A stretch of DNA of 34,754 bases from Candidatus Peregrinibacteria bacterium CG1_02_54_53 (GTDB lineage: Bacteria; Patescibacteriota; Gracilibacteria; Peribacterales; Peribacteraceae): positions 1-34,754 of the forward strand of contig MNWP01000042.1 in NCBI GenBank assembly GCA_001872575.1, in the 5' to 3' direction. This document shows, one piece after another, positions 1 to 34,754 of this stretch. Within the stretch, counting starts at the first letter, position 1; each line of letters opens with the position of its first letter. The notes beneath the pieces are model-generated. The model made no database searches and was not told the origin of the DNA. It saw nothing but the letters and a program-made list of their open reading frames with translations. The position numbers were made by a program, and so were the translations under genes.

Positions 1-154
1 GCCATGAGTGAATTCTCTCCAGATTTCTTTCTTCTTCGACGGCGATTTCTGACGGAATTGTTTACCGCACTCCGTACATTTCCATAACTGCTTTCCATAT
101 CGAGATCCATTCTTCTTCACTGATCGTGAACTGCAATGAGAACATATTTTTCAT
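1..154 (-). pseudogene. N-terminal fragment of a zinc-ribbon transposase, frameshifted after its start codon
   Basis: Reading the minus strand from about 148 to 1 gives a peptide with two CxxC knuckles (CSHC and CTEC) followed by GKQFR. This is the usual N-terminal zinc ribbon of IS1/ISNCY-like transposases. The only ATG in position (154-152) is followed by five A residues that put it one base out of frame with this peptide. Removing one A would give MKICSHC. So either the copy is inactivated by a homopolymer insertion or the read has an indel. The rest of the gene lies left of the window, so the IS family cannot be assigned. Confidence 0.55.
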
Positions 155-259
155 GATGCATTGGGAAAAATCTGAGCATACTTTGGCTTCCAGAAAAGGA
201 AAGATGCTCATTTCAGCCTGCAAAATTGTCCACTAGCCCTAAAGATACTATGATCTGCT

Positions 260-541
260 ATGTGGCATGTCTACGTTCTGCAAAGTATCGATCACTCTTT
301 CCTTTATATTGGTTCGACAAACAATCTTGATAGACGCTTGAAAGAACACAATGAAGGACTCAATATGTCTACGGCTCCCTATAAGCCGTATATAGTGCGA
401 ACATCGATCTCTTTTCCTGATGAGAAGCACGCACGAATGCTTGAGAAGTACTTTAAAACAGGCTCAGGAAGAACTATATTAAAGAAACGAATTTTAAACG
501 ACGAAGACCTCGCTGAGCACAAAGTGCAAAGCGAGGCGTAG
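260..541 (+). CDS. GIY-YIG domain endonuclease-like protein (UPF0213 type)
   Basis: 93 aa. It begins MWHVYVLQS, the GIY-YIG core motif in its common small-protein form (first half xVYVLxS, then YIGSTNNL), followed by the basic RRLKEHN stretch and a central EKYFKTGSGR segment. This matches stand-alone single-domain GIY-YIG proteins of about 80-100 aa, which are frequent in CPR and environmental bacteria. Family members are predicted DNA nucleases, but most have no assigned biological role. It sits between the transposase fragment and the membrane-protein cluster with no operon partner. The next gene starts 178 bases away, and I see nothing clear in that gap. Confidence 0.85.
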   Translation: MWHVYVLQSIDHSFLYIGSTNNLDRRLKEHNEGLNMSTAPYKPYIVRTSISFPDEKHARMLEKYFKTGSGRTILKKRILNDEDLAEHKVQSEA

Positions 542-709
542 TCGTTCCTTCCTCCCCAGCCATAATCTGAATGCCGAGTGCCTTGCAAAGTGATGTCCGA
601 CAGTTTTCTTGTTGCGGTGCATTCGGGTGCTCGCTTCATTGCAGGCCGGCAGAGGATGCTTTTGCGCATAGGTAACATATCGAGTTTTCCACCTGTAAAT
701 GATACGCAG

Positions 710-714
710 GGAGG
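710..714 (+). promoter_or_regulatory. Shine-Dalgarno GGAGG choosing the start of the 7TM protein
   Basis: GGAGG ends five bases before the ATG at 720. This favours that ATG over the in-frame ATG at 699 and directly precedes the signal-peptide-like sequence. A TATAAT string at 716-721 overlaps the ATG and is probably coincidental. Confidence 0.6.
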
Positions 715-719
715 GTATA

Positions 720-2234
720 ATGGCGTCCATGCGTCGTGGGTTTTTTGCACTCCTGATCCCTTTACTCCTCGCAATTCCGGCCTTCGCCGCAGAAGGCGAT
801 CTTCCGGAACGAACGGAGCCGGTTGCCATCATCTCCGGTCCGTCGGATATTGCTGTGGGACGCACGCTCGTTCTCGATGCGTCGGTCAGTAACGGCCTTG
901 GAGAGAATACGACCTATCGCTGGTATCGTGATGCTTTGGCGGCACCGATCAGCCGATCTGTTGAGGCCGTCTATACCCCCGAGCGCTCGGGCAAGGTCGT
1001 ATTCCGATTGGTAATCGTCACCACCATCGATGGAAAAGAAATCGAGATCACCGCGGAAAAATCCGTAACGGTCTATCGCCGGAAAATCGTTCTCATTGCC
1101 GACAGTTCCGTCTCTCGAGAAAAACTTAAAATCCACTCCCAGATTGCCGCCTCATCCGGAGTATTTTTGCAAATCGTTCAGCCTCAGGCCTCTATTCCGC
1201 TCGACAGTGAACAGGCGCTTGTGGCGGCGATTACCGATCTTGGTGACGGAATCGTCGGAGCAGAATCCACGATTCTGTGGGCCGACGGTCTTACGGGCGT
1301 ACAGGCGCTGAGCACGGCCACCGAAAACGCACCGAATCGTCGTTCTGCAATCGGTAATCAGACGATCATTCTTATTACGAAAAGCAGCATTCATCGATTG
1401 GCACGAACCCTGCGTGGCTACTTTACATTACTGCGTCCGCAAAAAATCATCGTCACCCGCCCCGAGGCCATCAATCCGCTTGCCGCTGCGCTGGATCTGG
1501 AAAGCGGCCTCAGAGAACTGCAGCAACGCGATATTGATCTTGCGATTGTCGATGCCACTACCACAGCCATCCGCCCGTGGAATCTGCTGTCCTGGTTCGT
1601 GAATGCGATGTTGATGCGGGGAGTGCCCAGTCAGACGATCACCCTCCTGCTCATGTTGCCCGTTATTGCAACGATTCTTGCATTCTTCAAGCAGGTCATC
1701 GGCTTAACGACGTTCGGTCTCTACACGCCATCCATTGTCGCTCTGAGCTTTTTGGCTCTCGGCTGGAAGATCGGATTGGTATTTCTCATTGCCATTCTCG
1801 TTGCCGGATACACGACAAGAAGTATCATGCGACGTTGGCGGCTCCTCTACATCCCGAAGGTTGCCATCATCATCACCGTCGTCAGTATTACCTTGCTCAT
1901 TCTCGTAGGGCTGGCCTCGGATGTGGGTATCACGTTTGCCCGTGATACGATTTTCGTTCTTCTGATCATGTCGACTCTTTCGGAGAATTTCCTGAATGCA
2001 AAATCAGAAGCGGGATGGAAGGGGGCGGTTATCGGCATTGGAGAGACCATTCTCGCTTCATTACTCTGTGTGGCGATCATGCAATGGTCCACGTTGTTAT
2101 CGTTGATTCTTGCGTATCCGGAACTGATCTTCTTCACGATCGCGATCAATGTTGCCCTTGGTCGATGGACAGGTCTGCGACTCATTGAGTATGTCCGTTT
2201 TCGGGAAGTGTTTCGACATATGCAGGAAGAGTGA
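720..2234 (+). CDS. PKD-like domain + seven-transmembrane protein of the 7TM/inactive-transglutaminase family
   Basis: 504 aa from the ATG at 720. An N-terminal Sec signal (FFALLIPLLLAIPAFA) is followed by an Ig/PKD-like beta domain (about residues 30-115) with YRWYRD and ERSGKVVFRL signatures. Next is an alpha/beta domain of unknown type (about 115-295), and then about seven hydrophobic helices. The helix block containing FGLYTPSIVALSFLALGW and the basic loop RSIMRRWRLLYIPK resembles the 7TM domain usually fused to a non-catalytic transglutaminase in proteobacteria. Here I see no transglutaminase fold; the PKD and alpha/beta domains take its place. In those bacteria the gene commonly neighbours a RimK-related ligase, and here the next gene is exactly that, 71 bases downstream. 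It is probably a sensor or carrier at the membrane for the ligase product; that role is inference. Confidence 0.75.
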   Translation: MASMRRGFFALLIPLLLAIPAFAAEGDLPERTEPVAIISGPSDIAVGRTLVLDASVSNGLGENTTYRWYRDALAAPISRSVEAVYTPERSGKVVFRLVIVTTIDGKEIEITAEKSVTVYRRKIVLIADSSVSREKLKIHSQIAASSGVFLQIVQPQASIPLDSEQALVAAITDLGDGIVGAESTILWADGLTGVQALSTATENAPNRRSAIGNQTIILITKSSIHRLARTLRGYFTLLRPQKIIVTRPEAINPLAAALDLESGLRELQQRDIDLAIVDATTTAIRPWNLLSWFVNAMLMRGVPSQTITLLLMLPVIATILAFFKQVIGLTTFGLYTPSIVALSFLALGWKIGLVFLIAILVAGYTTRSIMRRWRLLYIPKVAIIITVVSITLLILVGLASDVGITFARDTIFVLLIMSTLSENFLNAKSEAGWKGAVIGIGETILASLLCVAIMQWSTLLSLILAYPELIFFTIAINVALGRWTGLRLIEYVRFREVFRHMQEE

Positions 2235-2305
2235 TGCTCAAGATTGTTCCCAGCTCTGCAATGTTACTCGGCGAAATGAATCAGGTTGTACTCTGATCAT
2301 GCACT

Positions 2306-4666
2306 ATGCTTCTCCCCTTGTCAGACCACGGCATTCTCGGACTCAATGCGCGTAGTTTGCTCTATATTAAGCCGTTTAATCCGAAGAAGGCGATGGCGTT
2401 TGCCGATGACAAGATGCGGACGAAGATGTTTCTGGGCTCACGGGGCATTCCTGTGGCGAGAGTTTTTGCACGCATTGAAAATCGACGGCAGTTACGTTCC
2501 TTTAACTTCGACAGCCTTCCCGATGAGTGCGTTCTCAAGCCGAACGAAGGATACGGCGGCGACGGCATTCTTGTGCTGCGAGGCAGACGGGGAAAAATCT
2601 TTTTAGAGAACGGGAAAATTCCCGTTTCTGAGCGCGATCTTCGTGATCACATTGAAGATATTCTTGATGGAAAGTATTCCGTATCCGGAGTGCGAGATAT
2701 TGCGTTCTTTGAGCAAATTCTCACTCCCGATAAGTGCTTTGCCCGTTTTCGTCCCGTAGGCCTGCCGGACATTCGTGTCATTACATTCAATCTTGTTCCG
2801 GTCATGGCGATGCTGCGCATTCCGACGGCTGAGAGCAGAGGCAAGGCAAACGTGCACTTAGGGGGTATCGGTATTGGTCTTGATATTGATAAAGGCACCA
2901 CGACACACGCAGCTCAATACAACCATATTATCCACAACCTTCCGCACGGGGTGCCGTCAGCCGGAATAGAGATTCCTTTTTGGGACGATATTCTCTTGAT
3001 CTGCTCTCGCATCCAGCAGCTCACGAATATTGGATACCTCGCCGTTGACATCACCATTGATGCCGACCTGGGCCCCACGCTTCTTGAGGTGAATGCCCGT
3101 GCAGGATTGATGGTTCAGGTTGCCAACCTTGCTCCGTTGCGCAGCCGACTTGAACGTGTGGCCGGTCTTAAAGTCAGCTCTCCCGAAAAAGGCGTTCGTA
3201 TCGGCAAAGAGTTGTTCGGCTTAAAGACCTCACGCATTGCTCCTGAGAAAAATCTCGTCACTTTGGGCACACGTGAAACAATTGAAATCGCCGGTGAAGG
3301 CAATACCGTTGAAATCGCCGTTCGCATCGATCCCGAACGCGAAAGGACCACTTTTCACCCTGAACTTATTGTTGAATTGCTTCGTCAGGAAGCCATCGAA
3401 AGTGCCGGAAATGATCGATATCGCGTGAAGTTTCTCTTGGGAGGAAAAAAAGTGCAGACCGCAGTGGATGTTGACACATTGCTCGGGCCGGAACGCGCGG
3501 TAATCGGACGGAGAGACTTGACTGGATTTTTGATCGATCCTCTTCGCACAAGAGCGGCTCAGAGCAAGTTATGCATCCGCCAGGATTTGCACGCCGTTGA
3601 TCGGCTACTCGCGAAGATCGATTCGACATTACCGGTTCTTCGTCTGGTCAAGCCGGTCAATCTGGAAGAGGAACGCTCACGAGCCGAGGCCGATCCTCTG
3701 TACCAACCACTTTTTCAGTATGCACCTCTACCTGATGATCTTGAAGATTTGCAAATGTCTCTTTCGACTGTCATTCAGGACTCATCTGATCTTGGGCAAT
3801 TGCTTGAAAAAAAGCGCAAAGAGCTGCTTCTGCGTCTGACAATGCTCGATGCCAGAGGAAAGGACGCAAAACAATTTACCGATGCCTCCCTTTCCTTGTT
3901 TGGCGAGATACGAGAGTCGGATGTGCAGGAGGCAATGGCGAATTTTCTTCCTCGACCGTCTAAGCCTCCAAAGGCTGATGAATCTGCTTTGAGCGCCGCA
4001 CAGGCGCAACAGCTGTTACAGGATGCCATTGATCATTATGGGTTGCACGATTGGCATTGTGTTCTTCGCGATTCGATCGTGGCCGATTGCACAGTAGGAG
4101 GTCGGACAATTGCTCTCCGTAGCCGGGCAAAATTTACGAAGTCTCATGTGGATGCTCTCATTGCCCATGAAATTGAGACGCATGCGATTACAGCCGAGAA
4201 CGGAACGCATCAGTCGTGGCACCTGCTTCGAAAAGGCACGGCGAACTATCTTACAACTCAGGAAGGACTTGCCATCTGGAATCAAAACCGCGTACTGCCC
4301 GCATGGCATATCAAGCGGTATCGACCTGCCCAATCCCTGCTTGCAGTCTCCTACGCGCAAACGCACAGCTTCAAAGATACGCGTCTTTACCTCGAAGAGA
4401 AGTTGGGATATCCGGTGCTCAAAGCGCTGAACAAGGCTATTGATGTCAAACGAGGTATCTCAGATACGTCGCAACCCGGAGCTTTTATTAAGGGTGCGGT
4501 ATATTTTCTTGGCCATCGCGCCATTGAGAGCTTTGTGAAGAACGATGGCGATCTTAAGCGACTCTATTGGGGAAAAGTGAGTATTGAAGATTTGTCGTTC
4601 ATTGAACGGATTCCCGACTTGCGACCACCCTTGCTGTTACCCGATTGGCTGAGAAGGGCTTCATAA
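2306..4666 (+). CDS. Fusion: RimK-related ATP-grasp ligase + degenerate RimB-like protease + DUF1704 (QEGLA) metallopeptidase
   Basis: 786 aa with three parts. Residues 1-290 are an ATP-grasp of the alpha-L-glutamate-ligase-homolog type: LGLNARSLLYI and FNPKKAMAFADDKMRTK at the N-terminus, CVLKPNEGYGGDGI for nucleotide binding, and LLEVNARAGL for the metal/ATP site. Residues about 318-412 resemble the RimB/ATP-dependent zinc (aspartyl-fold) protease family (start VTLGTRETIEI, end VIGRRDLTGFLIDP), but the catalytic DTGA is replaced by IDPER, so it is probably inactive. Residues about 480-786 are a DUF1704 domain with the HExxxH metal motif HEIETH (621-626) and TQEGLA (651-656). This family includes the eukaryotic tubulin tyrosine carboxypeptidase MATCAP. 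Ligase and peptidase in one chain suggest adding and removing an amino acid on a peptide or protein; the substrate is unknown. No clear Shine-Dalgarno precedes the ATG. Confidence 0.8.
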   Translation: MLLPLSDHGILGLNARSLLYIKPFNPKKAMAFADDKMRTKMFLGSRGIPVARVFARIENRRQLRSFNFDSLPDECVLKPNEGYGGDGILVLRGRRGKIFLENGKIPVSERDLRDHIEDILDGKYSVSGVRDIAFFEQILTPDKCFARFRPVGLPDIRVITFNLVPVMAMLRIPTAESRGKANVHLGGIGIGLDIDKGTTTHAAQYNHIIHNLPHGVPSAGIEIPFWDDILLICSRIQQLTNIGYLAVDITIDADLGPTLLEVNARAGLMVQVANLAPLRSRLERVAGLKVSSPEKGVRIGKELFGLKTSRIAPEKNLVTLGTRETIEIAGEGNTVEIAVRIDPERERTTFHPELIVELLRQEAIESAGNDRYRVKFLLGGKKVQTAVDVDTLLGPERAVIGRRDLTGFLIDPLRTRAAQSKLCIRQDLHAVDRLLAKIDSTLPVLRLVKPVNLEEERSRAEADPLYQPLFQYAPLPDDLEDLQMSLSTVIQDSSDLGQLLEKKRKELLLRLTMLDARGKDAKQFTDASLSLFGEIRESDVQEAMANFLPRPSKPPKADESALSAAQAQQLLQDAIDHYGLHDWHCVLRDSIVADCTVGGRTIALRSRAKFTKSHVDALIAHEIETHAITAENGTHQSWHLLRKGTANYLTTQEGLAIWNQNRVLPAWHIKRYRPAQSLLAVSYAQTHSFKDTRLYLEEKLGYPVLKALNKAIDVKRGISDTSQPGAFIKGAVYFLGHRAIESFVKNDGDLKRLYWGKVSIEDLSFIERIPDLRPPLLLPDWLRRAS

Positions 4667-4707
4667 ATATGTTGAGCTCGCTTGAAACCTACAAGCCCGG
4701 TTAAAGT

Positions 4708-5499
4708 TCACTCCGGACAGAACTGCTGTAGAAAAGCTTTAACGAGCTCTTCAAACAGGTGGTGAAATTCTTCAATTCTATTGGGGATGGGCTGCAGAGT
4801 ATCCAGATTGGCATAGAGACTTTCATTAATTTCAATCTGCATTCCGGGAACGAGAAAAGGCGGCATGCGACGACGGTGACAGTGGTGACCGAGAACGTAT
4901 TTTCCTGCATAGGGAAAATTGACGGAAACCGAATATCCGCGGTCTTGAAAGAAGTTTCGTGCAAAAATCGTGTGTTCCCTCGTGCACGTCGAGTAGTTCA
5001 CGTTGCCGATATTGATATCCGGCCGCAGCATCCCGCTGTCCGCTTTCAATTTCGGCCCTACGGGAAGATAGGAATGACAATCGAAGAGAAACTGTACATG
5101 GGGAATGATGGCGTCGATTTTACTGTGATAGGGGTCGTGATAGGTACGGATCATCTTTCCGGCAATTGCGCTGGAAGGATTGCGCTTGTATACCTTTTTG
5201 CCGTCCCATGTCGTGTGTACGATAACGCCTTCGGCTGCTTCTTTATACTCACTCGAAATATCATCGGGGGCACGATTGACATCAACGATGACCCGCGAAA
5301 CGTCGCTGACGACGGTGTGCACGTCGTCAATAGTGAATATTTCTTCCGTGAAGAGATCTGTGTAGTAGAGGAGCTCTTTTGGAGTGAGAGCAACATCATC
5401 CTTCACTTCATCCGGAACCTTTGACCCCGCATGGGGGATAGAGACGAGAACGGGACGAGGAGCGGTGGTGGACGGAGCAGCATCAGGAACAGATGACAT
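4708..5499 (-). CDS. N-formylglutamate amidohydrolase family protein (copy 1)
   Basis: 263 aa from the ATG at 5499; a longer start at 5604 would overlap the upstream channel gene by 120 bases. The family motifs are all visible: VSIPHAG near the N-terminus, VIVDVNRAPDD, FDCHSYLP (metal-binding His), and GMQIEINESLY near the C-terminus. The family (HutG2-like) hydrolyses amide bonds of N-acylated glutamate or aspartate using zinc. No histidine-degradation genes are nearby. The association with an ATP-grasp/DUF1704 protein and a glutamate-cysteine ligase relative suggests it acts on a glutamyl amide made by this cluster. It overlaps the end of the MscS-like gene by 17 bases, so the two are probably co-transcribed. 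Its 3' end converges on the ligase fusion. Confidence 0.85.
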   Translation of the reverse strand: MSSVPDAAPSTTAPRPVLVSIPHAGSKVPDEVKDDVALTPKELLYYTDLFTEEIFTIDDVHTVVSDVSRVIVDVNRAPDDISSEYKEAAEGVIVHTTWDGKKVYKRNPSSAIAGKMIRTYHDPYHSKIDAIIPHVQFLFDCHSYLPVGPKLKADSGMLRPDINIGNVNYSTCTREHTIFARNFFQDRGYSVSVNFPYAGKYVLGHHCHRRRMPPFLVPGMQIEINESLYANLDTLQPIPNRIEEFHHLFEELVKAFLQQFCPE

Positions 5500-6319
5500 A
5501 GGAATGCCGGAAGAAGTGTGATGCAGAGAGAACAGTTCGTTTTCCGTCGTGTTCCAGCACAACAGAGGTCGCGGTGAATTCGCGAACAACTCCTCGCTTT
5601 TCATCTATCTCGACAGTGGTTCCGATGCCGAAGGTCCCTTTGAGTTGGCGGCACAGAAAGAAGTTTTCGAGGAATGGCCGTGCGCCGATAATGCATCCAA
5701 GGCCCATGAGCCCAATGAGCACCGCCACCATGATGGACAGGTTCGTCGCGAGAAAAGAGAGATCCAATCCCAGTTGCCCCAAGGCGAAGAGGGAAACCAG
5801 AACAAAAATGATCCAGTGTACGATGTTTCCAAGGGTGTTTTCGTGTCCTGTTCCCACGCGTTGAATCACTTGCACGGTGGTCGCATGCAGAAATCTGGCA
5901 CCTAATCCGCCAATGATAAGAATGATAAATGCGGTGACGAGATTGGGCAAATAGCCGGCAATGGTGCTGAAGAATGTCGATAACCAGATCAAGCCGATGA
6001 CATCGGATGATAACTTGAGCGTGTAAACACCAATGAAGGCTGCAAGAAGCAGGGCGAGAATTTCCACCGGGTTGCGATGCATTCCCAGCATACGAAGCAA
6101 ATCGTGCAACGGCGTTTTTGCAATGAGTTTGTCAATCGCAAAGAAGCGCATCACGCGCACGCAGATGGCGTACACGAGTACGGCAATTATCCATCCGACA
6201 ACCAGTACTGCTATTGCCAGCAGCGCCTGAGACAAGTTGATCGAGGTGTCGCCGAAAATCTGCTGCATGGAGTTCGTGACCAAAGGTCGAACGTACTCCT
6301 GGATTTCATGGAGTGTCAT
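5483..6319 (-). CDS. MscS-like mechanosensitive channel / conserved-TM-helix membrane protein
   Basis: 278 aa with about five hydrophobic helices. Residues about 30-150 contain three to four TM segments, including LVTAFIILIIGGLGARFL, typical of the CmpX/conserved TM helix group. The pore-like helix (LSIMVAVLIGLMGLGCIIGARPFLENFF) is followed by a small beta domain (GIGTTVEIDEKRGVVREF and TSVVLEHDGKRTVL) like the MscS beta domain. It is short compared with full MscS and ends just after the beta domain, lacking the cytoplasmic alpha/beta cage. It lies between two N-formylglutamate amidohydrolase genes on the same strand, so it may release or admit a small metabolite handled by them; that is inference. 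The 3' end overlaps the downstream hydrolase gene by 17 bases. Confidence 0.8.
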   Translation of the reverse strand: MTLHEIQEYVRPLVTNSMQQIFGDTSINLSQALLAIAVLVVGWIIAVLVYAICVRVMRFFAIDKLIAKTPLHDLLRMLGMHRNPVEILALLLAAFIGVYTLKLSSDVIGLIWLSTFFSTIAGYLPNLVTAFIILIIGGLGARFLHATTVQVIQRVGTGHENTLGNIVHWIIFVLVSLFALGQLGLDLSFLATNLSIMVAVLIGLMGLGCIIGARPFLENFFLCRQLKGTFGIGTTVEIDEKRGVVREFTATSVVLEHDGKRTVLSASHFFRHSYVICS

Positions 6320-6399
6320 GGAACGCAGTATATACCGTTTTTTTCTTCAATGGCAGATTGTGAAATACCCGTTATCCTTGTCCATCCTCGGCATTGCCC

Positions 6400-7170
6400 T
6401 TAAGACAGATCCGTGACGTGTTTGACGATGTGCAAATTGCTCCATGAGCAGAAGGCATCAAGCAATTCGTCGATCTGGCGATGGAGGGTGAGGATTGTAT
6501 CCTCTTTGGCTTCCAGAGATTGCTCGTCTAAATACAATGAGCGTTTGATCTCGATCTGTATGCCGGGAATTCGAAAGCGATTGGCATACGATCCGATAAT
6601 GTATCGTCCCGCAAAGGGGTTGTTCACGGCAACTCGGTATCCGCACTGTTCGAAATACGTGCGAAAGAACTTCGTGGTTTCTGCGGAGCATGCGGAATAC
6701 TCCCGATTTCCTAAAACGATATCCGCCCGAGAAATACCCGGTGACCGGCTGGAAGGGGCCCCCGATGACCACATCGAATGTCCATCGATAAGGAATGATG
6801 CGCCATTCAATTGCCGATGGAGCTTGTCATGAAAAGGCTTATGAAAACGCTTCACCCACTCTTCCATCGTGGCGAGATCAGGATCGTTCTCAAATGTATC
6901 TAATCCGTGCGATTGGCTGAGCATGACGACTCCTTGTGCACGCATGTGTCCTTCGGTATAGATTTCGTCCGGGGCGCGGTTCGGATCGGAAATGACTCGT
7001 GAAAATTCCGCCAGCACCACCCGAGCTTCGGGAACGGCATAGATGCGATCCGTGAAGAGATCGGGCTCATGCAGCAGCGTCTCATCGCTGAGGGGGATCA
7101 TGCTCCGTATTGCAGGGGGAATGAATGTGCCTGCATGAGGGATGGAAATGACAATTTCATTGCGTTGCAT
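6400..7170 (-). CDS. N-formylglutamate amidohydrolase family protein (copy 2)
   Basis: 256 aa. Motifs in order: VISIPHAGTF, VISDPNRAPDEI, FLIDGHSMW, and GIQIEIKRSLYLDE. They match copy 1 in order and spacing, but the two proteins are clearly diverged paralogues, and copy 2 has a longer variable C-terminus. The catalytic and metal-binding histidines and acids appear intact. It is first in a minus-strand run with the MscS-like gene (81 bases downstream) and copy 1. Its start is only 34 bases from the divergently read glutamate-cysteine-ligase-like gene, so the two probably share a control region. Keeping two copies suggests different acyl-glutamate substrates or a heteromer. Confidence 0.85.
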   Translation of the reverse strand: MQRNEIVISIPHAGTFIPPAIRSMIPLSDETLLHEPDLFTDRIYAVPEARVVLAEFSRVISDPNRAPDEIYTEGHMRAQGVVMLSQSHGLDTFENDPDLATMEEWVKRFHKPFHDKLHRQLNGASFLIDGHSMWSSGAPSSRSPGISRADIVLGNREYSACSAETTKFFRTYFEQCGYRVAVNNPFAGRYIIGSYANRFRIPGIQIEIKRSLYLDEQSLEAKEDTILTLHRQIDELLDAFCSWSNLHIVKHVTDLS

Positions 7171-7204
7171 TGGTGCAATTCTAGCAGAGTGTTACTCTAT
7201 CGAT

Positions 7205-8554
7205 ATGGTTGCCCCTGACTCTGTCACGATTCGCTCTCTCGATGAAATCGTTCAATATTACCGTTCCATCAATCCCGCCCGTAATCTGTTCGTCGGTATT
7301 GAGTGGGAGCGTTCCGGCGTTTTCGCAAAAACGCTTGAACCCGTACAGTACGCAGGTCCGCAAGGATACAACGCCGTATTACATAAGCTTGTCGATGAAG
7401 TCGGCTGGGAAATTGTGCAACATGAAGGAGAGGATATCTACGAGCTTCAGCGCGGTCAGACACGCATTACCATTGAGGGAGATGGCAGACTGGAGCTTGC
7501 GGGTTCTCCGCAGGAGATCGTGCACGACCTTGCCCGCGAGTTTCGCATTCACAGTCATGAGGTTGAAGAAATAGGAAAGGCACTGGGCATTACGTGGATG
7601 CCGATGGGTTTGCAGCCTCTGCATTCCAATGAACAGATTTCTTTGGTCGGCAAAGCGCGCTACTCAATTTTTAAGGATGTCGGCGACCCCGATCTCATGG
7701 CGACAATGACCCGACGCACGAACGGACTTACGGCCAATCTCAGTTTCACCAATGAAGAGAATGCCATTAAAAAGGCCCAGACGGCGTTTCGCGTTCTTCC
7801 TATCGTGAGTGCGATGTTTGCCTGCAGCCCGTTTGATCAGGGCGCACTGACCTCCAATTTGGATCTGCGTCGCAAGGTGATTCAGAATCATTGTCCCGAG
7901 CGCACAGGCATTCCCCCAAACATACTGGATGATGGTTTCTGCCTGAAGGATTGGTTGAAATACTATGCCGACCTCCCGGTGATTTTGGTATCGGAGAACA
8001 GCAAGCAGGTGCGTCCTGACGGGGATTTTTCGTTCCAGCAGTGGATGGAAAACGGCTATCGTGATCGCTTTCCGACATTAAAAGATTTTGATCAGCACAT
8101 CAAAACAACGTGGTCAGATATGAGATTGCGTCCTGCGTATCTTGAGTATCGCGTTGCAGACAGCGTTCCGTTCCGTTCCGTCCTCGCGCTGCCTGCCCTG
8201 ATGAAGGGGCTGCTGTTCGACTCTGACAGCTGGAGGACAGTGGCGGAACTGACAGAGGATTGGACGTATGAGGAGATCATCGATATGGACAGACGATCCT
8301 GGACAGGGGGCCTGTCGACGGATGTGCGAGGGGTGAGTTTACGCATGTACGCTCAAGAAGCGCTTCTGCTCGCCAATGAGAAGCTTCGAGGTTTCAGCAG
8401 AATGAATGCGGAGAATGCAGATGAGCGCATTTACCTTCAGCCGCTCAAGGAGCAGATATTCATAAAGGAAGAGAGTTTTGCAGAAGAATTGAGTCGTCTG
8501 TTTACGACGGAATGGAACGGCAATATTCGTAATCTCCTTTCGTGGTGCGCCTGA
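7205..8554 (+). CDS. Glutamate-cysteine ligase, plant/alphaproteobacterial (GCS2-related) type
   Basis: 449 aa from the ATG at 7205. An in-frame ATG at 7142 lies inside the divergent neighbour and is unlikely. Signatures: VGIEWERSG (glutamate/metal site), RITIEGDGRLELAGSP (the ExSG-like segment of the ligase fold), EEIGKALGITWMPMGLQP, and NGLTANLSFTNEENA. The length fits the plant-type gamma-glutamylcysteine synthetases (about 450 aa). The family joins glutamate to an amine using ATP. No gshB is present in the window, so glutathione synthesis cannot be concluded. With a RimK-like ligase and amidohydrolases beside it, the enzyme may start a gamma-glutamyl peptide specific to this cluster. Confidence 0.85.
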   Translation: MVAPDSVTIRSLDEIVQYYRSINPARNLFVGIEWERSGVFAKTLEPVQYAGPQGYNAVLHKLVDEVGWEIVQHEGEDIYELQRGQTRITIEGDGRLELAGSPQEIVHDLAREFRIHSHEVEEIGKALGITWMPMGLQPLHSNEQISLVGKARYSIFKDVGDPDLMATMTRRTNGLTANLSFTNEENAIKKAQTAFRVLPIVSAMFACSPFDQGALTSNLDLRRKVIQNHCPERTGIPPNILDDGFCLKDWLKYYADLPVILVSENSKQVRPDGDFSFQQWMENGYRDRFPTLKDFDQHIKTTWSDMRLRPAYLEYRVADSVPFRSVLALPALMKGLLFDSDSWRTVAELTEDWTYEEIIDMDRRSWTGGLSTDVRGVSLRMYAQEALLLANEKLRGFSRMNAENADERIYLQPLKEQIFIKEESFAEELSRLFTTEWNGNIRNLLSWCA

Positions 8555-8592
8555 AAACGCCGATTCTCTCTGAATGACAGGCTCAGGGATGA

Positions 8593-9354
8593 ATGTGGCA
8601 CAAACGCCGATTCACGGGCCAAAAAATTCTTGACGAGGCGAACGATGAGAGGAGAATGCCCGCAAATATGGAACAGCTCCCACACAGGGGGCGCCCGGTC
8701 ACGGAGGAAAATGAACAGGAGGGTGTGATCAGTCCGGACATCGTCAAGAGACTGCAAAGTCTTCTGAAAGAGCCCTACCGTCAGCGACCGACGTGGAGGA
8801 AATTTCTGCCTCCTCAGCGGCCGCCCAGACACAAGGAAGTGCGTATCAAACTCTCGGAAATGGAGAATCTGGATGCGCTTCAGGGCGTCAAGGTGCTCTA
8901 CCTCGATGATACGTCGCAGTTTCATCTCGAGTTTGTTTCAAATCTTACTCTTGCAACGCGCAGGCGTGTGGAGAGAATTTTCTACCACGGCGAATCAACC
9001 GTCGAATTGGTAAAGATGCTCCGTTCGCGGTTGTCGAGGTGCCCTCGTGTTCATTTGCTCATTGCCGACGGATGTCTTGAATTGCTCCCTTCCATGGAAG
9101 ATGCCGGAAGATCCATCCGCGGATATCGCGTTATCGATAGCTTGAAAGATTCTCTGCGGCGCGCCGGAGTTCCGGCTATCGGATATTCATCGAATCCTGA
9201 TTTTAATGAATACTTCACGCGTGCGGGAGCCGATGGCTTTATCTGTAAAACGGAAAATCCGCTGGATGCCGTTCGAACCATAAACGAACTCTATCCGCCT
9301 GCATTGGCCAAAGTACGTCAACGACGTGAGCAGGAATTCATCCAAACTGACTGA
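8593..9354 (+). CDS. Protein with a C-terminal degenerate response-regulator receiver domain
   Basis: 253 aa. The first 95 residues are charged and proline-rich without a recognised fold. From about residue 97 the pattern fits a CheY-like receiver: VKVLYLDD (acidic pair 105-106), LLIADG (candidate phospho-acceptor Asp159), IGYSSN (hydroxyl residue near 199), and GADGFICK (Lys219). There is no output domain after it, only a short helix. Loops between beta strands are longer than usual. No histidine kinase gene is nearby. The start is uncertain: an internal ATG at 8656 is preceded by GAGAGGAGA, but too closely for a good ribosome site. It lies 38 bases after the ligase gene and could be co-transcribed with it. 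Confidence 0.65.
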   Translation: MWHKRRFTGQKILDEANDERRMPANMEQLPHRGRPVTEENEQEGVISPDIVKRLQSLLKEPYRQRPTWRKFLPPQRPPRHKEVRIKLSEMENLDALQGVKVLYLDDTSQFHLEFVSNLTLATRRRVERIFYHGESTVELVKMLRSRLSRCPRVHLLIADGCLELLPSMEDAGRSIRGYRVIDSLKDSLRRAGVPAIGYSSNPDFNEYFTRAGADGFICKTENPLDAVRTINELYPPALAKVRQRREQEFIQTD

Positions 9355-9365
9355 AGATTCTTCTT

Positions 9366-9380
9366 GCCCCCTTTGGGGGC
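9366..9380 (+). terminator. GC hairpin between the receiver gene and rplU
   Basis: GCCCCC and GGGGGC form a six-pair stem with a TTT loop, followed by a pyrimidine-rich stretch with few T residues. It can end the upstream transcript or act as a leader structure for L21. The missing T-run makes termination uncertain. Confidence 0.5.
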
Positions 9381-9401
9381 CTTCTCTACACTCGCGCGGT
9401 C

Positions 9402-9716
9402 ATGTTTGCGATTGTGAAAATCGCCGGCTTTCAGGAGAAAGTGGAGGAGGGGATGAAACTGAGTGTACCGTCGCTCCCGGCAGAACCGGGCAGTACGGTG
9501 ACCTTTTCGGATGTTCTGCTCATGGCAAAGGGGGAGGACGACATTACGGTCGGTGTTCCGACGGTGGCGGGGGCCTCTGTTGAGGCCAGGGTGCTCGCGC
9601 ACGGCAGAGACGACAAGATTCGTGTTTACAAAATGCACCGTCGCAAGCGCTATCGCCGCACACACGGCCATCGTCAAGGATTCACCGAGATCGAGGTGAC
9701 GAAGATCAAGGCGTGA
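9402..9716 (+). CDS. rplU: 50S ribosomal protein L21
   Basis: 104 aa, the normal length. It begins FAIVKIAGFQEKVEEG (family FAVIxxGGKQYxVxxG), with VTFSDVLLMAKGEDDITVG and the RNA-binding C-terminal block YKMHRRKRYRRTHGHRQGFTEI. The core GGKQ is altered to AGFQ, but the fold pattern is intact. L21 contacts 23S rRNA domains I/VI in the large subunit. In most bacteria rpmA (L27) follows; here the next gene is a convergent surface protein, so the usual rplU-rpmA pair is broken up in this genome. The hairpin at 9366 may act in its leader. Confidence 0.95.
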   Translation: MFAIVKIAGFQEKVEEGMKLSVPSLPAEPGSTVTFSDVLLMAKGEDDITVGVPTVAGASVEARVLAHGRDDKIRVYKMHRRKRYRRTHGHRQGFTEIEVTKIKA

Positions 9717-9725
9717 TGTGTTTTC

Positions 9726-11801
9726 TCAGTTTCCCAGCTTGATGAGCGAGAAGTGAATTTCTGCTGCGTCGTTACTGATTGTTCCACCTGTTGTCGCGGC
9801 ATCGCTGGAGCAAATGGTGTAGCGAGCGTTCCCCGTAGTTGAAGGAATATCGAGGAATGAAGCAGTCGCCGACCAGGTGTCATATTTTCTTGTAGTGGGT
9901 GTGCCACTGAATACGCCTCCGATAATTGTGTCTGTACACGTGGGATCCGCATCGATGGCGCGATGAATCGTGAAGGCATCGCTTTCTTTGTCGCCAGCAT
10001 CCGCCGTCCCGTTCAATGTGACATTGACAAGAACGACATGTGACGATTCCGACAGCGTGATGTTCGGATACATTCCATCCCAGAGATCGACGTTCGCATC
10101 GGCGAGAGACTCGGTTTCAGCATCAACGAATGCCGCCGATTGCGGCGCGTTGTGATCATCGGACCAGCTGAGATTGCCGCTGCCATCTGTTTTCAGTACA
10201 GAGCCCGATGTCGCATCCGTTGACGGAAAGGCGTACCTCACACCATTGATCGTCAATGTTGAATTGAATCGGGCATCATCTTGCACGGTGAGCGTGCCGG
10301 ATGCTGTCAGGTCTCCCTGTACGTGAACGGCATCGCTGAACTCAAATCGCTGCAATTGTGCAGAGAAGGCGATCGTTGCGGGCAGAAGATCGTTGCCGAA
10401 TGTCAGTACGGCATCTGCTGCAGTGTTCTGTGCATTGATCGTGAACGTGCTTTGATTCGTTCCGCGGCCCATATTTTGCAGCGAGATCATGCCGCCGCTG
10501 CCTAGAAGGGGAATCGAACCACTGCCCGTTCCGATATCGTGCTGGTCGAGCATGTCTGCGTTGAGCGCGAAGGGAACGGAAAGTAATGAAAAACGATCAA
10601 TGGCAGCGTCGTTACTGTCAGCATCAAGCAGTTCATAGGTCGAATCTTGCGCATCTGCAGCTTTGACCTCCACTTGAAGTGAAAGCGAGAGAAGTGCCTC
10701 TGCCGAAAGAGTGCCGAAATCCGGAAGAGCACTTTCGGCTCCAAGCTCCACGGTGATCTGTCCCGTTGTCTGAGGAGTGACACTCTGCACCTCCTGCCAA
10801 CCGGTGAACTGATCGGCAGTGACGTGGATTGCTCCACTTGCCGTCGTATCGCCGTCGGCGAAATCACGGCTCGTCCAGAGACTGAATCGCATCTGATGAG
10901 TCGTGGTGATGGGCGATCCCTGCGCATCGTACAGTCGGCCGCTGTAGTGCAGCCGCCGCGGGACGGTGGTTTGTGCGGCAACGATGGATGGCAATATTGA
11001 TCCAAGGAGCAGGATGGTGAGTGCGATGACTTTCGAGGCATGTGTTTTGCGTCTTGGTGCACGGGCTCGCTTGCGCTGTGTTCGTTGCATGCCAGGATGT
11101 TTTCTCCGGCGTCGCAGCAGTATGGCTTTGAAGATGAATCCGACTCCAATTAATTCCAAAAGTATTATCGTCGCCCCCGTTGTCGTGGAACCAGGCATCA
11201 CGGCATTGAGCAGCTGGGCTGTGAGTGAAGGCCACTTTTGCTCAGCCGTTGCCGACACCTGTGGCTGCGTGAATGAGATGTGTTCCGCTTGATCAGTCGC
11301 AGCAGAAACTTCTGATTCAGAATCCGCGATCTGCGCAGCGGCAGGACGTTGCATTGCAGGATGTTTCTGTTCTTCTGCAGGAATAATCTGTCCATTTTCA
11401 ATAGCAGGAGAAGGGGAGATGTCTGCATGGGTCTTTGATGCAACGATTGTCGTATTCTGGGTAGATGCAACCGTTGCCTCGTTCGATACCGTTGTCGGGG
11501 AATTACCGGGCCTTCCGCCGCCACCACCTTCCGCATGACTTGCATTCGTGTCATTGTCGGGACTATCCAATTCCTGTTGCTCTGCTTCATCGTCCGGTGA
11601 AGGATCACTGCTGATCGCGGGCAGGGTCAGATTGCCCTCGAGCCATCGGTAGGTGTTCGATACCCCCGTCGCACCCTGCGTCACTGTTATTGGATCGCTC
11701 TCAAAACGGTATGATGTACTTTCGGCTGCCTTTGTATTTGTCATGACGCACAGAGCTGCGAGCGCCACAACGCTTTTCAGGATGAGATATTTCTGTTGCA
11801 T
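9726..11801 (-). CDS. Large surface/fibre-like protein with two signal-type segments
   Basis: 691 aa, read from the ATG at 11801 behind a good promoter. Residues 1-26 form a Sec signal (VVALAALCVMTNTKA). Residues 27-205 are low-complexity, rich in Ser, Thr, Asp and Gly. Residues about 210-228 form a TM helix followed by a basic patch (RRRRKH). Residues 238-277 look like a second signal peptide (basic stretch, then VIALTILLLGSILPSIVAAQ). The rest is beta-rich: RRLHYSGRLYDAQGSPI with TGWQEVQSV resembles the repeats of bacterial extracellular proteins that begin 'YQGRLTD', and SGSVLKTDGSGNLSWSDD is typical of tail-fibre-like stalks. A surface or adhesive role is inferred. It may be two fused genes; Met238 could start the second. 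Confidence 0.7.
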   Translation of the reverse strand: MQQKYLILKSVVALAALCVMTNTKAAESTSYRFESDPITVTQGATGVSNTYRWLEGNLTLPAISSDPSPDDEAEQQELDSPDNDTNASHAEGGGGGRPGNSPTTVSNEATVASTQNTTIVASKTHADISPSPAIENGQIIPAEEQKHPAMQRPAAAQIADSESEVSAATDQAEHISFTQPQVSATAEQKWPSLTAQLLNAVMPGSTTTGATIILLELIGVGFIFKAILLRRRRKHPGMQRTQRKRARAPRRKTHASKVIALTILLLGSILPSIVAAQTTVPRRLHYSGRLYDAQGSPITTTHQMRFSLWTSRDFADGDTTASGAIHVTADQFTGWQEVQSVTPQTTGQITVELGAESALPDFGTLSAEALLSLSLQVEVKAADAQDSTYELLDADSNDAAIDRFSLLSVPFALNADMLDQHDIGTGSGSIPLLGSGGMISLQNMGRGTNQSTFTINAQNTAADAVLTFGNDLLPATIAFSAQLQRFEFSDAVHVQGDLTASGTLTVQDDARFNSTLTINGVRYAFPSTDATSGSVLKTDGSGNLSWSDDHNAPQSAAFVDAETESLADANVDLWDGMYPNITLSESSHVVLVNVTLNGTADAGDKESDAFTIHRAIDADPTCTDTIIGGVFSGTPTTRKYDTWSATASFLDIPSTTGNARYTICSSDAATTGGTISNDAAEIHFSLIKLGN

Positions 11802-11812
11802 GTTCGTAGTTC

Positions 11813-11841
11813 ATTATAGCATATTCATACATATACTGCAA
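11813..11841 (-). promoter_or_regulatory. Sigma-70-like promoter for the surface protein gene
   Basis: On the minus strand, TTGCAG (11841-11836) and TATAAT (11818-11813) are exactly 17 bases apart, and the ATG at 11801 follows 11 bases later. The -10 is a perfect consensus. Confidence 0.75.
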
Positions 11842-11896
11842 TTACGCAGGTGATCCGTAGCTACAAGAATTCAGCCTCGATCGTTTTTCGCAAATC

Positions 11897-11941
11897 CTGC
11901 ATCGTCTTCAGCGTTACACCGAGATTCTGTTTGCAGGCGAT
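11897..11941. repeat. Distal copy of a 45-bp segment of the tgt 3' end
   Basis: These 45 bases match 12194-12238, which lies inside tgt, with one mismatch. On the minus strand they encode the same residues (ACKQNLGVTLKTMQ). The frame then continues past the repeat as DLRKTIEAEFL to a stop near 11862. This probably represents the original tgt end, or a duplicated one. Confidence 0.85.
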
Positions 11942-12193
11942 TATTCATGAGAGAGAAACCTTCAGCCTTTGCCCTTCGGGGCTACGGCCGACAGGCCGGT
12001 TTTTCTCTCACCCCTCGACTACGCTCGGGGTGACAGGTTGATTATGTTTCTTTGGTGATTTGGGGTGACCCTGAGCTTGTCGAATGGGTCATGGACTCTC
12101 ATTTCCCTTCAAAGGTTCGGCTCCAGCGCGGGAACCCGCGAGACCCGCGCTTCGCCGAGATTATTTACGCATTTCTATACTCGCACGAAGATT
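11942..12193. repeat. REP-like palindromic element between two copies of the tgt end
   Basis: 252 bases with three hairpins. CGGCC-GACA-GGCCG (11985-11998) is followed by GTTTTT and resembles a plus-strand terminator. CACCCC/GGGGTG (12009-12032) surrounds TCGACTACGCTC. TGACCC/GGGTCA lies at about 12066-12090. The TCGACTACGCTC motif recurs at 24.7 kb and, in related form, at 29.3 kb. There is no coding signal in the plus strand. The end of tgt (about 12161-12193) falls within this segment, so the insertion supplies the last codons of the gene. Confidence 0.65.
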
Positions 12194-13273
12194 CTGCATC
12201 GTCTTCAGCGTTACGCCGAGATTCTGTTTGCAGGCGATGGCTTCTGCATAGCGCTCGTGCACCCTGAAGAGGTGATGAAGGTAGCTTTTGAGATGTGTGC
12301 GACTGAGATCAGAAGGGGAGTGTTCATCAATGGGTTCGTGCGCATGTTTGAACTCCGCATTCGTGATACGCATTTCCGAGCCATTAGAGAGAAGGATAGT
12401 CCCGTGTCGCGCGATTCGCATGGGCAGCACACAATCGAACATATCGATGCCCAGTGCGACACATGCCTGCAGTTGGTGCCGAACGCCCACCCCCATGAGG
12501 TAACGGGGCTTTTCTACGGGAAGAAGGGGGGTGACTTCACGAAGGACGCCGAGCATCTCGTCCTCGTTCTCCCCCACGGCCAGGCCGCCGATGGCATACC
12601 CGTCGAAATCGAGGGCAATGAGTTCCTCGGCACATTTTTTGCGCAGGTCGGCATGTAATCCACCCTGAATGATGCCGAAGAGCAGTGATGGCGCTGACAG
12701 TTTCTCGTGGGTCTCTTTACAAATTTTGGCCCACTGCAGCGTGCGATCGACTGCCTTCTCAATCTCTCTGCGCGATGCCGTCGACGGAGGACATTCGTCA
12801 AAGCACATCACGATGTCAGAGCCCAATTGATGCTGAATCTGCGTTGCCTCCTGCGGTCCGAGAATGTGCTTCTTTCCATCGGTATGCGATCGAAACTCCA
12901 CACTACGGTCCGTAATCTTTCTTAAGCCCCGCAGCGAAAATATCTGGTAGCCTCCCGAATCCGTAAGAATCGGCTTCTGCCAGTTGATAAAGCCGTGCAA
13001 CCCGCCTGCCGCAGCGATAACGTCTTCGCCGGGATGCAGATGCAGATGATACGTATTGCTCAGCAACGCCTGCGCCTGTAAATCGTGAAGGTCACCCAAT
13101 GACAGTCCGCGCATGGCGCCCGCTGTTGCGACCGGCAGAAAGAACGGCGTCTCAATGATGCCGTGTCTTGTGGTGAGGCGGCCTCTGCGGCCGTCGTCTG
13201 TTGTGCAAAGAAGTTCAAACACGCGGCATAGAGTACTGGATTTTGTCTTGCGCAATTCCTCCATTGTGAACAA
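12161..13273 (-). CDS. tgt: Queuine/preQ1 tRNA-guanine transglycosylase, zinc site missing
   Basis: 370 aa. The TIM-barrel signatures are intact: TPFFLPVATAGAMRGL, TDSGGYQIFSL (Asp105), CFDECPP, FGIIQGGLHADLR, GYAIGGLAVGE, and FDCVLPMRIARHG with the nucleophile Asp280. The enzyme swaps guanine-34 of GUN-anticodon tRNAs for preQ1 or queuine. The C-terminal CxCxxC...H zinc site is gone: after PIDE the sequence is HSPSDLSRTHLKSYLHHL, with no cysteine. The final residues (NLRASIEMRK) come after a duplicated segment and differ from the distal copy. No other queuosine genes are in the window, so salvage of queuine or preQ1 is possible. Start codons at 13273 and 13264 are both possible. Confidence 0.9.
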   Translation of the reverse strand: MFTMEELRKTKSSTLCRVFELLCTTDDGRRGRLTTRHGIIETPFFLPVATAGAMRGLSLGDLHDLQAQALLSNTYHLHLHPGEDVIAAAGGLHGFINWQKPILTDSGGYQIFSLRGLRKITDRSVEFRSHTDGKKHILGPQEATQIQHQLGSDIVMCFDECPPSTASRREIEKAVDRTLQWAKICKETHEKLSAPSLLFGIIQGGLHADLRKKCAEELIALDFDGYAIGGLAVGENEDEMLGVLREVTPLLPVEKPRYLMGVGVRHQLQACVALGIDMFDCVLPMRIARHGTILLSNGSEMRITNAEFKHAHEPIDEHSPSDLSRTHLKSYLHHLFRVHERYAEAIACKQNLGVTLKTMQNLRASIEMRK

Positions 13274-13278
13274 ATATC

Positions 13279-13307
13279 TTGTACAACAAGATCGCTCTCT
13301 GCATACT
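13279..13307 (+). promoter_or_regulatory. Promoter for the membrane protein at 13337
   Basis: TTGTAC (13279-13284) and CATACT (13302-13307) are separated by 17 bases. Transcription would begin near 13314, which rules out the ATG at 13313 and favours the ATG at 13337. Confidence 0.5.
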
Positions 13308-13336
13308 GCGCAATGTTTCTTTTACCCATTTCTGCT

Positions 13337-13768
13337 ATGCATCTCAAACTTCCGCAGTGTCCCACCTGCATCGTCGGCGCCGTCGCCCGCGTCAGTCTGG
13401 GGCTCTCGCTGCTCTTCGTCGGTCTCGTGCACTACATGTCATTCGAGTCTTTTACGGGCATGGTCAGTGAAGATCTTGGCGCTCTGACAATGCTCGGTGT
13501 GCTGTGGGCATACGTACTGCCGGCACTCATGATCATCGGCGGCGCACTCCTCGTTCTTGCAATGTTTATGGATATTGCCCTGTGGGCCTCGAGCATCGCC
13601 ATCGGATCGATCTCCGCCGGGATGTTGTTGAAATCCGTGCTCTCCGGCTTACCGCTTTCGCAGACCATGCAGCCAGCCATCAATGCACTCATTTGGCTCA
13701 TTGCGCTCATGATCTGTACGAAGTTGTCGCACTGCTGCTGCGAAGAAGGAGTCTGTGTGAAGAAATGA
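13337..13768 (+). CDS. Small four-helix membrane protein, DoxX-like
   Basis: 143 aa from the ATG at 13337. Four hydrophobic segments are visible: GAVARVSLGLSLLFVGLVHY, LGVLWAYVLPALMIIGGALLVLAMF, ALWASSIAIGSISAGMLLKS, and INALIWLIALMIC. The protein has a CPTC pair near the start and a cysteine cluster at the end (CTKLSHCCCEEGVC). The helix arrangement and the G-x-x-H in helix 1 resemble DoxX/SURF4-like proteins, but I cannot assign a family with certainty. The cysteine-rich tail may bind metal. It is divergent from tgt and ends at a strong hairpin. Confidence 0.65.
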   Translation: MHLKLPQCPTCIVGAVARVSLGLSLLFVGLVHYMSFESFTGMVSEDLGALTMLGVLWAYVLPALMIIGGALLVLAMFMDIALWASSIAIGSISAGMLLKSVLSGLPLSQTMQPAINALIWLIALMICTKLSHCCCEEGVCVKK

Positions 13769-13776
13769 TCGTTGCT

Positions 13777-13811
13777 AAAAAAACAGCCGGGGCGGTACGC
13801 CTCGGCTGTTT
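13777..13811 (-). terminator. Bidirectional rho-independent terminator, mainly for clpP
   Basis: AACAGCCG and CGGCTGTT form a stem with a GC-rich inner part. On the minus strand the stem is followed by seven T residues (A-run at 13777-13783), directly downstream of the clpP stop. On the plus strand a short TTT follows, which may also end the membrane-protein transcript. Confidence 0.85.
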
Positions 13812-13828
13812 ACGTGTTCAAAGGAATG

Positions 13829-14473
13829 TCAGGGCTTCTTCGTGAGAATGCGATCAATGATGCCGTATTTCAATGCCTCCTCTGCCGAGAGAAACTTGTC
13901 GCGCTCGGTATCGGTCGAAACCTGCTCGAGGGTTTTTCCCGTATGATTGGCAATCATTTGATTTAAGATCTTCTTCGTCTGAAGGATGTGATCTGCATGA
14001 ATGGCAATATCCGTTGCCTGACCTTCGGTTCCACCCAGTGGTTGGTGAATCATGATCTCGGAGTGCTCAAGGGCAAACCGTTTACCCTTTGCGCCGCCCA
14101 TGAGAATGATGGCTCCTCCGCTTGCCGCCATACCCAAGCATACGGTCGAGATGTCGGCCTGCACGTACTGCATGGTATCGTACATCGCCAGCGTCGAAGT
14201 GACCTGACCGCCGGGGGAATTCACGTAGAGGATGATGTCTTTCTTGGAGTTCTCTTTCTCAAGAAAGAGCAGCTGCGCAATGATCGAATTCGCCACTTCG
14301 TCATTGATCGCGGTGCCGAGAAACACCACGCGATCTTCGAGCAGGCGCGAGTAGATATCATAGACACGTTCGCCGAACTGCGTTTTTTCGATCACCGTGG
14401 GGATGATGAAGTTCTGCGGCGTAAGGTTACCGCGTGCGATTTTGTCGGCGATCGAAGAGAGTTGGGGGTGCAT
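13829..14473 (-). CDS. clpP: ATP-dependent Clp protease proteolytic subunit
   Basis: 214 aa from the ATG at 14473; an upstream in-frame ATG (14605) would add 44 unlike residues. The catalytic triad is visible: Ser in GMAASGGAI, His in MIHQPLGG, Asp in DTERDKF. Other family marks are [42 protein letters not shown] and [12 protein letters not shown]. ClpP forms the 14-mer barrel that degrades proteins unfolded by ClpX or ClpA. No clpX or tig lies nearby. The leader of the gene on the minus strand contains CCCTAACCC-like units. Confidence 0.95.
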
Positions 14474-14638
14474 GTGGATAGGGTTAGGAATAGGGGTAGG
14501 GCGTAGGTTTTGAAGTCTTACGTCATGTGTATTATAGAGTTTTTTGAGGTTTTCCGGCAGTTGGCGCACCGCAGGGAATGTGGTGAGAGGGAATGTAAAG
14601 TTCACTAAACAATTCGGAGAAACGGCATCAACAGGCCT

Positions 14639-15583
14639 ATGATGGCGACAATGAAACTGTCAGGGCTTCCGGACATCGTCGATTTTTTGCAGAGTGCAAC
14701 ACGACCGCTTCTCGTACTTGTGGGGCCGACCGCGAGCGGAAAAACCGCACATTCCATTGCCATCGCGCAAATGCTGATGCGACAGGGCAGGGAAGTGGAG
14801 ATCGTCAATGCGGATTCCAGACAGCTCTATCGCATGCTCGATATCGGTACGGCGAAGATTCGATCAGAGGAAATGCAAGGCATTCCTCACCACCTGCTCA
14901 GCGTGAAAGACCCGAAAGAAGAAGTAACGGCTCCATGGTACAAGCATGAGGCCGAGCAGGTGATTGACGACATTCACGCACGGGGAAACATGGCGTTTCT
15001 TGTCGGCGGATCAATGCTGTACGTGAGTGCCGTTGTCGACAATCTTTCGTTCGTATCGGTTCCGGATGCATCACTTCGCAAGCAGCTGCGAGCCGATCTC
15101 GATCGCGATGGGCCGGCAGCACTCCATGCGCGTTTGCAGGAGCTGGACCCCGAAGGGGCGCTGTCCGTTGATTCGAGTAATGCCGTCTACCTGCTGCGTG
15201 CACTTGAGGTTTGCCTTTCCACCGGCATGTCACTGAAGGATGCCAAGCAAAAGAAGTCCTCCCCGTACACGATAGAGATGCTCGGCACAGAGTGCGCTGC
15301 CGCCGAACTCCATCGCAAAATTGATGAACGGACACGGCTCATGTTCGCATCGGGATGGGTGGAGGAGGTCGCAGGCCTGTTGCATCACGGATACACGGTT
15401 CAGGATCCCGGAATGCAGAGCCACGGCTATCGTGAGATTGCCGAATATCTCGGCAGTCATCCGGCTGATGTCGTGCGCCGGGATGCGTCGCTGCAGGAAG
15501 CCATTTCGACAAGAACACGCCAATATGCCAAACGGCAACGCACCTGGTGGCGGAACGATGCGCGCATTCATTGGATACCCTAG
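14639..15583 (+). CDS. miaA: tRNA dimethylallyltransferase
   Basis: 314 aa. The P-loop GPTASGKT is followed by the DMAPP/tRNA motifs [34 protein letters not shown] and the C-terminal [14 protein letters not shown]. The enzyme adds the isopentenyl group to N6 of A37 in tRNAs reading UNN codons. Length and domain order are normal. It converges on the next minus-strand gene, and their stop codons overlap in CTAG. Start choice among closely spaced ATGs (14639, 14642, 14651) is not resolvable. Confidence 0.95.
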
Positions 15584-15849
15584 GCGACGAAGCGCTCGGG
15601 ACGGCCTTCGGGCTTCGGCAGTGATCGTGCAAGCTGTTCGAGACTCTGTCTCGTGTGATCGATAATATCGGCGCGCTGCGTCACCACTTCCTGTTCAGGA
15701 GGTTTCGTCGGTTGTGACTGCTGCTCATGTTGCTCCGGTTGCTGCTTTGCAGGAGTCTCCTGTGGGCGATCGGCAGGATTCTCACGAGGATTTTCGGGGA
15801 TTTTCATGGGTGTAATCATCGTGCAATGGGAATCAAAACTTAAAGACAT
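15580..15849 (-). CDS. Small Pro/Gln/Glu-rich hypothetical protein
   Basis: At most 89 aa. The N-terminal two thirds are low-complexity (repeated P, Q, E and K), followed by a short amphipathic helix (DIIDHTRQSLEQLARSL). No domain is recognised. The ATGs at 15849, 15819 and 15807 are all in frame; the first overlaps the upstream gene by 17 bases. It probably shares a transcript with the gene at 15833-16219. The overlap of its stop with that of miaA is a normal tail-to-tail arrangement. Confidence 0.5.
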   Translation of the reverse strand: MSLSFDSHCTMITPMKIPENPRENPADRPQETPAKQQPEQHEQQSQPTKPPEQEVVTQRADIIDHTRQSLEQLARSLPKPEGRPERFVA

Positions 15850-16219
15850 CGTGCGTCTCTTCGATGCGTTGTTTCATTTGCCACAGGTGCTCGATCATCG
15901 ACTGCAACTCGGGTGACTCATCGGGCGTTTGCTTTGAGAGACGAAACTCCACGATGTGACTGAGCAGGTCGGCAATGTTCACGATGGCGAGATCCACTTT
16001 GCCTTTCCAGGCGTCATCAAGGCGGTTGTAGACCTCCATCTTCAGAAACGTTTCGGGCTTCGTCACATCAATGGCTTTCTCGTCGAGCATGCGCAAAATC
16101 GTCTTCATGAATACTTCGTGCTCATCGCCCATTTTTGCAGCCTGTGCCTTCCCCACCTTTTTCTGTTGTTCCTCGGGGAGGTCATTTTGCCCTTGCATGG
16201 TCGAAACGTAATCTGTCAT
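15833..16219 (-). CDS. Conserved-looking helical hypothetical protein
   Basis: 128 aa, highly charged and predicted mostly helical, with no signal peptide or TM segment. Segments such as MKTILRMLDEKAIDVTKPETFL and VNIADLLSHIVEFRL look like packed helices. I recognise no family. A second in-frame Met at residue 8 is possible. It is followed directly by the Pro/Gln-rich protein gene, and the two look like a small operon. A 160-base gap separates it from the divergent secreted protein gene. Confidence 0.6.
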   Translation of the reverse strand: MTDYVSTMQGQNDLPEEQQKKVGKAQAAKMGDEHEVFMKTILRMLDEKAIDVTKPETFLKMEVYNRLDDAWKGKVDLAIVNIADLLSHIVEFRLSKQTPDESPELQSMIEHLWQMKQRIEETHDVFKF

Positions 16220-16379
16220 AACGCTCCTTCCATTGTATCATGATTCGGCTCTCTGAGCCACGATGGCTTTTCTGTGCCCTGTGTTTGCAGCTAGCCAGGC
16301 GGTTTGCGGACACTCGCGTAGACTTCTCACAGAGAAAGTATCTTGACTCAAAAAGATCGCGGGAATAAACCTGTCGGCC

Positions 16380-18176
16380 ATGCAAAAAGCCGAACTCGCG
16401 CATGAATCTCTGAGAGAACGGCATCACGAATCACCTTTTCCGGTGGAAAGCGGAATAGACCGGCGCCATTTTCTTGCCCGTGCGGGTTTGGCAGCCCTGT
16501 TTTCGATGACCGGATCATCTCTCTCTGCACAGGAGAAAGCAGAAGAGACAGAATCGCTCACTGAACTTCTCGAGCAACTGAAGACACTTTCGAATTCCGC
16601 TGCACTTACAAAGCCGGAACAGGGGATTGCCATTGCACCTGTCATTCGCCGGAGTATTGCGATTCTATCGTCGGCGGATTATCAGCCAACGATGCAGGAA
16701 CTCTCTGTTGCCACAGATCTGGCCATTATGAAGCTGTACTACTCCTCGGCGCAGGTTCGTGACGCGATGGAAGCAGGAGCATCCGATCTGCCATTTGCGA
16801 CACTCGATCTTGAGGGGGCGCTCGTGCAGAAGATGAATGCGATGCAGCGTGGTGATAAGGATCGATCTGGATACCGTGCACTCCAGGAACGTCTGGGTCA
16901 CGATATGCACTGGTACAACTGCTACAACGGCATGACCGATGTCTGGGATTCTGCGGCGACACATTTCTGCAACGGGTTTTTCCCCGAGGAGAAACCTGAA
17001 ACACTCTTACGCTCTGTCCATAAGCTCCAGGCAGTCCCAGCCCGTGACAATGCCGTCGCAACGCGGGTGATTCGTAAGGTGTTGCCACCTGTCATGCAAT
17101 CAATGGAACAGCAGCAGGACATTATGGAATTGCAGGACCCTGCGCAGCGTGGAGATCTGATGCAGTCGTGGCGGCTCCTGCGCCAATGGTTTGCCTCGCA
17201 CTTTCCTGATACGCTCCCGAACGAGCGAAGCCTGACGAGTGAAGAGGCCCAGGCTTTTCGCCGGTGGCAGCAGGAAAGACTTGAAAAGCCGTACCTTGAA
17301 ACGTTGCGCTATCTGTTAACGGTGCCGGCCACGCCCGAAGAGCGACAGGAAATCGGATACGAGGTTGCCGAGAGGATGGTGCCTGAAAAGCAGTTCGAAA
17401 CTGTGATGCACGAAGTGAAAAAGCTCGGGCTCACGCCAATGGATGTCATTGCGTACGGGTCAATACCGACAAAGACGCCATTCAAGGATGAGCACGTGTT
17501 CTCAAAATTCTTCTTCGATGTATACAAGGCCGCTATAGGTGTGGATTCTGTTCCTCGCTCTTTTATGAACGCACGCGGCCCGCGTATCGATGACCGCGAA
17601 ATGCGAACGCATTTTCATAAAAATTGCGCCTCTGTCTTACTGTCGGCACTCGATAGATTATCCACACTGCCCGAAGCGCAGAAAGATGAAGAGTACGACC
17701 CTGCAATCGGCACACTCCTGCTCATGGCATATCACGGGATGCGACATGATATTCAGTATCAGACCGGCCTGCCGGATATGGAAGAGTGGGGGGAGCGGAC
17801 AGGGCTCTTTCTCATGGTGAAAGGGGGAGACCATGGCTCGTCGAGTGACGATGAACGTATCCGAGCCAGAGCAGGGATGCTTAAGCCGATCATTGTGTCT
17901 TCTGCGCCTAGCGGGCAGACGCCGGAGGATATTCCCAGCCTCTTTGAGCTCCACCAGCGTCGCCTGCCGGATGACATTTGCCGCCGGTTCAGAATCATTA
18001 ACCCAGAGCGACGTGCGGCCGTTTCTGGATCCCCACAGTTTCGTGATGAGGTTCTCTTTGGCAGGCACCGGTTTCTCAGTGCATTCCGACGCGCGACGCC
18101 CAAGATGGCCTGTCAGTCAGAGATTCTTAAGGACTGGGGATTGGAAGAAGAAACCACTGTTGCAGTATCGAAGTAG
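16380..18176 (+). CDS. Large exported protein of unknown function with a twin-arginine-type signal
   Basis: 598 aa. Residues 25-50 look like a Tat signal: IDRRHFLARAGLAALFSM followed by TGSSLSA and a probable cleavage before QEK. This is close to the SRRxFL pattern. The mature part is soluble-looking, helical and charged, with no repeats and no motif I can assign. Histidine-rich spots (YHGMRHD, THFHKN) might bind metal. No tat genes are in the window. The neighbours (minus-strand hypotheticals and rarA) give no functional clue. If truly Tat-exported it would be folded, and possibly carry a cofactor, before export. Confidence 0.75.
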   Translation: MQKAELAHESLRERHHESPFPVESGIDRRHFLARAGLAALFSMTGSSLSAQEKAEETESLTELLEQLKTLSNSAALTKPEQGIAIAPVIRRSIAILSSADYQPTMQELSVATDLAIMKLYYSSAQVRDAMEAGASDLPFATLDLEGALVQKMNAMQRGDKDRSGYRALQERLGHDMHWYNCYNGMTDVWDSAATHFCNGFFPEEKPETLLRSVHKLQAVPARDNAVATRVIRKVLPPVMQSMEQQQDIMELQDPAQRGDLMQSWRLLRQWFASHFPDTLPNERSLTSEEAQAFRRWQQERLEKPYLETLRYLLTVPATPEERQEIGYEVAERMVPEKQFETVMHEVKKLGLTPMDVIAYGSIPTKTPFKDEHVFSKFFFDVYKAAIGVDSVPRSFMNARGPRIDDREMRTHFHKNCASVLLSALDRLSTLPEAQKDEEYDPAIGTLLLMAYHGMRHDIQYQTGLPDMEEWGERTGLFLMVKGGDHGSSSDDERIRARAGMLKPIIVSSAPSGQTPEDIPSLFELHQRRLPDDICRRFRIINPERRAAVSGSPQFRDEVLFGRHRFLSAFRRATPKMACQSEILKDWGLEEETTVAVSK

Positions 18177-18217
18177 TCGCATGCACGGCGAAGGGACACC
18201 TGTTACGATAGTCGCCC

Positions 18218-19513
18218 ATGCCTCCAGCCCATGACGCACCACTGGCATTCCGGCTGCGCCCCCGTTGTCTTGAGGAGTTTGTCGGGCAGACGCACGTGGT
18301 CGGGGAGGGGACTGCACTGCGCACGGCGATTGAAGAGGACGCACTCTCATCGGTGATCCTCGCCGGACCTCCCGGTACGGGAAAAACAACTCTTGCCAAA
18401 ATCATCGCCGAGCACACGCAGGCAAACTTCGTTCAGATCAATGCCGTATTGAGCGGCGTAAAAGAGCTTCGCGAGGTCTGCGCAGAAGCTGAGAGACTTT
18501 TTACGGGTCTCAAACAACGCACGGTGCTGTTCATTGATGAAATTCACCGCTTCAATAAATCCCAGCAGGATGCCCTGTTGCCGTACGTCGAGAGCGGCGT
18601 GGTGATTCTCATCGGCGCGACGACCGAGAACCCGTACTTCGAAGTGAACTCCGCCTTGGTCTCGCGCTCACAGGTTATTCTGCTCACGCCTCTTTCGGAC
18701 GAGCATTTGCTGATTATTCTGCGACGCGCCCTCGCAGACGAACGGGGCCTGGGAGGCAAGATCGCCGTCGAACAGAAGGCCCTCGAACGCATTGCGCTTC
18801 TCGCCAATGGTGATGCGCGTATTGCATTGAATTTGCTTGAAGTAGCTGTGTTGACGGCCGGAAAGAAGCTCTCCCTTGCACAGATTGATGCGCTCTTCCG
18901 CGATCGTGGCAAGCGCTATGATCGTACGGGCGAGGAGCACTACAACACTGTTTCAGCGTTCATTAAGAGCATGCGTGGCAGTGATTGCGATGCCGCGCTG
19001 CTGTGGATGTTCAAGATGCTTGCGGGAGGAGAAGAGCCGCGATTTCTCTTTCGCCGTATGGCCATCTTTGCCAGCGAAGATATCGGCAATGCCGATCCGC
19101 GTGCTCTTCAGATCGTGATAAGCGCGTGGCAGGCGTTTGAATTCGTAGGGTTACCCGAAGGAGAGTTCTTTCTCGCTCATGCGTGCATCTATCTCAGTCA
19201 GGCCCCCAAGAGTAATGCCATCACGCGGGCGATGCGCGCTGCACGGCAACTCATTCGCACTTCCTCCACACTCGAGGTGCCTCTGCACCTACGCAATGCA
19301 CCGATCAAAGGCATGGCCGAACAAGGGTACGGTCAGGGCTATCAATATCCTCACGATGCCGCACAGGGTATCGTACGCGAGCAGTACTTTCCGATGGGCA
19401 TTGCTCCGCAATCGTTCTATGCACCGACCGACCGTGGGTTCGAGAGTGAGGTGCGTCAACGACTGGAACGTGTACGACAGATTGTGCGCGAACAGCCAAT
19501 GATTGGTGTATAG
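18218..19513 (+). CDS. rarA: Replication-associated recombination protein A (AAA+ ATPase)
   Basis: 431 aa. FRLRPRCLEEFVGQTHVVG opens the AAA+ clamp-loader-like domain. Walker A is AGPPGTGKTT, Walker B is VLFIDEIHRF, sensor 1 is LIGATTENPYFE, and SALVSRSQV follows. The C-terminal half has FIKSMRGSDCDAALLWM, FASEDIGNADPRAL and YPHDAAQGIVREQYFP, all diagnostic for RarA/MgsA/WRNIP1. It acts at stalled replication forks with SSB and RecA. Length is normal. It stands alone between a secreted protein and a membrane protein gene. Confidence 0.95.
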   Translation: MPPAHDAPLAFRLRPRCLEEFVGQTHVVGEGTALRTAIEEDALSSVILAGPPGTGKTTLAKIIAEHTQANFVQINAVLSGVKELREVCAEAERLFTGLKQRTVLFIDEIHRFNKSQQDALLPYVESGVVILIGATTENPYFEVNSALVSRSQVILLTPLSDEHLLIILRRALADERGLGGKIAVEQKALERIALLANGDARIALNLLEVAVLTAGKKLSLAQIDALFRDRGKRYDRTGEEHYNTVSAFIKSMRGSDCDAALLWMFKMLAGGEEPRFLFRRMAIFASEDIGNADPRALQIVISAWQAFEFVGLPEGEFFLAHACIYLSQAPKSNAITRAMRAARQLIRTSSTLEVPLHLRNAPIKGMAEQGYGQGYQYPHDAAQGIVREQYFPMGIAPQSFYAPTDRGFESEVRQRLERVRQIVREQPMIGV

Positions 19514-19531
19514 CAGCAGATATTTCGTCGG

Positions 19532-19560
19532 TTCACAGAATCTGCATTATATTGTATAAT
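19532..19560 (+). promoter_or_regulatory. Promoter deciding the start of the membrane protein at 19595
   Basis: TTCACA (19532-19537) and TATAAT (19555-19560) are 17 bases apart. The -10 overlaps the first possible ATG (19559) and lies just upstream of a second (19568), so neither can be a normal start. The ATG at 19595 fits, unless a leaderless message starts at 19568. Confidence 0.7.
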
Positions 19561-19594
19561 GATAGAAATGTTTCATACACACACTTCAACAACC

Positions 19595-20170
19595 ATGCTC
19601 ACGCTCCGTCATTTCGCTCACGAGCACGATGACTTGCCCGCATTTCATGCAGGGTACCTTGTGCTTACGATTGTCGTGGCAGCGATTCTCAATCTGGGTG
19701 CTTTCGCCATGCTTATTGTCGCACACATCGGGCTTGATATGGTGAAGTATCGGGATGTGCATCATCTGAGCTGGGGCCGCACGATTGAGGGCAGTCTGCG
19801 CGAGAGCTTGATCGATGTCTTTCTGCTCACCATGGCGCTCACGTTTTCGGTCTACCTTCATCACACTATTGGGCTGATCGCGATGAGCGGCGTGGTACGC
19901 GCTGATCTTTCGCTGGCTCGATTATTTGGTGTGTTCCTGCCAAAGTTTGAAATCTTGCATCGGTTCCTCGAAATGCTCATGCACATCGGTGAGCACATGC
20001 GCACTCTCCACGCACGTCTGGGTAAAACGCTGGCAGCCGGCGAACGCCTGACTCTTTTTCTACTGGTTGCGACTCTGATTATGTTGCTCTCTGCACCGGT
20101 AATTCTGGGTATTCCCACCTCTGTGTTCGCACAAACCGTCTCGCATGAAATGATTCCGTGGAACCTCTAG
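19595..20170 (+). CDS. Integral membrane protein of unknown function
   Basis: 191 aa from the ATG at 19595. A histidine-rich N-terminus (RHFAHEHDDLPAFHAGY) precedes about four TM helices: VLTIVVAAILNLGAFAMLIVAH, DVFLLTMALTFSVYLHHTIGLIAM, a weaker one near LARLFGVFLPKFEIL, and LTLFLLVATLIMLLSAPVILG. Many histidines lie near membrane edges (VHHLSWG, YLHHTIG, MHIGEHMRTLH). It is adjacent to, and convergent with, a ZIP metal-ion transporter gene, so a link to metal handling is conceivable but unproven. No family is recognised. Confidence 0.6.
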   Translation: MLTLRHFAHEHDDLPAFHAGYLVLTIVVAAILNLGAFAMLIVAHIGLDMVKYRDVHHLSWGRTIEGSLRESLIDVFLLTMALTFSVYLHHTIGLIAMSGVVRADLSLARLFGVFLPKFEILHRFLEMLMHIGEHMRTLHARLGKTLAAGERLTLFLLVATLIMLLSAPVILGIPTSVFAQTVSHEMIPWNL

Positions 20171-20174
20171 GCCA

Positions 20175-20942
20175 TTAGACCTCGAGGAGAGTCAGCAGCT
20201 GCATGATGCCGAGACCTGAAAGAATGGCGATGAGCTGTAAGAATGCACGCGAGAGACGCGTTTCTTTATGGAGTTCGGGCATAAGGTCCGCACCGGCGAT
20301 GTAGAGAAAATTTCCCGCAGCAACCGGCAGCAGAAACCCTGCTACATTCGGGAGTGTGCTGGAGGCCGAAAAAACGACGAACGCGCCGAGAAACGCCACG
20401 AGTGCCGAGATCAGATTGAGCAGGGCCGCTCGTCGCACCGTAAATCCGCTGAAGAGTAGAACGGCAAAGTCGCCGATTTCCTGCGGAATCTCGTGAAGTG
20501 CGACCGCAAGGGTCGTCGCGATACCAATCGAAGGACTGATGAGATAGCTGCTTGCAATCAGCATGCCGTCAATGAAGTTGTGCATGGCATCACCGACCAG
20601 ATTCATGATTCCCACGGGATGCACGTGCATCGATTCACGCGGCAGTGCGGAGCAGTGACAGTGTCGCCAGTGAATGCCTTTCTCGATAACAAATGAGAGC
20701 AGCATGCCGGCGAGCACCAGTAGAAATGGCGAAATAATCAACGTGTCTGACTCGAGCATTTCGGGGAAAATATGCAGAAAGACATCACCCAGCAGCGCAC
20801 CCGCCGAAAAGCCCACCAGCAACAGCAGCGATCGGCGAATGAATCGTTCATGCAACGCGAAAAGCGTTACTCCTACGAGCGAGATAAGACTGACGAGCAG
20901 CACGCTCAACATGGTCAGCAGAAACGGGTGGGAAATTGTCAT
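20175..20942 (-). CDS. ZIP-family divalent metal transporter
   Basis: 255 aa with about eight TM segments. The metal-binding helices are clear: HNFIDG (121-126) in helix IV and HEIPQE (150-155) in helix V, the binuclear site of ZIP proteins. A cytoplasmic-loop-like histidine/cysteine region (HWRHCHC, then HVHP) lies between helices III and IV. ZIP proteins move zinc, iron or other divalent ions into the cytoplasm; the exact ion cannot be read from sequence. The gene is 12 bases downstream of the TsaE-HD gene on the same strand, so the two are probably co-transcribed. Confidence 0.9.
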   Translation of the reverse strand: MTISHPFLLTMLSVLLVSLISLVGVTLFALHERFIRRSLLLLVGFSAGALLGDVFLHIFPEMLESDTLIISPFLLVLAGMLLSFVIEKGIHWRHCHCSALPRESMHVHPVGIMNLVGDAMHNFIDGMLIASSYLISPSIGIATTLAVALHEIPQEIGDFAVLLFSGFTVRRAALLNLISALVAFLGAFVVFSASSTLPNVAGFLLPVAAGNFLYIAGADLMPELHKETRLSRAFLQLIAILSGLGIMQLLTLLEV

Positions 20943-20954
20943 ACGTGCAGTGTG

Positions 20955-21974
20955 TCAGAAAGGGGGCCCATCGGGAAATAAATCGTGCTCTGTTCGTCTG
21001 GCTTCATCGTACCAGGCATCGGATTCCGTCAGCTTGCCCGTGCGACTGTAGCGCTCGGTGAAATCGAGCAGGCGCTCATCCAAACTTACGACATCGTCCA
21101 TCTTCACGCGCTTATCGGCATAGTAGAGCAGGCGTTGTTCAATGGTAATGCGGGTGGAATCGGCAAGAGTGAGTCCGTGCACGCGCACGATTTCGGCAAG
21201 CCCGGCGAATCCCTGACCCGCGAGAAACTGAGCGACTGCGGCTTCGTGATGCAGGCCGGGATAGCGCGCCTTCACGTTTTCCCACACGTTGGCGTGTTCA
21301 GGGTTAATTTCGCGTTCAACGTGTGATGTTCCCCGATGAAAGTCGACGAAACGCATCAGATCATGAACCCATCCTGCCGCTTGCAGAGCATCGAGTCTTA
21401 TGATGCTGTGTGTGTGCTGCATGAGAGCCTCTCCCAGCCGCACGGCTGTATCGGCTACAGCGTCACAGTGTCGTCCGATAAGGTGCGAGAGACAGAATTC
21501 CTCGCGCCAGGCAAGAACCTGCTTCCGCGTCGGCAGAGGCATGTCGCGAAAGGTTACGGTGAGGTCTCTGCCCTTTGCATCGGGCCGCTCATTGAGGGCC
21601 AGAATGATGCCCTCTTCACCCCATGATTCCGGAAGACGATCCGCCCATTCGATGCAACGGATGCCATGATGCTGATGTGAAGATTGCACCAGATCTTCGG
21701 CCTCATGCGGCGTAAGCCGATAGAGATCGATGTGCAGCAGTTCACCGAAGTGTTCAGTGTGATAACGCTGTTCGAGGGCATACGTGGGGCTCGTCAGGCG
21801 CTCGGGAATATTCAGTGCCGTACCGAGTCCTTGCAGCAGTGTGGTCTTGCCTGCACCCAGTGTTCCCGTCAGCCAGATCGTTACGGGAATGCCATAGAGC
21901 GATTCAACGATAGATGCCCCGGCAGATTGCGTTCTCTTGGCATCAGGAAGCCAAATTGTGGACGAATTGCTCAT
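20955..21974 (-). CDS. tsaE: TsaE (t6A synthesis ATPase) fused to an HD-domain hydrolase
   Basis: 339 aa. Residues 1-145 are TsaE: Walker A LTGTLGAGKTTL (35-46), switch region SPTYALEQRY, HIDLYRL and CIEWADRLPE. TsaE works with TsaB and TsaD to make N6-threonylcarbamoyl-A37 in tRNA. Residues about 150-339 are an HD phosphohydrolase domain: His169, HD at 204-205 (WVHDLM), HH at 242-243, His266 (VRVHG) and Asp287 (YYADKRV), so the metal site looks complete. TsaE is normally about 150 aa alone, so this fusion is uncommon. The minus-strand region upstream overlaps the divergent peptidase promoter. It is probably co-transcribed with the ZIP gene. Confidence 0.88.
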   Translation of the reverse strand: MSNSSTIWLPDAKRTQSAGASIVESLYGIPVTIWLTGTLGAGKTTLLQGLGTALNIPERLTSPTYALEQRYHTEHFGELLHIDLYRLTPHEAEDLVQSSHQHHGIRCIEWADRLPESWGEEGIILALNERPDAKGRDLTVTFRDMPLPTRKQVLAWREEFCLSHLIGRHCDAVADTAVRLGEALMQHTHSIIRLDALQAAGWVHDLMRFVDFHRGTSHVEREINPEHANVWENVKARYPGLHHEAAVAQFLAGQGFAGLAEIVRVHGLTLADSTRITIEQRLLYYADKRVKMDDVVSLDERLLDFTERYSRTGKLTESDAWYDEARRTEHDLFPDGPPF

Positions 21975-22002
21975 TGACGAAATAATAGCAAAATGATATT
22001 AT
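21974..22002 (+). promoter_or_regulatory. Promoter of the M23 peptidase gene
   Basis: TTGACG (21974-21979) and TATTAT (21997-22002) are 17 bases apart, 27 bases before the ATG at 22029. The -35 touches the start codon of the divergent tsaE gene. A TATAAT on the minus strand (about 22004-21999) may be the -10 for tsaE, so the two promoters would overlap. Confidence 0.65.
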
Positions 22003-22028
22003 AGTTACAGATAAAAACGAACACCACT

Positions 22029-23531
22029 ATGAGTCAACTTGTCTCCCGCAGAACGCTGGGCTTCAACGCTTCTCCGTTGCACCGTCAGGTGGAACCGCAT
22101 GCTTTTCACTATCTGGCGCAGCGCACCTCGTTCTGGGTGGCCGTGCTTTCGCTGTTGGCCTTTGTCACGGGCAATATGATCGGTCAGCATGGGTGGCAGG
22201 TGTTCTGGAAATCCGTATTGGGACGAGACAATGATAGCCTGATCGTCTACACCGGCACAGTCACACCGGTTGCTCTCGTTCCCGATTACGTGCGTTGGTA
22301 TCGCTACGGAGGCAATCCCCAGGAGCACACCTTCCGCGAGGTACCGCAGGATCTGCTCATTCCGCTGCCGACCTATTCGTCGTCGCTCGGGGATGAAACG
22401 ACGCGTGTGATTTACTCCGTCAGCTACATGGGTTCCTATGCGAGCGGATTTGAAAACTCCGGCAGTCATCCGGCTGTCGACATTCGCGTACCGACCGGAA
22501 CACCCGTGCGCTCCATTGCGAGCGGTATCGTGAGTGAGGTGAAAGATGCGACAGGATTCGGAAAAACAGTCGTCATTCGGCATCCCAATGTTCCCGATCC
22601 TTCGAACCCCGCAAGGACCACCGAGCTCTACTCGAACTACGCCCACTTGAGTGTCGCCTTCGTGAACCCCGGAGATATCATTGAGAAGGGCGAGCAAATT
22701 GCCCTATCAGGACAAACAGGCGATACGACAGGACCGCATCTGCACTTTCAAATTGATCGCAGCGATGCACCCTGGCATCCGTACTGGCCGTTTACGACCG
22801 AGGAACTGCGTGCGGCCGGATACTCCACGACCCAGGCGATTGATCGCGGTTTCCACAGTGATCGCGGCACGTCCTTTACCGTGAATCCTTTGCTCTACGT
22901 ACAGGCTGACTACGCACCCGTGATGACCGTGGTCGATGAATCGGCGACTGTTCATTCGGCGGCTTCTTCAAGCGTTGCCAGTCAGACGTGGCTGGCGCGC
23001 ATTCAGGCGCGTGTAGCGGAGCGCAGGTCGGAACGTGCAGTACGACTGGCAGAAGCGGTTGCTGTGCGATTGGCACAACGTCAGGCGACGGTCGGTGCAC
23101 CTGCTGCATCGTCGGCTTCCTCGTCATCTCAGGGCCTGACAACTTCCGAGCTCCCGATTTCAGCGGGCGAAGTGGTGCAGCGTCGTGAGGTGGTGGTGAG
23201 TCGCGAAGACACTCTGCCACCGGCTTCGGGAACTCCCGTGATTTCCGTATCGATCAGCCACGATGGCACCTACTCTGAGCGAAACTGGGAACGTGTACGC
23301 ATCACGTTACTCGATGCCAAGAACAACGTGGTGACCTCGCCCATGCTGGATCGCGACATCGTACTGCGTGCATCGTACGGCAGCGCGGACTTTCAGCCTG
23401 ATACGCTCTCGGTTCTTGATTTCCATGACGGTCGCGTCGAGGTCGGCGTGCTGCCGCACGGTCGACGCACGTTGGTCATTCAGGCAATCCCGTTCAACGT
23501 GCAGAGCCAACCGATGAAATACACGAAGTAG
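22029..23531 (+). CDS. Membrane-anchored M23 (LytM-type) peptidoglycan peptidase
   Basis: 500 aa. One TM segment at about 34-53 (FWVAVLSLLAFVTGNMIG) anchors an extracellular part. The M23 catalytic zinc site is complete: His147 and Asp151 in SHPAVDIRV, His206 in SNYAHL, and HLH at 237-239 in GPHLHFQI. After the peptidase (about 125-290) comes a Ser/Ala-rich, Arg-rich linker (about 310-400) and a C-terminal beta domain (about 408-500). M23 enzymes cut peptide cross-links in the cell wall. No activator (EnvC/NlpD-type coiled coil) is visible. It is transcribed from its own promoter and ends at an inverted CCCTAACCC-type repeat. Confidence 0.9.
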   Translation: MSQLVSRRTLGFNASPLHRQVEPHAFHYLAQRTSFWVAVLSLLAFVTGNMIGQHGWQVFWKSVLGRDNDSLIVYTGTVTPVALVPDYVRWYRYGGNPQEHTFREVPQDLLIPLPTYSSSLGDETTRVIYSVSYMGSYASGFENSGSHPAVDIRVPTGTPVRSIASGIVSEVKDATGFGKTVVIRHPNVPDPSNPARTTELYSNYAHLSVAFVNPGDIIEKGEQIALSGQTGDTTGPHLHFQIDRSDAPWHPYWPFTTEELRAAGYSTTQAIDRGFHSDRGTSFTVNPLLYVQADYAPVMTVVDESATVHSAASSSVASQTWLARIQARVAERRSERAVRLAEAVAVRLAQRQATVGAPAASSASSSSQGLTTSELPISAGEVVQRREVVVSREDTLPPASGTPVISVSISHDGTYSERNWERVRITLLDAKNNVVTSPMLDRDIVLRASYGSADFQPDTLSVLDFHDGRVEVGVLPHGRRTLVIQAIPFNVQSQPMKYTK

Positions 23532-23625
23532 GGATGGAATTTAGGGTTAGGTTATAGGGTTAGGAAATATTTCAACATGCTTCATCGTCAAACCCTCACC
23601 CTCACCCTAACCCTAGTCCTAACGT
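23532..23625. repeat. Inverted telomere-like GGGTTAGG / CCCTAACCC repeat between convergent genes
   Basis: AGGGTTAGG units at 23542-23569 face CCCTCACCC and CCCTAACCC units at 23591-23616 across about 22 bases. The arms can pair as a long hairpin between the stops of the peptidase and the phosphosugar transferase, where it could act as a transcription end point. Similar units occur upstream of clpP (about 14476-14505). Confidence 0.7.
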
Positions 23626-24689
23626 CGACCCGAGTAGATCGAGAGAAGCAGCATGATGAGCAGTAGTGCGAGAGCGGCGAGGAACTTTTCAAGTGTGGAG
23701 AGAAAGAGCGCCGTAATGCCGAACGAAGCACCGAGAATCGTCGTGAGACCGATGATCTGCCACTCGGTCCAGCCGCGCCGCAGCAGTCGATGGTGCAGAT
23801 GTTCCGACTGGGTGTCACCCACGAAGATGGATTTGCCCTTCAGAACCCGCCGTACGATGACGATGCCGGAATCGATGAGCGGCACACCCAGCACCAGAAA
23901 CCCCGTCGCCACTTTGCCGCCGGTGAAGATCGTAAGTACGCCCAGCATCAGCCCGAAGAACATGGAACCCGTGTCGCCGAGGAGCGCGAGCGGACCGGGC
24001 CGGTCGAAGAGCAGACAGCCCAGTGCAATGGCGGCCAGTGCGAATGAAATCACCCCGAGTGAGAAATCGCCCACGCGGTCACTCAACGAAAGCAGGCCGA
24101 TGGTGACGAATCCCAGTACCGAGACCACGCTCACTTGTCCGCGCACACCGTCGAACCAGTTGAGGGCGTTCATGGTGAGTGCCAGCCACAACACCGTAAA
24201 GAGCATCCCCAGGAGGGAAGGATAGTTGAGTGCGGCGATGGGCAACTGCAGCGTATGGAGCGGAAGCACGTCGAGGCCCGTGAGTGCTGCGAGCGGGTTG
24301 GTGAGGGTGTAGATGCGCGTTCCCGTGAGAAAGATCACCAGTGCGACGACGCACTGTGTCAGAAGTCGCAGCGAGGAGGGGAGGGGATGACGGTCATCAC
24401 GGAACGTCACGATCGCCAGAATCGCAATACCGGCCATGAGTCCGCATGCCTGCAGTGACCACGGCTTGAGAGCGATGGTCGATTCGAATATCGCGAAGAA
24501 CACGAGAAACACCAGCGCAGCAATAATGCCGGTCGGGTACGGAATGCGGGAGCGCGTAAGACCGTAGCGTTCGGGAAAATCCATCAGGCCAAGCCGGGGA
24601 AAGAGTTTCAGCGCAAGCAGATGCAGGAGCACCGTGAGGAGGAACAGAGAGAGACTTGTCCAGACGATGATTTGTGTGGCAGTACTCAT
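23619..24689 (-). CDS. WecA/MraY-family undecaprenyl-phosphate sugar-1-phosphate transferase
   Basis: 356 aa from the ATG at 24689; the upstream in-frame ATG (24725) lies inside a REP-like palindrome. About 10-11 TM helices are visible. Family motifs: FPERYGLTRSRIPYPTG, ALNWFDGVRG (the NxxN/FDG loop), LLGDTGSMFFG (catalytic Asp), and HLHHRLLRRGW (the sugar-recognition HxHH loop of WecA-type enzymes). It probably transfers a HexNAc-1-phosphate to undecaprenyl phosphate to start a surface polysaccharide. FRDDRHPLP replaces the more usual 'DDxxxL' context with RDDRHPLP but keeps the acidic pair. No glycosyltransferase cluster is nearby. Confidence 0.88.
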   Translation of the reverse strand: MSTATQIIVWTSLSLFLLTVLLHLLALKLFPRLGLMDFPERYGLTRSRIPYPTGIIAALVFLVFFAIFESTIALKPWSLQACGLMAGIAILAIVTFRDDRHPLPSSLRLLTQCVVALVIFLTGTRIYTLTNPLAALTGLDVLPLHTLQLPIAALNYPSLLGMLFTVLWLALTMNALNWFDGVRGQVSVVSVLGFVTIGLLSLSDRVGDFSLGVISFALAAIALGCLLFDRPGPLALLGDTGSMFFGLMLGVLTIFTGGKVATGFLVLGVPLIDSGIVIVRRVLKGKSIFVGDTQSEHLHHRLLRRGWTEWQIIGLTTILGASFGITALFLSTLEKFLAALALLLIMLLLSIYSGRR

Positions 24690-24697
24690 ACAAGTGT

Positions 24698-24770
24698 CAT
24701 GGTGAGCGTAGTCGAACCATGGCACGGATCACAATGCCCTCCCTCGACTACGCTCGGGATGACAGCATTG
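24698..24770. repeat. REP-like pair of palindromes
   Basis: CATGGT/ACCATG (24698-24721) encloses GAGCGTAGTCGA. CAATGC/GCATTG (24732-24770) encloses CCTCGACTACGCTCGGG. The two cores are inverted copies of each other. The same core occurs after tgt at about 12.0 kb and in altered form at 29.3 kb. Confidence 0.8.
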
Positions 24771-24808
24771 TACCGAACTACTTTATGTGATTCTGGCATA
24801 CTACCAGA

Positions 24809-25159
24809 GTGACCAAGCCCCGCTCTTCCACCCATCGCGAGCTCTTCGGCATCATCGGGCAGATGCCCGGGGTTTCGAAGATTCTTCGTGAATGGAATGC
24901 CGCGTTTCGCGCGCAGGGCATCGATGCCTCGCTCGACTTCTATCCCACAACCGTAACCAACCTGCCCGAGCGCCTGAGCGAAATGTTCCACTTCGACCGG
25001 CGCGGGTACATCGTGGGTACGTCTCTTCAAAAAGTGATCATTCCGCTCTTGGATTTTGTCGAGCCGGCGGCGCGGAGGAGGGGAGTGAAGTATGTGTCAA
25101 ATGCAGGAGGAGCTCTGCACGGAAAAAAAGGGATCCCAGAGCGAGGTACGCTCGCCTGA
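24809..25159 (+). pseudogene. Truncated shikimate-dehydrogenase N-domain-like fragment
   Basis: 116 aa from a GTG at 24809. The order ELFGIIGQMPG, NAAFRAQGIDASLDF, GYIVGTSLQK (compare GxNVTxPxK), IPLLDFVEPAARRRGVKYV and SNAGGALHG follows the substrate-binding N-domain of AroE (LFGxIG...NxAF...VTxPxK...D.xxxxAxxxGAVN). The expected NADP domain is absent. The last 12 residues and the stop lie within a minus-strand terminator hairpin, so the fragment was probably cut by a rearrangement. The catalytic Lys is present, the SxS motif is not obvious, and activity is unlikely. A stand-alone domain with another role cannot be excluded. Confidence 0.5.
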
Positions 25160-25165
25160 GATCCC
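25123..25165 (-). terminator. Strong minus-strand rho-independent terminator
   Basis: GGGATC-x-CAG-x-GCGAG pairs with GCTCGC-CTG-x-GATCCC across a GTAC loop (25130-25165). On the minus strand it is followed by seven T residues (A-run at 25123-25129). It ends a short minus-strand unit that starts in front of pgk. Confidence 0.8.
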
Positions 25166-25242
25166 TCCTTCGCTGTGACTCGCCATACACTGCAGGGAAT
25201 AGGCGCAGAAGGTGGCATGTCACGAAGCTCAAAGCCCAGAGC

Positions 25243-25272
25243 TTATGCGAAGGTGAACGCGAACTTCTTCAT
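25243..25272 (-). CDS. Nine-residue phenylalanine-rich peptide, leader-peptide-like
   Basis: The minus strand reads MKKFAFTFA then TAA. GGAGG (25286-25282) lies nine bases before the ATG, a good ribosome site. Three of the nine codons are TTC. Downstream, AAGCTC/GAGCTT can pair, and then comes the strong terminator at 25130-25165. This layout is that of Phe attenuator leaders (pheA, pheST), but no structural gene follows on this strand: the next sequence is the plus-strand AroE-like fragment. It may be an orphaned attenuator, a small RNA with a tiny ORF, or chance. Confidence 0.4.
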   Translation of the reverse strand: MKKFAFTFA

Positions 25273-25322
25273 GGAGCAAGTCCTCCGTTGGAGTGGAAAT
25301 GCAGAAAAGATTCGCTGACATC

Positions 25323-25350
25323 AGTATGCGGTTTTTCGTGCTTTAGGCAA
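25323..25350 (-). promoter_or_regulatory. Possible promoter for the small minus-strand unit
   Basis: TTGCCT (25350-25345) and CATACT (25328-25323) are 16 bases apart on the minus strand, about 50 bases before the peptide ATG. The match is moderate. Confidence 0.3.
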
Positions 25351-25413
25351 GAAGTCAACGCCTGATTATTCCCCGTTATTTTGCATTTATCCGTTTCCAT
25401 TTATGCTTCGTGT

Positions 25414-26622
25414 ATGCAGTACCCACTCCTGAATGAGGCAAAGCTTAACGGCAAGAGAGTTCTGCTCCGTGCCGGGTTCGATGTGCCCGTAGAAAACGGC
25501 GTGGTTACCGACACCTCGCGCATCGAGGCGATCGTTCCCACGATCAAGAAGATTCTGAAAGAAGGGGCGTCGTTGATCATCATGGCGCATCAGGGCCGGC
25601 CCAAGGGGGAGCGTGTTCCTGCGATGAGCCAGAAGCCGCTCGTGCCCGTGCTCGAGAAGTTATTGAAGGTCACGGTGCAGTTTGCGGATTCCTGCCGCGG
25701 ACCGAACACGCAAAAGATGGCCGGGGCACTCAAGTCGGGTGACGTGCTGTTGCTCGAGAATCTGCGCTACGAGAAAGCCGAGAACAGCAAAGATCCCGCT
25801 CAACGTGGTACCTTCGGCAAAGAGCTGGCCGCGCTGGCCGATCTCTACGTAAATGACGCGTTTACCAACTGCCACCGCGATCACGCGAGCATGACGAGTG
25901 TGCCTAAGCTGCTGCCATCGTTCATGGGTTTGCAGCTTGAGCAGGAGGTGACGCACCTCTCGAAAGTCGTCGATGATCCACGACATCCTTTCGCGCTGAT
26001 CGTCAGCGGGGCGAAGATGGAGACGAAAGTTCCCGTCATCGAGTACTTTCTCAGCAAGGGTGACGACGTGTTGCTGGGCGGTTGCATCGCCAACACGTTC
26101 ATCGCCGCGCGCGGATTCGAAGTTGGTGCTTCGAAGTACGAAGAAGCACAGGTGGAGCAGGCGCAGGACATCATGCTCGAAGGAGAGAAGGTCGATCTCG
26201 CCGATGTGCACGTGCCGCGTGATGTGGTCGTGGCGACACGGGCCACCGAAGATGCCGAAAAACTGGATCTGCCTCTTGAGAATGTGATGGGTGACATGAT
26301 GATTCTCGATATCGGCAAGGTGACGATCGAACGGTACCGCAAGATCATCGAGAAATCGGGAACCATCATCTGGAACGGCCCGCTGGGCCTGTACGAGATG
26401 AATCGTTTCTCGCACGGAACCAAGCGCATCGCCGAGGCCGTGCGCGATGCGACGGCCAAGGGTGCCGTATCGATTATCGGAGGAGGGGATACGCTCGACT
26501 TTCACACGAAGTACCGGTACCCGATGGATGTCTACACGTTCGTGAGTACGGGTGGCGGCGCCATGCTCGACTTCATTACGGGCAAGGAACTTCCTGCGCT
26601 GAAGGCCTTAGAGAAGAAGTGA
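25414..26622 (+). CDS. pgk: Phosphoglycerate kinase
   Basis: 402 aa from the ATG at 25414. Motifs: GKRVLLRAGFDVPVENG (substrate loop), IIMAHQGRPKG, LLLENLRYEKAE, YVNDAFTNCHRDHASM, FALIVSGAKMETKVPVI, GGCIANTFIAARG, GTIIWNGPLGLYE, SIIGGGDT and the C-terminal STGGGAMLDFI. The enzyme converts 1,3-bisphosphoglycerate and ADP to 3-phosphoglycerate and ATP. No gap, tpi or eno gene is adjacent, so it is not in a glycolytic operon here. It is followed by an inverted-repeat terminator. Confidence 0.96.
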   Translation: MQYPLLNEAKLNGKRVLLRAGFDVPVENGVVTDTSRIEAIVPTIKKILKEGASLIIMAHQGRPKGERVPAMSQKPLVPVLEKLLKVTVQFADSCRGPNTQKMAGALKSGDVLLLENLRYEKAENSKDPAQRGTFGKELAALADLYVNDAFTNCHRDHASMTSVPKLLPSFMGLQLEQEVTHLSKVVDDPRHPFALIVSGAKMETKVPVIEYFLSKGDDVLLGGCIANTFIAARGFEVGASKYEEAQVEQAQDIMLEGEKVDLADVHVPRDVVVATRATEDAEKLDLPLENVMGDMMILDIGKVTIERYRKIIEKSGTIIWNGPLGLYEMNRFSHGTKRIAEAVRDATAKGAVSIIGGGDTLDFHTKYRYPMDVYTFVSTGGGAMLDFITGKELPALKALEKK

Positions 26623-26637
26623 GGCAAGTGTTGTTTT

Positions 26638-26786
26638 CCTCACCCCTTACCCCTCTCCGTACCCACCCGTTTCCAGCCGGAGAGGGGAATGCCCTTTTTA
26701 TTTCGGTAGGCTCGAGAACTGAGAATGTACGCCCCCTCTCCCGTTGGCGAATGGAGTTGGCAGGGAAAGGGGGATGGGGGATGAGG
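26638..26786. repeat. REP-like palindromic element containing the pgk terminator
   Basis: CCCCTCTCCG (26650-26659) and CGGAGAGGGG (26678-26687) form a perfect 10-pair stem, followed by CCCTTTTTA: a likely terminator for pgk. The outer ends CCTCACCCC (26638) and GGGGGATGAGG (about 26776-26786) are near-inverted copies of each other. A third GCCCCCTCTCCC unit lies at about 26730. The whole resembles the dispersed CCCCTCTCC / GGAGAGGGG palindromes of many bacterial genomes. Confidence 0.7.
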
Positions 26787-26848
26787 CACAGGCCGCGATT
26801 TCCCAAATAGGCCCCGCAATGGCACAATAGGGCGCCTCTTCTTTCTTC

Positions 26849-28444
26849 ATGGAACCGCTCATCGTTCTTATCCCCACAGAAGGGGAGTCGTGGAACGCCT
26901 TTGTCCGTCGTGCGACGGAAACGACCGGCGAACTGCTGCTCCTGCTCTCTGCGCTCGAGACCCCGTTCCTTAAGGATCGGACGGAACAGCGACGATTCTT
27001 CGAGGCACTGCAGGCAATCCGCAGCCGCATACGCGTCGCCACCAAGCGCTCGGGCCTCATTTCTGCCGCCCGCGTGCACGGATTTCGCGTGTTGACCTCG
27101 ACGCAGGAGGTGCGATTCGTGCTCGACGGCCATCCCGCCCGCGAAGAAGCTCTGCGCGTATTTGCACCGAATTTGTGGCGTCAGAAACTGCGATCGCAGT
27201 TGCAGAGCATGGGCATTCTCTCTCTGCCGAAGCTGCGTATTTGGATATTGATTCTCGTCAGCACGGGCCTCTTTCTATTCGTGCTCTTTCGCCTGCTGCC
27301 CTCCGCAGAAATTCAGGTGAAACCGCGGGAGGATACCGTCACGCATACCGTCAATATCTTTCTCGTGCAGACGGGGGCGCTGGCGCAAATTCCCGACCGC
27401 GTGCGCACGATGCCTCTTAAGCCCGTCCGCGTGAACATCACCCGAACGATCACCTTCGATCGTATCAGTCAGGAGTTCAGCGGTACGAGTGCCAAGGTGC
27501 CCATGATGATCATCAATACGACCAAGGAGCCGTATTCGTTTCGCAAGGGCACACGTCTCTCGAATCAGGCAGGCATCGTCTTCCGCATCTCTGAGCAGGT
27601 CTTTCTGGAACCCGAAGGACGCACGTCGGTCATCGCCGAGGCGGATCCTCTGGATCTCTACGGCCAGATTGTGGGCGAACGCGGTAACGTGCCTGCCGGA
27701 CGCAAATGGGAGTTCGTCGGACTTCCTGCCGCCGAACGCTCACTCGTGTACGGCGAGAATCAACTGACCGCCAGCGGCGGTATTACTTCGGCACGGTCCG
27801 TCCTTACGAAAGAAGATCTGAAATTGGCCGAAAAACAGCTGGAGAACGAGCTTTTGCTGATGGCAAAGCAGATGGTGGATGAGGAAAGGACCCTCTTCAA
27901 CGCACAACATCCCGATGAGCAACTCGAGATGCTCTACTACGACGAGCTGACACAGATTACGTACGAAGACTTCGTCATGCCCACAGAATTCATCGGGCAA
28001 CAGATCACCTCGGTACCGATCGAAGGCACCATCGTCTACACAACGTACGGATACGACACGAAGGCGGTATTGGATCTCTTGATTGCCGAACTCAAAGCGC
28101 ACGTACGATCCGAAAAACTTCTGCTCGAAGAAAGCCTGACGTACAATCGTCTCGTTGCGCACGTCATCGATTACGCCGACGATCTGTCGTGGATCAAGAT
28201 TACCGTCGACCTTTCGGGTACCGAGCAGTTCACTCTCGATCCCTTAAGTCCCACCGGTGCGCAGTTCGCCAGAAAAGTCCGCAATAAAGTGGCTGGTCTG
28301 CCGGTCGATGAGGCACTGCGCATCGTCAAAAACCTGCCCGAAGTCGATCAGGTCGAGATCTCAGTTTGGCCTCCGTGGAGCCCAAAACTCCCTCCTATTC
28401 CTGCACATATTTACGTAAAACCTGTATCCTCGTTCTCCTCATGA
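26849..28444 (+). CDS. Single-pass membrane protein with baseplate-J-like extracellular region
   Basis: 531 aa. Residues 1-125 are a soluble, probably cytoplasmic domain; 130-150 is one TM helix (LRIWILILVSTGLFLFVLF). The outer part has repeated beta elements: VPMMIINTTKEPYSFRKGTRL, GIVFRISEQVFLEP, ADPLDLYGQIVGERGNVPAG and FVGLP. This pattern ('...I.N.....LvkgTR...G..F....v.vP.g.....V.A...G..gNvpaG') is what is often annotated as baseplate J/gp47-like in CPR genomes. The last 120 residues (VIDYADDLSWIKITVDLSGT, LPEVDQVEISVWPPWSPKLP) form another beta domain. There are no phage genes nearby; it may be part of an envelope machine. It overlaps the next gene by 4 bases (ATGA), so the two are translationally coupled. 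Confidence 0.75.
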   Translation: MEPLIVLIPTEGESWNAFVRRATETTGELLLLLSALETPFLKDRTEQRRFFEALQAIRSRIRVATKRSGLISAARVHGFRVLTSTQEVRFVLDGHPAREEALRVFAPNLWRQKLRSQLQSMGILSLPKLRIWILILVSTGLFLFVLFRLLPSAEIQVKPREDTVTHTVNIFLVQTGALAQIPDRVRTMPLKPVRVNITRTITFDRISQEFSGTSAKVPMMIINTTKEPYSFRKGTRLSNQAGIVFRISEQVFLEPEGRTSVIAEADPLDLYGQIVGERGNVPAGRKWEFVGLPAAERSLVYGENQLTASGGITSARSVLTKEDLKLAEKQLENELLLMAKQMVDEERTLFNAQHPDEQLEMLYYDELTQITYEDFVMPTEFIGQQITSVPIEGTIVYTTYGYDTKAVLDLLIAELKAHVRSEKLLLEESLTYNRLVAHVIDYADDLSWIKITVDLSGTEQFTLDPLSPTGAQFARKVRNKVAGLPVDEALRIVKNLPEVDQVEISVWPPWSPKLPPIPAHIYVKPVSSFSS

Positions 28445-29208
28445 AGCTCGCCCGCGGATTCCGGCTGCTCATTATGTCACTCCTGACTCTTGCGTCGGGT
28501 GGCGCGATGCTGCTTCTGGTGCTGACATCAATGGTGGTGCTGGGATTTAACGGGACGGCGCGCCTGCAAGAAGAGAACGGCCCCACCGCGCTGCGCGCAT
28601 CGCTGATCGATGTGCAGGTCGGGCGGGAAAATGACATGCCCACGCAACAGGGTGGGGGAGAGGTCTGCGGCCTCGTGTTCGGTGCGGCGGTGCATCGCGG
28701 TGCTTTGCCGGGGCCGGGAATTTCACGCCGAGTCGGTACGGCCGCACGTCTGTATCACGAAGGAGTGTTACAACACATAATCTTGAGCGGTGGCAAGGGA
28801 GAGGAGGGTATGGCGAGTGAGGCAGAGGTGATGCGTGATGTTGCTTTGGAAAATGATATTCCAACAGGGGATTTAACGCTGGAAGATCAGTCACGATCCA
28901 CGTGGGAAAATCTGCTTTTGAGCCGACCCCTCACAGGCTCCTGTACCTCTGTCATTGGGATTTCGGACCGTTATCACCTCGCGCGCATCGCTTACCTTGC
29001 CCGCCGGCAGGGCTTTCCGGACATTCGTACCCTCCCGAGTGACATAGAGCCCTCCTGGCCCTTCGAAATGAAGAGCATCAGCAGGGAAGTCGCCGCCCTT
29101 CTCTACTACATGGTCATTACGCACGTGTATCCCATCGATGATATTTCACAACATGACATTCGCGACTCGATTGAGCAGGAAGTTCTTGGCTCTATGATCA
29201 CAAAATAA
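28441..29208 (+). CDS. DUF218 (YdcF/SanA/ElyC-type) membrane-anchored protein
   Basis: 255 aa from the ATG at 28441, which overlaps the previous stop. One TM segment (about 8-36) is followed by a DUF218 domain: GLVFGAAVHRGALPGPGISRRVGTAA, LYHEGVLQHIILSGGKG, SEAEVMRDVALENDIP and DQSRSTWENLLLSR. Acidic and Arg residues typical of the family are present. Relatives such as SanA and ElyC act in envelope integrity or undecaprenyl carrier metabolism. Coupling to the preceding membrane protein suggests a shared envelope function. Confidence 0.85.
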   Translation: MKLARGFRLLIMSLLTLASGGAMLLLVLTSMVVLGFNGTARLQEENGPTALRASLIDVQVGRENDMPTQQGGGEVCGLVFGAAVHRGALPGPGISRRVGTAARLYHEGVLQHIILSGGKGEEGMASEAEVMRDVALENDIPTGDLTLEDQSRSTWENLLLSRPLTGSCTSVIGISDRYHLARIAYLARRQGFPDIRTLPSDIEPSWPFEMKSISREVAALLYYMVITHVYPIDDISQHDIRDSIEQEVLGSMITK

Positions 29209-29232
29209 GATCATTTGGTCTGTCAATTGATT

Positions 29233-29260
29233 TATTAACATAAAATGCATTATGTTAATC
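29233..29260. other. dif-like Xer recombination site
   Basis: 28 bases in the 11-6-11 layout of Xer sites: left arm TATTAACATAA, centre AATGCA, right arm TTATGTTAATC. Ten bases of each arm are perfect inverted copies (29234-29243 and 29250-29259). The inner CATAA...TTATG and the right arm closely match the XerD-side arm of E. coli dif (TTATGTTAAAT). It lies 133 bases upstream of the tyrosine recombinase gene, as difSL lies upstream of xerS in streptococci. TTGATT (29227) and TTATGT (29250) are 17 apart, so a promoter may overlap it. Confidence 0.7.
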
Positions 29261-29310
29261 TGGAGATATGTGGATAACTTATTCCCCTGCTTCTTCTCCT
29301 GCTCAATAGA

Positions 29311-29379
29311 GATGTCACCCTGAGCTCTGTCGAAGGGCGACATCATCCCCAGTCATGGTTCGACAGAGCTCACCATGAC
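29311..29379. repeat. REP-like pair of palindromes before the recombinase gene
   Basis: GATGTC/GACATC (29311-29344) encloses CTGAGCTCTGTCGAAGGG. GTCATGGT/ACCATGAC (29352-29379) encloses TCGACAGAGCTC. It has the same architecture as the pair at 24698-24770 with a changed core. It occupies the leader of the recombinase gene, whose ATG is 14 bases after the second palindrome. Confidence 0.8.
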
Positions 29380-29393
29380 AACTTCCCGCCTCC

Positions 29394-30338
29394 ATGCCCG
29401 TTAAGTCCCCTGCACCGGCTGTAACCCCCCTCGCGAGTGCCGTAGAGCGCTATTTAGTCTTCCTCCGGAGCGAACAGAACAAGTCACCACTGACGATAGA
29501 CTCGTACCGGCAGTCTTTGGCCCTGTTTCAGAAATTATCGAAGCTTGAATCCCCTGCTGAAATTAACAAAGCCACCATCCGCATTTTTAAGAGTAATTTG
29601 CACATGTATCGCACTGCGCACGAACAAGAAGTTATGGTTCGTACCAAGAACCACCACTTGACGGTACTGCGTGCTTTCTTGCGTTATCTTATTTCCGAGG
29701 AGGAGATGGATTGCTACCCGCCCGATCGCGTCACACGGTTCAAAGAAGACCAGCGCAAGGTGAAAGTCCTCTTTCATGACGAGCTGGAGCGCCTGCTTGC
29801 TGCACCTGATACCGATACCCGCAATGGCAAGCGCGATAAGGCGATCCTGGAGCTCTTCTTCTCTACCGGTCTTCGTTTAACGGAGCTCAAGAGCCTTAAC
29901 CGTAAGGACCTCAATTTCACGACGCGTGAGACCTCGGTTAAGGGTAAGCGTGGCAAAGTGCGGGTGGTCTTTCTTACTGATCGCGCAGTCGATGCCCTCA
30001 AAGCCTATTTGGAAAGCCGCATGGATCACCTCTCCCCTCTCTTCATTCGCAATCACGAGCAGGCTCTCGAAGTCATGCCTCCGGGTGAGGAATATCGCCT
30101 GTCGCGTATTTCGATCTACAACATCGTCAAAAAATACGCCCTCAAGGCCGGAATCGTCTCTGACCCCTCTCCGCATACCCTTCGTCACTCCTTTGCGACC
30201 GATCTACTGCGTAATGGGGCGGATTTGAGGAGCGTGCAGGAGATGTTGGGTCATAAGGACCTGAGTACAACGCAGATTTATACACATGTCACCAATCCCC
30301 AATTAAAAGAAGTTCATAAAAAATTCCACGGTAAATAG
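29394..30338 (+). CDS. Xer-type tyrosine recombinase
   Basis: 314 aa. The N-terminal SAM-like core-binding domain (about 12-105: LASAVERYLVFLRSEQNKS, LTVLRAFLRYLI) is followed by the catalytic domain with all active residues: Arg161 (STGLRLTEL), Lys183 (VKGKRGK), His261 and Arg264 (HTLRHSFAT), His287 (LGHKDLS), and nucleophile Tyr296 (TQIYTHVT). The protein is of XerC/XerD size. The last residues, HKKFHGK, are encoded by a sequence that itself looks like a Xer site (30309-30336). A dif-like palindrome lies upstream and cassette-like genes with copied 3' ends lie downstream. It may be the chromosome dimer resolvase, a cassette integrase, or both. Confidence 0.92.
   Translation: MPVKSPAPAVTPLASAVERYLVFLRSEQNKSPLTIDSYRQSLALFQKLSKLESPAEINKATIRIFKSNLHMYRTAHEQEVMVRTKNHHLTVLRAFLRYLISEEEMDCYPPDRVTRFKEDQRKVKVLFHDELERLLAAPDTDTRNGKRDKAILELFFSTGLRLTELKSLNRKDLNFTTRETSVKGKRGKVRVVFLTDRAVDALKAYLESRMDHLSPLFIRNHEQALEVMPPGEEYRLSRISIYNIVKKYALKAGIVSDPSPHTLRHSFATDLLRNGADLRSVQEMLGHKDLSTTQIYTHVTNPQLKEVHKKFHGK
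30309..30336 (+). other. Xer-like site A inside the recombinase 3' end (attI-like)
   Basis: 11-6-11 layout: left arm GAAGTTCATAA, centre AAAATT, right arm CCACGGTAAAT. It overlaps the codons for HKKFHGK and the TAG stop. It is the most diverged of the copies at the DNA level, but the encoded residues equal those of site B. Confidence 0.55.
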
Positions 30339-30346
30339 CCATAATC

Positions 30347-30418
30347 CCCTGCTGGCTTAGGGAGGCCTGTCCGGCGTAGCGAAGCGGAGACGGATGCATA
30401 AGAAGTTTCATGGAAAAT
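30347..30418 (+). other. Stem-loop recombination-site unit B (attC/pdif-like)
   Basis: A small hairpin, CCCT/AGGG (30347-30362), has GGCTTA in its loop. Then comes GGAGGCCTGTCCG, a 17-base variable stretch, and a Xer-like site: CGGATGCATAA, centre GAAGTT, right arm TCATGGAAAAT (30391-30418). TCCG (30370) can pair with CGGA of the left arm. The segment 30354-30418 has exactly the same length (65) as 31071-31135, and the first 20 bases differ at one position. CAT at 30397 begins a reading of HKKFHGK and stop, the same ending as the recombinase. Confidence 0.75.
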
Positions 30419-30447
30419 AGCCCTATTGATGCTGTATAGACAACATA

Positions 30448-30475
30448 TTGACATTGTATGTACAAAGAGTACAAT
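30448..30475 (+). promoter_or_regulatory. Promoter/operator of the toxin-antitoxin operon
   Basis: TTGACA (30448-30453) and TACAAT (30470-30475) are 16 bases apart. The spacer holds TTGTA-TG-TACAA (30454-30465), an inverted repeat placed where an autorepressing antitoxin would bind. The ATG at 30458 lies between the two promoter boxes, so the antitoxin must start at 30482. Confidence 0.75.
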
Positions 30476-30481
30476 GAATCC

Positions 30482-30754
30482 ATGACAACCACTATTCAGG
30501 TGCGCACCAATCAGGCTACGAAAAAGACTGCTCAGCTGATTCTGGAAAAACTGGGCTTGGATTTGAGCACCGCGATTAATATCTATCTGGTCCAGATTAT
30601 TGAAAAGCAAGGAATCCCTTTTGAGGTGGTGACGGAAAACGGCATGACTCCTGCCGAAGAGAAGAAAATACTCAAAGAGATCGTATGGGCGAAGAGGCAT
30701 GGAAAGAGATACGCATCCGCAAAAGCATTGCATGATGCTATACTCAAGGAATGA
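30482..30754 (+). CDS. dinJ: DinJ/RelB-family antitoxin
   Basis: 90 aa from the ATG at 30482. MTTTIQVRTNQATKKTAQLILEKLGLDLSTAINIYLVQII is the ribbon-helix-helix DNA-binding start of RelB/DinJ antitoxins (beta strand TTTIQVR, then two helices). The C-terminal half (EEKKILKEIVWAKRHGKRYASAKALHDAILKE) would wrap the toxin. It binds YafQ-type toxin and represses its own operon, probably through the palindrome in the promoter spacer. It overlaps the toxin start by 4 bases. It is the only complete cassette between two Xer-like units. Confidence 0.88.
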   Translation: MTTTIQVRTNQATKKTAQLILEKLGLDLSTAINIYLVQIIEKQGIPFEVVTENGMTPAEEKKILKEIVWAKRHGKRYASAKALHDAILKE

Positions 30755-31038
30755 AGAGATACGCAGTCGTGGCGACAAAGCAGTACAAAAAGGACTACAA
30801 GATTTTGTGTAGAACAGGACATGATCTACGGAAACTCGATCATGTCATCGACACTCTGGCTGCAGGGAAAGAGCTACAAGTGAGGCATCGTGATCATACG
30901 CTTAAAGGCAAATTGCGCGGAACGCGCGAGTGCCATATCGGTTCCGATTGGCTGCTTAAGTACAAGAAGGAAGACAAAGAGTTGCTGCTCATTCTGCTGC
31001 GGACAGGAACGCACCGGGATGTTCTGGGGATAGAGTAA
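30751..31038 (+). CDS. yafQ: YafQ/RelE-family mRNA interferase toxin
   Basis: 95 aa. Matches the YafQ pattern: YKKDYKILCRTGHDLRKLD near the N-terminus, then HRDHTLKGKLRGTRECHIGSDWLLKYK and LLRTGTHRDVLG. The catalytic candidates of YafQ (His in RDHxL, His and Asp in CHIxxDW, and the late His in TGTH) are all present, so it is likely active as a ribosome-dependent mRNA endonuclease. It is translated with the antitoxin through an ATGA overlap. Toxin-antitoxin pairs are typical stabilising cargo of integron and pdif cassettes. Confidence 0.9.
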   Translation: MKRYAVVATKQYKKDYKILCRTGHDLRKLDHVIDTLAAGKELQVRHRDHTLKGKLRGTRECHIGSDWLLKYKKEDKELLLILLRTGTHRDVLGIE

Positions 31039-31061
31039 GTTACACGGAAAATGACACTACT

Positions 31062-31135
31062 CCTCCTATTGGCTTAAGGAGGCCTGTCCGCCGAAGCCTG
31101 GCGCAGGCGGATGCATAAGAAGTTTTATGGAAAGT
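31062..31135 (+). other. Stem-loop recombination-site unit C (attC/pdif-like)
   Basis: Hairpin CCTCC/GGAGG (31062-31082) has GGCTTA in its loop. Then TCCGCC (31087) can pair with GGCGGA (31106). The Xer-like site follows: CGGATGCATAA, centre GAAGTT (identical to B), right arm TTATGGAAAGT (31108-31135). CATAA-6-TTATG is the Xer core. The hairpin arms differ from unit B but still pair, as expected for conserved structure. CAT at 31114 begins a reading of HKKFYGK and stop. Just upstream (31036-31055), a CACGGAAAATG stretch resembles a partial right arm. Confidence 0.75.
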
Positions 31136-31220
31136 AGCAGGTAATCCTCTTAAAGTAGGGTGAGTTGAACAGAACATAGTTGGTTTCGTAGAGTATGATG
31201 TACCTGTCCCGCATACCACA

Positions 31221-32833
31221 ATGAGCGTTACATGGATTGGCAAATTAGATTTGCGTGCTGCTCTCAGGCGAATTCAAAAAGAGTCTAGACAAGGCAAGGA
31301 TTTTTGTTTAGATCCAATGAGATTCGAAGACTTATCGGACACAAGTGTTGCAGACAAACTTATTAAGAAGATCCTGAATGAATTAAATTCCCTATTTTTT
31401 GCTGGAGAGTTAATTTGTGCAGATGTTCCTAAGCAAAACTATGTATTGCGACCTGCAGCGAGACCCCTCATTAAAGATTGGATCCTTTATGATGCTCTCG
31501 TTCATTTTATTGTCTCTCAAATCTATAAAAACATCCCCGATCGTAGTTTCAGCTTTCCGAGATTTATTGATCTGGTTGAAGGAAAAAGGAGACCAAGCTC
31601 AATTGGTTATTGGAAGGATTTTGAAAATGAAGCTTTCAGGCATGGATCAAGTGGTAAATACAAATTCCTTCTGACGACAGATATCGTCTCTTTTTTGAGC
31701 ATGTCTCCCTTGGTGTGCTAAAGGATAGACTAAAGATGCTTTCAAATGACGACTGTTATTCACATGCTGTTGATTTCCTAATTAATGAACTCTTAATTAA
31801 GTGGTCATGTATTGGAAAAGTTAAAAGTTTTGGTCTACCTCAAGGCCCAAATGCTTCGATTGTTCTGGCCGATGTCTACTTATATTCTGTTGATAGAGCT
31901 ATGGAAAAGGCGGGAATTCAGTACTTTAGATATATGGACGATGTTAGGATTTTTGCCTTTGATAGACCTGGCCTCAAGAGAAATATGATTACTCTTGTGA
32001 GAGCATTAAGAGAGCTGAAGCTTAATTTAAATGCTAAGAAAACCTCGATATATGAAATTGAGGATTATGCAAAATTAAAGGGTGTTGTTGATCCAAAACG
32101 TGATTTGTTGAGTAAAATTGATAACATAATTAGGAGCGAGAAGGACGAGGAAATTGATAACATTAAACAGGATCTTATTGAATTGGGTGAAATTTCTATG
32201 AAAGAAGAAGGCACATTTTCTGGAAGACATTTCCATTTTTTTGTGCGTAGGATAGCGGATTTGATGAAGATGAATAAGCTAGATAAAGAGTATGTTATTT
32301 CTTTAACTGAAAAGTTATTGATCAGATTTGAAAGTGAGCATCATGAGTCATCTCTTATATCTTGGTTCCTAGTTGCAGCATCCTTATATATTGATTCTCT
32401 CAAAGCAGAGGTGCAGAAGTGGCTGATTAATTTTATTTGTGATGAGAATCGCAATATTTATGAATGGCAAGAAATGTGGGCTTTGGATACGATTAGACAA
32501 ATCGGCAAAATTTAACGTGCTGATTTGGATAGACTCAAAAAATTCTATTCCAGAAAGAATGAGCTTTGCGTAGCGCAGTTTATGCTTATAGCTGGCATGA
32601 GTGGTGATATTAAGGATAGAGAAGAAATATTAGAGATGCCCATTGGTGATGGAGATTTATGTCGCCCAAAAGCAGTAGCTCTCCAGGAATTAAATCAGGA
32701 TGTAGTTCAAAATTCCGGTTTTTATGTTCCTGAATATCTCAAGCAATATTTGGCCACGTTAAGGGTGCCAAAGTATGGATTTGTTTATGATTTAAAAATC
32801 GCAGGATTTGAAGAAGAGTTTGGAGGTTATTAA
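31221..32833 (+). pseudogene. Reverse transcriptase of the Abi/UG (defence-type) kind, interrupted twice
   Basis: Three pieces form one about 535-aa RT-like protein. Piece 1 (31221-31722) has RPAARPLIKDWILYDALVHF and leads into motif A. Piece 2 continues in the -1 frame with DIVSFFEHV (motif A), SFGLPQGPNASIVLADVYL (motif B), YFRYMDDVRIFA (YxDD catalytic motif) and LNLNAKKTS, and then a helical region to a TAA at 32513. The same frame goes on (DLDRLKKFYSRKNELC...) to 32833. The organisation of RT plus a helical C-terminal region resembles Abi and unknown-group RTs, many of which are anti-phage. The region is far more AT-rich than its neighbours, so it was acquired. The frame change lies on T TTT TTG (31691-31697). 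The later stop suggests decay, although programmed shifting is possible. Confidence 0.75.
31691..31697 (+). other. Slippery heptamer T TTT TTG at the RT frame change
   Basis: The heptamer is in the correct phase (TCT TTT TTG) for a -1 ribosomal frameshift, which restores motif A as SFFEH. The alternative is loss of one T from a seven-T run, by mutation or read error. Confidence 0.4.
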
Positions 32834-32835
32834 AT

Positions 32836-32912
32836 TGAGAGTTTATGGAGATAAATTATTTTTTAATACCCTATCATCACCGCTCACTCCCCCACCCCGC
32901 AGCTTAAAGGGG
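32836..32912 (+). other. Possible degenerate end unit of the RT cassette
   Basis: GAGAGTTTATGGAGATAAA (near 32837) resembles the right half of the Xer-like sites. CCCC-GCAGCTTAAA-GGGG (32895-32912) resembles the first hairpin of units B and C, including CTTA in the loop. The second hairpin and the CATAA arm are missing. It may instead be a terminator without a T-run. A TATAAT at 32917-32922 follows and may serve the next gene. Confidence 0.3.
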
Positions 32913-32964
32913 TACGTATAATCATAAATAGACAATCCCCCTCTCTGCGCATAGCATCTTCCTT

Positions 32965-33192
32965 ATGGATTACTCACACCTCCTCCTCCAATACCTCATC
33001 ACCTTCGGCTGGGCGCTGACCGGAGCAGTCTCTATGGCGCTCTCGCTCAGTATCCTGCTCAAGGTCTTCACGTGGATTACACCCATCGATGAGTGGAAGG
33101 AAATCGAGAAAGGGAACGTGTGCGTGGCGATCATCTTGGCGGCCGTAATCATAGGCACCGCGCTCGTGATCGGCCTCACACTCATGTCGTAA
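32965..33192 (+). CDS. DUF350 family small membrane protein
   Basis: 75 aa with two TM helices: [26 protein letters not shown] and [23 protein letters not shown]. The linking segment [16 protein letters not shown] is the conserved DUF350 loop (usually D-E-x-E-L-x-x-G-N-x-A-x-A). The family normally has two such repeats; this is a single-unit form common in CPR. Function is unknown. Its TAA overlaps the ATG of the next gene by one base (TAATG), so the two are translationally coupled. Confidence 0.85.
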
Positions 33193-33560
33193 TGAAAACT
33201 CTCTCTCGCATCATATTTGGCATAGCAGCAACGCTGCTTCTTAGGTCCCCTCTTGCCTACGCTCATTCCGGCAAAACGGATGCCAATGGTTGTCATACAG
33301 TAAAGAAGACCGGTGAGTACCACTGCCACGAGGGATCGGGCACAGCGAAATCCGCAAAGATTGAGGCGAAAACTTCTGCCCGTACGGACGCGCGGGGCAC
33401 GGCGAGCATTTTCTGCGGTGCGAATACCTACAATTGCTCGGACTTCTCAACTCATGCCGAGGCGCAGAGTGTGTACGAAACATGCCTGCAGGAGACCGGA
33501 AAAGACGTACACGGCCTCGATGGGGATGATGATGGCAGTGCGTGTGAGGATTTGCCGTAG
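33192..33560 (+). CDS. Secreted YHYH-motif + Excalibur calcium-binding protein
   Basis: 122 aa from the ATG at 33192. A signal peptide ([18 protein letters not shown]) is cleaved before [11 protein letters not shown]. The following [22 protein letters not shown] is a YHYH-type short motif. The C-terminal [19 protein letters not shown]...[17 protein letters not shown] is an Excalibur domain with the DxDxDGxxCE calcium loop. Excalibur domains occur in extracellular nucleases and surface proteins. Here there is no nuclease domain, so it may be a stand-alone surface or adhesion factor. It is coupled to the DUF350 gene. Confidence 0.85.
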
Positions 33561-33603
33561 AAAAAAGTGCGCATAATGAGTTTCATTGGAAGTAATCGTT
33601 TTT

Positions 33604-34023
33604 CTATCTTTGTGCTTCATAAACAGATCTGATTTTGCCAAGCGTCTTTTCCATATTGACGCTATTCATTTGGTGACACCAAATTCTTAAGACCTTCCAG
33701 CCTCTCTTCTTCAGAAATGCATTCACCTCCCTGTCCCGCACAATGTTTCTTTCGATCTTCTTGATCCAGAACTTCCGGTTCGACTTGATGTCCTTCCTTC
33801 TCTCCTCCCAGTCGTAACCGTGCCAAAACTCACTGTCAAAAAAAATGGCGATCTTCTTCGATTTATTTGCGGCATCCGGATTGCCGAAGATACCCTTGGG
33901 ATGTTTGCGAAATCGTATGCCCGCCTCTCTGAGCATCGCCCATCCCCTTTCCTCCACACCGGTTTTCTTTCCCCTTATTTTCGACATGATCTCGCTTCGT
34001 TTCTTCTTGGTGAAAATGTCCAT
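33604..34023 (-). CDS. vsr: Very short patch repair (Vsr) endonuclease
   Basis: 139 aa, the normal length. Motifs: DIFTKKKRSEIMSKIRGKKTGVE at the start, GNPDAANKSKKIAIFFDSEFWHGYDW with the catalytic Asp and the FWHG histidine, and NRKFWIKKIERNIVRDREVNAFLKKRGWKVLRIW. Vsr nicks T:G mismatches made by deamination of 5-methylcytosine. One zinc-site cysteine is retained near LRIWCHQ. It usually sits beside a C5-cytosine methyltransferase; none is inside the window, but the right edge is only 0.7 kb away. It is transcribed divergently from the HNH nuclease gene with 59 bases between them. Confidence 0.92.
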   Translation of the reverse strand: MDIFTKKKRSEIMSKIRGKKTGVEERGWAMLREAGIRFRKHPKGIFGNPDAANKSKKIAIFFDSEFWHGYDWEERRKDIKSNRKFWIKKIERNIVRDREVNAFLKKRGWKVLRIWCHQMNSVNMEKTLGKIRSVYEAQR

Positions 34024-34082
34024 TGCACACAGTATATATCTGTTTCTTGTATCTTTGCTTCAATGATTGGTAATCTGTTGCC

Positions 34083-34682
34083 ATGTCTGGAGCGAAGAGC
34101 CGTCTATTGGAATTCTTTCAGAATAACGTTGGCAAGTATTTTCCTTTGTCTGAATTGGCAAAGGTCGCTCAGGTTAGCGATTGGCCCAGGGTTATCAGAG
34201 CAATGCGGTTGAATGACGGATATGATATCGAGCACATCGCCAAGGGTCCCCATAAGGGATGCTATGTGATGCGATCTTTGAAAATGAATCCTGCCAAACC
34301 TCGCGGCGGCATCGATCAGAGAATCAGATATAGAATCTTACAGAGAGATGCTTCATGCTGTCAGCGTTGTGGCAGAGGAGTGAAAGAGAAAGTGAAATTA
34401 ATGGTGGATCATAAGATACCTGTTGAATGGGGCGGCGAAACAGTGGATGATAATTTGTGGACGCTTTGTGCGGAATGCAATCTTGGAAAAAAGAACTGGC
34501 TGTCCGATGAAAATTCGGAAGAGATGAAAGAAGTGATGAGCCAATCAAGCGGTATTAAGAGACTGGAGCGTTTTTTCGAACTTCATCCGCATGAGTTGCT
34601 TGAGCCTACACGGCTTGGAATCATCAGTGGCATTAGGGATTGGGAAAGAACGTTAAGACACATTATAGCCAGACCAATATAA
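34083..34682 (+). CDS. HNH endonuclease with N-terminal winged-helix-like region
   Basis: 199 aa. Residues about 5-65 look like a winged-helix DNA-reading domain (SRLLEFFQNNVGKYFPLSELAKVA...RVIRAMRLNDGYDI). The HNH domain follows: RYRILQRDASCCQRCGR (first CxxC), LMVDHKIPVEWGGETVDDNLWTLCAECNLGKKN (catalytic DH, conserved N, second CxxC). Four cysteines form the zinc site. A C-terminal helical part (about 165-199) follows. Next to vsr it could be the restriction enzyme of a type II system whose methyltransferase lies beyond 34754. The 72 bases after it contain no gene start that I can support. Confidence 0.85.
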   Translation: MSGAKSRLLEFFQNNVGKYFPLSELAKVAQVSDWPRVIRAMRLNDGYDIEHIAKGPHKGCYVMRSLKMNPAKPRGGIDQRIRYRILQRDASCCQRCGRGVKEKVKLMVDHKIPVEWGGETVDDNLWTLCAECNLGKKNWLSDENSEEMKEVMSQSSGIKRLERFFELHPHELLEPTRLGIISGIRDWERTLRHIIARPI

Positions 34683-34754
34683 AATGTCATAAATCTTGAC
34701 ATAAGAAAAGCTCATGGGGATCGCAGTGTTTCCGCCGCCGTATCGCTTTCGCCT

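Follow-up and report, generated by a model that had tools for sequence, protein, structure and literature searches.

The window, that is, the whole stretch of DNA analysed, is an entire contig of 34,754 bases out of a 1.37-Mb genome from the Patescibacteria. Six adjacent genes occupy an 8-kb block in its first part. An RloB-like seven-transmembrane (7TM) protein (720 to 2234, forward strand) is followed on the same strand by a fusion protein of 786 aa (2306 to 4666), in which an ATP-grasp domain resembling glutamate ligases, a degenerate retropepsin domain and a MATCAP/DUF1704 domain succeed each other in this order. The named close relatives of the fusion protein belong to Candidatus Peribacteria, Peregrinibacteria and Gracilibacteria. 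The reverse strand carries an N-formylglutamate-amidohydrolase-like protein (FGase-1; 4708 to 5502; PF05013, 153 bits), an MscS-like channel overlapping it (5483 to 6319; PF05552, 40.9 bits) and a second amidohydrolase-like protein (FGase-2; 6400 to 7170; PF05013, 150 bits), which lies head-to-head with a forward-strand GCS2-family ligase (7205 to 8554; PF04107, 88.6 bits). Positions 720, 5502 and 7205 are likely start codons, the second being placed from homologue alignments. The NCBIfam msc model matched the channel with E 9e-4, short of its cut-off, and the GCS2-family ligase comes nearest to TIGR01436, whose cut-off of 463 bits it misses with a score of 239.9 bits. Nearly all of the families named in the preliminary description were confirmed by Pfam and NCBIfam, including the arrangement of an MscS-like channel between two amidohydrolases. 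The RimK-related ATP-grasp and DUF1704 are both present as parts of the one fusion protein, and the RimB-like protease is not a gene of its own but the middle domain of this protein, degenerate and homologous at the profile level only.

The RloB-like protein comprises a signal peptide, a PKD-like domain, an alpha/beta domain and a C-terminal 7TM_transglut region. The C-terminal 7TM region of RloB is recognised in residues 312-504 (PF14402, 92.6 bits); the NF052267 RloB model covers residues 311-505 only and scores below its 900-bit cut-off. Neither Pfam nor NF052267 detected the inactive transglutaminase domain that forms the N-terminus of RloB, although a remote relation may exist, and in the AlphaFold2 model (pLDDT 82.5, with PKD matches) the PKD and alpha/beta domains occupy its place. 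Comparison with solved structures returned PKD domains and weak alpha/beta matches only, and the matches in a viral library were mostly Ig/PKD-like.

In the fusion protein, residues 1-305 (2306 to 3220, forward strand) form an RloC/RimK-like ATP-grasp domain (PF14397, 188 bits; TIGR02291, 230.8 bits, below its full-length cut-off of 314). The ATPgrasp_ST/TIGR02291 and MATCAP/DUF1704/TIGR02421 models match in the same polypeptide, and the window shows a TIGR02291-type ATP-grasp adjoining an RloB-type gene. A phmmer search of the ATP-grasp part against the PDB gave no useful match, and fold comparison was required. In the AlphaFold2 model of the fusion (mean pLDDT 88.9), residues 9-290 adopt the RimK/LysX/ArgX ATP-grasp fold, with Z scores of 18.1 to ArgX (3vpb) and 16.7 to RimK (5zct). 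At the other end, residues 445-786 (3638 to 4663, forward strand; PF08014, 147 bits; profile E 4.6e-25) constitute a MATCAP/TMCP-type metallocarboxypeptidase domain, whose fold is that of human MATCAP (7z5g; Z 26.5, rmsd 2.6 over 283 residues). Its metal and catalytic motifs are intact: HEIETH at 621-626 corresponds to HExxxH and QEGLA, with E653, to EEG. H621, E622, H626 and E653 are invariant in 31 relatives. By sequence and fold, the predicted trimming part of the fusion is related to the enzyme by which tubulin tails are edited in humans.

Between these domains, residues 306-435 (3221 to 3610, forward strand) have no Pfam match, and their homology becomes visible solely by profile-profile comparison. 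HHalign related them to gammaproteobacterial RloA (probability 97.6%, E 3.6e-12) and, more closely, to the fused retropepsins of other Patescibacteria (99.5%, E 2.2e-23). The VIA-align list contains no retropepsin row for this domain; the region is barely covered there, and this is no evidence against the assignment. The domain of RloA is present without the D-T/S-G motif of its active form, and D342-P-E stands in place of D-T-G. A search with PF05618 for a separate RimB/RloA protease gave 0 of 58 genomes (that of the window and 57 relatives). In two relatives without MATCAP, the retropepsins do pass the PF05618 cut-off, with 33.2 and 37.1 bits.

The block seems to be a recent feature of its host. 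TGT, IPPT, MgsA and other flanking genes are common to all four congeners, L21 is also shared, and a flanking gene of 253 aa occurs in two of the four. All four lack the block at the syntenic site, and the fusion, GCS2, MscS-like and FGase-1 genes were not found genome-wide in these same-genus genomes. The block has a GC content of 0.50, compared with 0.53-0.57 downstream in the window. Its absence from congeners together with the lower GC suggests that it was acquired or put together late in this lineage. At the contig end, a reverse-strand zinc-ribbon reading frame at 1-150 (NGSRYGKQLWKCTECGKQF) resembles the N-terminus of a transposase, and is followed by a GIY-YIG endonuclease gene at 260-541; the two form a possible mobile boundary of the block. 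Far downstream, positions 29394-34682 (GC 0.43-0.44) hold a phage-type integrase, a RelE-like toxin, an Excalibur protein, an HNH endonuclease and a partial reverse transcriptase (31715-32515), and this stretch looks like a mobile element. A search near the reverse transcriptase for the direct repeats of a diversity-generating element found a single 74-nt pair.

Iyer et al. (2009) reportedly predicted amidoligase clusters in which the same families occur together, and the preliminary description had taken the 8-kb stretch for such a cluster. Unlike a cluster of that type, the stretch consists of three separately conserved gene pairs that are united in this Peribacteria-like genome, and a conserved neighbourhood of all the parts is absent in relatives. 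The first pair comprises the 7TM gene and the ligase fusion. Of 58 class-level relatives, 44 have the fusion, mostly at full length, and within the family it occurs in 56 of 74 genomes and 34 of 40 genera; clustering recognised the 7TM gene in 29 of 39 fusion neighbourhoods. Within the family, the usual neighbours of this pair are, judged from their sequences, housekeeping genes for an L25-like ribosomal protein, a UvrC-like protein and a glycosyltransferase. In G017, G420 and G451 (L042, L277 and L278), a split or interruption separates the ligase part of the fusion from its MATCAP part. The fusion is also found in class relatives that decode TGA as an amino acid (L055, L057, L058 and L059). 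The second pair, MscS-like channel and FGase-1, is adjacent at eight of nine loci (G013, G014, G015, G018, G021, G026, G430 and G435). The third, FGase-2 head-to-head with GCS2, is also present in G430, G449 and G429. Stand-alone DUF1704 genes mark a second amidoligase locus: in L060 and L085 they stand beside an M20 peptidase and an ATP-grasp of another family (ATP-grasp_4), and in L080 beside a MurD-like ligase and an FGase. In G018 and G021, the MscS-FGase-1 pair takes the place of DUF1704 at this site, which lies between genes for an amidohydrolase and RNase J.

A single conserved 8-kb cluster was rejected on these grounds. Channel, FGase and GCS2 genes were not found within about 9 kb on each side of the fusion in any of 39 other neighbourhoods, GCS2 is restricted to 6 of the 74 family genomes, and across the same 74 genomes FGase-1 and the fusion do not co-occur significantly (18/20 versus 38/54; Fisher p = 0.13). 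With the pairs lying apart in this way, the set as a whole is scattered in relatives, whereas the core 7TM-fusion pair holds together. None of the other genomes examined showed the complete set. One further connection was observed in G435, an independent genus, in which the 7TM gene, the fusion, MscS and FGase-1 form one same-strand row (L269). If placed randomly, pairs 1 and 2 would meet twice among 18 genomes with a probability of about 0.0015, a figure that ignores shared ancestry. This four-gene row in a second genus indicates that the link between pairs 1 and 2 is probably functional. GCS2 is attached loosely to the rest of the set, and no other genome examined has it near the fusion.

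The whole block could alternatively encode one glutamyl-metabolite pathway, in which GCS2 and the ATP-grasp would make a gamma-glutamyl compound, the FGases and DUF1704 would edit it and MscS would move it. The adjacency of the six genes, their absence as a block from the syntenic site in the four congeners, the distinct GC content, the row in G435 and a weak co-occurrence of GCS2 with FGase-1 (p = 0.04; 74 family genomes) agree with such a pathway. The rarity of GCS2 and its separation from the fusion, the lack of association between FGase-1 and the fusion, and the 39 neighbourhoods devoid of the remaining genes nevertheless make it improbable.

The 7TM and fusion genes find their closest counterpart in the rlo operon of Pseudomonas aeruginosa, which encodes the RloA retropepsin, the RloB 7TM protein and the RloC ATP-grasp (PMC12239564). 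Both systems have an RloB-type 7TM gene directly followed by an RloC-type ATP-grasp gene, a homologous retropepsin domain and, as far as sequence allows prediction, a probable polyglutamate chemistry. They differ in that the retropepsin of the window is fused C-terminally to the ligase, degenerate and presumably cytoplasmic, that a MATCAP domain has been added, and that PKD and alpha/beta domains apparently stand in place of the transglutaminase part of RloB. RloA cuts runs of at least eight glutamates, and the rlo genes govern hypo-osmotic tolerance and survival in Pseudomonas (PMC12239564). RimK synthesises poly-alpha-glutamate, which RimB cleaves; RimB also lifts the ATPase activity of RimK fourfold and is required for detectable polyglutamate (PMC11957791). 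RimBK hybrids likewise join a ligase of ATP-grasp fold and a retropepsin on one chain, but their protease is N-terminal and active (PMC11957791). That order is absent from the window fusion, whose degenerate retropepsin follows the ligase and precedes MATCAP. The MATCAP domain shares its fold and its HExxxH and EEG motifs with tubulin carboxypeptidases of the MATCAP/TMCP (KIAA0895L) type, which strip C-terminal residues and polyglutamate (PMC10499314; PDB 7z5g); unlike these, it is bacterial, fused to a ligase and not associated with tubulin. RimBK hybrids are already known; no description of the three-domain ATP-grasp-retropepsin-MATCAP fusion was found in the partial literature searched.

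From these resemblances it seems fairly likely that the 7TM protein and the fusion constitute a version of the Rlo/Rim polyglutamate system found in Patescibacteria, with a metallo-exopeptidase having replaced the aspartic protease. We infer the substrates and activities from family membership, as well as the role of the dead domain and any osmotic role. The ATP-grasp domain would use ATP to extend a protein tail or free chains by L-glutamates, probably in alpha linkage, and the MATCAP domain of the same polypeptide would remove residues from the C-terminal end, so that a single predicted protein probably both adds and trims glutamate chains. The retropepsin, which would be the eraser in other Patescibacteria and is the separate RloA in Pseudomonas, has lost its catalytic D-T/S-G. 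Chain binding or ligase activation, comparable to the effect of RimB on RimK, is proposed as the reason for keeping it, and the dead domain has probably been retained as such a module. The RloB-like protein would couple the fusion to the membrane and to turgor, and the MscS-like channel and FGase-1 may serve in glutamate release and in the hydrolysis of N-acylated glutamyl products. Several points count against this Rlo/Rim-like scheme: RloA is secreted while the fused domains should be cytoplasmic, the window RloB-like protein is without a recognisable transglutaminase part and, as detailed below, some retropepsins keep their motif despite a MATCAP, independent pairs are few and the MATCAP tree is compatible with one fusion event. 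The making, editing and moving of a glutamyl compound had been anticipated in the preliminary description. For the 7TM-fusion pair, making and editing are well supported by the agreement of families, fold and catalytic motifs. Moving receives some support from the position of MscS and FGase-1 directly after the pair in G435, and from MscS channels being known glutamate exporters (PMC12541555).

The fusion might instead place a C-terminal residue other than polyglutamate on a specific protein, e.g., a ribosomal or cell-envelope one, as a ligase/carboxypeptidase switch of the TTL/MATCAP kind on tubulin. Human MATCAP initially became known for removing tyrosine as a carboxypeptidase, the TTL model gives a weak match (E about 0.05) to the ATP-grasp domain in relatives, and polyglutamate in these bacteria is a prediction only. 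This switch is nonetheless considered unlikely, given that the ATP-grasp finds its nearest matches in TIGR02291, a glutamate ligase-like model, and in the RimK/ArgX folds, and that its co-inherited partner is akin to polyglutamate-specific retropepsins.

In gammaproteobacteria, RloA, RloB and RloC are three separate genes, and many other Patescibacteria possess an ATP-grasp with a C-terminal retropepsin bearing D-T/S-G. The motif is retained in all 40 representatives without a nearby same-strand MATCAP and lost in 40 of 46 that have one fused or adjoining on the same strand (Fisher 2e-18, uncorrected for relatedness). With a fused MATCAP it is lost in 34 of 35, the exception being L110 (DSG). 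Where MATCAP is a separate gene beside it, D is changed to N in five cases (L203-L207). A separate same-strand MATCAP beside or near an intact D-T-G was found in five lineages (L200, L201, L202, L208 and L220), which shows that replacement is not automatic. Every MATCAP that partners a dead retropepsin retains HExxxH. In a further clade (L209-L211, L249, L250, L255, L258 and L259), the MATCAP gene is on the opposite strand at a distance of 3.6-7.4 kb, and the retropepsin carries a D-T-G-V/I variant (D-T-G-A in L250). A MATCAP-type part has apparently displaced an older, now dead protease in the lineage of the window. That the middle domain still cleaves by means of other residues, MATCAP being an added second enzyme and no replacement having occurred, is very unlikely: D342 is kept and five lineages have D-T-G intact beside MATCAP, but the D position varies among D, A, N, S, E and T in degenerate domains, their R and G-R-P-like columns are lost as well, and the D31E change inactivates RimB (PMC11957791).

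In the ATP-grasp tree, the motif losses fall in three clades. AU tests rejected uniting L203-207 (p = 0.022) or L218/219 (p = 1.6e-5) with the main, Gracilibacteria-type sequences in one clade, p-values weakened by the choice of groups after the tree had been seen. Among phylogenetically independent pairs for decay versus MATCAP, two agree, none oppose and five show no difference, a weak sign test (p = 0.5) with too few pairs. With the MATCAP tree, a single origin of the fusion was not rejected (p = 0.19), so that one apparent repeat could be due to recombination of the C-terminal part. It is a tentative idea, rather doubtful at present, that MATCAP repeatedly took over from the retropepsin in Patescibacteria. 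The outcome would be single-chain glutamylation cyclers, made of a ligase, a dead protease as activator and a tubulin-type deglutamylase, and tied to an osmotic response of the membrane and mechanosensitive channel.

The lineage unites a putative writer and eraser in one protein, and this points to a C-terminal glutamate chain as the likely product. Among the sequences examined, the old protease is dead solely where the putative new eraser is present, which amounts to a natural experiment. The fusion also provides a bacterial setting for MATCAP/TMCP, which work to date has treated as an enzyme of tubulin, and is part of a concrete and widespread system in Patescibacteria that is open to testing. 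If the repeated takeover by MATCAP is true, these bacteria would possess a counterpart of the eukaryotic cycle of tubulin glutamylation and deglutamylation.
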